42,855 nt of DNA from Treponema sp. (GTDB lineage Bacteria > Spirochaetota > Spirochaetia > Treponematales > Breznakiellaceae): the NCBI GenBank assembly GCA_003245635.1, contig QKCO01000019.1, positions 1-42,855 of the forward strand, written 5' to 3'. Below, in pieces: positions 1 to 42,855 of the stretch. The position numbers were made by a program, and so were the translations under genes. Under the pieces are notes generated by a model. That model was not told where the DNA came from and searched no databases. It saw only the letters and a list, made by a program, of their open reading frames with translations. The stretch's first letter is position 1; each line of letters starts with the position of its first letter.

Positions 1-834
1 ATCGCCGACCGGATTTTCGAGCGGCGCGATTCGGCCAAAGTCATCCTGATCGCGGGCCCTTCCAGCTCCGGCAAGACGACCACGGCGAAGCGGCTGTCGA
101 TCCACCTCAAGGTCATGGGGCTCGAGCCGGTCCAGGTGAGCCTGGACGACTACTACCTGGGCGTAGAGCGGACGCCCAAGGACGAGAACGGACAGCCCGA
201 CTTCGAATGCCTCGAGGCCCTCGACGTCCCCTACCTCAACGAGCAGCTGATCGAGCTGTTCAACGGGGAGGAGGTCGAACTGCCGATTTTCGACTTCAAG
301 ATCGGGGCGCGGCGGGACGGAGGCAGGAAGATCAAGCTCGGCAGGCGGTCGGTGCTCGTGGTCGAAGGCATCCACGGCCTTAACGAGAAGCTCACCGCGC
401 AGATCGAGCGCGACAAAAAGTTCAAGATCTACGTGTCCGCCCTCACGCAGCTCAACCTGGACGACCACAACCGCATCCCGACCAGCGACAGCCGTCTCCT
501 GCGCCGCATCGTGCGCGACTACCAGTTCCGCGGCAGCGCGGCGGCCAAGTCAATCAGCATGTGGCCGAGCGTCCAGGCCGGCGAGAAGAAGCACATCTTC
601 CCCTTCCAGGACGGCGCCGACGCCGCCTTCAACTCAGCGCTCGACTACGAGCTGTGCGTGCTGAAAGTCTACGCGGAGCCGCTCCTGCGCTCGGTGAAGC
701 CGACCATGGACGAATACGCCGAGGCGGCCCGGCTCCTGTCGTTCCTGGACAATTTCGCGCCGATTCCGCCGCAGTACGTGCCCGGGCAGTCGATCCTGCG
801 CGAATTCATTGGGGAGAGCGAGTTCAAGTACTGA
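1..834 (+). CDS. Uridine kinase-family nucleoside kinase (5' truncated)
   Basis: The open frame enters from the left edge, so only the C-terminal 277 residues are present. About 19 residues in is a P-loop (GPSSSGKTT), followed by SLDDYYLG and later VVEGIHGLN, all typical of the uridine kinase/phosphoribulokinase family. Such enzymes transfer phosphate from a nucleoside triphosphate to uridine or cytidine in pyrimidine salvage. Full-length spirochaete and Firmicute relatives often carry a TGS-like region upstream of the kinase domain; that part would lie outside the window. The 3' end converges on fliJ with an 11-base overlap of coding sequence. The family is clear, the exact substrate is not. 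Confidence 0.85.
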   Translation: MADRIFERRDSAKVILIAGPSSSGKTTTAKRLSIHLKVMGLEPVQVSLDDYYLGVERTPKDENGQPDFECLEALDVPYLNEQLIELFNGEEVELPIFDFKIGARRDGGRKIKLGRRSVLVVEGIHGLNEKLTAQIERDKKFKIYVSALTQLNLDDHNRIPTSDSRLLRRIVRDYQFRGSAAAKSISMWPSVQAGEKKHIFPFQDGADAAFNSALDYELCVLKVYAEPLLRSVKPTMDEYAEAARLLSFLDNFAPIPPQYVPGQSILREFIGESEFKY

Positions 835-1279
835 GGGAACCGCCGACCGAGCGCCGCGCGGCGGAGCCCGACGAAATATCGTCGAGCACTTTGAGCTCTT
901 CGGCCGCGGCGGCTTTCCGGTGCTCTGCCAGCCGTTTCTCCTTCAGCTTCTCGATCACCTTCTTTTCCCGGGACGCCTCGATGAAGGCTTCCCGGGCGGC
1001 CTCCGCGGCGAGGTCCGCCTTGGCGGCGGCCTCGATGAGCTGGTCCTTCTGCCTGTCGAGCCTGAGGATGTAGTGCTCGGCGCTGCGCATGTCGGCGACC
1101 GAGCGTCCGGGACGGAAGCGGTCGGCGGCGACGAGCGTCCGCTCCTCCGCGACCGCGCGGATGCGGCTCTCGATCGAAGAGAGCTCCCCCATCGCCCGCG
1201 CCAGTTCCAGTTCGGCTTCCCGCTCGCGGTATTCGCGCAGCTCGAGCAGCTTAGCCAGATCGAAGCGGAAGCGCTTCAT
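824..1279 (-). CDS. fliJ: Flagellar export chaperone FliJ
   Basis: A 151-residue, highly charged and almost wholly helical protein, as expected for FliJ, the coiled-coil stalk that sits in the FliI ATPase ring of the flagellar export apparatus. The start MKRFRFDLAKLLELREYRE is characteristic of FliJ. The start codon overlaps the fliI stop by 4 bases (ATGA), indicating translational coupling. It is the last gene of the flagellar block; its stop lies inside the 3' end of the convergent kinase gene. FliJ sequences diverge quickly, so the assignment rests on composition, the N-terminal motif and position. Confidence 0.85.
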   Translation of the reverse strand: MKRFRFDLAKLLELREYREREAELELARAMGELSSIESRIRAVAEERTLVAADRFRPGRSVADMRSAEHYILRLDRQKDQLIEAAAKADLAAEAAREAFIEASREKKVIEKLKEKRLAEHRKAAAAEELKVLDDISSGSAARRSVGGSLST

Positions 1280-2625
1280 TTTTCGTAGCCGCCGTATTCT
1301 TCGGTCGGGACTTCCATGCCGGCAAGCGAACCGAGCGCGTCCAGGGTCTGGACGACGCCGGATTTTTCCTCCACCGCCTGGATGAGGAATTCCTCGATTT
1401 CCTGCCGCTTCGCGACCGCCTCGTCGATGCCGGGGTTCGTGCCGCTCTTGTAGGCGCCGACCTCGATCATGTCCTCGGCCTCAGCGTAGGTCGCCATGAG
1501 GCGGCGCACGTAGCCGGCCGCCTTGCGGCTCACGGGACCGGACACGGCAGTCGAAAGGCGGGACACGCTCGAAAGCACGTCGATCGCCGGGTAGTGGTAG
1601 CGCTGAGCGAGCCGGCGGGACAGGACGATATGGCCGTCCAGGATTCCCCGGACGGTGTCCGCGATGGGCTCGTCCATATCGTCGCCGTCGACCAGAATCG
1701 TATAGAAGCCGGTGATCGTGCCCTTCTCCGCGGTGCCGCAGCGCTCGAGGAGCTTGGGCATCGAATCGAACACGCTCGGCGTGTAGCCGCGCGTAGCAGG
1801 CGGTTCGCCGACGGCGAGTCCTATCTCGCGCTGGGCGCGCGCGAAGCGCGTCACCGAATCGAACAGCAGCATGACGTCGAGGCCCTGGTCGCGGAAGTAC
1901 TCGGCCACCGCGGTGGCCGTGTACGCGCCGCGCAGGCGCGCCAAGGGCGGCGCGCTCGACGGGGAGACGACGATGACCGAGCGGGCGAGCCCGTCGGGAC
2001 CGAGGTCGTTCTCGATGAAGTCGTTCACCTCGCGGCCGCGCTCGCCGATGAGGGCGACCACGTTCACGTCCGCGTTCGTGTTCCGGGCGATCATGCCGAG
2101 CAGGGTCGACTTTCCGACGCCGGAGCCCGCGAAGATGCCCAGGCGCTGGCCCTTGCCGACCGGCAGGAGTCCGTCTATCGCGCGCACGCCGGTGGCCACG
2201 CGGTCCCTGATGCGCTTGCGCTTGAGGGGATCGGGCGGATCGGCGACGACCGGGTAGCGCAGAGACGATTCGATATCGCCCTTGTCGTCGGTGGGCAGAC
2301 CCATGGAGTCGAGGGTGCGGCCGAGCAGCTTCGGCGAGACGGAAACGGAAAGCAGGGAACCGGAAGCGGTAACGGCGCAGCCGACCTCGATGCCGGCCGT
2401 ATCGTCGAAGGCCATGAGCTGGACGATGTCGTCCCGAAGGCCCACGACCTCCGCCCGCACGACGCCCCTCCCCTTCGGGGCGGAAATGCGGCACACTTCA
2501 CCGATGATGGCCTGCGGGCCGCGGCTCTCGATGAGAAGCCCCTGAACCTTCACGACCCGGCCCAGGCACTTGATCGGATCCTCGCGTTCGACGGCGCTCA
2601 GGTATTTCTCGAGTACCGTGTCCAT
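1276..2625 (-). CDS. fliI: Flagellum-specific ATPase FliI
   Basis: A 449-residue F1-ATPase-beta-like protein, normal length for the family. It energises type III export of flagellar rod, hook and filament subunits at the cytoplasmic face of the basal body. Walker A is FAGSGVGKST (about residues 165-174). Walker B/DSVTRFARAQREIGLAVGEPP follows, with the family signature RGYTPSVF. The ATG lies immediately after the fliH stop (1 base between them), with only a weak Shine-Dalgarno, so coupling to fliH is likely. Its partners FliH (stator/regulator) and FliJ flank it. Confidence 0.97.
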   Translation of the reverse strand: MDTVLEKYLSAVEREDPIKCLGRVVKVQGLLIESRGPQAIIGEVCRISAPKGRGVVRAEVVGLRDDIVQLMAFDDTAGIEVGCAVTASGSLLSVSVSPKLLGRTLDSMGLPTDDKGDIESSLRYPVVADPPDPLKRKRIRDRVATGVRAIDGLLPVGKGQRLGIFAGSGVGKSTLLGMIARNTNADVNVVALIGERGREVNDFIENDLGPDGLARSVIVVSPSSAPPLARLRGAYTATAVAEYFRDQGLDVMLLFDSVTRFARAQREIGLAVGEPPATRGYTPSVFDSMPKLLERCGTAEKGTITGFYTILVDGDDMDEPIADTVRGILDGHIVLSRRLAQRYHYPAIDVLSSVSRLSTAVSGPVSRKAAGYVRRLMATYAEAEDMIEVGAYKSGTNPGIDEAVAKRQEIEEFLIQAVEEKSGVVQTLDALGSLAGMEVPTEEYGGYEK

Positions 2626-2626
2626 C

Positions 2627-3580
2627 TCAGCGCTCGTCTATCGGCATCGTGCGCGCTTTGGTCCTGATCGGCGATATCTCGAGGATCTTCTGCTCGAGCT
2701 CCGCGAGCTGACTGGAGATGCGCGCGTCGATCTCGCCGAACTCGGTCTCGATGATGCATCCGCCGCGGTCCACCGAGGAATCCTCGACGACCGTGATCTC
2801 CTTCACGCTTTCGATGAGCCGGACGAAATCCTTGGAATGCTCGGTGGCGAGCTTCAGATCGTCGACGTTGACTCGGATGGCGATATCGCCCCGTCCCTTC
2901 ACTTTCCGCAGGGCCTGGACGACGTTGGAGACGACCACGTTGCGCTGATTCTCCGAAATGACCTTCACGACCTTGCGCGTGATAAGGAGCACCAGGTCGA
3001 CGATCTGCTGCTCGGTCTCGGCCAGGATCTCGGCCCGCTTGTCCTGCGCCCGCTCGAGCACCGTGTGGACGCGCTCGACCAGGCGCTCCACTTCGGCGCG
3101 GCCTTCGGCGAAGCCCGCCTCGCGCCCGGCCTCGAATCCGCGCCGTTCGGCCTCCGATTCGATTCCCTCGACCGACTTTCCGGCGGACGCCTCGATTTCC
3201 GCTGCCTTATCCTTCGCCTCGGCGATGATTCTGTCGGCCTCGTCCTCGGCCTGTCGCCTGACGGTCTGGGCCTGGTCGGTCTTCCGCTTGACTTCCTGGA
3301 ACGCTGCCGACTCGGCGTCCTTGACGATGTTCGCGGCCTCCGCCTGGGCGGCGGCGATCATCGTCTCCTTCTCGCGTTCCCAATTCTCCCGGAACAGATC
3401 CGCCTCGCGGCGCAGATCGTCGGCGGTCGGGCCGGTGTATTCGTCGACCTCCTCCAGCTCGTCGACTTCGCTCGGCAGCTGCCCCAGGGGCATCATGCCG
3501 ACGAACTGCTTGGGAGCCTCGAGAACGACCTTCTTGTCGGAAATCTGCACCTCGCCGTGCCTGAATACCGCCTTCGCCAT
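2627..3580 (-). CDS. fliH: Flagellar assembly protein FliH
   Basis: A 317-residue protein. The N-terminal part (about 1-60) is acidic, followed by a long Ala/Glu/Lys-rich coiled coil (about 60-170). The C-terminal globular half resembles the V-ATPase E-subunit-like FliH domain (for example VLLITRKVVKVISENQRNVVVSNVVQALRKV, given only in part: IVDLVLLITRKVV). FliH forms the peripheral stalk linking the FliI hexamer to the export gate and C-ring. It is somewhat longer than enteric FliH (about 235 residues), because of the coiled coil, as is usual for spirochaetes. It lies 3 bases from fliG and 1 base from fliI. Confidence 0.93.
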   Translation of the reverse strand: MAKAVFRHGEVQISDKKVVLEAPKQFVGMMPLGQLPSEVDELEEVDEYTGPTADDLRREADLFRENWEREKETMIAAAQAEAANIVKDAESAAFQEVKRKTDQAQTVRRQAEDEADRIIAEAKDKAAEIEASAGKSVEGIESEAERRGFEAGREAGFAEGRAEVERLVERVHTVLERAQDKRAEILAETEQQIVDLVLLITRKVVKVISENQRNVVVSNVVQALRKVKGRGDIAIRVNVDDLKLATEHSKDFVRLIESVKEITVVEDSSVDRGGCIIETEFGEIDARISSQLAELEQKILEISPIRTKARTMPIDER

Positions 3581-3583
3581 ACG

Positions 3584-4657
3584 CTACACCACCAGCTCGT
3601 CTTCGCCGGAGCGGGCGACGACGATTTCGCCGGTGTCCTCCAAATGACGGATGATGGACACGATCTTCTGCTGGGCTTCCTCGACGTCCTTCAGGCGTAT
3701 CGGGCCCATGTACTCCATGTCCTCCTTGAGCATGCCAGCGGCGCGCTTACTCATGTTCCGGAAAATCTTGTCCTGGACTTCGGTGTCGACCGACTTGAGC
3801 GCCTTCGCGAGCTCCTGCGAGTCGACTTCGCGCATGACCTTCTGGATCGCGCGGTCGTCGAGCATGACGATGTCCTCGAACACGAACATGCGCTTCTTGA
3901 TCTCCTCGGCCAGCTCCGGATCCTCGTCCTCGAGCGCTTCGATGATCATCTTCTCAGACGAGCGGTCGACGAGGTTGAGGATCTCGACGATGCTCTCGAC
4001 GCCGCCGGCGGCCGTGTAGTCTTCGCTGGAGAGCGTCGACAGCTTCTTCTCGAGCACGCGCTCGACTTCGCGCAGGACTTCGGGGGAGGTCCGGTCCATG
4101 GTCGCGATGCGCCGGGCGACGTCGCTCTGAATCTCGTGCGGCAGGCTCTGCAGGATGATGGAGGCCTTGTTCGGCTCCAGGTACGCCAGGATCAGCGCGA
4201 TGGTCTGCGGATGCTCCTGCTGAATGAAGTTGAGGAGGTGCGCCGGGTCCGTGCGCCGGATGAAATCGAAGGGACGCACCTGCAGGGAGCTGGTGAGCCG
4301 GTTGATGATGTCGATCGCCTTCTGGCTGCCGAGCGCCTTCTCCAAGAGCTCCCGCGCGTAGTCGATGCCGCCGGTGGAGATGAAGTCGGAGGCCATCATG
4401 AGTTCCTGGAACTCCATGAGGATGGAGTCCTTCTGGGCGGGCTCGATCGTCTCAAGGCGCGCGATCTCGAAGGTGAGCGTCTCGATCTCGTCTTCGCGCA
4501 GGTGCTTGAAGATCTCGGCGGAGATCTCGGAACCGATGGTCACCAGGAATACGGCGGCTTTCTGCCGACCGGTCAGATCCTTCGACCCCTTTCCTTTTTT
4601 TCCGCCCCCACCCGCTCCGCCCGCCTGCGCGGACGCGGGAGCCTTATCCTTGGCCAT
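3584..4657 (-). CDS. fliG: Flagellar motor switch protein FliG
   Basis: The 357-residue rotor protein that couples stator force to C-ring rotation. It has the middle-domain motif EHPQTIAL and the C-terminal torque helix region with alternating charges (EIKKRMFVFEDIVMLDDRAI). The first about 28 residues are a Gly/Ala/Lys-rich low-complexity extension before the conserved LTGRQKAAVFLVTIG start, making it some 15-25 residues longer than typical FliG. Some spirochaetes have two FliG paralogues; this copy has an intact torque helix and lies next to fliF, so it is the canonical motor FliG. Confidence 0.97.
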   Translation of the reverse strand: MAKDKAPASAQAGGAGGGGKKGKGSKDLTGRQKAAVFLVTIGSEISAEIFKHLREDEIETLTFEIARLETIEPAQKDSILMEFQELMMASDFISTGGIDYARELLEKALGSQKAIDIINRLTSSLQVRPFDFIRRTDPAHLLNFIQQEHPQTIALILAYLEPNKASIILQSLPHEIQSDVARRIATMDRTSPEVLREVERVLEKKLSTLSSEDYTAAGGVESIVEILNLVDRSSEKMIIEALEDEDPELAEEIKKRMFVFEDIVMLDDRAIQKVMREVDSQELAKALKSVDTEVQDKIFRNMSKRAAGMLKEDMEYMGPIRLKDVEEAQQKIVSIIRHLEDTGEIVVARSGEDELVV

Positions 4658-4661
4658 ATGC

Positions 4662-6368
4662 CTATTCCTCCAAGAGCCAGGTGCGTATCAGCTGGGCGAC
4701 GTCCTCGGGGTGCTCCTTGGCCATGTTGATCGCGTTCTCCTGGAGCTCCATGCGCTTGCGTTCCTCCACGGACATCGAAACCTCGACGCCCTCCTCCTCG
4801 GCCTGCCTGAGGGCGCTCTCGCGCAGCATCTGGTGCTGGCGGGAGAGTTCCTCCTCCCGAAGCCGGCGCCGGCGCTCGAGCTCGCGGGAGATGACGCGGA
4901 AGACGATGAAGGAGATCAGGAGGACCGCGAGGCCCGCCAGCGCGATCAGCACCGTCTGCTGGAACTGCTTCTGGCGCAGGAACGCCGCATCCTCGTCCGC
5001 GAACTGCCTCGAGCGGTCGAACTGGATATTCTGGACCGTCACCGAATCGCCGCGGTTCCTATTATACCCTATAGCGTCCTGAACGAGGGCCTGGGCTTTG
5101 CGCAATTCGTCGTCGGGGATGGGCACGTACTCGCGCTCCATGGAGCCGTTGGGCTTCGCGACGGGGCGGCCCTTGTCGTCGTACTTCAGCTGCCAGCGGC
5201 CGTCGATGTTGACCGAGACGCTGACCCGGTCGATCGTGGGGCTCCGCTCCTCCTGGATGTTGCGCTTGTTGATTTCCTCGTTCTGGGTGAGCGTCTGCTG
5301 CTCGACCTTGCCGTAGAGGTTCGACATGTCCTTGAACGCCGGAGGGGTCTGACCCTCGACTCCCGAAGGGCCTTCCGGATTGAAGCCGGTGCCTTCCCAT
5401 TTGGTCGAGGAGTTGGACTGGGAACGGGTGATCGACTTGGCGAACTCCGAATCGTCGTAGGGGGTCTCCGGATTGTCCGGCTTGATCGTGATCGGGTAGA
5501 ATTCTTCGGTCTGGATGGCCTTCTTGGACATGTCCATCGAGATCTTCAGGTTGAGGTCGCGCACGCGGTCGCTCGTGTAGATCTGCTGCAGCGCCTTGAG
5601 CACGGTCGCGCGGTACTGGGCTTCCAGGGACGTGATGAGCTTCTGCTCGCGCTTGGACAGCTCGAGGCGGTCGAGATCCTGCATGCCGGCGAAATCGTTG
5701 AGGATGTTTCCGTTCGTGTCGGTCACGACGATGTTGTCGTCCTTGAGCCCCTCGACGGCGAATTTGAGGATCTTCTGGATGCCTTCGATCTTCTTGCGGT
5801 TGGACAGGATGTCGCTGCCGGGCTTGGGCGTGATGATGACGCTCGCGGTGACCGGATTCTGATCGGCCTGGAAAAGCGTCTTCTCGGGCATGACCAGGGT
5901 CACGTTGGCGTCGTCGACGTCGTCCAGGGCCTTCACGTGCTCGGTGACCATCTGCGTGATGGACCGGCGCAGGTTCACGTTGCGCTCGAAATCGGTGATG
6001 GTCCACCGGTCCCGGTCGAACAGGGCCCAGGGATCGGTTCCGGAGGGCACGAGGTCTTCGCGGATAAGTATGGCGCGCATGCGCCGGGCCGTCGCCTCGT
6101 CGGGAACGCTTACGACGCCGGTCGAGCTGACCGTGGCGTGCACGCCTTCCTGGTTGAGCCGGGTGACGATCCGGTCGCGGGCGGCCTGGTCGGTGACGGC
6201 GGAGTCGATGACGGGCACCGCGCTCGGCGCGGAGGACACGGCGAAGAGCGCGGCGACGCCGGCGACGGCCGCTACGACGATGCCGACGAGTATGAGCTTC
6301 TGGACAAGCGTCCACTTGGACCAGAGTCCCTTGATCCGCTCGAGAAGCTTGGCAAACCATTCGTTCAT
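4662..6368 (-). CDS. fliF: Flagellar MS-ring protein FliF
   Basis: A 568-residue inner-membrane protein forming the MS ring. It has an N-terminal membrane segment (about residues 23-45, KLILVGIVVAAVAGVAALF), two ring-building motifs in the periplasmic part, and a second membrane segment near residue 475-495. The cytoplasmic tail, which binds the FliG N-terminus, ends AQLIRTWLLEE. The ATG is preceded by a strong GGGGAGGGG Shine-Dalgarno. It lies 38 bases after fliE and 4 bases before fliG. Confidence 0.97.
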   Translation of the reverse strand: MNEWFAKLLERIKGLWSKWTLVQKLILVGIVVAAVAGVAALFAVSSAPSAVPVIDSAVTDQAARDRIVTRLNQEGVHATVSSTGVVSVPDEATARRMRAILIREDLVPSGTDPWALFDRDRWTITDFERNVNLRRSITQMVTEHVKALDDVDDANVTLVMPEKTLFQADQNPVTASVIITPKPGSDILSNRKKIEGIQKILKFAVEGLKDDNIVVTDTNGNILNDFAGMQDLDRLELSKREQKLITSLEAQYRATVLKALQQIYTSDRVRDLNLKISMDMSKKAIQTEEFYPITIKPDNPETPYDDSEFAKSITRSQSNSSTKWEGTGFNPEGPSGVEGQTPPAFKDMSNLYGKVEQQTLTQNEEINKRNIQEERSPTIDRVSVSVNIDGRWQLKYDDKGRPVAKPNGSMEREYVPIPDDELRKAQALVQDAIGYNRNRGDSVTVQNIQFDRSRQFADEDAAFLRQKQFQQTVLIALAGLAVLLISFIVFRVISRELERRRRLREEELSRQHQMLRESALRQAEEEGVEVSMSVEERKRMELQENAINMAKEHPEDVAQLIRTWLLEE

Positions 6369-6406
6369 GTTCCCCTCCCCAGAAGAACCTCCCGACTACG
6401 GAAGCG

Positions 6407-6784
6407 TCAACGCGTATTTATGATATCTTTCCATCCGCTCACGATGCGGCTGAGCACCGTGCGGGTGATGTTCAGGGACAGGTTGGCCTTGGCCATGCCG
6501 ATCGTCACGTCGTGGGCGTCCACGGAATCCGGATCGGTGACCATCTTCTGCATGAGCGCGGCGCTCTCGGTCTGGTCGGCGTTGACCGAATCCAGGGCGT
6601 TCAGCATCGCGTTCTCGAAGGAGCCGGAGCGGGTCGCCGCGTCCGAGCCGATCTTGTCGCCGAGCGAAGCGAGAGCCTCGCCGGAAGCGGCGTAGCGGCC
6701 GGCCTGCGGCACCAGGTGCTTCGGGTTGGTGATCGCCATCGCGACCTTGTCTCCTGAAACAAGTTCGGGCTTGTACAGGGTCAT
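6407..6784 (-). CDS. fliE: Flagellar hook-basal body complex protein FliE
   Basis: A 125-residue protein forming the junction between MS ring and rod. The C-terminal half (SFENAMLNALDSVNADQ ... TIGMAKANLSLNITRTVLSRIVSGWKDI) carries the conserved FliE signature: the alternating helix and final VxxRIVxxYxEI-like motif. The N-terminal 40 residues are poorly conserved, as usual. It lies between flgC and fliF, the standard position. Confidence 0.93.
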   Translation of the reverse strand: MTLYKPELVSGDKVAMAITNPKHLVPQAGRYAASGEALASLGDKIGSDAATRSGSFENAMLNALDSVNADQTESAALMQKMVTDPDSVDAHDVTIGMAKANLSLNITRTVLSRIVSGWKDIINTR

Positions 6785-6801
6785 CTATCGCCTCCCGCCG
6801 C

Positions 6802-7260
6802 CTAGCGGCTTCCTATATCCAGGGCTTTCATGAACATGGTCTTGGAGCCGTTCACGATCGAGGCGTTGGCCTCGTACGCGCGCGAAGCGGCGATCAGGTC
6901 GACCATTTCCGTCACGATGTTCACGTTCGGCATCTCGACGTAGCCCTGGCGCGGACCGGTCTTGATCGCGTCCGGGTGCGTCGGATCGTAGACGAGCTTG
7001 GGCTGCGCCGTGTCCTTCTCCACGCCGACGACCGCGACGCCCTTGCCGACGCCGCCGTCCATCATGTCGGGAAGGAAGGGCGAGCGCCAGAACGGCTGCT
7101 CCGTCCGCGGCCTGAGCACGACGCGGCTGCGGCGGAAGGGGCCGCCCTCGGCGGTCCGCGTCGTGTTCGCGTTGGCGACGTTGTCGGCGATGACGTCGGA
7201 GCGCAGGCGCTCGGCGGTCATGCCGGAGGAAGCTATATTGATCGAGCTGAAAAGTCCCAT
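6802..7260 (-). CDS. flgC: Flagellar proximal rod protein FlgC
   Basis: A 152-residue rod protein. It opens with the flagellar rod N-terminal motif (SINIASSGMTAERLRSDVIADNVANANT, seen as SGMTAERL and NVANANT). It ends with the shared C-terminal helix (VTEMVDLIAASRAYEANASI). The axial-family ANxxT and YEAN motifs are intact. It follows flgB after 8 bases. Confidence 0.96.
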   Translation of the reverse strand: MGLFSSINIASSGMTAERLRSDVIADNVANANTTRTAEGGPFRRSRVVLRPRTEQPFWRSPFLPDMMDGGVGKGVAVVGVEKDTAQPKLVYDPTHPDAIKTGPRQGYVEMPNVNIVTEMVDLIAASRAYEANASIVNGSKTMFMKALDIGSR

Positions 7261-7268
7261 ACCCTATC

Positions 7269-7688
7269 CTACCTCAGCACCAGGCTGACCTGGCCGAATT
7301 CGAAAGTCTGCGCCTGAGCCATCAGCGTATACGACATCTGATTCTGCAGCGCGAGCATCATTTCCTCTTCCGGATCGACGTTGTTGCCGTTGTTCTTGGC
7401 GGTCGTCACGTAGTCGAGCACGCGCCGCGGCTCCACCCGACGGTAGTCCTGAGCGCGCCAGTTGGGAATATGCTTCTCGTCGGTGAGCGTCAGCGCGAGC
7501 GCCGGCTTCTCCGTCTCGGAATCGAGGGCGCGCTTGAGCTCGCTCTCGAAATTGACGACGGTCCGCTTGAAGTTGGGCACGTCCGCGTTCGCCATGTTGT
7601 TGGCGATGACGTCGCGGCGCACCATGCTCGCGTCCATCGCCCTATGGAGAATGTCTACGGTCTTCGCGAAATCGTTGCCTATGTTCAC
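7269..7688 (-). CDS. flgB: Flagellar proximal rod protein FlgB
   Basis: A 139-residue rod protein with the motif RRDVIANNMANADVPNFKR near residue 25 and a C-terminal helix YTLMAQAQTFEFGQVSLVLR. The start is GTG, preceded by a G-rich Shine-Dalgarno. It is the first gene of the flagellar block and follows a 128-base gap that contains a sigma28-like promoter and two hairpins. That suggests the flagellar block can be transcribed separately from the upstream division genes. Confidence 0.95.
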   Translation of the reverse strand: MNIGNDFAKTVDILHRAMDASMVRRDVIANNMANADVPNFKRTVVNFESELKRALDSETEKPALALTLTDEKHIPNWRAQDYRRVEPRRVLDYVTTAKNNGNNVDPEEEMMLALQNQMSYTLMAQAQTFEFGQVSLVLR

Positions 7689-7706
7689 CGGCCTGCCCCC
7701 TAAGGC

Positions 7707-7724
7707 GGAACGCCTCGGCGTTCC
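7707..7724. repeat. Inverted repeat in flgB leader
   Basis: Perfect 8-base inverted repeat GGAACGCC-TC-GGCGTTCC between the sigma28-like promoter and the flgB start. The same octamer GGAACGCC recurs at 7804-7811 near the hslU stop. It could be an operator or a leader hairpin; nothing in the sequence decides between these. Confidence 0.45.
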
Positions 7725-7743
7725 GAACTTCTTTACCTATATA

Positions 7744-7771
7744 CCATCGGCGATTTTTCCCCGCCGGTTTA
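7744..7771 (-). promoter_or_regulatory. Sigma28-like promoter upstream of flgB
   Basis: On the minus strand TAAA (7771-7768) is followed after 16 bases by GCCGATGG (7751-7744). The FliA/WhiG-type consensus is TAAA, 15 bases, GCCGATAA, so this matches 4/4 and 6/8 with one extra spacer base. It lies in the only gap over 100 bases in the supercluster, 56 bases before the flgB start. Confidence 0.5.
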
Positions 7772-7777
7772 CCTCTT

Positions 7778-7800
7778 CGTCGCCGCTTCGGGCGGCGACG
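7778..7800 (-). terminator. GC-rich hairpin after hslU
   Basis: Perfect 9-base stem with a 5-base loop (CGTCGCCGC-loop-GCGGCGACG on the minus strand), starting 17 bases after the hslU stop. No U-run follows, so it is at best a weak or partial terminator, or an mRNA processing/stability element separating hslVU from flgB. Confidence 0.4.
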
Positions 7801-7816
7801 CCGCGGAACGCCGCGC

Positions 7817-9310
7817 CTACAGGATGTAGCGCCCCAGGTCCTGGTCGGTCACGATATCCGAGAGGCGCTGGTCCACGTAGGCTGCCGTGATCGGCACCTT
7901 CTGCGGCGCGATGTCGGGAGCCTCGAACGAAAGCTCCTCGAGCAGCGCCTCCATGATCGTATGCAGCCGCCGCGCTCCGATGTTCTCCAAGCGCGAATTG
8001 ACGTCCGCCGCGATGGAGGAAAGCCGATCGATCGCGTCCGGAGCGAAATCGATCTCGACGCCTTCGGTAGCCAGGAGGTCGGCGTACTGCTTGGTCAGCG
8101 CGTTCTTCGGCTCGGTCAGGATGCGGACGAAATCGTCCTTGCCCAGCGCCTCGAGCTCGACGCGGAGCGGAAAGCGGCCCTGGAGCTCGGGAATGAGGTC
8201 CGAGGGCTTGGAGACGTTGAACGCGCCGGCGGCGATGAACAGGATGTGGGAGGTGTCCACGGCGCCCCATTTCGTGCTCACGATCGATCCTTCCACGATG
8301 GGCAGGATGTCGCGCTGAACGCCTTCGCGCGATACGTCGGCGCCGCCGCCCCGGTCCCCGCGCGAGGCGATCTTATCCACTTCGTCGAGGAATACTATGC
8401 CGGTCTCCTGCACGCGCCGGCGAGCCTCCTCGGCGACGCGCTCGCGGTCCACGAGCTTCTCGGCCTCCTCGGCGAAGAGCAGCTCCTTGGCCCGCGCGAC
8501 GCTGACGAGCTTCTTCTTCTTGCCGCCGCCGAGAATGCCGGCGAGCCCGGACAGGCTCTGCTCGAGGTCCTCCAGATTCGCTCCGCCGAGGATCTCCATC
8601 GTCGGCATCTGCGCCTGGTGCTGGAGGGAAACCTCCACCCGCTTGTCGTCGAGCTTTCCGGCTCGCAGCATCGCGCGCAGCTTTTCTCGCGTGGCGTCGG
8701 CGCTTCCGCCCTGAGCGCCGCCAGAGTCCGACGCGGCGGACCCGTTCCCCGCCGCATCAGAGGGAGCCTCGATCAGGATCTCGTCGGCTTTGGGCGCGGC
8801 CGCCGCCTGAGACGCGGCCGTCTGGGTCCCGCCGCCGAAGATGGAGCCGAGGATGCCGCCCGAAGCGCCGGGGGCCTTCTTGGACGAGCCGGGAAGGAGC
8901 AGGTCGAGCAGGGCCTCCTCGGCCCTCTTCTCCGCTTCGGCCCGGACGCTCTCGCGCATCTCTTCCTTGACCATCTGCACGCCTGAAGCCATGAGGTCGC
9001 GGATCATGGACTCGACGTCGCGGCCGACGTAGCCGACCTCGGTGTACTTGGTCGCCTCGACCTTGAGGAAGGGGGCGCCCGAAAGCTTGGCCAGGCGGCG
9101 CGCGATCTCCGTCTTGCCGACGCCCGTCGGCCCGATCATCAGTATGTTCTTCGGCGCGATGTCGTCGCGCGTCTCGGGATCGAGCTTCAGGCGCCTGATG
9201 CGGTTGCGCAGGGCGACCGCGACGGCGCGCTTGGCCTTCTTCTGCCCGATGATGTACTTGTCCAGTTCCGCGACGATCTCGCGCGGGGTCAGGCGGTCCA
9301 TGTCGATCAT
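7817..9310 (-). CDS. hslU: ATP-dependent protease ATPase subunit HslU
   Basis: A 497-residue AAA+ unfoldase that feeds substrates into HslV. It begins with TPREIVAELDKYIIGQ and has Walker A GPTGVGKTEIARRL. Walker B is IVFLDEVDKI, the ISREGVQRDIL-like segment follows, and the C-terminal tail LGRYIL docks into HslV. It is about 50 residues longer than the 443-residue E. coli protein. The extra length is a Gly/Ala/Ser-rich low-complexity stretch in the I-domain (roughly residues 145-205). hslV ends 2 bases upstream. Confidence 0.96.
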   Translation of the reverse strand: MIDMDRLTPREIVAELDKYIIGQKKAKRAVAVALRNRIRRLKLDPETRDDIAPKNILMIGPTGVGKTEIARRLAKLSGAPFLKVEATKYTEVGYVGRDVESMIRDLMASGVQMVKEEMRESVRAEAEKRAEEALLDLLLPGSSKKAPGASGGILGSIFGGGTQTAASQAAAAPKADEILIEAPSDAAGNGSAASDSGGAQGGSADATREKLRAMLRAGKLDDKRVEVSLQHQAQMPTMEILGGANLEDLEQSLSGLAGILGGGKKKKLVSVARAKELLFAEEAEKLVDRERVAEEARRRVQETGIVFLDEVDKIASRGDRGGGADVSREGVQRDILPIVEGSIVSTKWGAVDTSHILFIAAGAFNVSKPSDLIPELQGRFPLRVELEALGKDDFVRILTEPKNALTKQYADLLATEGVEIDFAPDAIDRLSSIAADVNSRLENIGARRLHTIMEALLEELSFEAPDIAPQKVPITAAYVDQRLSDIVTDQDLGRYIL

Positions 9311-9312
9311 GG

Positions 9313-9846
9313 CTAGGCGAGCTCCTCTACGGTGATATGGTCGTTCGTGTAGATGCAGATGTTCCCGGCGATCTTGAGGCTCTTCTCCGCGATTTCCTTC
9401 GCGGAGAACTGACCGGCTTCCAGGTACGCCAGCGCGGCAGCGTAGGCGTAGGAGCCGCCCGAACCGATCGCCAGACAGTCGTCGGCCGGTTCGATCACGT
9501 CGCCGGTGCCGGAAATCAGCAGAATTTTTTCCTTGTCGGCCACTAGGAGCATCGCCTCGAGCCGGCGCAGCGCGCGGTCGGTGCGCCAGTCCTTGGCCAG
9601 CTCGACGGCGCTCCGGGTCAGGTCGCCCGAGTACTCCTTGAGCTTGGCCTCGAAGCGCTCGAAGAGCGTGAACGCGTCCGCGGTCGCGCCGGCGAAGCCG
9701 GAGAGGACCCGGCCGTCGAGCATTCGCCTGACCTTGCGCGCGTTGTTCTTCATCACGGTGTTTCCCGCGGTCACCTGGCCGTCTCCGGCCATGGCGACTT
9801 TCCCGTCCTTCCTCACGGCGATCACCGTGGTGCTTCGTATCCTCAT
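9313..9846 (-). CDS. hslV: ATP-dependent protease subunit HslV
   Basis: Threonine peptidase of the HslUV complex. The conserved STTVIAVR and GDGQVT motifs identify it. By alignment with mature E. coli HslV (TTIVSVR) the catalytic threonine is Thr6 after a 5-residue propeptide MRIRS. An upstream in-frame ATG at 9858 would add four residues. I prefer the ATG at 9846 because a GGAG sits 6 bases upstream of it, just inside the xerC stop, while the first ATG has no Shine-Dalgarno. Length 177 residues is normal. Confidence 0.95.
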
Positions 9847-9847
9847 G

Positions 9848-10738
9848 CTATTCTCCATGCGGGTGGGCTTTCGCGTACACCCGCTTCAGTCGTTCCATAT
9901 TGACGTGCGTATAGCGCTGCGTCGTCGAAAGGCTCGCGTGGCCGAGCAGTTCCTGCACCACGCGGATGTCGCAGCCCGAGTTCACCAGATGCGTCGCGAA
10001 GCTGTGCCTGAGCGAATGCGGATAGATCGGCTTGTCCAGGCCCGAGCGCTCGGCGTAGCGCTCGATGATCCAGCGGACGCCCCGGATGCTGAGCGGAGCG
10101 CCGCGGCGGCTGACGAACAGGGCTCCGGTCGGCTTCACGGCCTTGACCCGCTCGGCGCGCGCGGGAAGATAGGCGGCGATCGCGTCTCGGGCCTCGGAGG
10201 AGAAGAACACGCGCCTCTCCTTGTCGCCCTTGCCGACGATGCGCGCGCTCGAATAGTCGCGCTCCAGACCCGAAAGCGTGAGCGAGGCCGCTTCGGATAC
10301 GCGGAGCCCCGCCGAATAGACCGACAGGACTAGAGCCGTATCGCGGAGCGGCCAGAGAATTCCCGCCTTTTCCGGCAGGGCCGCGAAAGAGGCCATCTCC
10401 TCTTCCCAGAGGAAGGACGGCAGGGTCCTCCCCGTCTTGAGATTGCGGATCGAGGCGCTCGGATCGTCCTTGCGGATCTCATAGCGGACCAGATAGCGGT
10501 GGAAGCCGCGCACGGCGGACAAAGCGCGGTTCGCGCTCGTCGCGGCGGCGCCGTTCAGGGAAAGGCGCGCGGTGAAGCGGCGGACGTCCGAAACGGTCGC
10601 CGTTTCGGGCTCCGCGCCGCTTTCCCGGCACGAGGACGCGTATTCCGCCAGATCCCGCGAGTACGCCTCGACCGAACGCGGCGAGAGGCCGCGGACGCCT
10701 TCGAGGTACTCGAGGAATTCCTCAATCTTCCCCTTCAT
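9848..10738 (-). CDS. xerC: Tyrosine recombinase, XerC type
   Basis: A 296-residue tyrosine recombinase. It has an N-terminal SAM-like core-binding domain (about 1-90) and a catalytic domain with all key residues: Arg in [10 protein letters not shown], Lys in GKGDKERRV, HxxR in [12 protein letters not shown], then [16 protein letters not shown] with the nucleophilic Tyr. Such enzymes resolve chromosome dimers at dif. The start overlaps the topA 3' end by 17 bases, as in several bacteria with a topA-xerC(codV)-hslV-hslU order. A second Xer-type gene lies at 14672. Which is functionally XerC and which XerD is inferred from context only. Confidence 0.92.
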
Positions 10739-12860
10739 GCTCCCCTTCCTCGTCCGGGCTGTGCAGATAATCGCAGTCCGGATTGATGCACGCCTTGTGC
10801 GAGCCGTGCTTCTTGTCGTACTTCTCCACGAGGAAGCGCCCGCACTTGGGGCAGTTCATCGGGAGGGGCTTGTAGTGGCTGATGAAGTCGCACTCGGGGT
10901 ACCGGGTGCAGCCGAAGAATTCCTTGCCGCGGCCCTTCGTCCGCCGGGAAACGATCTCGCCGTCGCAGCCGGGCATCGGGCACTTGGCCAGCGGGATGCT
11001 GCGGGTGCTGCGGCACTCCGGGAATCCTGAACAGGCAAGGAAATAGCCGAAGCGCCCGAGCTTCTTGAGCATCGGCCGGCCGCAGACCTCGCACTTATGC
11101 TCGGTCACCTCGTCCATCGATCCCTTGAACGATTCGAGGGACTTGGACACCTCGTCGAGCCGCTCCTTGAACGGGCCGTAGAAGCCGCCGATCATGAGCG
11201 ACCACTGGATGCGGTTCTCCTCGACCTCGTCCAGCCGCGTCTCCAGGCCCGCGGTGAAGCCGACGTCGACCACATTCGGAAAGTACTCCACCAGCATGTC
11301 GCAGATCATCCGGCCCAGGAGCGTCGGCACCAGCTGCTTGTTCGATCGGGTGATGTAGTAGCGCTCGAGCAGCACCGAGATGATCGGCGCGTAGGTGGAC
11401 GGCCGGCCGATGCCCTGCTCCTCGAGCGTCTTGACGATGGAAGCGTCGGTGTATCGGGACGGCCCCTGCGTGAAGTGCTGCTCCGGATGGAACTTGAGGA
11501 GTTCGAGCTTCTCGCCCTTCTTGAGCTCGGGAAGCGGCGATTCCTTCTCTTCCTTGGACGAGAGCGTCTTGATGACCTTGTAGAAGCCTTTCTCGATGAG
11601 CTTGGAGCCCGAAATCCGGAACACCGCTTCGCCGGCGGCGATGTCCAGGCTCGTCGTGCGGCTGCGCGCCGGAATCATCTGGCTCGAGACGAAGCGCTCC
11701 CAGATGATCGAATACAGGCGCAGCTGGTCGCGGGTGAGGTGGTCCTTCACCGAGTCGGGCGTGTAGGAAACGTAGGTCGGCCGGATGGCCTCGTGCGCGT
11801 CCTGGGCCTTCTTCTCGACGGCGTATTCGACCGCCGCCTCGGGCAGCTCCGCGGGGTAATGCTCGGTCAGCCACGCGCGGACTTCCTCGAGCGCCACCGG
11901 CGAGATGCGCACCGAGTCGGTACGCATGTAGGTGATGAGGCCCACGCGGGTCGAGCCGATGTTGACGCCTTCGTAGAGCTGCTGGGCGATCTGCATCGTC
12001 TTCTTGCTGGTGAAGCCCAGCCGGTTGGCCGCCGCCTGCTGCAGCTTGGAGGTGGTGAACGGCGCCTTCGGCCGCACGCTCTTCTCGGTCTCGCGGACGT
12101 CGGAAACCACGCAGTCGGCCTTGCCGATCTCGTCGATGATCTTCTGGACCGCCTGCTCGTTCTTCAGCTCGGGCTTCTCGCCGCGGTTGGAGACCAGCTG
12201 GGCGGTGAAGGCCGAGCGGCCCTTCTTGAAGTCCGCGTCGAGCGTCCAGTATTCCTCGGGAATGAAGGATTCGACTTCCTTTTCCCGGTCGACCACGAGC
12301 CGGAGCGCCACGGACTGGACCCGCCCGGCGGAAAGCCCGTTCTTCACCTTCTTCCAGAGCAGGGGCGACAGGTTGTAGCCCACCAGCCGGTCGAGCACGC
12401 GGCGGGCCTTCTGGGCGTTCACCTTCGAATCGTCGATCTCTCCGGGATGGGAGACCGCGTCCTTTATGGCGGCGGGAGTGATCTCGTTGAACACGATGCG
12501 CTTGATCGGAACGTCGGGGGCCTTCGCGTGCAGCGCGTTGCCCAGGTGGAAGGCGATCGCCTCTCCCTCGCGGTCGTTATCGCTCGCCAGCAGGATGGCT
12601 TCGGCCTTTTTGGCGTCTCCCTGCAGTTCCTTGAGCAGCTTCGCGCGGCCGCGCACCGTGATGTACTCCGGCTCGAAACCGTGCTCCGCGTCTATCGCGA
12701 TGCGCGATTTCGGCAGATCGATCAAGTGCCCCATGGACGCCTTCACTATGTACTTCGCGCCGAGGTACTTCTCGATCGTCTTCGCCTTGGCCGGCGACTC
12801 GACGATCACCAAGGTCTTCTTTTTTACCGTCGTCTTCTTTGCGGGCTTCGTGGCCGCCAT
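10722..12860 (-). CDS. topA: DNA topoisomerase I
   Basis: A type IA topoisomerase of 712 residues that relaxes negative supercoils. The N-terminal TOPRIM begins [20 protein letters not shown] after a Lys/Thr-rich 15-residue start. The active-site tyrosine is in [12 protein letters not shown]. The C-terminus has three four-cysteine zinc-ribbon units (CEVC...C...C, CPMPGC...C...C, CPKC...C...C). The open frame continues upstream, but the ATG at 12860 is chosen: AGGAG lies 7 bases before it, and the A is shared with the dprA stop (TGATG). Confidence 0.97.
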
Positions 12861-13879
12861 CAGCGTACTCCTAAGGTCGCCGGATCCGCCTGGGGCGAAT
12901 CCGAGCCGAAATGAAACTCCAAATCCAAAGCCTTCGCCGCGCGGAGGGCGAACGATCTCGCCGAAAGCGGAGCCGGCCGCCCGCCGGCGCGCCGATCCGT
13001 CTCCGGCACCGGCAGGCCCCACTCGGAAACCGCCTCGAAGGCGCTCCGCGCGATGCGCGCGCCGTCGGAGACCAGAGCGCGGCAGCCGGCGTCCGCACCG
13101 GAAGAAAGGCACGCGGAGGCGACCCACAGGTCGCGTCCCTGATCCAGCGCAAAATCGGCGCTGATCAGCGCGCCCGACTTCGCTGGGGCCTCCACCACGA
13201 CCATGCCGCGGCACAGGCCGGCGATGATCCGGTTCCGCGCGGGAAAGTGGTGCTTGAGGGCGGCGGTTCCCGGCAGATACTCGCTGAGCAGAGCGCCGCC
13301 GCCTTCGATTATCCGCCTCGCGAGCTCCCGGTTCGATGCCGGATACACCGAATCGAGCCCGTTCCCGAGCACCGCGACGGTAGGAGCGCCCGCGTCGGCG
13401 TTCCCCCGGTGGGCCATGGCGTCGACGCCGCGCGCGAGCCCGGAGACGACGGCGATGCCCGAGCGGCCGAAATCCCTTCCGAACTCGTAGGCCGCGCGCG
13501 CGCCTTCGGCGCTCGGGAGCCTGGTGCCCACGACGGCCGCCAGCGGCTTCTCCGGATCGCTCAAGACGCCCCGGTAGAACAGCACCGTCGGAGGATCGGC
13601 GATCTCCCGCAGCAGCGGCGGATACGCCGCCTCGCCGTAGGCGACGTGCGAGATACCGCGCCGCGCGCAGGCCTCGCGGTCTCCGGCCGCAGCGGCAAGG
13701 AAGGAAGCGGGCGAAGCGGCGCGCGGACCGAGGGGCCGCCGCAGCATGCGTTCGAGGTCCGAAACCGAAAGTAAGGACAAATCCTCAGCGCGGTCAAGAG
13801 ACCGGGAGAGAAAAACGCGCTCGGACGCTTTGAGGAAGGTCATCCGCGCTATGGCCAGATCGAGATCACCGCGCGCCAT
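12860..13879 (-). CDS. dprA: DNA-processing protein DprA (Smf)
   Basis: A 339-residue Rossmann-fold protein that binds single-stranded DNA and loads RecA during natural transformation. The core motifs are VVGTRLPS, VVSGLARGVDAMAH, VAVLGNGLDSVYPASN, GALLSEYLPG and PARNRIIAGL. It is coupled to topA through a 1-base stop/start overlap and overlaps the TPR gene by 14 bases. DprA is conserved in bacteria not known to be competent, so it does not itself prove transformation. Confidence 0.95.
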   Translation of the reverse strand: MARGDLDLAIARMTFLKASERVFLSRSLDRAEDLSLLSVSDLERMLRRPLGPRAASPASFLAAAAGDREACARRGISHVAYGEAAYPPLLREIADPPTVLFYRGVLSDPEKPLAAVVGTRLPSAEGARAAYEFGRDFGRSGIAVVSGLARGVDAMAHRGNADAGAPTVAVLGNGLDSVYPASNRELARRIIEGGGALLSEYLPGTAALKHHFPARNRIIAGLCRGMVVVEAPAKSGALISADFALDQGRDLWVASACLSSGADAGCRALVSDGARIARSAFEAVSEWGLPVPETDRRAGGRPAPLSARSFALRAAKALDLEFHFGSDSPQADPATLGVR

Positions 13880-14615
13880 AGTCCGCTTCCAATACCGTTT
13901 TCTTGTTGGCGTCGGCTTCCGCCTTCTTCTTTTCGTCCTGGGTGACCGAGATGATCCGGTCGTAGAGCTTCACGGCGTCGTCGTTCCGGCCGACCATGTA
14001 GTACGCCCGGGCCAGGACGAACATGCCGTCCGCGTCCTTCGAGCGGAGCGTCAGGTAGCGCTCCAGGTAGGGAATCGCGTCGGCGGGACGATTGAGCTCG
14101 AACACGTACAGCACCCCGAGCGCATAGAGCGGCCGGGCGTAGCGGGGATCGAGTTCGATCGCGCGCTTGTGCGCTTCCTCGGCGAGCGCGAACAGGCGCT
14201 CCCGTTCGCGGTTGCGTCCGGTCGCCGCGTAGTCGTGCGACGACTTGCCGAGGACGGCCGCCGAAAGGCCGGTCAGATAGTGGAGCGTCGCGTCCTCGGG
14301 GAAATACTCGACCGCGCTCTTGAGCGCCTCGAGGGCTTCCCCGTACATCGAACGGTCGATGTAGCGGACCGCGAGAATCTTCCAGTAAATGCCCGCCTGG
14401 GCCGCGGCGTCGGAGGTCGTCTGAACCTTGGCCTCGTAGGCGGCGATGGCCGAGCGCAGGCCTTCCATGGTTTCGGGCGGAGATCCGCCGGGAGAATATT
14501 CGGCGATTCGGCGGGCCAGAGCCGACGGCCGCAGGAAGGTGAACGCGCCGACGCCCAGCAGGGCGGCGAGCGCGAGCACGGCGAAAAGAATCCACGTACG
14601 TTTGGGCGCCTTCAT
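13866..14615 (-). CDS. Membrane-anchored TPR-repeat protein
   Basis: A 249-residue protein with one N-terminal membrane segment (residues about 8-28, ILFAVLALAALLGVGAF). The rest is a helical domain with tetratricopeptide-like repeats, e.g. EALEALKSAVEYFPEDA, HKRAIELDPRYARPLYALG, AIPYLERYLTL and AVKLYDRII. The start at 14615 is preferred because GGAGG lies 6 bases upstream. The Shine-Dalgarno is part of a palindrome at 14625-14636; an upstream ATG at 14675 would overlap xerD. The product is probably anchored in the inner membrane and exposed to the periplasm as a protein-interaction scaffold. The specific role is unknown; position suggests envelope or division. Confidence 0.8.
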   Translation of the reverse strand: MKAPKRTWILFAVLALAALLGVGAFTFLRPSALARRIAEYSPGGSPPETMEGLRSAIAAYEAKVQTTSDAAAQAGIYWKILAVRYIDRSMYGEALEALKSAVEYFPEDATLHYLTGLSAAVLGKSSHDYAATGRNRERERLFALAEEAHKRAIELDPRYARPLYALGVLYVFELNRPADAIPYLERYLTLRSKDADGMFVLARAYYMVGRNDDAVKLYDRIISVTQDEKKKAEADANKKTVLEADYGAR

Positions 14616-14671
14616 CGGGTTCCTCCCTCCGGAGGGTATGAAGCTCTTCCGCGCTCCGCTTGCGTTCGCCT

Positions 14672-15574
14672 TCATCTTTCCCGCTCCGTCAGCCGAGGCA
14701 GGTAGCGCGCATGGGCGGCGCGCAGCGAGGAAGCGTCCACGTGCGTGTAGATCTGGGTCGTATTGAGATCGGCGTGCCCGAGCAGTTCCTGCACGGAACG
14801 GAGATCCGCGCCGCCGTTCAAGAGCTCGGTAGCGAAGCTGTGCCTGAGGGTGTGCAGCTTCGATCCGGTGCCGGCGAGGGCGGCGGCGGCGGCGTAGTTC
14901 TTCCAGATCCCCTTGCGGCCGAGCCGGCCTCCGCTCCGGTTGAGGAAGACCGCGGAACTCCGCTTTGCCTTGGCTAGCGCGGGGCGGGCGACGTCCAGAT
15001 ACTCCCGAAGGAGGGTCGCGGCGCGCGTCCCGAAGGGAACCAGGCGTTCCTTGTTCCCTTTGCCGCGCACTCGCGCGAGTCCTTCCCCGAAGGAAAGGTC
15101 GGCCAGGTCGAGGCCGACCGCCTCGGAAATGCGCAGGCCGGAAGAATAGATCAATTCGAAGAGCGCCCGGTCCCGCAGCCCCCGCGGAGTTCCGGCGTCG
15201 ACGGCTGCGAGGACCGCTTCGACCGCCTCCCGGGGAAGCACGTCCGGCAGGCGGCGCCCCGCGCGCGGCCGCTCCAGGAGAGCCGCCGGATTATCGACGC
15301 GGAGTCCTTCGTCCATCAAATGACGGAAAAAAGACCGCAGGGCGGAAACGGCTTTGGCGACCGAGCGGTCGTCCAGGCCGTCGGCGCGGCGCGAGAGGAG
15401 GTAATCGGTCAATCCGAGCGCGTCGATCGTCGCGGCGTCCGCCCCGATCTCCGCCAAGCGCTCGAGGCACCGGCGGATCTCGGCTACGTACGTTTCGACG
15501 GTCAGGGGGGAGCGTCGCTCCACGGCGACCAGACGCGATCGGTAGCCCTCCAGGAGGCGCCGGCCGTCGTCCAT
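14672..15574 (-). CDS. xerD: Tyrosine recombinase, XerD type
   Basis: A second complete Xer recombinase (300 residues). It has an N-terminal core-binding domain and a catalytic domain with Arg in SSGLRISEAVGL, Lys in GKGNKERLV, HxxR in HTLRHSFATEL, and LLGHADLNTTQIYTHV with the nucleophile Tyr. It begins 5 bases after the ftsZ stop, so it is co-transcribed with the division genes, fitting a role in dimer resolution at the septum. XerD versus XerC naming is by pairing with the gene at 9848 and should be tested by phylogeny. Confidence 0.88.
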   Translation of the reverse strand: MDDGRRLLEGYRSRLVAVERRSPLTVETYVAEIRRCLERLAEIGADAATIDALGLTDYLLSRRADGLDDRSVAKAVSALRSFFRHLMDEGLRVDNPAALLERPRAGRRLPDVLPREAVEAVLAAVDAGTPRGLRDRALFELIYSSGLRISEAVGLDLADLSFGEGLARVRGKGNKERLVPFGTRAATLLREYLDVARPALAKAKRSSAVFLNRSGGRLGRKGIWKNYAAAAALAGTGSKLHTLRHSFATELLNGGADLRSVQELLGHADLNTTQIYTHVDASSLRAAHARYLPRLTERER

Positions 15575-15579
15575 GCCGC

Positions 15580-16755
15580 CTACGCTTCCTTCTTCTCTGC
15601 GGCGAACTTCCGGTCCCGGATCACGGTCGGGACGTCGAGATCATCCTCCCTGAAATTCCTATAGGAGAGGAACTCGGCCGGCGCCTGCTTGGGCTTCTCG
15701 GTCATGGTCTTCCATTCGTCGTAGCGGATGAAGTCGTTCTCGTCCCGCCTGACCGTTTCCTCGACCTTGGCCGGCGCAGCGACGGAGGAAGTCTCCGACT
15801 GGAATCCGGTCGCGATGACCGTGACCTGCACGCGGTCGCGCAGCTCGGGATCCTGGGCGTTGCCCGCGATGATGAGCGCGTTCGGGTCTGAATTGGCCGT
15901 AATGATGCTCACGACTTCTTGGAACTCGGTCAGGGAAAGATCCTCGCCGCCGGAAACGTTCACGAGGATGCGCTTGGCTCCCTCGATCCGGCAGTCCTCG
16001 AGCAGAGGATTGTTGATGGCGTTGGTGGCGGCGTCGACGGCGCGGTTGTCCCCCGTGCCGATGCCGATGCCCATGAGCGCGTCGCCCTGCCCCTGCATCG
16101 TGGTCTTCACGTCGGCGAAGTCGATGTTGATGATGCCGGGCACGGTGATCAGGTCGGAAATGCCCTGCACGCCCTGCCTGAGCACATCGTCGGCGATGAG
16201 GAACGCTTCCTTGATCGGCGTCTTGCGCTCGACGATCTTCAGGAGATGCTGGTTGGGAATGACGATGAGCGTATCGACCGATTCGCGCAGCTTCGCGATG
16301 CCTTCCTCGGCAAGCCGCATCTTGTAGCGGCCTTCGAACTCGAAGGGTTTGGTCACGACGCCGACGGTGAGCGCGCCGATCTCGCGGGCGGCTTGCGCGA
16401 TGACGGGCGCGGAGCCCGTGCCGGTGCCGCCGCCCATGCCGGCGGTGACGAAGACCATGTCCGCGCCCTTGAGCACGTTCATGAGCATTTCCTTGTCTTC
16501 GAGCGCGGCCTTCTCGCCGACGTCGGGCTTGCCGCCCGCGCCGAGTCCGCCGGTCAATTTCGAGCCGAGCGGCAGCTTGACCGGCGCGTTCGATAGGGCA
16601 AGCGCCTGCAAGTCGGTATTCGCCACGATGAATTGCACGTTCTGCAATCCGCTCGCGATCATCCGGTTGACCGCGTTGGATCCGCCGCCGCCCGCGCCGA
16701 TCACCTTGATGACCGTCGGGCTCGCTGTTCTTTCGTCGAGCACTTCGATATTCAT
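15580..16755 (-). CDS. ftsZ: Cell division protein FtsZ
   Basis: The 391-residue tubulin-like GTPase that forms the Z ring. The N-terminal glycine-rich [17 protein letters not shown], the tubulin signature [13 protein letters not shown] and the T7-loop [11 protein letters not shown] are intact. A short linker leads to a C-terminal peptide [14 protein letters not shown], the expected FtsA-binding tail. The start at 16755 is chosen over the upstream in-frame ATG (16794), which precedes 13 non-conserved residues. An 8-G run lies 3 bases before the start and acts as the Shine-Dalgarno. Confidence 0.98.
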
Positions 16756-16758
16756 GTT

Positions 16759-16766
16759 CCCCCCCC
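16759..16766 (-). repeat. G8 homopolymer at ftsZ Shine-Dalgarno
   Basis: On the minus strand eight consecutive G residues, then AAC and the ftsZ ATG. The run is the only purine-rich ribosome-binding sequence available for ftsZ. Slippage in the run would alter Shine-Dalgarno spacing and could tune FtsZ translation; that consequence is inference. Confidence 0.7.
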
Positions 16767-16814
16767 AGGCAACACCTTGCGGCCGGCCGCGCATCTACCG
16801 CGGCCGCGCCTAAC

Positions 16815-18080
16815 CTAAAAAAATTCCTTTTTCAGCCATTCGGTCAATTTCCCGAACAGGGGCGACTGGCCGCCCTGAGCCTTCCCTTTCTCCCTCGGCC
16901 GCGGCTCCGCGCCGCCCCGATCCGTCTGGCGGTCCGCGCCCTCGAGCACGAGACCGACGGCGGTCGAATAGGCGGGGCTGCGGTATTCCTCGACCAGCCC
17001 GCCGACCGACATGGGAACGCCGACGCGCACCGGCATGTCCAGAACCAGGGAAGCCAGCTCCGCGACGCCCGCAAGCTGCGAACCGCCGCCGGTCAGGACG
17101 ACGCCGCCGCCGAGCGGGCGGGAAAGCGCCAGCTTCTCGATCCGATCGAGCGTCATGCGGAAAAGCTCCTCCATGCGCGGCTGGATGATCGAGCAGACCT
17201 GCGTCCGCGGAATCGCCAGAGGAGCGCGTCCGCCGACGCCCGGCACGAGAATCTCCTCGCCCGGCTCCACCATCGGGGCCCAGCAGCAGCCGGCCTCGAG
17301 CTTGATGCGCTCGGCGGTCTCGAACGAAAGGCCGTTGAGGATCGAGATGTCGCTGGTGACCTGGGAACCGCCGACGGGAATGGTCGTCGTGAAGTACGGC
17401 GATCCTTCCTGGAACACCAGGATGTCGGTCGTGCCGCCGCCCAGATCCACCAGGGCAACGCCGACTTCCTTCTCTTCCTGAGTCAGGGTCGATCGCGCCG
17501 CCGCGAGCGACTGCAGCAGGAGGTCCTCGACGCGGAATCCGGCGCGGTTGACGCACTTCACCAGATTCTGCGCGCTCGTGACCGAGCCGGTGATGATGTG
17601 CACCTCGGCCTCGAGCCGCACGCCGATCATGTCCAGGGGGTTGCGTATGCCCTTCTGGTCGTCGACGATGTAGGACTGAGGTATGACGTGCAGCACCTGC
17701 CGATCCATGGGGATCACGACCGCGCGCGCGGCCTCGATCACCCGATCCACGTCGGCTTGGGCGATTTCCCTCGTTTCCCGGCCCTTCCCCGTCACGGCGA
17801 CCACGCCGCGGGAATTGAGCCCGTCTATATGCGCGCCGCCGATGCCGGTCCAGCACGCGTGAACTTCCCTTCCGCTCATCATCTCCGCAGCTTCCACCGC
17901 GGCGGAAACGGAACGCAGAGTGGACTCGATATTGACGACGACGCCCTTGCGGAGCCCCGTGGACGGGCTGGTGCCTATCCCGGTTATCTCGAGGACGCCG
18001 TTCTCATTGCGCTCGCCTATGACGGCGCATACCTTCGTCGTGCCGATATCGAGGCCGACGACCAACCCGTCGCTAGCCAG
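16815..18080 (-). CDS. ftsA: Cell division protein FtsA
   Basis: An actin-family protein (about 421 residues) that tethers FtsZ to the membrane. Phosphate-binding motif GLDIGTTKVCAVIGER is at the N-terminus, VVLTGGGSQLAGV near the end, and the amphipathic membrane-targeting tail is LTEWLKKEFF. No ATG exists in the right place. A strong Shine-Dalgarno AAGGAGG (18093-18087) lies 6 bases before an in-frame CTG at 18080, which I take as the start. A TTG at 18065 is possible, but its 21-base spacing is poor. One base separates the CTG from the ftsQ stop. Confidence 0.93.
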   Translation of the reverse strand: MASDGLVVGLDIGTTKVCAVIGERNENGVLEITGIGTSPSTGLRKGVVVNIESTLRSVSAAVEAAEMMSGREVHACWTGIGGAHIDGLNSRGVVAVTGKGRETREIAQADVDRVIEAARAVVIPMDRQVLHVIPQSYIVDDQKGIRNPLDMIGVRLEAEVHIITGSVTSAQNLVKCVNRAGFRVEDLLLQSLAAARSTLTQEEKEVGVALVDLGGGTTDILVFQEGSPYFTTTIPVGGSQVTSDISILNGLSFETAERIKLEAGCCWAPMVEPGEEILVPGVGGRAPLAIPRTQVCSIIQPRMEELFRMTLDRIEKLALSRPLGGGVVLTGGGSQLAGVAELASLVLDMPVRVGVPMSVGGLVEEYRSPAYSTAVGLVLEGADRQTDRGGAEPRPREKGKAQGGQSPLFGKLTEWLKKEFF

Positions 18081-18093
18081 ATCAGCCCTCCTT
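18078..18093 (-). promoter_or_regulatory. ftsA ribosome binding site with CTG start
   Basis: AAGGAGG at 18093-18087, a 6-base spacer, then CTG at 18080-18078. This spacing is optimal for initiation, whereas the next candidate, TTG at 18065, is too far away. A CTG start is rare and would give inherently low initiation, which may set a low FtsA:FtsZ ratio; that is inference. Confidence 0.6.
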
Positions 18094-18891
18094 CATCCGG
18101 TACGACGCCGTACCCGTTCGAAAATCCAACTCGTCGGTATCTATTCCTTTAGAGGAAAGCACGTCGAGAAGCAGCATCATATACCGTAAGACATCTTCGT
18201 TCAACTGCGAACCGATCCGAACGCGCACCGGCCGGAACGTCGGATACAGCACGAGCTCGTACGCGTCGTAGGCCTTCTTCACGACGCGTATTTCCGAAAG
18301 GGCGTCGAGAAGAGCCGGATTGGTCGCCCTGAGGCGGGCGATGTCCGCCGCGAGCGACCTGAGGAACACGGGCAGGCGCACGCCCGGCTGCGGATTCTCG
18401 AAGCGCAGACCCGATATGATCGGACCGGCGTTCGCGGCGGCGCCGATCTTGAAGACGACGCCGTTCCGGTCAATGGAAACCGGAATGCTACGGCCGTCCG
18501 CGTCGGCAGCCAATGCGACGGCGACCTGCGTGCGCATCGTCACGGAAATCCGCGCCCCGTCGGGAAAGCGGCGGGCGACCGAGGCGGCTTCCACTTCGGG
18601 CAGGGCTTCGATGCCGCGCGCCGCGGCCAGCGGATCGAGGGTGAAGAAGGCGGTCTTCGCGTCGATGCCGGCGGCCGCGAGCAGCGAGGCCCTCGCGACG
18701 CCGTCCGCGCCGGAAAGCTCCACGTCCCGCAGGGGGAGGCAGGGCACTACGACGGCGAACCAGACGGCTTCGACGACGAGCACGGAGGCGAGCGCGAAGA
18801 CGCACCATTTGAGGACCCGCTCGAAGCGGCCGCGGGAATCGGCTTTCTCCGCCGGGGCGGCGTCGTCAAGAAAAAGGCCGCTATCTGACAT
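18082..18891 (-). CDS. ftsQ: Cell division protein FtsQ/DivIB
   Basis: A 269-residue bitopic membrane protein. It has a short cytoplasmic N-terminus, one membrane segment at about residues 30-50 (CVFALASVLVVEAVWFAVVV), then a POTRA domain (LRDVELSGADGVARASLLAAAGI ... VEAASVARRFPDGARISV). FtsQ scaffolds FtsL and FtsB in the divisome. It overlaps ftsW by 11 bases and is followed by ftsA, the classical dcw order. Confidence 0.92.
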   Translation of the reverse strand: MSDSGLFLDDAAPAEKADSRGRFERVLKWCVFALASVLVVEAVWFAVVVPCLPLRDVELSGADGVARASLLAAAGIDAKTAFFTLDPLAAARGIEALPEVEAASVARRFPDGARISVTMRTQVAVALAADADGRSIPVSIDRNGVVFKIGAAANAGPIISGLRFENPQPGVRLPVFLRSLAADIARLRATNPALLDALSEIRVVKKAYDAYELVLYPTFRPVRVRIGSQLNEDVLRYMMLLLDVLSSKGIDTDELDFRTGTASYRMKEG

Positions 18892-20032
18892 CGGCGTCCT
18901 CCCGGATATCGGCGGAGCTGCGGGACACGTTGATCAGGAGCCCCGCCATCACGAGCGTCGTCGCCAGCGACGAACCGCCGGCCGAAAAGAAGGGCAGCGG
19001 CACGCCCGTCGCGGGCACCGCGCCGACGACGACGGCGAAATTGAGCAGAGCCTGACTGGCGATCATCGTCGTCAGCCCGTACGCCAGCAAGCGCTTGAAC
19101 GCATCGTCGGAACGAAAACCGGATCTGAGGCCGCGGTACGCGAACAGCGCGAACAGCGCGAACAGCAGCAGTACGCCGATGAAACCGAATTCCTCGCCGA
19201 ACGCCGCGAAGATGAAGTCCGAATGGACTTCCGGCACGCTCGCGATCTTGCGAGTGCCGCTTCCGAGTCCCTTTCCCCAGAATCCGCCCGAAACGAGCGT
19301 CATCACCGACGCATGCACCTGATAGCCGGCGCCGAGCGGATCCTTCTCCGGCTCGATGAACGCCATCAGCCGGGCGACGCGATACTCCTTGGAGAAGATC
19401 ATCAGGAACGCGATGGGAGCCGCCACCAGGGCGGTGACGGCGAAGTGCCGCAGCTTGATCCCCGCCAGAAAGAAGATCGCCAGCGCGTTGAAGGCGATGA
19501 ACGCGGCCGTCGAAAAATCGTTCTGCAGGTAGATGAGCAGACAGAAGACTCCCGTGATGATGGCGGGAGGGAGAACGCCGGAGGCGACCTCGTCGAGCCG
19601 GTCTTCCTTCTTCGCGAAGAAATGCGCCAGGTAGAATGGGATCGCCAATTTGGCCAGTTCCGACGGCTGGTAGGAGAAAGAGCCGAACCGTATCCAGCGC
19701 GCCGCGCCGTTCTTGGCTATTCCGATGCCCGGAACGAAGGTCAGCACGCACAGGAGCAGGGTTCCCATGGTGATCGGTTTGACCCAGCGCCTGATCGTCT
19801 CTATATCGACGGTCGAGGCCAGCAGCATCAGCGCGAGCCCGAATACGCCGAAGATCGCCTGCTTGCGCAGGAAAAAAGCCGCATCACCGAAAAAGCGTTC
19901 GGAGAAGGAGGAGGAAGCGGAATACAGGACGACCAGCCCCACGCCGGCGAGCAGGATGACCGCCGACACCAGGATGGAGTCGGCAGGACGCGAGGACTTC
20001 ATCTTTTCGACGTCGAACCGGTATGCGCTCAT
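18881..20032 (-). CDS. ftsW: Cell division protein FtsW (peptidoglycan glycosyltransferase)
   Basis: A 383-residue SEDS-family polytopic protein polymerising lipid II at the septum. Signatures are NGAARWIRFGSFSYQPSELAKL in the large loop and GVPLPFFSAGGSSLA near the C-terminus; about ten hydrophobic segments are visible. The ATG overlaps the mraY stop by 4 bases (ATGA). An upstream in-frame TTG at 20086 lies inside mraY and is rejected. Its cognate class B transpeptidase gene (ftsI) is not in this cluster. Confidence 0.95.
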   Translation of the reverse strand: MSAYRFDVEKMKSSRPADSILVSAVILLAGVGLVVLYSASSSFSERFFGDAAFFLRKQAIFGVFGLALMLLASTVDIETIRRWVKPITMGTLLLCVLTFVPGIGIAKNGAARWIRFGSFSYQPSELAKLAIPFYLAHFFAKKEDRLDEVASGVLPPAIITGVFCLLIYLQNDFSTAAFIAFNALAIFFLAGIKLRHFAVTALVAAPIAFLMIFSKEYRVARLMAFIEPEKDPLGAGYQVHASVMTLVSGGFWGKGLGSGTRKIASVPEVHSDFIFAAFGEEFGFIGVLLLFALFALFAYRGLRSGFRSDDAFKRLLAYGLTTMIASQALLNFAVVVGAVPATGVPLPFFSAGGSSLATTLVMAGLLINVSRSSADIREDADVR

Positions 20033-21108
20033 TGTATTTTCAAGGTGGACAAGGCGATGATGGCGAAAAGGCCCCCAAGGATCCAAAAACGGATGACGAC
20101 CTTCGTCTCCGCCCAGCCGGACAATTCAAAATGATGGTGCAGCGGCGCCATCCGGAATACGCGCTTCTTGCGCAGCTTGAACGAGGCGACCTGGATCATC
20201 ACCGAAAGCGCCTCGAGCACGAAGACGCCCCCGACGATGAGGACGAGGACTTCCTTCTTGATGGCCAGTGATACGGTCGCCATGGCGCCGCCGAAGGCGA
20301 GGCTGCCCACATCGCCCATGAATACTTCCGCCGGATGCGCGTTGAACCAAAGGAAGCCTACGCAGGCGCCGACCATCGCCAGGCAGAATACGGTCAGCTC
20401 GCCTGCGCCGCGGATGTACGGGATGCCGAGGTACGCCGAGAAATCGGCGCGGCCGGACAGGTAGGTCAGCGCGGAAAGGGTCAGGAATACCATGATCGTC
20501 AGCCCCGTCGCCAGCCCGTCCAGCCCGTCGGTGAGGTTGACCGCGTTCGATTCCCACACCAGGAGCAGCATGGCGAAAGGTATCCAGAGGACGCCCAGAT
20601 CCACGACCGGATTCTTGAAGAACGGCAGGTACAGGTACGTCGTCCGCTCGTCGCCGGCGAAGTACAGCGTCAGGACCACCGCAGCGGCTACCGCGAATTG
20701 GCCGACCAGCTTGGCCCAGGCGGGCAGGCCGTCGGAATTGCGCAGCTTCACCTTGAGGAAATCGTCGATGAAGCCGACCGCGCCGAATCCGACGAACGCG
20801 CCGGTCGCCAGCCATACGTGGAAATTGTGCAGATCCTGCCAAAGCATGACCGCGGCGGTGACGCCGAGAATCACCAGTACGCCGCCCATCGTCGGCGTGC
20901 CGCCCTTCTTCAGGTGCGTCTGGGGACCATCGTCTCGGATGGACTGCCCGACCTTGAGCAGGCGCAGCTTCTCGATGATGAAAGGCCCGAACAGGTAGGC
21001 GATCAGCAGAGCCGTCAGGGCCGCGTACGCGCTGCGGAAGGTGAGATACCTGAACACGTTGAACGGCGTGAAATACTGAACCAAGGGATACAACCATTCC
21101 AAGAACAC
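20029..21108 (-). CDS. mraY: Phospho-MurNAc-pentapeptide translocase MraY
   Basis: A 359-residue polytopic inner-membrane enzyme. It transfers phospho-MurNAc-pentapeptide from UDP to undecaprenyl phosphate to make lipid I. Conserved cytoplasmic motifs are GGTPTMGG, GFIDDFLKVK (aspartates binding Mg), NAVNLTDGLDGLA and FMGDVGSLAFGG. The start is GTG, 3 bases after the murF stop. In the usual dcw cluster murD follows; here ftsW follows directly. Confidence 0.97.
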   Translation of the reverse strand: MFLEWLYPLVQYFTPFNVFRYLTFRSAYAALTALLIAYLFGPFIIEKLRLLKVGQSIRDDGPQTHLKKGGTPTMGGVLVILGVTAAVMLWQDLHNFHVWLATGAFVGFGAVGFIDDFLKVKLRNSDGLPAWAKLVGQFAVAAAVVLTLYFAGDERTTYLYLPFFKNPVVDLGVLWIPFAMLLLVWESNAVNLTDGLDGLATGLTIMVFLTLSALTYLSGRADFSAYLGIPYIRGAGELTVFCLAMVGACVGFLWFNAHPAEVFMGDVGSLAFGGAMATVSLAIKKEVLVLIVGGVFVLEALSVMIQVASFKLRKKRVFRMAPLHHHFELSGWAETKVVIRFWILGGLFAIIALSTLKIQ

Positions 21109-21111
21109 GGG

Positions 21112-22500
21112 TCAGGCTCCTTTCGCCAAGATATCGGTCAGACGTTCCAACGCGGTCCCCCGCGATCCCTTGAGCAGCACGAAATCGCCCTCGGCGGCCT
21201 CGGCGCCGAGCGCGGCGGACAGCTCGTCGATATTGTCGAAGCGCAGCGTTCGCTTGCTCGCGCCGATGGCCGCCTCCGCGTCGGCCGTTTCCGGGCCGAA
21301 CAGGAATACGGTGTCAGCGCGGGAACGGGCGAGCCGCTTCCCGAGTTCGCGGTGGCCTTCGGCCGAAAGAACGCCGAGCTCCCTCATGGCGCCGATGACG
21401 TAGAGGCGCCGCCCCTTCCATTCGACCGAGTCGCAGAAATCGATCGCGGCCTCCATGGCCTCGGGGTTGGCGTTGTAGCAGTCGCGGACGACCGTTATCG
21501 GCCCGCGGAACACCTCGGCGCGCCCGAACAAGGGCTTCGCCTCCGATATCGCGGCGCGGATGTCGGCCGCCGAGGCGCCGACGGCTTCGGCTATCGCGGC
21601 GGCGGCCAGCGCGTTCTTCAGGTTGTGCGCGCCCGGCAGGGGGAGCACCGCGGGGATCCCGTCCCACACGATTTCCGTTCCATCCAGCCCGAGCGGGCGG
21701 GCTCCGCCGAAGGCGGGCAGCGACGACGGGCCATAGCGCCGGATCGTCCCAAGGGCCCCTTCGGCGAGAAAAGCGGCGTACGCATCGTCCTCGGGGACGA
21801 AACCGAGCTCATCGCCCGAGAACCGCGAAAATAATTCTTTTTTCTCCTCAGCTATCGCGTCCCGCGTGCCGAGAATTCCGATATGGGCAGTCCCGACATT
21901 CGTAATGAGCGCGACGCGAGGACGAAGGACGGCGGCCAATTCCGCGATCTCTCCCCGACGGTTCATACCCATCTCGAAAACGCCCACCTCATGCTCGGCC
22001 CGCACGGTGAACGCCGAAAGCGGCAGTCCCGTCTCGGAATTGAGATTTCCGACATTCATGACGGTCCTGAACGATTTGCCGATCATGGCGGCGGCGAGTT
22101 CCTTCGTCGTCGTCTTGCCGGCCGACCCGGTGATGCCGACCTTCAATAGTCGCGGAAATTTGTCCAGGTACGCGGCGGCGGCGTGCTGCAGCCCCTTCAA
22201 GGTTTCCGGCACGATCACGATCGGGACGCCCGCCTTCTCGGCGGCGGCCTTCGCGCTCTCGGACCTCGATCCGCAGACCAGAGCCGCCGAAGCGCCGGAG
22301 GCGAAAGCGGAAGCCAGAAAATCATGACCATCTCGCTCGGTGCCGATCAGCGCGACGAATAGGGAGCCGGGAGCGACCTTACGGCTGTCGATCTGAACCG
22401 TGGAGAATGCGGCATCGAGAGCGCCCGAAGCCGGAACGAAAACGTCGCCGCCGGTAGCGGCCGCCAGGTCCAGGACGGTCATCAGAACGGCTTCACCCAT
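21112..22500 (-). CDS. murF: UDP-MurNAc-tripeptide--D-Ala-D-Ala ligase MurF
   Basis: A 462-residue Mur ligase. The ATP-binding loop is GITGSAGKTTTKELAAAM, followed by NVGNLNSETGLPLS, which fits MurF rather than MurC/D/E. FEMGMNRRGEIAELA and DCYNANPEAMEAAI are also MurF-typical. It adds D-Ala-D-Ala to complete the pentapeptide precursor. The start at 22500 has a GGGAGGGGG upstream and overlaps the ftsL 3' end by 8 bases. murE, normally its neighbour, is absent. Confidence 0.95.
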   Translation of the reverse strand: MGEAVLMTVLDLAAATGGDVFVPASGALDAAFSTVQIDSRKVAPGSLFVALIGTERDGHDFLASAFASGASAALVCGSRSESAKAAAEKAGVPIVIVPETLKGLQHAAAAYLDKFPRLLKVGITGSAGKTTTKELAAAMIGKSFRTVMNVGNLNSETGLPLSAFTVRAEHEVGVFEMGMNRRGEIAELAAVLRPRVALITNVGTAHIGILGTRDAIAEEKKELFSRFSGDELGFVPEDDAYAAFLAEGALGTIRRYGPSSLPAFGGARPLGLDGTEIVWDGIPAVLPLPGAHNLKNALAAAAIAEAVGASAADIRAAISEAKPLFGRAEVFRGPITVVRDCYNANPEAMEAAIDFCDSVEWKGRRLYVIGAMRELGVLSAEGHRELGKRLARSRADTVFLFGPETADAEAAIGASKRTLRFDNIDELSAALGAEAAEGDFVLLKGSRGTALERLTDILAKGA

Positions 22501-22786
22501 CGATGCCCCCTCCCGAGCGCGCTATGCGCACCTGCAGGACCGATTCGGGCTTGATTCTGCGCATGCCCAAGTCCCTCACGGCGATATCCTCGATGCGGGA
22601 GGATGAGCCGAGGACGGCGATGCCCGCTATCAGGCGCTTATTGCTTTCTATCCATTCGGCCTGCGTTTTCTCCAACGTGCGCAGCTCGGCTTCGACCCGC
22701 GCGTAGCGCGTCGACTGCCAGGTCTGAAGGCCGAGCAGGAGCGGTATCGAGAACGCGAATGCATATAGGAACAAGCGATTTTTCAT
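22493..22786 (-). CDS. ftsL: Cell division protein FtsL-like
   Basis: A 97-residue bitopic protein. It has a very short N-terminus, a membrane helix (FLYAFAFSIPLLLGLQTW, residues about 5-22) and then a periplasmic coiled coil (ARVEAELRTLEKTQAEWIESN) ending in a small beta-rich tail. Size, topology and position between rsmH and the wall genes fit FtsL. The sequence alone is too divergent to prove this. The ATG overlaps the rsmH stop (ATGA); the longer upstream frame lies within rsmH and is rejected. Confidence 0.85.
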   Translation of the reverse strand: MKNRLFLYAFAFSIPLLLGLQTWQSTRYARVEAELRTLEKTQAEWIESNKRLIAGIAVLGSSSRIEDIAVRDLGMRRIKPESVLQVRIARSGGGIDG

Positions 22787-23739
22787 CTCGGTCCGTCCTC
22801 GTCCAGCACCTTTTCGGCGACGCGCAGCTTCGCGCTCCGAGACGGCGGATTCGCGCGGATCTCCGCCTCGCTCGGGGCTACCGCCTTGCGCGTCAGAATG
22901 TTGAGCGAGCGTCGGCCTCCACATGTACATATCGGCGCTTCGCTCGGACAGGTGCAGTCCTTGTTTTTTTCACGGAAGAAATTTTTGACGATCCGGTCTT
23001 CCAGCGAGTGGAAAGTGATCACGCCCATCCGTCCGCCGGGCTCGAGAGCCCTGAAAGCGGCCTCGAGCAGCTCCTGAAGACGGGACAGCTCCCCGTTGAC
23101 CGCGATCCTGAGGGCCTGGAAAGTCCGCGTCGCCGCATGGATGGGGCCGCGGCGGTATTGGGCGGGAACGGCCGATTCCACGATCGCGGCCAAAGCCGCC
23201 GTCGTGCCGATGCGCCCGCGGCCGCGCGCTTCGACGATCGCCCGGGCGATGCGCCGCGAAAAACGCTCTTCGGCGTTGGCGTAGATGAGATCGGCCAGGT
23301 CCTTTTCGCTTAAGGAGGAAATCAGGTCGGCCGCGCTGTTACCCGACTCGGGATCGATCCGCATATCCAGAGCTTCGTCCTTGCGGAAGCTGAAGCCTCG
23401 GCCGCTTTTCTCGTAATGGAACACGCTTACGCCCAAATCGAGCAGAATCGTATCCGGACGCTTGATGTCCGCGTCCAGATCGGCGAAGAAATCGTGGGAC
23501 CAGCCGTTGTAGAAGTGGATGCGGTCGCCGAACGGCGCCAAGCGCTCCCGCGCGATTTTCTGTATGTCGGGATCCGCGTCGACTCCGACGATGCGCAGCG
23601 ACGGGAAACGGGAGAGGAACGCGTAGCTGTGTCCGCCTTCGCCGAGAGTGCCGTCCACCATGAGCTCCCCCTCCGAACGGGGAGCCAAATAGGAGAGCGT
23701 CTCTTCGAGCAGCACCGGCGTATGGACGATATCCTGCAT
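22783..23739 (-). CDS. rsmH: 16S rRNA (cytosine(1402)-N4)-methyltransferase RsmH (MraW)
   Basis: A 318-residue SAM-dependent methyltransferase modifying C1402 in the 30S decoding centre. Motifs are HTPVLLEETL at the N-terminus, SAM loop VDGTLGEGGHS, ILLDLGVS, FSFRKDEALDMR and GVITFHSLEDRIVKNFF, with the C-terminal cysteine-rich segment CTCPSEAPICTCGG. It begins 9 bases after mraZ with AGGA as Shine-Dalgarno. Confidence 0.97.
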   Translation of the reverse strand: MQDIVHTPVLLEETLSYLAPRSEGELMVDGTLGEGGHSYAFLSRFPSLRIVGVDADPDIQKIARERLAPFGDRIHFYNGWSHDFFADLDADIKRPDTILLDLGVSVFHYEKSGRGFSFRKDEALDMRIDPESGNSAADLISSLSEKDLADLIYANAEERFSRRIARAIVEARGRGRIGTTAALAAIVESAVPAQYRRGPIHAATRTFQALRIAVNGELSRLQELLEAAFRALEPGGRMGVITFHSLEDRIVKNFFREKNKDCTCPSEAPICTCGGRRSLNILTRKAVAPSEAEIRANPPSRSAKLRVAEKVLDEDGPR

Positions 23740-23748
23740 ACGGATTTC

Positions 23749-24192
23749 CTATAGAAGCACGGATCCGAGCTCTTCGGCGGCGGCCCGGAATTCGGCTTCG
23801 TTTTCCTCCCAATAGGCGCGGTACTGTTCCGCGTCCCAAATTTCGACGTATTTATCGATCCCGAGCACCACGCAATCCTTCGTGAGGCCCGCGAACTCGC
23901 GCAGACTCTGCGGCACGGCTATCCTGCCTGCCTTATCGATCTCGGCCTCCTGGGCAGGGGCGATGATCCGCCGCTGAACCAAACGGGCCCGAGCCTGAAA
24001 AGGAGAAGTGGTTTCCATGAGTTTCCTGGAGAGGATCTTCCACTGTTCGGGCGGAAACAGCCACAAGCAGCGGTCGATACCCTGGGTGAGGATCAGGACG
24101 TTACCCGGCAATTCCGAGCGAAGGCGCGCGGGAAGACTAACCCGCCCTTTATCGTCCAAAGTGTTTCTGAACTCACCTGTTAACAACTCCAT
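23749..24192 (-). CDS. mraZ: Transcriptional regulator MraZ
   Basis: A 147-residue protein with two AbrB-like SpoVT/MraZ domains: GEFRNTLDDKGRVSLPARLRSEL (partly quoted) and AEIDKAGRIAVPQSLREFAGL. Each contains the DxxGR DNA-binding signature. MraZ represses the dcw operon in characterised bacteria. An upstream ATG (24246) is rejected because it lies upstream of the -10 element. The chosen ATG has TAGGA upstream, which is also the third MraZ box. Confidence 0.96.
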   Translation of the reverse strand: MELLTGEFRNTLDDKGRVSLPARLRSELPGNVLILTQGIDRCLWLFPPEQWKILSRKLMETTSPFQARARLVQRRIIAPAQEAEIDKAGRIAVPQSLREFAGLTKDCVVLGIDKYVEIWDAEQYRAYWEENEAEFRAAAEELGSVLL

Positions 24193-24226
24193 TCCACTTT
24201 TTCCTATTTTTTCCCACTTTATCCCA
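24192..24226 (-). promoter_or_regulatory. MraZ operator: four 10-bp-spaced boxes
   Basis: On the minus strand TGGGA (24226-24222), TGGGA (24216-24212), TAGGA (24206-24202) and TGGAA (24196-24192), each separated by exactly 5 bases. Characterised MraZ operators are direct TGGGN repeats with 5-base spacers, so two boxes are exact and two degenerate. They follow the predicted transcription start and run over the Shine-Dalgarno into the ATG of mraZ. Confidence 0.8.
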
Positions 24227-24235
24227 CTAACTGAC

Positions 24236-24264
24236 ATTATTGACACGTAAAATTCTCACGTCAA
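24236..24264 (-). promoter_or_regulatory. Sigma70-type promoter of the mraZ-dcw operon
   Basis: Minus strand -35 TTGACG (24264-24259), 17-base spacer, -10 AATAAT (24241-24236): each hexamer matches 5 of 6. Predicted start is a few bases before the first MraZ box, so bound MraZ would block promoter clearance. Confidence 0.75.
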
Positions 24265-24348
24265 TCCCGATAAAGGAAAGAATGTTTTTTTTCGCGCTGC
24301 CGGTTCCGGAAACAACTACACAATCGTTTAGGACGACAATAAACGCTA

Positions 24349-24377
24349 TTGATCCGAGCCTTTTCCCGCGCTATGGT
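24349..24377 (+). promoter_or_regulatory. Possible promoter of the 24384 cassette
   Basis: TTGATC (24349-24354), 17-base spacer, TATGGT (24372-24377). The -10 ends 6 bases before the ATG at 24384, so a transcript from here would be leaderless or nearly so. GGTGG just before the ATG could instead be a Shine-Dalgarno on a longer transcript. Weak -10; low confidence. Confidence 0.3.
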
Positions 24378-24383
24378 GGCGGC

Positions 24384-24629
24384 ATGCGCATCGACGACTT
24401 CTTCATCGTGTTTCCCGAAGGCGACGTACAGGAAATCTCCGGCAGGCTCAGGATCAATGCCCTGGTGGACTTGAACGGCAGCCCGCTCCGGCTGCCCCTG
24501 AGCGATCCGCACATCATCGCTTTCCGCGTGGACAGGGTATCCACCAAGGAGGGACGGGGCGGCAGCGAAACCTACCACTACCTCAGCCTCGTGAGCGCAG
24601 CCGAGCTGAGCGCCTATGCCCGCCGCTGA
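24384..24629 (+). CDS. Small conserved-looking protein of unknown function
   Basis: An 81-residue protein, MRIDDFFIVFPEGDV onward. Alternating hydrophobic residues (RINALVDLNGSPLRLPL, HIIAFRVDRVS) suggest a beta-rich fold; no signal peptide or membrane segment. The ATG at 24384 is chosen because upstream in-frame codons are AT-rich and overlap the mraZ promoter. It overlaps the next gene by 14 bases, so the two are probably made together. I do not recognise the family. It is divergent from mraZ. Confidence 0.7.
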   Translation: MRIDDFFIVFPEGDVQEISGRLRINALVDLNGSPLRLPLSDPHIIAFRVDRVSTKEGRGGSETYHYLSLVSAAELSAYARR

Positions 24630-25332
24630 AGGCATCGGCACCCGGAAGGAGAAGTCCCTCCACGCGGCCTTGAAGCAAAGATACGCGGGAAGCGGCGGCA
24701 GAACGGAAGCCGAAATCGGACCGTACGTCTGCGACGCCGTCGACCAGTACGGCGTCATCGTCGAGGTCCAAACAGGGAATTTCGGCGCGATAAAGCGAAA
24801 GCTCTCCGATCTGACAAAAAACGCGCGGGTCGTCCTCGTCCACCCCATTTCCGTCTCCCGCACCATCGAACTGAGGAGCATCGAAGGAGAGCTGATCCGC
24901 ACCCGAAAAAGCCCGCGGAAAGGGAAGCCGGCGGATATTTTCGCGCACTTGGTGCGGGCGCCGTACCTGCCGGCCTTGCCGGGCCTTGAAATCGAATTGG
25001 CGATGGTCGACGAAACGGAACTGAGGACGGACGACGGCGCCGGATCGTGGAGGAGGAAGGGAGTCAGCATCGTCGACCGCAAGCTGGACGCCGTCCGCGA
25101 AACGATCAGGCTTTCAGGCCCCGCCGATTACCGCCGATTCCTTCCCGACGCGTTGCCCGATCCGTTCACGTCGAAGGATCTCGCCGCGGCGCTTTCGGTG
25201 CGCGCCGAACTCGCGCGCAAAGCGCTTTTCGTCCTTTCGAGGCTCGGACTCGCAACAGATTGCGGAAAAAAGGGGAACGCGAAGCTCTACCGGAAAACGG
25301 CAGACAGGGAAACCGCGAGCGGGCGTGAATAG
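24616..25332 (+). CDS. Unknown protein: nuclease-like N-terminal domain plus winged helix
   Basis: A 238-residue protein I cannot assign to a named family. The N-terminal part shows Glu12 in KEKSLHAALK, Glu33, Asp40/Asp43 and GVIVEVQTGNF with Glu50-Val-Gln52, followed by the basic helix AIKRKL. This spacing recalls the PD-(D/E)XK nuclease core with an E-x-Q variant of the usual E-x-K. The C-terminal 55 residues (FTSKDLAAALSVRAELARKALFVLSRLGL ... KLYRKT) look like a winged-helix DNA-binding domain. A DNA-acting enzyme or regulator is inferred, not shown. It is translationally linked to the 24384 gene. Confidence 0.7.
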   Translation: MPAAEGIGTRKEKSLHAALKQRYAGSGGRTEAEIGPYVCDAVDQYGVIVEVQTGNFGAIKRKLSDLTKNARVVLVHPISVSRTIELRSIEGELIRTRKSPRKGKPADIFAHLVRAPYLPALPGLEIELAMVDETELRTDDGAGSWRRKGVSIVDRKLDAVRETIRLSGPADYRRFLPDALPDPFTSKDLAAALSVRAELARKALFVLSRLGLATDCGKKGNAKLYRKTADRETASGRE

Positions 25333-25401
25333 AGATCCCGATAGAGCCGCGTTTTTTCCCCGCGGCGAGAATACGCCCCGCTCCCTCGCTTGCGCGAGCA
25401 T

Positions 25402-25429
25402 AAAAAAAGGCCGCCCGATCGGCGGCCTT
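25402..25429 (-). terminator. Rho-independent terminator of the flaA operon
   Basis: A 9-base stem (AAGGCCGCC / GGCGGCCTT) with a 5-base loop, followed on the minus strand by a T-run (25408-25402). It lies 21 bases after the second flaA stop. The stem is also downstream of the plus-strand gene ending at 25332 and may act in both directions. Confidence 0.85.
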
Positions 25430-25449
25430 CTTCGAGGGCGGATGCCCGT

Positions 25450-26175
25450 TTATTTCCAATAGTCGACCATATCGTCGGGATCGCGGTTGTCCTCGGCGAA
25501 AAGATCGGTGACGGCCCGCAGATCGTCAAGGTAGACGTAATAGCTGCCGTAGGCTTCCATCGGATCGCATTCGATCTTGAAGCCGACCACCTTCAGGCCC
25601 ATGTGGGTGTTGTAGTGGTAATTCCGCTGGATGATTCCGCTCTTTCCGTCCGGGCTCTGCGGGGGAATCGCGACGGTCAGCTTCTTCCATCCCTGGAAGT
25701 TGAGCTTGCCCATGTACAGCTCGAACTTGTTGTTGAAGAAATCCTGCACCAGGATCTTCAGCGTATGGTTGTAGTTGCGGCCGACGACCCAAACCGAGAT
25801 CGTTTTCGAGATGCCTTCGATCGGAATGGGACGGATGGGATAGAGCGTAAAATCGGTGGCTCCGCGGCGCAAGAAGTCGACGCGGGTACCGAGCACGTAT
25901 TTGTCGGGAAGGTTCAGATCCTTCTCTTCCTCGACGGGCTGCTTGCCCGCGGGACCGCCCTCGAAAAGACGGGTTGTCGTGTAGCCCTCGTCGGTGGACA
26001 TGGACGAGAGCCAGAAGCCGGCGGCTTCGAACTTATCGACCGAAACTTCCTTCAGCTTCTGCTGGGCGGAATCGACGCCTACGCGCTGCGGATCGGGAGT
26101 TCCGAGTTCCGAAGACTGGGAAAAGGCGAAAACGGCAACAAACGAGAAGATGACGGCGATTGACGCTCGTTTCAT
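25450..26175 (-). CDS. flaA: Flagellar filament outer-layer (sheath) protein FlaA, second copy
   Basis: A 241-residue exported protein with a signal peptide (MKRASIAVIFSFVAVFAFSQ). The mature part has the FlaA pattern: TRVDFLRRGATDFTLYPIRPIPIEG, ISVWVVGRNYNHTLKILVQD, LNFQGWKKLTVAIP, YVYLDDLRAVTDLF (each only partly quoted). FlaA coats the flagellin core of the periplasmic flagella in spirochaetes. It follows the first flaA by 15 bases with a strong AAAGGAG. No prominent cysteine lipobox is seen. Confidence 0.9.
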   Translation of the reverse strand: MKRASIAVIFSFVAVFAFSQSSELGTPDPQRVGVDSAQQKLKEVSVDKFEAAGFWLSSMSTDEGYTTTRLFEGGPAGKQPVEEEKDLNLPDKYVLGTRVDFLRRGATDFTLYPIRPIPIEGISKTISVWVVGRNYNHTLKILVQDFFNNKFELYMGKLNFQGWKKLTVAIPPQSPDGKSGIIQRNYHYNTHMGLKVVGFKIECDPMEAYGSYYVYLDDLRAVTDLFAEDNRDPDDMVDYWK

Positions 26176-26190
26176 GGAATTCTCCTTTCC

Positions 26191-26937
26191 TTATTTACCT
26201 GACGCGGAGTTCCACAACTCCTCGACGCGATTCGGATCGGCCAGTTCATCGCCGTCGAACAAGGATTCGAACGTATCGGTGAGCACCTTCAGCTGATCGA
26301 GATAGATCTGGAAATCGTCGACATGCTCGGAGGGCCGAGTCCAAATCCGGAACTTCACGAACGCCAAGCCCTGACGGGAAGGAGCCGTGCGGCGAGCCTG
26401 CATGATGCTGTCGGGAACATTTACCCGCAGGTTCTTCCAGCCGACGAAGTTCAGATCGCCGAGATTGAGCAAATGGACGACGCCCTTGGCGTCGCGCAGG
26501 TAAAGCTCCATATAATAGTTGAAATTCGATCCCCACACCCAGAGGTCGAGCATCTTCGCGCGTCCGGGAAGCGGAATCTCGACGGCGGTCTTATCGTCTC
26601 CGCCTTCCTTCGCGACCGGGTACAGGTCGATCCAGTTGTACCCCATGCGATCGAAACGCCCCCAAACGCCGAGACTCTTGAGATCCTTTCCCTCGCGGTT
26701 CGTTCCGTGGAGAGCGGCGGGCCAGGAAGGCACGTACAGAATCTTCGGGTAGGTTTCGTTGTCAGTCTTGGAAGCGAACTTGCTTGCGGTCGCCTTCCAA
26801 ACATACGCTGAGTCTCCATCGAAACTCTCGAGCACACGGGACTCGAGATTAACGGTCCTTTCATCCGCGTAAACGGACAGGACCGCGATGCATGTCATGA
26901 GAGCGAGGCAAGCAGCTTTGAAACCGCCTTGTTTCAT
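26191..26937 (-). CDS. flaA: Flagellar filament outer-layer (sheath) protein FlaA, first copy
   Basis: A 248-residue exported protein, signal peptide MKQGGFKAACLALMTCIAVLSVYA. The mature part begins DERTVNLESRVLESFDGDS, a FlaA-type start. Later it has WGSNFNYYMELYLRDAKG, LNFVGWKNLRVNVP, VKFRIWTRP and FQIYLDQLKVLTD, aligning motif by motif with the downstream copy. The two have clearly diverged (different N-termini and tails), so they are old paralogues of the FlaA1/FlaA2 kind, not a recent duplication. It is driven by the perfect-consensus promoter at 26982. Confidence 0.92.
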   Translation of the reverse strand: MKQGGFKAACLALMTCIAVLSVYADERTVNLESRVLESFDGDSAYVWKATASKFASKTDNETYPKILYVPSWPAALHGTNREGKDLKSLGVWGRFDRMGYNWIDLYPVAKEGGDDKTAVEIPLPGRAKMLDLWVWGSNFNYYMELYLRDAKGVVHLLNLGDLNFVGWKNLRVNVPDSIMQARRTAPSRQGLAFVKFRIWTRPSEHVDDFQIYLDQLKVLTDTFESLFDGDELADPNRVEELWNSASGK

Positions 26938-26981
26938 CCCATACTCCTTTTGCCGATCTTCGCGGATTCGAGGTCGGTATG

Positions 26982-27010
26982 ATTATATTTCCTAGCATTT
27001 CCTTTGTCAA
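26982..27010 (-). promoter_or_regulatory. Perfect-consensus sigma70 promoter of flaA
   Basis: Minus strand TTGACA (27010-27005), 17-base spacer, TATAAT (26987-26982): all 12 consensus positions match at ideal spacing. A 5' leader of about 38 bases follows, ending in AAAAGGAG before the ATG. This is by far the strongest promoter in the window. Confidence 0.9.
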
Positions 27011-27038
27011 ACGATCAAAAGGAAATACGACGCTCCTT

Positions 27039-27767
27039 TCAGTGTCGGCGCGGGGCGAGCGCCCCTTGAATGAGCAGATACTCGTCCAAGAATTCTTTTC
27101 CCCCGAAAGGCATGAAGACGCGCGATTCTGCCGATACGGATTTCCGAGCCCTTGCGGCCCGATACGCCGCGTAAAGGCTGGCGTAGACCGAGTCGTCGAA
27201 GACGGCGGCGGCCCCCTTCGGCAGTAGAGCCGGATCGAGCCACGTGAAGGCGATATAGCGGCCGTTCGGGGCGGCGGGAACGCCGGTCTCTTCCACCGGC
27301 AAGACGGAGCCTTCCCTCCCAGCGGCGATCGCGGCGATCCGGCCGGCGAGGCGCAGATCGGCGGCTCGGTCCGGAACGACGGCCCCGGCGCCCGAGATCG
27401 AGCGCCGGGGATCGCCGACGATTGCCAGAGGAATCAGCGGATTACGGGAGGCGAAGACAGCGGCGCCGGATTCGTACCTTGAGGGAAACACGACGGCTGC
27501 GGCTCCGCGCCCCGCGGATGCTGCGGCTGCGGCATCCGCGGCGGACTCCGGCGCGGCCTGCTCCGATACGAGCACGAGGACGACCCTGCGGCAAACGGCG
27601 GAGGACAAGAACGCCCGGGCCGCCGCCGCCCTCCCCTCTCCGTACAGCGATTCGAAAGCGGCGTCGCTCACCACGACGACCGGCGCGCGGTACAAAAAAG
27701 CAAGCAGAGGCGACAAGAGACATGCCGCGAGAATAATGGCGGGGCTGATCGCGCGCGCGTATTTCAT
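27039..27767 (-). CDS. Exported protein of unknown function, periplasmic-binding-like
   Basis: A 242-residue protein with an N-terminal signal/anchor helix (ISPAIILAACLLSPLLAFLY). The Ala-rich remainder alternates strands and helices (VVVVSDAAFESLYG, RRVVLVLVSE, AAAVVFPSRY, PLIPLAIVGDP, GRYIAFTWLDP, AAAVFDDSVYASLYAAY). This recalls a periplasmic substrate-binding fold, but I recognise no family. Divergent from fba. The start at 27765-27767 is the only plausible ATG; upstream residues overlap the promoters. There is no clear Shine-Dalgarno. Confidence 0.65.
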   Translation of the reverse strand: MKYARAISPAIILAACLLSPLLAFLYRAPVVVVSDAAFESLYGEGRAAAARAFLSSAVCRRVVLVLVSEQAAPESAADAAAAASAGRGAAAVVFPSRYESGAAVFASRNPLIPLAIVGDPRRSISGAGAVVPDRAADLRLAGRIAAIAAGREGSVLPVEETGVPAAPNGRYIAFTWLDPALLPKGAAAVFDDSVYASLYAAYRAARARKSVSAESRVFMPFGGKEFLDEYLLIQGALAPRRH

Positions 27768-27777
27768 TTCCACGGGA

Positions 27778-27806
27778 AGAATACAAAGCCCCGGACACGC
27801 GGTCAA
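27778..27806 (-). promoter_or_regulatory. Putative promoter of the 27039 gene
   Basis: Minus strand TTGACC (27806-27801), 17-base spacer, TATTCT (27783-27778). It ends 10 bases before the ATG, predicting a leader of only about 3-4 bases. It faces the fba promoter back to back. Confidence 0.5.
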
Positions 27807-27832
27807 GCATCGTGCGCATCCGGTGCGAGTTC

Positions 27833-27861
27833 TTGACCAAGGGCGCTCCGATGCATAGAAT
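27833..27861 (+). promoter_or_regulatory. Sigma70-type promoter of fba
   Basis: TTGACC (27833-27838), 17-base spacer, TAGAAT (27856-27861); each hexamer matches 5 of 6. The leader contains AAGGAG 6 bases before the fba ATG. Confidence 0.75.
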
Positions 27862-27892
27862 CGGATAAAACCAGTCAACCAAGGAGTTTCCT

Positions 27893-28891
27893 ATGACCAG
27901 CTATAAGGAACTGGGCCTCGTCAACACCATCGAGATGTTCAAGAAGGCGGTGGAGGGCGGCTATGCCATTCCGGCGTACAACTTCAACAACATGGAGCAG
28001 ATGCAGTCGATCATCCAGGCCTGCGTCGAGACCAAATCGCCCGTCATTCTCCAAGTATCCGCGGGCGCCCGGAAGTACGCTAACCAGACGCTCCTTCGCC
28101 ACATGGCGGCGGGCGCGGTCGAGTACGCGCACGAGCTCGGCTACGATATTCCGGTGGTCCTGCACCTCGACCACGGCGACAGCTTCGAAATCTGCAAGGA
28201 CTGCATCGAATCCGGATTCTCCTCCGTCATGATCGACGGTTCGCATTTCCCTTATGAAGAGAACGTCGCGCTGACCCGCAAGGTCTGCGAGTTCGCCCAC
28301 TCCCGCAAGGACTACGTCTCCGTAGAAGGCGAGCTCGGCGTTCTCGCCGGCGTCGAGGACGACGTCGTCGCCGAGCACAGCAACTATACCCAGCCCGAGG
28401 AAGTCGAGGACTTCGTGAAGAAGACCGGCGTCGACTCCCTGGCCATCTCCATCGGCACGAGCCACGGCCGCACCAAGTTCAAGCCCGAGCAGTGCACCCG
28501 CGACGCGAACGGCATCCTCATTCCCCCGCCCCTCCGCTTCGACATTCTCGAAGCGATCGAGAAGCGGATCCCCGGCTTCCCCATCGTCCTGCACGGTTCT
28601 TCCTCCGTTCCGCAGGAGTACGTGAAGATGATCGAGCAGTTCGGCGGCGTTCTCAAGGACTCCGTCGGCATCCCCGAGGAGCAGCTGCGCAAGGCCGCCA
28701 AGAGCGCCGTGTGCAAGATCAACATCGACTCCGACGGACGGCTCGCGATGACCGCGCTCATCCGCAAGGTCCTTACGGAGAAGAAGGACGAATTCGATCC
28801 GCGCAAGTACCTCGGTCCGGCCCGCGATGAGCTGAAGAAGCTCTACATGCACAAGAACCAGAACGTGCTCGGCTCCGCCGGCCACGCCTGA
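27893..28891 (+). CDS. fba: Class II fructose-bisphosphate aldolase
   Basis: A 332-residue zinc-dependent aldolase interconverting fructose 1,6-bisphosphate with glyceraldehyde 3-phosphate and dihydroxyacetone phosphate. Key motifs are AYNFNNMEQMQ, the metal-binding HLDHGD, SVMIDGSHFPYEENV, VEGELGVLAGVEDD, IGTSHG and IVLHGSSSVP. Length and motifs fit the Treponema-type class II-B enzyme. It is a single-gene transcription unit, with its own promoter and a terminator immediately downstream. Confidence 0.97.
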   Translation: MTSYKELGLVNTIEMFKKAVEGGYAIPAYNFNNMEQMQSIIQACVETKSPVILQVSAGARKYANQTLLRHMAAGAVEYAHELGYDIPVVLHLDHGDSFEICKDCIESGFSSVMIDGSHFPYEENVALTRKVCEFAHSRKDYVSVEGELGVLAGVEDDVVAEHSNYTQPEEVEDFVKKTGVDSLAISIGTSHGRTKFKPEQCTRDANGILIPPPLRFDILEAIEKRIPGFPIVLHGSSSVPQEYVKMIEQFGGVLKDSVGIPEEQLRKAAKSAVCKINIDSDGRLAMTALIRKVLTEKKDEFDPRKYLGPARDELKKLYMHKNQNVLGSAGHA

Positions 28892-28918
28892 TCCGACTCC
28901 AAGCGAATCTTTTCAATA

Positions 28919-28956
28919 GAAAAAGCCGGTTTCCGTTGTACGGGGACCGGCTTTTT
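28919..28956. terminator. Bidirectional terminator after fba
   Basis: Stem GAAAAAGCCGGT / ACCGGCTTTTTC with inner TCC/GGG pairing and a small loop. It is A-rich on one side and ends in T5 on the other, so it can stop both fba and the convergent gene ending at 28984. Confidence 0.85.
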
Positions 28957-28983
28957 CATAACCTCAGCGCGGGATGCCGCGTT

Positions 28984-29613
28984 TCAGCTGGCGGCGCGCC
29001 GCCGCGCGGCGAAATAGGCGGGGACGGCGGACGCAGCGGCCAAAAGCAGCAGGGGCGCTCCTAAAAGCGTCCGATTGGTGAACAGAAGCCAAGCCGTGCA
29101 GGGAACCAGCAAAGGCAGCGCCAGGAAGGCCAATATGGAAAGGGCCATCTCCAAGCCGTAGGAATCGAGCATCCGCCCTATCCAGTACGGCCAGGAAAGC
29201 GCGAGAGCCGAGTAAAGAATCGGCATGGCGACCAGACGCACCGCGTCGGGCGAGGCTCCGTAGTACAGGGCCCGAAACGCGAAAACGGGAGCGATCCACG
29301 CGAGCATCCAATCGGCGGCCTCCTCGGCATCGAATCGGAGCCCTGCGCCGCTTGCGCGGCGCGCGATCAAATACGAGAGGAGCGGCAGGATACCGTCCCA
29401 GACGAGCCCGTCCAGCATCGGCACGAAAGCGGAAATGCCCGTTCCTCTAAGGACCAGGCTTTCGCCGGAAAGGAAGCGAACGGAAGCGACGGCGGCACCC
29501 AGCAGAAAACCGACGATGCTGCCCCTATCGGCTCGGAGCTGCTCGACGGAAGCAGGCCATGATCGGCGCCAAAAATACAGCGCAGGCACGAACAGGAAAC
29601 AGAAAAGGCTCAT
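28984..29613 (-). CDS. Polytopic membrane protein of unknown function
   Basis: A 209-residue hydrophobic protein with about six to seven predicted membrane segments (for example SIVGFLLGAAVASVRFL, VPMLDGLVWDGILPLLSYLI, WMLAWIAPVFAFRALYYG, LALPLLVPCTAWLLF). It ends in a basic tail ARRRAAS. The open frame runs upstream into infC on the other strand; the ATG at 29613 is taken because membrane-type sequence begins there. There is no good Shine-Dalgarno. I do not recognise the family. It shares the bidirectional terminator with fba. Confidence 0.7.
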   Translation of the reverse strand: MSLFCFLFVPALYFWRRSWPASVEQLRADRGSIVGFLLGAAVASVRFLSGESLVLRGTGISAFVPMLDGLVWDGILPLLSYLIARRASGAGLRFDAEEAADWMLAWIAPVFAFRALYYGASPDAVRLVAMPILYSALALSWPYWIGRMLDSYGLEMALSILAFLALPLLVPCTAWLLFTNRTLLGAPLLLLAAASAVPAYFAARRRAAS

Positions 29614-29640
29614 GGCTGAAAAATACCACGCCCAGGACCC

Positions 29641-29672
29641 GCATCGCAAGCGGCGATGTCCGGCTGCGATGC
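29641..29672. repeat. Inverted repeat in the infC / membrane-protein divergent region
   Basis: GCATCGCA (29641-29648) and TGCGATGC (29665-29672) form a perfect 8-base inverted repeat with a 16-base centre that can pair further. It lies just upstream of the infC -35 and inside the upstream region of the minus-strand gene. It could be an operator or transcript hairpin. Confidence 0.45.
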
Positions 29673-29680
29673 GCAAGTAC

Positions 29681-29710
29681 TGGACAGAGATCGGTCTATT
29701 TTGATATAGT
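29681..29710 (+). promoter_or_regulatory. Promoter of the infC-rpmI-rplT operon
   Basis: TGGACA (29681-29686), 18-base spacer, TATAGT (29705-29710) preceded by TGA, an extended -10. The predicted leader is about 50 bases and contains a hairpin at 29725-29746 (CGACGC / GCGTCG). Confidence 0.65.
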
Positions 29711-29724
29711 AGCTGATAAGTCGT

Positions 29725-29746
29725 CGACGCTGGCCCCGTTGCGTCG
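29725..29746 (+). promoter_or_regulatory. Leader hairpin upstream of infC
   Basis: A 6-base perfect stem, CGACGC-10-base loop-GCGTCG, 20 bases before the infC start. Leaders of IF3 operons are often regulated by L20 or IF3 in other bacteria; whether this hairpin is such a site is not shown. Confidence 0.35.
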
Positions 29747-29766
29747 GCTTCGTACGAGGAGGTCAG

Positions 29767-30285
29767 TTGGCGGACAAGGATTTGCGGATCAATGAACAGA
29801 TCCGTGTGCGCGAAGTGCGTCTGATAAGCGACGATGGTGAGCAGCAGGGAATCGTGCCCACGCTCGAAGCGCTGCGGATGGCCAAGGAACAGGGTCTCGA
29901 TCTCGTGGAAGTGGCTCCTCAGGCCGCTCCCCCGGTATGCAAGATCCTTGACTACGGCAAGTTCAAATTCGAGAACGAGAAAAAAGTTCGGGACTCCAAG
30001 AAAAAGCAGAAGCTCCTGAAACTTAAAGAGATCCGGATGCAGCCGAAGATCGACGACCACGATCTGGATTTCAAGTCGAAACACGTTCGCGAATTCCTTG
30101 CTGAAGGCAACAAGGTTAAAGTAACGGTACGCTTCCGCGGCCGCGAACTAGCCCACACCGAACTCGGCCTGGATGTCCTTAAGGACGTCTTAAAAAGGAT
30201 CGAAGGCGAGTACGTCATGGATAAGCCCCCCTCGATGGAAGGGCGCTTCATGTCCATGGTCCTCAGCCAGAAGGTCAAGAAATAA
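29767..30285 (+). CDS. infC: Translation initiation factor IF-3
   Basis: A 172-residue two-domain protein. The N-domain is [15 protein letters not shown] ... [18 protein letters not shown], the linker is basic and Lys-rich ([19 protein letters not shown] in part), and the C-domain is [15 protein letters not shown]. It blocks 50S joining and proofs the start codon. The start is TTG with GGAGG four bases upstream. Non-ATG starts on infC are common and allow IF3 to repress its own translation. Confidence 0.97.
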
Positions 30286-30300
30286 CGAGAGGATGGCGTC

Positions 30301-30501
30301 ATGCCGAAGATGAAGACGAAGAAAAGCGCCGCTAAGCGCTTTTCGTTTACCGGGACCGGCAAGGTCAAGTACAAGAAGCAGAACCTTCGCCATATCCTTA
30401 CCAAGAAGTCGAGCAAGCGTAAGCGCGGTCTGCGCCATGCCGGTATCCTGTCCGACGACAACGTGCCGGTTATCCGAAAGAAACTTTTACCCTACGGTTA
30501 A
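30301..30501 (+). CDS. rpmI: 50S ribosomal protein L35
   Basis: A 66-residue, very basic protein, [20 protein letters not shown] onward, with [17 protein letters not shown], classical L35. It lies 15 bases after infC in the conserved infC-rpmI-rplT order. Confidence 0.97.
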
Positions 30502-30517
30502 GTAAGGACGGTTTTTC

Positions 30518-30877
30518 ATGTCTAGAGCAGTTGACGGTACCCGGAGAAAGGAACACCGTAAAAAGATCCTCAAGCTCGCCAAAGGCTATTGGGGACGCCG
30601 ACATTCGAATTTCAAGGTCGCCAAAGACGCCGTCGCGAAGGGCCTCTCCTACGCGTACCGCGATCGCCGCGACCGGAAGGGCGACTTCCGCAGCCTCTGG
30701 ATCATCAGGATCAACGCCGCGTGCCGCGCCGAGGGACTCTCCTACTCCCGCCTGATCAACGGTCTGGCGAAAGCCGGCATCGAGATCGACCGGAAGGCGC
30801 TCGCCTACCTCGCCGTCGAAGACCAGGCCGCGTTCAAGGCCGTCGTCGAAAAGGCGAAAGCGGCCGTCGGAGCGTAA
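30518..30877 (+). CDS. rplT: 50S ribosomal protein L20
   Basis: A 119-residue protein starting [20 protein letters not shown] with [19 protein letters not shown] and [20 protein letters not shown], unmistakable L20. It binds 23S rRNA early in 50S assembly and often autoregulates its own operon. AAGGA lies about 9 bases upstream of the ATG. Confidence 0.98.
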
Positions 30878-30880
30878 GCG

Positions 30881-31297
30881 ATGGTGACGCTCGAGCAAGT
30901 CAAGCTGCTGGAATCGAAGGTAGGCAAGGCGCTCTCGTACATCGAGACGCTTTCGTCCGAAAACGCGACCCTGCGCGAAAAACTCGACGGCTATCGCCGT
31001 CGCATCGACGAGCTCGAGTCCGTCGTCCTTGCGTTCAAGGAAGACCAGGGGCGCATCGAGGCGGGAATCGTTTCCGCCTTGGAGCGCCTCAACCAATTCG
31101 AAGACGCGGTGGAACGAGGCATCAGCGACGCCCGCTCGACCGCGACCCAATCCGCTATCGAGCAGGAACCTTCCGTCGCCCCGGAAGAAGGCGAAACCGT
31201 CGAAACGGCCGCGGAACCGGAAGAAGAGCCGACGGCAAATGACGATTCCGAAGAAGTTGAAGCCGAAGACAAGAACGGCGAACTCGACATCTTTTAA
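30881..31297 (+). CDS. Coiled-coil protein, ZapB-like
   Basis: A 138-residue protein. Residues about 1-70 form a coiled coil (QVKLLESKVGKALSYIETLSSENATLREKLDGY, partly quoted). The C-terminal 45 residues are highly acidic (EEEPTANDDSEEVEAEDKNGELDIF, partly quoted). It sits 3 bases after rplT and 11 bases before zapA. Size, coiled coil and pairing with ZapA suggest a Z-ring-associated protein of ZapB type. That is contextual inference; the sequence shows no family-specific motif. Confidence 0.75.
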   Translation: MVTLEQVKLLESKVGKALSYIETLSSENATLREKLDGYRRRIDELESVVLAFKEDQGRIEAGIVSALERLNQFEDAVERGISDARSTATQSAIEQEPSVAPEEGETVETAAEPEEEPTANDDSEEVEAEDKNGELDIF

Positions 31298-31308
31298 GGC
31301 GGGTCCGC

Positions 31309-31599
31309 ATGCCGCAGGAAGGCCTCCGCATCGACCTGCTGGGTACCTCGTTCACCATCAAGACCGATAAAGATCCCGAATATCTTAAAAAACTGCTGGA
31401 TCGGTACAAGCGTGTGATCGAAGACACTCAGAGAGGCACCGGCCTCTCCGATCCCATCAAAGTTTCCATTCTGGCCGGCATCGTCTTGTGCGACGAGATT
31501 GAAAAAAACCGCAGCGAAACGAATCTTTTCGACAAAGCCGAAACGGAGCGCATCGCGACAAATCTTATCGCCCGCCTCAATGAGGCGATAAAAGACTAA
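31309..31599 (+). CDS. zapA: Cell division protein ZapA
   Basis: A 96-residue protein with the ZapA N-terminal domain (LRIDLLGTSFTIKTDKDPEYLKKLLDRY, partly quoted). The C-terminal dimerisation helix has the typical LAGIVLCDEI segment. ZapA cross-links FtsZ filaments. It lies immediately downstream of the ZapB-like gene, in the translation operon and not the dcw cluster. Confidence 0.9.
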   Translation: MPQEGLRIDLLGTSFTIKTDKDPEYLKKLLDRYKRVIEDTQRGTGLSDPIKVSILAGIVLCDEIEKNRSETNLFDKAETERIATNLIARLNEAIKD

Positions 31600-31603
31600 C
31601 CCC

Positions 31604-32818
31604 ATGCGTCTCATATACGAGCTGCGAAATACGGTTCAGCACTATGCCTGGGGATCTCCCGATGCCATACCCAAGCTGCTTTCGATCCCGAACCCTACAG
31701 CTATGCCGTTCGCCGAACTCTGGATGGGAACGCATCCAGACGCGCCTTCCCGCGTGGAGTCCGACGGGACCGAAACCGGTCTCGATGGACTTATAGGCGA
31801 AGCGCCGGCAGAGATGCTGGGGGCCGCGTGCGCCTCCCGATTCGAGTCGAAGCTTCCTTTTCTTTTCAAGCTTCTCGCCGCGGCGCAACCGCTCTCCATC
31901 CAAGCCCATCCGACGAAAGCCCAAGCAGAAAGCGGGTGGGAACGAGAGAACGCGCTCGGAATCGCGTTGAACGATCCGAATCGAAACTATAAAGACGCGA
32001 ACCATAAGCCTGAAATCATCTGCGCGATCACGCCGTTCGAAGGCCTCTGCGGATTCAGGCAGCTCGACGAAATCAGCCGCCTCTGCGGACGCCTCGAACT
32101 TCCCTGCCCGTCCGATCTCAAAACCATGCTGCGCGAAGGCCCCGCAAACGCGGCATTCAAGCGGCTGATCGAATGGACTACGGATTCTTCACCGACCGAA
32201 AAAGCCGAGACGGCTCGGATCGTAGCCCGCCGAGCGCAGTTGCTCTCGACGGACGACGCCGATGCGGAGCTTTGGAAGCTGATCGTCCGCCTGTCGTCGT
32301 TCGCGGCGGAAGATTCTTCTATCATTGCGCCGATTTTTCTCAACTATGTGCGGCTCGAGCCCGGTGAGGCGATGTTTCTCCCCGCCGGCGTTCTTCACGC
32401 GTATCTCGACGGATTCGGCGTCGAGCTGATGGCCAATTCGAACAATGTCCTACGAGGCGGTCTCACCCCCAAGCATGTCGATTCCGCCGAATTGGCTAAG
32501 GTCCTACGATTCGAACCCTACCGGCCCGCCGTGCTTCTGCCGGCATCTTCCCGGTACCCCGGACTTTCGGAATACCGTACGCCCGCAGAAGAATTCCGCC
32601 TGTACGCGCTCGACTCGCGCGGAGGCTCGAGGAATGCGGCGCTTCCGGATGGCGTTCCCTCGATCGTCGTCGTGATCGACGGCAGTTTCATGATCAAACA
32701 GAATAGGGGTTCGCATACGACGATCGGCAAGGGCGGCTCGTTTTTCGTCGCGGCCGGCGCCGACTCAGCGGCGCTCGAAGGCGTCGGTCTGGCCTACATC
32801 GCGAGCGTGCCCCAATGA
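31604..32818 (+). CDS. manA: Mannose-6-phosphate isomerase, class I
   Basis: A 404-residue cupin-type zinc enzyme interconverting fructose 6-phosphate and mannose 6-phosphate. Signatures are NTVQHYAWGSPDAIPKLL, PFLFKLLAAAQPLSIQAHPTK (zinc ligands in QAHP), NHKPEIICAITPFEGLCGFR and FLPAGVLHAYLDGFGVELMANSNNVLRGGLTPKH (each quoted in part). It starts 4 bases after zapA with a weak Shine-Dalgarno and overlaps the next gene by 4 bases. Confidence 0.95.
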   Translation: MRLIYELRNTVQHYAWGSPDAIPKLLSIPNPTAMPFAELWMGTHPDAPSRVESDGTETGLDGLIGEAPAEMLGAACASRFESKLPFLFKLLAAAQPLSIQAHPTKAQAESGWERENALGIALNDPNRNYKDANHKPEIICAITPFEGLCGFRQLDEISRLCGRLELPCPSDLKTMLREGPANAAFKRLIEWTTDSSPTEKAETARIVARRAQLLSTDDADAELWKLIVRLSSFAAEDSSIIAPIFLNYVRLEPGEAMFLPAGVLHAYLDGFGVELMANSNNVLRGGLTPKHVDSAELAKVLRFEPYRPAVLLPASSRYPGLSEYRTPAEEFRLYALDSRGGSRNAALPDGVPSIVVVIDGSFMIKQNRGSHTTIGKGGSFFVAAGADSAALEGVGLAYIASVPQ

Positions 32819-33288
32819 CCGTGTGGGTCGACGCGGACTCGTGCCCGCGCCAGGTCCGAGACATCGTCGTGAGGGCGGCGAAGCGGACCGGAGCGCGGGC
32901 GGTCTTCGTCGCCAATACTCAAGTTCCCGGCCTGGACAAGAAATTCGCCGAATTCATCCTCTGCCCCGCAGGAGCGGACGCGGCGGATGACCGAATCGTC
33001 GAAGAAGCCCGGCACGGGGATCTCGCGGTCACGCGTGACATACCGCTCGCGGCGCGTCTGGTGGAAGCGCACGTTCCCGTGATCAACGACCGCGGCATCG
33101 TCTACACCGCCGAGAACGTACGGGAACGCCTGTCCGTCCGCAATTTCATGATGGAACTCAACATGAGCGGCCTGAGCCCCGAGCGCGTACACAGCTACGG
33201 GGCGAAGGAAGTGAAAGCCTTCGCCGACGGCTTCGACCGGGAGCTGAACAGGCTGCTCCGCGCCGAGAATTCCGCGCGGGGCAGCTGA
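32815..33288 (+). CDS. YaiI/YqxD family (DUF188) protein
   Basis: A 157-residue protein with MTVWVDADSCPRQVRD, DDRIVEEARHGDLAVTRDIPLAA, VINDRGIVYTAENV and the closing RELNRLLR: the conserved NYN/PIN-like acidic residues of the DUF188 family. A nuclease-like fold is known for the family; a defined substrate is not. The ATG overlaps the manA stop (ATGA). Its stop is separated by one base from the stop of the convergent HD-GYP gene, leaving no room for a terminator. Confidence 0.9.
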   Translation: MTVWVDADSCPRQVRDIVVRAAKRTGARAVFVANTQVPGLDKKFAEFILCPAGADAADDRIVEEARHGDLAVTRDIPLAARLVEAHVPVINDRGIVYTAENVRERLSVRNFMMELNMSGLSPERVHSYGAKEVKAFADGFDRELNRLLRAENSARGS

Positions 33289-33289
33289 G

Positions 33290-34528
33290 CTATTCCGCCT
33301 GCTCGGGATAGAGCTCGCGGATCTGCTTGATGCTCGGAAGGATCTCGAAGAAAATATCGACGAGCTCGGGATCGAACTTCTTGCCGGAAAGAGCGCGGAT
33401 TTCATCGAAGACGTCCTGCTCTTCCCATGCTTTCTTGTATACCCGCTTGGAGGACAACGCGTCGAACACGTCGGCGAGGGCGACGATCCTCCCGCCGAGA
33501 GGGATCTCCTCCGTCTTCCGGCCGAGCGGCTTGCCGTCCGCGGCGGCCTTCACCGGAGTTCCCGTCATGGGGTCGACCCAGCCCGGGTATCCGGTGCCGT
33601 CCCAATTCTCATGATGGGTAAGCGCGACGTCCGCCGCGATGCTGTCGAGCGGCGACTGCGGATCGTCGAACAGCCGGGCTCCGTAGATCGTGTGGGCCTT
33701 CATGATCTCGTACTCTTCGGGAGTGAACTTCGCCGGCTTCTTGAGAATGATGTCGGAAATCGCGACCTTGCCGACATCGTGCAGCATCGCCGCGATCTTG
33801 AGCGTATCGCGCGTTTTCTCGCGTTCCGTTTCGGAAAGCCCGTGCGCGTAGGCCCACTTATTGTAGATCTCGACCGCGTAGCCGGCGACCCGATTGACGT
33901 GGGCGCCGGTTTCCTTCGGATCGCGGAGCTCCGACATCTTGATCATCCGCAGGATCATCGCGCGGGTGATGTACGCCCGCTGAAGAGCCACCGTTGCGTT
34001 CGCCGCGAAATGCGAGATAAGCAGCTCGTCGTTCCGCACGAACATGGACGTGATTCCGTTCGAATCGCGGGCATTTATCACTTGTATGACGCCGAGCAGG
34101 CGGCCGTCCGGCGTCTTGAGCGGAATGGTAAGGGTCGAAGTCGTCTTATAGCCGGAAATGCGATCGAAAGACGTGTTGAAAGAATAGGGCGCATCGGTGG
34201 GGATGTCGTACACGTCGGGAACGTTCACCAGTTTCCCGGTCAGAGCGCAGTAGCCGGAAAGCGTACCCTCGCTGATGGGAACGGAGAATACCGAATAGAT
34301 GAGCTTTTGACCGGGCGGCAGCTCTTTCTGCTTCGTATCATTCTGAGCGTACTTGATGACCAGACGATCGCCTTCCTTTACGTAAATGGAGCCGGCATCC
34401 GCGTTGACCACCCGCCTGGCTTCCAGCAGGATGCGCTCGAGCAGAAGATCCAAGTCCTGGATCTGATTGAGTTCGGAATCGATGCGGATGATCGCCTCTA
34501 GGTCCGTACGCTTGCTTTTTCCGGCCAT
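33290..34528 (-). CDS. GAF and HD-GYP domain phosphodiesterase
   Basis: A 412-residue cytoplasmic signalling protein. The GAF domain is residues about 15-190. The HD-GYP domain is about 200-405, with HDVGK (250-254), His279, HHE (305-307), GTGYP (311-315) and ADVFDAL (352-358). All metal ligands and the GYP signature are present, so cyclic-di-GMP hydrolysis is expected. Between GYP and GGRIVALAD there is a roughly 28-residue segment, longer than in typical HD-GYPs. It lies 49 bases downstream of the parvulin gene on the same strand. Confidence 0.93.
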   Translation of the reverse strand: MAGKSKRTDLEAIIRIDSELNQIQDLDLLLERILLEARRVVNADAGSIYVKEGDRLVIKYAQNDTKQKELPPGQKLIYSVFSVPISEGTLSGYCALTGKLVNVPDVYDIPTDAPYSFNTSFDRISGYKTTSTLTIPLKTPDGRLLGVIQVINARDSNGITSMFVRNDELLISHFAANATVALQRAYITRAMILRMIKMSELRDPKETGAHVNRVAGYAVEIYNKWAYAHGLSETEREKTRDTLKIAAMLHDVGKVAISDIILKKPAKFTPEEYEIMKAHTIYGARLFDDPQSPLDSIAADVALTHHENWDGTGYPGWVDPMTGTPVKAAADGKPLGRKTEEIPLGGRIVALADVFDALSSKRVYKKAWEEQDVFDEIRALSGKKFDPELVDIFFEILPSIKQIRELYPEQAE

Positions 34529-34577
34529 TGAGCACCTCTGGAAGCCATTCTAGCCGAATAGTTCCGGCAAATCAAAA

Positions 34578-34856
34578 CTATTCTCTGCGCCCGGTCAGTT
34601 TTATCAGGTGATAGCCGAACTGGGTCTGAACCACATCGCTCACCGATCCGACGGACAGCCTTTTCGCGGCAGATTCGAAGGCCGCGACCATCTTTCCGGT
34701 TCCGAACCAGCCGAGATCGCCTCCGCTCGATTTCGAAGGACAGGTCGAGAATTCGCGCGCGAGCGACTCGAAGGACGAACCTTGCTTGACCCGCTTCGAG
34801 AGCTCCATAGCGAGCGCCTTGTCCTTCACCAATATGTGGCTTGCTCTCCACTCCAT
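34578..34856 (-). CDS. Small cytoplasmic parvulin-type peptidyl-prolyl isomerase
   Basis: A 92-residue single-domain parvulin. MEWRASHILVKDKALAMELS, FESLAREFSTCPSKSSGGDLGWFGTGKMV and FGYHLIKLTGRRE are the PpiC signatures (partly quoted). There is no signal peptide. Start at 34856 is preceded by AAAGGAG at 6 bases; the longer upstream frame overlaps the divergent gene. It resembles E. coli PpiC (93 residues) in size. Confidence 0.93.
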   Translation of the reverse strand: MEWRASHILVKDKALAMELSKRVKQGSSFESLAREFSTCPSKSSGGDLGWFGTGKMVAAFESAAKRLSVGSVSDVVQTQFGYHLIKLTGRRE

Positions 34857-34905
34857 CGCAGACTCCTTTACCGAACAATAAGTTGCGTATAGTATTCTCA
34901 TACAA

Positions 34906-34926
34906 CGCGCTTGCTGTTCAAGCGCG
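34906..34926. repeat. Perfect 8-base inverted repeat in divergent intergenic region
   Basis: CGCGCTTG (34906-34913), CTGTT, CAAGCGCG (34919-34926). It lies between the divergent parvulin and 34947 genes, 20 bases before the latter's ATG. It may be an operator for both or a leader hairpin. Confidence 0.5.
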
Positions 34927-34946
34927 AATACGGTTCGGAGAGGCCT

Positions 34947-35396
34947 ATGGTATTCCGCCGCCTGATCGGCAACGCGCTCATCTTCCTCGGCGCCGTCCAA
35001 ATCCTCAACTTCTATTCGCCGCGGCCCATTCCCACGTTCGGCATCTCCGCCTTCATTTTCGGCGCGCTGTTCGTCGGGACGGGACTATACCTGCGAGGAA
35101 GGAAGGAAGATTCCGCTTCCGGCTTCGCGAAGCGTCTTTTCGGCCGCCGGGAAGAGCCGCGGATACGCAAGGGAGCGGCCGATCCGCTCCTCGCCGTACG
35201 GGTACTCAGGCTCGCTTCCGAAAATGGCGGCGCTCTGACCGTATCGCTGGCGGCCATGGAGCTCGACGTCCCCCTCGACGATGCGGAAGCGGCGCTCGAC
35301 GAATGCGCCTCGAAAGGCAGCGCCTACATCGAGATCGACCCGGCATCGGGAATCGCGAACTACCGTTTCCCGGAATTCCTGAAAGGCGACAGCTGA
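34947..35396 (+). CDS. Membrane protein with winged-helix-like C-terminus, unknown function
   Basis: A 149-residue protein. Residues about 5-50 hold two membrane segments (LIGNALIFLGAVQILNFY and FGISAFIFGALFVGTGLYL). A basic linker (RGRKEDSASGFAKRLFGRRE) follows, then a C-terminal domain AVRVLRLASENGGALTVSLAAMELDVPLDDAEAALDEC (partly quoted). Its helix-turn-helix and wing pattern resembles a winged-helix domain. The ATG at 34947 has GGAGAGG just upstream. I recognise no family; a membrane-tethered regulator is a possibility. Confidence 0.7.
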   Translation: MVFRRLIGNALIFLGAVQILNFYSPRPIPTFGISAFIFGALFVGTGLYLRGRKEDSASGFAKRLFGRREEPRIRKGAADPLLAVRVLRLASENGGALTVSLAAMELDVPLDDAEAALDECASKGSAYIEIDPASGIANYRFPEFLKGDS

Positions 35397-35407
35397 AACG
35401 ATCCCGG

Positions 35408-36844
35408 CTATATGTGCAGAGCCCTCCCTTCCGAAGCCAGGGCAGCTTCCTTGACGGCCTCCGACAGCGTCGGATGGGCATGCACCATCGAAAAGACATC
35501 TTCCGCCAAGAGCTCAGCCTTTTTCGCGAGCAGCAATTCATGCACGAGTTCGGTCGCTTCGGCTCCGACGAGAGACGCGCCGAGCATACCGCCCGAAACC
35601 GGATCCCAGAGGATCTTCACGAAACCTTCCGGCTCGCCGGCGGCGACCGCCTTTCCGACTCCCCGGAAGGGGAACGAACTCGCCCTATACGCGGTGCCGG
35701 CCGCCTTCAGCGCGTCCTCGCGAGGACCGAAGCCGGCAAGCTGGGGAATGCAGTAGACGGCGCTCGGCACGAGGCCCAGGTCGATGCGTTCCCGGTCGGG
35801 TCCCTTCCCCTTTCCCAGAAGCTGCGCGACGCGCTCCACGACGATTTCGCCCTGAGCCGATGCGACGTGCGCGAGCTGGGGCTCGCCCAGCACCACGTCG
35901 CCGATCGCGTAGATGCCGGCCGCCGCCGTCTCGTAGTACGGCCCCGTCTCCACGAACGATCGGTTCAAGACGACGCCGTGCTTTTCCAAATCGAGCCCGT
36001 CGGTATTCGGTTCGCGGCCGATGGACACCAGCGCCGCATCGGCTTCTATGTTTTCCGAAGGGGCCGAGGAAGCGGAAGGTCCGACGGCCAGCGACAGCGG
36101 GCCGCTCCCCTTCCCCTTATCCAAAGAGAAAGCCTTGAATCCCGTCAGGAAGCGGACGCCGCGTTCTTCGAACGCCTTGCGCGCTACGGCCGCGGCGTCG
36201 GCATCCTCCATGGGGAGGATGCGGTCGAGCATTTCAATGACCGTGACTTCGACGCCGAACGAATTGAGGATGTACGCGAATTCCATGCCGATGGCGCCCG
36301 CGCCGAGGATGGCGATCCGCTTCGGAAGCCGTTTCATCATGAGCGCGCCGGTCGAAGAAAGCACGCGATCCTCGTCGAACTCGAAGCCCGGCACGATCCG
36401 CGGCCGGGAACCGGATGCGATCGCTATCGAATGGGACGATAGGGTCCTGAGCCCGCCGTCGGAGACCTTCACCGCCAGCTCGTGCGAACCGGAAACGCGC
36501 GCTTCGCCGCGCACCAGCTCCACGCCGTTCTTCTTGAGCAGGAAGTCCACGCCCCGCGAAAGCGTCTCAGCGGCTGTACGGGAAGCGGAGTGGATCGATC
36601 CATAGTCGAATGAACTCAAATCCGCCTTGACGCCGTAAAGGGAGAGTTCTTCCAAGGCACGGAATTTCGACGCTTTGTCGATGAGCGCCTTCGACGGTAT
36701 GCAGCCGATGTTGAGGCACACGCCGCCGGGCTTGTCCTTTTCAACGACGACCGTCTTGAGACCGAGCTGGCGCGCGCGGATCGCAGCGGTATAGCCGCCG
36801 GGTCCCGCGCCGATGAAGGCGATATCATAATCGAAGCTCGCCAC
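35408..36844 (-). CDS. lpdA: Dihydrolipoyl dehydrogenase (E3)
   Basis: A 478-residue FAD flavoprotein reoxidising dihydrolipoyl groups of the pyruvate dehydrogenase complex. FAD loop is FIGAGPGGYTAA, redox disulfide GGVCLNIGCIPSKAL, NAD loop ILGAGAIGMEFAYIL, FAD contact GIYAIGDVVLGEPQLAH, and catalytic His-Glu pair in HAHPTLSEAV. It is the last gene of the pdh operon, 13 bases after pdhC. A short Ser/Gly-rich insertion (about residues 255-275) is unusual but lies in a loop. Confidence 0.95.
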   Translation of the reverse strand: MASFDYDIAFIGAGPGGYTAAIRARQLGLKTVVVEKDKPGGVCLNIGCIPSKALIDKASKFRALEELSLYGVKADLSSFDYGSIHSASRTAAETLSRGVDFLLKKNGVELVRGEARVSGSHELAVKVSDGGLRTLSSHSIAIASGSRPRIVPGFEFDEDRVLSSTGALMMKRLPKRIAILGAGAIGMEFAYILNSFGVEVTVIEMLDRILPMEDADAAAVARKAFEERGVRFLTGFKAFSLDKGKGSGPLSLAVGPSASSAPSENIEADAALVSIGREPNTDGLDLEKHGVVLNRSFVETGPYYETAAAGIYAIGDVVLGEPQLAHVASAQGEIVVERVAQLLGKGKGPDRERIDLGLVPSAVYCIPQLAGFGPREDALKAAGTAYRASSFPFRGVGKAVAAGEPEGFVKILWDPVSGGMLGASLVGAEATELVHELLLAKKAELLAEDVFSMVHAHPTLSEAVKEAALASEGRALHI

Positions 36845-36857
36845 AGGGGCCTCCTTG

Positions 36858-38138
36858 CTACAGTAAAGCTCTCGCCGGTTCTTCGAACGAATCCTTGAGA
36901 TCCTTGAGGAATGCTGCGCCGACCGCGCCGTCTATGACCCGGTGATCGCAGGAAAGGGTCGCGCGCAGCGTCCGCCGGACGACGATATGATCGCCTGAAG
37001 GATCGGTCCCGACGACGGCCTCCTTCGAAATCGCCCCGAGCGCGAGTATGGCGCTTCCGGGCGGATTGATGATCGCGGTGAACTCCTCGACGCCCCAGGC
37101 CCCGAGGTTCGATACGGTGAAGCTCGCGTCGGCGTAATCGCTCGGCTGGAGCGTTCCCGTCTTGGCCTTCTCGATGAGCAATCGGAACTCGGCCTCTATC
37201 GCCTCGATGCCCTTTTGCGCGCAATCCCTGACGACGGGAGCGACAAGACCGTCGGGCAAAGCCACGGCGAGCGCGACGTCAACGCTTTTTCGCAGCCGGA
37301 TGAGCTCCCCTTCCCAGGAAGCGTTCACCATGGGATGCCGAGCGATCGCGGAAGCCGCGAGCTTGACGAAGAAGCTGTTCAGGGAAATCTTCTCGGCGCG
37401 CTTCTCGTTGATGAGTTCGCGCGCTTCGAGCAGCCGTTCCGCGTCGACCGCGGCGCGGAGGAAGAAATGGGGAGCTTCGCGCATCGACTCGGAAAGCCGC
37501 CGGGCGACCGCGGCGCGCATGCCTGAAAGCGGAACGAACGTATCGTCGAGCCGCGCGGCTGGATGAAGGCTCGGTTGGACCGCATGTTTCAGCGCAGCCG
37601 GATCAGATGCGGCATAGACCTCTATGTCGCGCTTGACCACGCGGCCGCCGGGGCCGGACCCGGAAATCGCGCGGATGTCGATGCCGGCCCGGCGGGCAAG
37701 AACGCGGGCGAGAGGAGACGAACGGGGAACGCCCGGAGCGTAGCTCGGAGCCGATCCGACGGCCGATGAAAAGGAAGCAGCTGCATTCCGCACGGCCGCA
37801 ACCGCAGGACGCGCATCGGAAATCGATTGAGGAACCGACGGTTCCGGCGATGGAGCCGAAGCAGGGGGGGAAGCCGCAAGAATCGCCGCGATGTCCTCGC
37901 CGACCGTTCCCGCCACGGCTATGAGATCTCCCACGGCGGCTTTGCTACCGGCGGGCCTCGTGATCTTCAGCAGTGTCCCGCCAACCGGAGCCTCGTAATC
38001 CATGACGGCCTTATCGGTTTCCACTTCGCAGAGCACCGAACCTTTCTTGATCGCGTCGCCTTCGGCGTATTTCCAGGATGCGATCGTGCCCTCCGTCATA
38101 GTCGGCGAAAGGGCGAGCATAAGGATTTTGTCTGCCAT
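36858..38138 (-). CDS. pdhC: Dihydrolipoamide acetyltransferase (E2)
   Basis: A 426-residue E2. Lipoyl domain 1-80 has the lipoylated lysine Lys43 in EVETDKAVMDYEAP. An Ala/Pro/Ser linker follows, encoded in part by a C7 run (37864-37870). The peripheral subunit-binding domain is about 138-175 (PRSSPLARVLARRAGIDI, GSGPGGRVVKRDIE). The catalytic domain has His399 and Asp403 in SCDHRVIDG. It transfers acetyl from lipoamide to CoA. There is a single lipoyl domain, as in most small bacterial E2s. Confidence 0.95.
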   Translation of the reverse strand: MADKILMLALSPTMTEGTIASWKYAEGDAIKKGSVLCEVETDKAVMDYEAPVGGTLLKITRPAGSKAAVGDLIAVAGTVGEDIAAILAASPPASAPSPEPSVPQSISDARPAVAAVRNAAASFSSAVGSAPSYAPGVPRSSPLARVLARRAGIDIRAISGSGPGGRVVKRDIEVYAASDPAALKHAVQPSLHPAARLDDTFVPLSGMRAAVARRLSESMREAPHFFLRAAVDAERLLEARELINEKRAEKISLNSFFVKLAASAIARHPMVNASWEGELIRLRKSVDVALAVALPDGLVAPVVRDCAQKGIEAIEAEFRLLIEKAKTGTLQPSDYADASFTVSNLGAWGVEEFTAIINPPGSAILALGAISKEAVVGTDPSGDHIVVRRTLRATLSCDHRVIDGAVGAAFLKDLKDSFEEPARALL

Positions 38139-38140
38139 AG

Positions 38141-39121
38141 CTACTCCAAATACAAAGCGCGCTTCGCGGCGGCCACGATTTTGGCCGCGCTCGGCTGAAC
38201 GGCGAGCTCCAGCGCATGGTTGTAGGGCATCGGGACATCTTCGGATGCGACGAGCTCAACCGGCGCGTCCAGACTGTCGAAGCGGTTCGCGGAAATGAGC
38301 TGAGCGACATGGCTGCCGACCGACGCGTACGGCCAGGCTTCGTCGACTACGACCGCGCGGTTGGTCTTCTCGACCGACGCGTAGACCGCGTCGGCATCGA
38401 GCGGCCTCAGGCTGCGCAGATCGATGACTTCAGCCGAAACGCCGAGCTTCTCCAATTCGGCGGCCGCCTCCATGCAGGCCTTTATAGGCTTCGAGAAGGT
38501 GACGATGGAAACGTCCGTCCCCTCCCTCGCGATGCGCGCCTTGCCGATCGGCACGAGGGTTTCCGCCTCCGGAACATCTCCCGTCCAGCCGTACATCATT
38601 TCGGCTTCGAGCACGACGACCGGGTCGTCGTCGCGTATGGCGCTCTTCAGGAGGCCGTACGCGTCTGCGGGAGTAGCCGGGGCGACCACCTTGAGGCCGG
38701 GCACATGCGCCCAATAGGAAGCGAAAGACTGCGAATGCTGGCTCGCCAAATATTCTGCCGGACCGTTCGGACCGCGGAAAACGATCGGCATCTTGAAGCG
38801 GCCGCCGGACATATACCTCATCTTCGCGGCATTGTTGACCACCTGATCCAAGGCCAGCAGCGCAAAATTGTGCGTCATCCACTCGATGACCGGTCGGAGC
38901 CCCGCCTGGGCGGCTCCGACGCCGACCCCGGTGAAGCCGAGTTCGGTGATAGGCGTATCGATGACCCGCTTGGCCCCGTACTTGGCCAAAAGCCCCTTCG
39001 AAACCTTATAAGCTCCGTCGTACTCGGCGACTTCCTCGCCCATGAGGAACACCGACGGATCCCTGGCCATTTCCTCGTCCAGCGCACGATTGAGGGCTTC
39101 ACGATAACTCATGACAGGCAT
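38141..39121 (-). CDS. pdhB: Pyruvate dehydrogenase E1 component, beta subunit
   Basis: A 326-residue transketolase-type E1 beta. MSYREALNRALDEEMARD, VFLMGEEVAEYDGAYKVSKGLLAKYG (partly quoted), DTPITELGFTGVGVGAAQAGLRP and the C-terminal domain with VDEAWPYASVG and DVPMPYNHALE fit PdhB. It forms the alpha2beta2 E1 with PdhA. It lies 3 bases from pdhA and 2 bases from pdhC, so the genes are tightly co-translated. Confidence 0.95.
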   Translation of the reverse strand: MPVMSYREALNRALDEEMARDPSVFLMGEEVAEYDGAYKVSKGLLAKYGAKRVIDTPITELGFTGVGVGAAQAGLRPVIEWMTHNFALLALDQVVNNAAKMRYMSGGRFKMPIVFRGPNGPAEYLASQHSQSFASYWAHVPGLKVVAPATPADAYGLLKSAIRDDDPVVVLEAEMMYGWTGDVPEAETLVPIGKARIAREGTDVSIVTFSKPIKACMEAAAELEKLGVSAEVIDLRSLRPLDADAVYASVEKTNRAVVVDEAWPYASVGSHVAQLISANRFDSLDAPVELVASEDVPMPYNHALELAVQPSAAKIVAAAKRALYLE

Positions 39122-39124
39122 CGC

Positions 39125-40117
39125 TCACCTCCCCGCCGCGGAAGCGCTCGGATAAGGGCCCGAATATACGTCTTCGAACAAGGTGGCCAGCGCCGGTTCC
39201 GGACTCGATTCGGCGAACGAGACCGATTCCTCCACGATCGCGTCGATTTCGGTTTCCATCCCAGCCAAAGTTTTTTCGTCGACTATTTTCTCCCCTTCGA
39301 GACGGTCTCGGAACAAGACGATCGGATCGCGGCGGCGGTACTCCTCGACTTCGTCCTTCGACCGGTACTTCTGAGGATCGCTCATCGAATGGCCTTTGTA
39401 GCGGTACGTCTTCATTTCGAGGAATACCGGCAAGCCGCTCCGAGCCGATTCGACGGCCTCTCCGACGGCCTCTCCGACGGCCTCGACATCCATGCCGTCG
39501 ACCTGCTTCCCGGGAATGCCGTAACTCGCGCCCATAACCGAGAAATCCGCGACGGAAGACACGCGCTTCCAGCTGGTGCCCATGCCGAACTGATTGTTCT
39601 CGCAAATGAAGACCACCGGCAGCTCCCATATCTTCGCCATGTTGAGGCTTTCGTGGAACGCGCCCTGATGGATGGCGCCGTCGCCGAAAAACACGAGCGT
39701 CGCGCCGCCTGATCCTTCATACTTCTGCGAAAAGGCGACCCCGGTCGCGATCGGGATCTGCGCCCCGACAATTCCGTTGCCGCCGAGGAAATGCAGCTTT
39801 TCATCGAAAAGATGCATCGAGCCTCCCTTTCCGCGCGACGAACCGGTGATTTTCCCGAAAAGTTCGGCCATCACGGCTTTAGGCTCCATCCCGCAGGCAA
39901 GCGCATAGCCATGATCCCGATAACCGGTCAAAAGATAATCCTTCGACAGATCCAGCGCCGAGACGGCGCCGACAGCGACCGATTCCTGCCCGTTGTACAG
40001 ATGACAGAAACCGCCGATTTTGCGCAGGCCGTACATCTGGCCCGCTTTTTCCTCGAAGCTGCGGATGAGCATCATATCGTAGAGAAGCTTTCGTCTGCGT
40101 TCGGCATCGTTGGACAT
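39125..40117 (-). CDS. pdhA: Pyruvate dehydrogenase E1 component, alpha subunit
   Basis: The 330-residue thiamine-diphosphate-binding E1 alpha. Motifs are SFEEKAGQMYG, GFCHLYNGQESVAVGA, the ThDP motif FFGDGAIHQGAFHESLNMA ... NNQFGMGT, and the phosphorylation-loop-like YRYKGHSMSDPQKYR. A 12-base tandem duplication in the coding DNA gives AVGEAVGEAV, but total length is normal. The ATG lies 2 bases after the FMN-binding gene. Confidence 0.95.
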   Translation of the reverse strand: MSNDAERRRKLLYDMMLIRSFEEKAGQMYGLRKIGGFCHLYNGQESVAVGAVSALDLSKDYLLTGYRDHGYALACGMEPKAVMAELFGKITGSSRGKGGSMHLFDEKLHFLGGNGIVGAQIPIATGVAFSQKYEGSGGATLVFFGDGAIHQGAFHESLNMAKIWELPVVFICENNQFGMGTSWKRVSSVADFSVMGASYGIPGKQVDGMDVEAVGEAVGEAVESARSGLPVFLEMKTYRYKGHSMSDPQKYRSKDEVEEYRRRDPIVLFRDRLEGEKIVDEKTLAGMETEIDAIVEESVSFAESSPEPALATLFEDVYSGPYPSASAAGR

Positions 40118-40119
40118 GG

Positions 40120-40560
40120 CTACCCCCGGCTCGCGCTATGGCGCTCGTTCTTCATAGGGAAGAAGCTGGAAATTTCTTCGATTTCGGTTTCTACGACGAC
40201 CAGATTTTTTGCGTTGGGATTCGTCCTCCAGAAAATCTGGAGTCGAGGACCGATAGCTTCGATAGCCTCGGCTTTCGCCTGCGGATCATCAATCAGCCGA
40301 ACCCGGCCCCGCACCGATAGGATCTCGTCGAGCGAATTGCTCTGGAAAGTCCATTCGACCGTCGGCCGTTCCCTTACGTGCCTCGTCTTGGTAGAATCGG
40401 CGGCGGTGACGGCATACAGAAAACCGGGCCGGCCTTTAGCGAACGAAGGAGTCATCCAGCGGCTCCGAGGGTAGCCGTCGGTACCGACGGTGACCAGAAC
40501 GCCGACCCCAGCGGCGTCTAAAAGCCGTTCAAGACGCGAATACAGCTCGGAATATTCCAT
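40120..40560 (-). CDS. FMN-binding split-barrel (pyridoxamine 5'-phosphate oxidase-like) protein
   Basis: A 146-residue protein with GVGVLVTVGTDGYPRSRWMTPSF, TKTRHVRERPTVEWTFQSN and VRGRVRLIDDPQAKAEAIEAIGPRLQIFW, the pattern of the flavin-reductase-like split barrel (PNPOx superfamily, general stress type; partly quoted). It is the first gene of the pdh operon, 2 bases from pdhA. The function in pyruvate metabolism is not obvious; FMN or another flavin/haem cofactor is expected. Confidence 0.85.
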   Translation of the reverse strand: MEYSELYSRLERLLDAAGVGVLVTVGTDGYPRSRWMTPSFAKGRPGFLYAVTAADSTKTRHVRERPTVEWTFQSNSLDEILSVRGRVRLIDDPQAKAEAIEAIGPRLQIFWRTNPNAKNLVVVETEIEEISSFFPMKNERHSASRG

Positions 40561-40630
40561 CGGGGCCCCCTAATCGAGATCGGAGGACGAGCGGCGTCGA
40601 AGCCGCGGAAAAATCCCCCGGCGATAGCGT

Positions 40631-40646
40631 GATCATTGATATGATC
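40631..40646. repeat. Inverted repeat upstream of pdh operon (distal)
   Basis: GATCAT-TGAT-ATGATC, a perfect 6-base inverted repeat with a 4-base centre. It is AT-rich in a GC-rich neighbourhood, 2 bases from a second repeat. Operator-like. Confidence 0.5.
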
Positions 40647-40648
40647 TT

Positions 40649-40666
40649 CTATGTCTTAATACATAG
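40649..40666. repeat. Inverted repeat upstream of pdh operon (second)
   Basis: CTATGT-CTTAAT-ACATAG, a perfect 6-base inverted repeat with a 6-base centre, adjacent to the repeat at 40631-40646. Together they span 36 bases about 70-105 bases upstream of the FMN-binding gene, where a promoter is expected. No clear -35/-10 pair could be fixed. Confidence 0.5.
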
Positions 40667-40722
40667 TCTACTAACGGGAGCGACTAAAAGGCGAGCGTTT
40701 TCGGAATCGCGGAAAAGGCGAT

Positions 40723-41016
40723 CTATCCGTATATAAGGCGGCGAATTTGGCGTTCGGTCAATGGAGGCGAAGAAAAACGCCGCGACGGCAATTCGGCGAC
40801 GATCAACCGGTAGATTTCATCATTTTTGAGACCCTGACGCTGAAGGCGGATATGCCGGCTGCGCACCCATTCTTCGGGGGTAGCAGAGAAGGTCACCAAA
40901 ATGTCTTCTACGATGCGTTCGGCTAGAGTGCTGTCCAAGCCATAAGAAGCGACTAGGCGGGAAACGAGTTCAGGATCAACCGTGTAATGGCCGTTGTCGC
41001 TATTTTGCACAAGCAT
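40723..41016 (-). CDS. Small helical protein of unknown function
   Basis: A 97-residue soluble protein, MLVQNSDNGHYTVDPELVS onward, mainly helical (LVSRLVASYGL, LAERIVEDILV, DEIYRLIVAEL), ending in a basic ERQIRRLIYG. Two repeats of helical character suggest a small nucleic-acid- or protein-binding fold, but I recognise no family. Start uncertain: no Shine-Dalgarno before this ATG; an in-frame ATG at 41070 would add 18 non-helical residues. It lies between glnA and the pdh operon on the same strand. Confidence 0.6.
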   Translation of the reverse strand: MLVQNSDNGHYTVDPELVSRLVASYGLDSTLAERIVEDILVTFSATPEEWVRSRHIRLQRQGLKNDEIYRLIVAELPSRRFSSPPLTERQIRRLIYG

Positions 41017-41091
41017 AGTATGCGCTATCCGGTGAGGGGACGGCAAGGCGCCGAACCTCGCCCGCCCCATTCCCGGGTTGAGACGGAAAGA

Positions 41092-41119
41092 GGCAGGACG
41101 GCTTTTATGCCGCCCTGCC
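41092..41119 (-). terminator. Terminator of the glutamine synthetase gene
   Basis: An 11-base stem (GGCAGGGCGGC / GCCGTCCTGCC on the minus strand, one G-U pair) around ATAAAA, starting 30 bases after the stop, followed by TCTTTCC. The U-run is poor, but the stem is strong. Confidence 0.65.
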
Positions 41120-41148
41120 CCGGGTACGAAGAACGGAACGACGCTCCG

Positions 41149-42855
41149 TTACAGCCTGAAGAGCAGATCCTCGTAGGTCGGAAGCGGCCAGACATCCTTT
41201 GCCACGAGAATCTCGATAGCATCGGCGCGAGCGCGGACGGCGCTCATCTGGGCGAAGACCTTCTCGCGGTACGCTTTCGCCTGAGCGAAAGCGTCCTCGA
41301 TTTCCTGAGCCTCTGCGAGGACCTTTTCGAGCTTCTCGGTCTCGTCGTACAGTTCGGCGGTCAGCTCGGCGATGCGCTTGGCCCTCTTTTCCTGAGGAGC
41401 GCTCATCGCGCCGATGGCGGCCAGCGACGCGGATTCGCGCGCAAGAGTGCCTGCATAACCGGTGGCGGCCGGGAAAATGATGCGCTTAGCCATATCGATC
41501 ATGACACCCGCTTCGATGTTGATCTGCTTGGAATACTTCTCCAGGTAGATGTGGTAGCGGCTCTCCATCTCTGCCTTCGACAGGACCTTGTGCTTCTCGA
41601 ACAGAGAAATGACTTCGCTCTGAACGAGCACAGGAAGGACGTCGACGGTCGAGCGGACATTCGGCAGACCGCGATGCTCAGCTTCCTTGACCCATTCGTC
41701 GGCGTAGCCGTTTCCGTTGAATACGACGCGTCCGTGCTTGGAATAGGCGTCCTTGACCAAAGACTGAATGAGGGCGGTCTTGTCCGAAGCTTTCTCGAGC
41801 TTGTCGGCGAACTCGGAGAGCACTTGAGCGACCGCGATATTCAGGTAGGTGTTGGGCGGCGCGATGGACTGCGAAGAGCCGACCATACGGAACTCGAACT
41901 TGTTGCCGGTGAATGCGAAGGGGCTCGTGCGGTTGCGGTCCGAAAGGTCCTTCGGCAGGGACGGCAGGCTCGTGACTCCGAGCTTGATGGTCTCGCCGGC
42001 CTTCTGGGCGTAGGCCTTCCCGCCGACGATGGATTCGAAAATCTCGGTGAGCTGCGTGCCGAGGAATACGGAGATGATCGCAGGAGGAGCCTCGTTGGCG
42101 CCGAGACGGTGATCGTTTCCGGAGGTGGCGGCAGAAGCGCGGATCAGCAGCGCGTAGCGGTCGACGGCCTCGATGACGGCGGCGACGAACAGCAGGAAGC
42201 GCGCGTTGGATTCGGGATTGGCGCCCGGCTCGAGGAGGTTCAAACCATCGTCGGTAGCCATGGACCAGTTGTTGTGCTTTCCGGAGCCGTTGACGCCGGC
42301 GAAAGGCTTCTCGTGGAGGAGCGCTTCCATACCGTGGCGGGTCGCGACCTTCTTGATGGTTTCCATGACCATCTGGTTGCCGTCGACGGCGACGTTGGTC
42401 GTGGAGAAGATCGGCGCGATCTCGAACTGGTTGGGGGCGACTTCGTTGTGCTGGGTCTTAGCGGCGACGCCGACCTTCCACAGCTCGAAGTTGAGTTCCC
42501 GCATGAAGAGCGCTACGCGCTCCTTGATGGCGCCGAAGTAGTGGTCTTCCATCTCCTGGCCCTTGGCGGGCATGGATCCGAAAACCGTGCGGCCGGTGAG
42601 CATCAGGTCGGGGCGCTTCTTGTAGTACTCGGCGTCGATCAGGAAATATTCCTGCTCGGGACCGACGGTGGTGAGAACGCGCTTGCTGGACTCATGGCCA
42701 AGGGCCTTGAGCACGCGGATGGCCTGCTTGCTGAGAGCGTCCATCGAACGAAGGAGCGGCACTTTCTTGTCGAGCGCATGGCCGTAGTAGCCGATGAACG
42801 CGGTCGGGATGCAGAGAGTGGTGCCGGTCGGGTCCTGCTTCAGGAAAGCAGGGCT
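41149..42855 (-). CDS. glnN: Glutamine synthetase type III (5' truncated)
   Basis: The frame is open to the right edge, so the N-terminal part is missing; 568 residues remain of a roughly 700-residue enzyme. Type III features are [70 protein letters not shown] and [17 protein letters not shown] (all quoted in part). It makes glutamine from glutamate, ammonia and ATP. The catalytic E and H residues around NEVAPNQFE and GSGKHNN are intact. The C-terminal helical tail is characteristic of GSIII. Confidence 0.95.

Follow-up and report, generated by a model that had tools for sequence, protein, structure and literature searches.

A predicted nuclease-type core with a winged helix in a protein kept across the treponeme order, and its small spirochaete neighbour beside mraZ

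The window analysed here is the whole stretch of 42,855 nucleotides from Treponema sp., one complete contig of a 2.5-Mb genome that is held in 182 contigs and is 82% complete. It contains two overlapping genes on the forward strand, here called SMALL and LARGE (Table 1), the second of which has a single copy in the genome. Divergent from SMALL on the upstream side lie mraZ, rsmH, ftsL, and a Mur ligase gene, while two flaA genes lie downstream and converge with LARGE. Pfam matched MraZ, MraW/RsmH, the Mur ligase, and both FlaA proteins among these neighbors, with FtsL falling just below the cut-off. An earlier note, made from the sequence alone, had described two overlapping genes divergent from the dcw side, and the open reading frames, their overlap, and the divergent mraZ were all confirmed.

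Both genes have homologues that align along the whole length of their products. LARGE homologues were found in 46 of the 58 genomes searched (the window's own and 57 relatives); the closest shares 55% identity across 231 residues, and identity to the window's copy is 37-55% over the whole length across the loci of the f1 family. For SMALL, the corresponding whole-length identities are 48-65% (19 aligned sequences, the window's own counted). Identities in these ranges, sustained over the whole length, indicate that neither gene is a chance open reading frame. The aligned SMALL homologues start no more than two codons from the called ATG, and the TTG upstream at 24240 is therefore not the conserved start of this gene. 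A candidate fusion at another locus (L002) was rejected, as it proved to be an out-of-frame reading.

The 191 bp between mraZ and SMALL carry a sigma-70-like promoter and a TGGG-N6-TGGG repeat. The repeat (TGGGATAAAGTGGG), which resembles a MraZ box, sits just below the promoter, and similar TGGG repeats occur in 9 of the 25 corresponding intergenic regions of homologous loci. E. coli MraZ is reported to repress itself via such boxes (PMC8475190).

Table 1. Positions of the genes, protein regions, and intergenic features at the SMALL-LARGE locus in the window.
Feature	Position	Strand	Basis
TGGG-N6-TGGG repeat TGGGATAAAGTGGG, MraZ-box-like	24213..24226	-	sole match in window; 0.85 expected by chance
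Sigma-70-like mraZ promoter, TTGACG-17-AATAAT	24236..24264	-	consensus scan 10/12; 0.1 expected in region shuffles
SMALL, 81-aa beta-rich protein, spirochaete family	24384..24629	+	ATG start; alignment of 19; model
SMALL end/LARGE start overlap, 14 nt	24616..24629	+	coordinates
LARGE, 238-aa, predicted PD-(D/E)XK-type core and C-terminal winged helix	24616..25332	+	ATG start; homologues; model
LARGE residues 1-172, nuclease-like core (predicted) with extra beta strands	24616..25131	+	model; SfsA/YaeQ alignments 3-172
LARGE residues 173-238, predicted winged helix spanning about 176-233	25132..25332	+	profile matches eS25, SmtB, TFE; fold matches

The window's LARGE matched nothing in Pfam or NCBIfam at E<=10. 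Its structural model, built from 32 sequences, has a mean pLDDT of 93.3 and a pTM of 0.87, with low confidence at residues 1-8 and 233-238. The core is modeled as a helix (14-24), three strands (29-34, 37-42, and 48-51), a second helix (56-66), and a further strand (72-87), all with pLDDT >90, after which two more long strands lead to the winged helix. This alpha-beta-beta-beta-alpha-beta succession is the usual order of elements in a PD-(D/E)XK core. The same region holds E12, E31, D40, E50-x-Q52, and K62, together with two conserved basic loops, RKSPKKG and GSWRRKG.

In a second look at LARGE with VIA-align, SfsA and YaeQ entries were the only ones among the matches listed to align with the core. 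SfsA 4dap aligned with a Z of 7.3 and an rmsd of 3.1 across 114 residues (13..172), and YaeQ 3c0u, 2g3w, and 2ot9 with Z of 6.9, 6.5, and 6.3 across 112-114 residues; all of these lie below 8, where, according to the tool, a score can reflect a common arrangement. Foldseek against the PDB gave no match at E<=0.001, and YaeQ appeared with an E of 0.02 and a TM of 0.25-0.31. Foldseek against viral structures gave LARGE a single match at E<=0.001; this was a fragment of an AAA domain that aligned at an rmsd of 20, and it was distrusted.

Conservation was read from an alignment of 74 LARGE homologues, which come from the window's order, from other spirochaetes, and from beyond the phylum (eight genomes in a second phylum, one in a third). 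H16, K20, E31, D40, E50, Q52, and S99 are unchanged in all 74; D40 and E50, the acidic pair, lie on neighboring strands of the model. E12, just before the first helix, is kept in 73 (one gap), as is K62 (one R), on the helix that follows Q52. The third motif residue is Q in place of the usual K, and homologues read E(V/I)Q; BglII has ExQ. The motif also varies in Vsr, which has FxH (PMC1189080). Conservation of these residues across spirochaetes and two other phyla is as expected for an active site, and E12, D40, E50-x-Q52, and K62 form the putative active site of LARGE.

The C-terminal part of LARGE is a predicted winged helix of the ArsR/MarR/IclR type. Sequences of solved structures matched LARGE in this domain alone, with ribosomal eS25 the best at E 2.4e-4, and Pfam S25 matches 10 of 32 family members. 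Across the 32 homologues, Pfam, NCBIfam, PADLOC, and PHROGs returned mostly winged-helix matches, a few of them at E 1e-4 to 1e-5. The fold matches listed for the domain include many DNA-binding regulators and also the RNA-bound winged helices of SelB, and winged helices fill the list of VIA-align matches for the whole protein.

SMALL likewise matched nothing in Pfam or NCBIfam at E<=10. Its model has a mean pLDDT of 91.8 and four strands (3-9, 15-18, 47-57, and 60-69). Foldseek found nothing below an E of 0.29, VIA gave Z of at most 3.7 with matches that include N-terminal parts of glutamine synthetase and protein L, and the sequences of solved structures yielded nothing useful. SMALL is known only from the spirochaete phylum within the samples searched; two other phyla (199 and 200 genomes) gave 0 matches, an empty result that is uninformative according to the tool. 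Longer homologues of 114-118 aa occur in deep-branching relatives that have no LARGE (L097:5115-5459, L099:5227-5571, and L100:5355-5711), and the ones that were read have a tail rich in lysine. A CYTH-like gene adjoins all three, as identified by Pfam in L097 and L099 and by gene order in L100.

The structural expectations of the earlier note fared well. The acidic residues and the E-V-Q triad correspond to invariant or nearly invariant positions, profile and fold matches support the C-terminal winged helix, and the small protein is modeled as beta-rich. The proposed PD-(D/E)XK-like nuclease core is retained as a prediction, for which the modeled topology, the invariant residues, and the SfsA and YaeQ fold neighbors argue. 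The note had named a structure lacking such a core, or a clear match to a known housekeeping family, as results that would count against it; the structure prediction suggests a nuclease-type core, and Pfam and NCBIfam gave no named family for either protein.

The two genes differ in how widely they are distributed. LARGE is present in 78 of 296 sampled genomes of the phylum, comprising 72 of the 77 in the same order and 6 of the 219 outside it, where it is patchy. SMALL is present in 31 of the 296 (22/77 and 9/219, respectively). Beyond the spirochaetes, LARGE is likewise patchy, with matches in 10 of 249 genomes of the second phylum, two of them through the winged helix alone, and in 2 of 249 of the third, one through the winged helix alone. 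A 1.14-Mb genome (G044) retains LARGE with its conserved residues. Distances between LARGE proteins at 38 loci follow those between RsmH proteins, with a Mantel r of 0.73 that is partly due to the split between the f1 and f3 families and that none of 2000 permutations equaled.

The earlier note had also raised the possibility of a defence module. LARGE had no match in 72,556 plasmid records, in 50,697 phage records, or in viral contigs as scanned with two short patterns. PADLOC assigned the window's LARGE to no defence family at E<=0.1, and its matches in a few of the 32 family members were mostly to the regulators CasR, Csa3, and CARF, which are taken to reflect the shared winged helix. Defence is disfavored because LARGE is near-universal in the order, diverges there in step with RsmH, and is absent from these mobile-element collections. 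This pattern looks like that of a housekeeping enzyme passed on vertically, and not like that of a mobile module for defence.

Whether SMALL and LARGE form a two-gene cassette, as the note had proposed, can be judged from how often they travel together. Both are present in 20 of the 296 genomes, LARGE alone in 58, and SMALL alone in 11. In 13 of these 20 genomes (5 of the f1 family and 8 of f3, the 1.14-Mb genome among them) the genes are adjacent; in the other 7 (one f4 and six f5) they are on separate contigs. SMALL is immediately 5' of LARGE in 19 of the 25 f1 loci fetched, and every one of these 19 pairs has a spacing between -20 and +2 nt. Most f3 loci read have LARGE without SMALL divergent from mraZ (15 direct cases), and other lineages have SMALL without LARGE in that position (9 direct cases besides L119, and L094 in addition). 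Since either gene can occupy the mraZ side without the other, the cassette reading is weak. The expectation that the pair would be co-conserved largely failed, yet their co-occurrence does exceed chance (Fisher p 2.4e-6, uncorrected for relatedness). Ultimately, SMALL and LARGE are neighbors that are often, though not always, arranged as one transcript.

The surroundings of LARGE also change between lineages. In four genomes (G044, G160, G279, and G291) the SMALL-LARGE pair lies with flaA, and mraZ was unrecognised within the 10-11 kb read. The locus in the 1.14-Mb genome, probably that of Treponema pallidum (L082:3094-7372), reads flaA, flaA, LARGE, SMALL, and next a gene whose 555-aa product carries a uridine-kinase-type domain; the product of the window's first open reading frame (115-834) resembles this 555-aa protein. 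At f5 loci, the identified neighbors of LARGE are unrelated to division or flagella. Four loci of the second phylum (L136, L138, L140, and L141) have LARGE flanked by a metallo-beta-lactamase-fold gene on one side and a GHL10 gene on the other; in the last of these loci, the LARGE match is split across two open reading frames (genome G587). The neighbors scanned there were the metallo-beta-lactamase-fold protein, the GHL10 glycosyl hydrolase, NUDIX, and DUF6062, and a dnaX-ybaB-recR repair operon that had been guessed from gene lengths was rejected on these identities. No conserved repair-gene neighbor of LARGE was found among the loci read, and its neighbors vary outside the spirochaete order.

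LARGE is best explained, at about even confidence, as a housekeeping nucleic-acid endonuclease, with DNA a more likely substrate than RNA. It would be a chromosomal, vertically inherited, metal-dependent enzyme of the PD-(D/E)XK type that cuts at a site made up of E12, D40, E50, Q52, and K62. The winged helix and the two basic loops may grip a particular nucleic-acid structure, most likely in DNA, and the likeliest job of such an enzyme would be to process DNA intermediates during repair or recombination. SMALL would be a separate spirochaete protein that, in the f1 family, is probably carried on the same transcript as LARGE; it overlaps the LARGE start, and the two are therefore probably co-translated. 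SMALL may act with LARGE, perhaps in direct contact, but LARGE would not require it. Counted against this reading are the weak Foldseek matches, the VIA Z below 8, profile comparisons at the level of controls, the Q in place of K, the missing conserved repair-gene neighbor, and the likeness of the winged helix to eS25 and SelB, which makes RNA harder to set aside.

Several other explanations were weighed against this one. LARGE could be a transcription regulator whose winged helix binds promoters, such as those of mraZ/dcw or flaA, and whose nuclease fold serves only for binding or dimerisation. The winged-helix type would suit this role, as would the presence of LARGE in the mraZ-flaA interval across much of the order. 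However, the catalytic-type residues are kept (73-74 of 74) even where LARGE has left mraZ and flaA, and its f5 and second-phylum neighbors are unconnected to division or flagella; a pure regulator is less likely because the acidic residues are invariant, and this reading is judged unlikely. The nucleic acid handled might instead be RNA, with LARGE a ribonuclease of the PD-(D/E)XK fold, directed by a winged helix that binds RNA and active in the processing of RNA or the upkeep of ribosomes. In favor of RNA, the winged helix resembles those of eS25, its top profile match, and of SelB, but winged helices are generically alike, many of the matches listed are DNA-binding regulators, and no RNA-gene context was seen around LARGE, which leaves a ribonuclease quite improbable.

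A greater role for SMALL is proposed by two further explanations. SMALL could control LARGE as its partner in a two-component system (defence, toxin-antitoxin, or a regulated nuclease), and the tight spacing of the f1 pairs, the co-occurrence above chance, and the pairing in 8 f3 genomes (the four read in detail being those with no recognised mraZ nearby) are all consistent with it. Against this stand the 58 of 78 LARGE genomes that have no SMALL, the 11 of 31 SMALL genomes that have no LARGE, and the 7 of 20 in which the genes are on different contigs; defence matches are limited to regulators that share the winged helix, and the plasmid and phage records gave no match. A two-component system is accordingly considered very improbable. 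The slimmest chance is given to a broader scheme, in which LARGE would be a lineage-wide treponeme genome-maintenance nuclease that even a reduced 1.14-Mb genome retains, SMALL its spirochaete-specific cofactor, and the MraZ-controlled dcw promoter beside both a means of coupling DNA processing to division.

Should LARGE prove to be an active nuclease, the treponeme order would have a core enzyme for which Pfam and NCBIfam have no model and the literature searched has no publication. Organisms that in some cases have very small genomes would thereby gain a known chromosome-maintenance activity, and there would be a first way to approach SMALL, which is repeatedly found divergent from mraZ. Searches for the presumed locus names TP0665/TP0666 returned no paper, and a search on spirochaetes, flaA, and mraZ gave nothing on the SMALL-LARGE pair among the matches listed. 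DUF2161/COG5482 was likewise absent among the matches listed for DUF2161, COG5482, YaeQ, and EndoMS. The two genes do not represent a new kind of system and look like part of ordinary chromosome upkeep.

Among known families, three share features with LARGE and one offers a functional parallel. The parallel is EndoMS/NucS, which has a PD-(D/E)XK-type fold. It is described as a nuclease that chromosomes retain for repair; the parallel with LARGE is in proposed function alone, and neither sequence nor fold linked the two. YaeQ (PF07152), a member of the PD-(D/E)XK superfamily, is a fold neighbor of the LARGE core through the three entries described above. At about 180 aa, compared with 238 for LARGE, it has no room for a winged helix, and an hhalign comparison with the core (19 of 20 YaeQ sequences) scored 14.7, inside the control range.

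SfsA (PF03749) is the best fold neighbor of the core and has the same E..D..E motif order. It combines a PD-(D/E)XK nuclease-type domain with an N-terminal OB domain and an ExK motif (PMC1189080), whereas in LARGE the motif is ExQ and a winged helix is predicted at the C terminus. The first core helix of LARGE starts at residue 14, and an OB domain of the SfsA type is absent. Compared by profile, the core and SfsA (8 of 10 sequences) scored no higher than unrelated controls. Relatives of the window's genome encode an SfsA with a C-terminal DUF123 fusion, as identified by Pfam at L161:919-2127 (reverse strand), and similar frames were recognized by eye in L156, L160, L162, and L164.

Pfam PF09929 (DUF2161) is presumably the counterpart of COG5482. 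In a 2005 prediction, COG5482 is described as a protein of about 230 aa with an N-terminal PD-(D/E)XK core, a C-terminal winged helix, and the motif E-CD-ELK (PMC1189080). LARGE combines a core and a C-terminal winged helix within a similar length, and its motif reads E-(C/V)D-E(V/I)Q. PF09929 did not match the window's LARGE at E<=10 and was not among the 25 of 28 families shown for the 32 homologues. In hhalign, LARGE scored 21.2 against DUF2161 (12 of 14 sequences, two missed by the motif search being dropped), compared with at most 20.6 for 40 column shuffles and 16.2 for five other families; the match is not significant alone (E 0.022 in a single comparison, with a probability of 2%), and the score was 17.4 when most of the 14 sequences had badly chosen starts. 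In the profile alignment, E12, D40, and E50 of LARGE fall on the E, D, and E of DUF2161. As a sign of relationship, this is suggestive but not significant. LARGE is an undescribed family, without a Pfam or NCBIfam model, in a known superfamily and with a known architecture, to which the closest described counterpart is COG5482.
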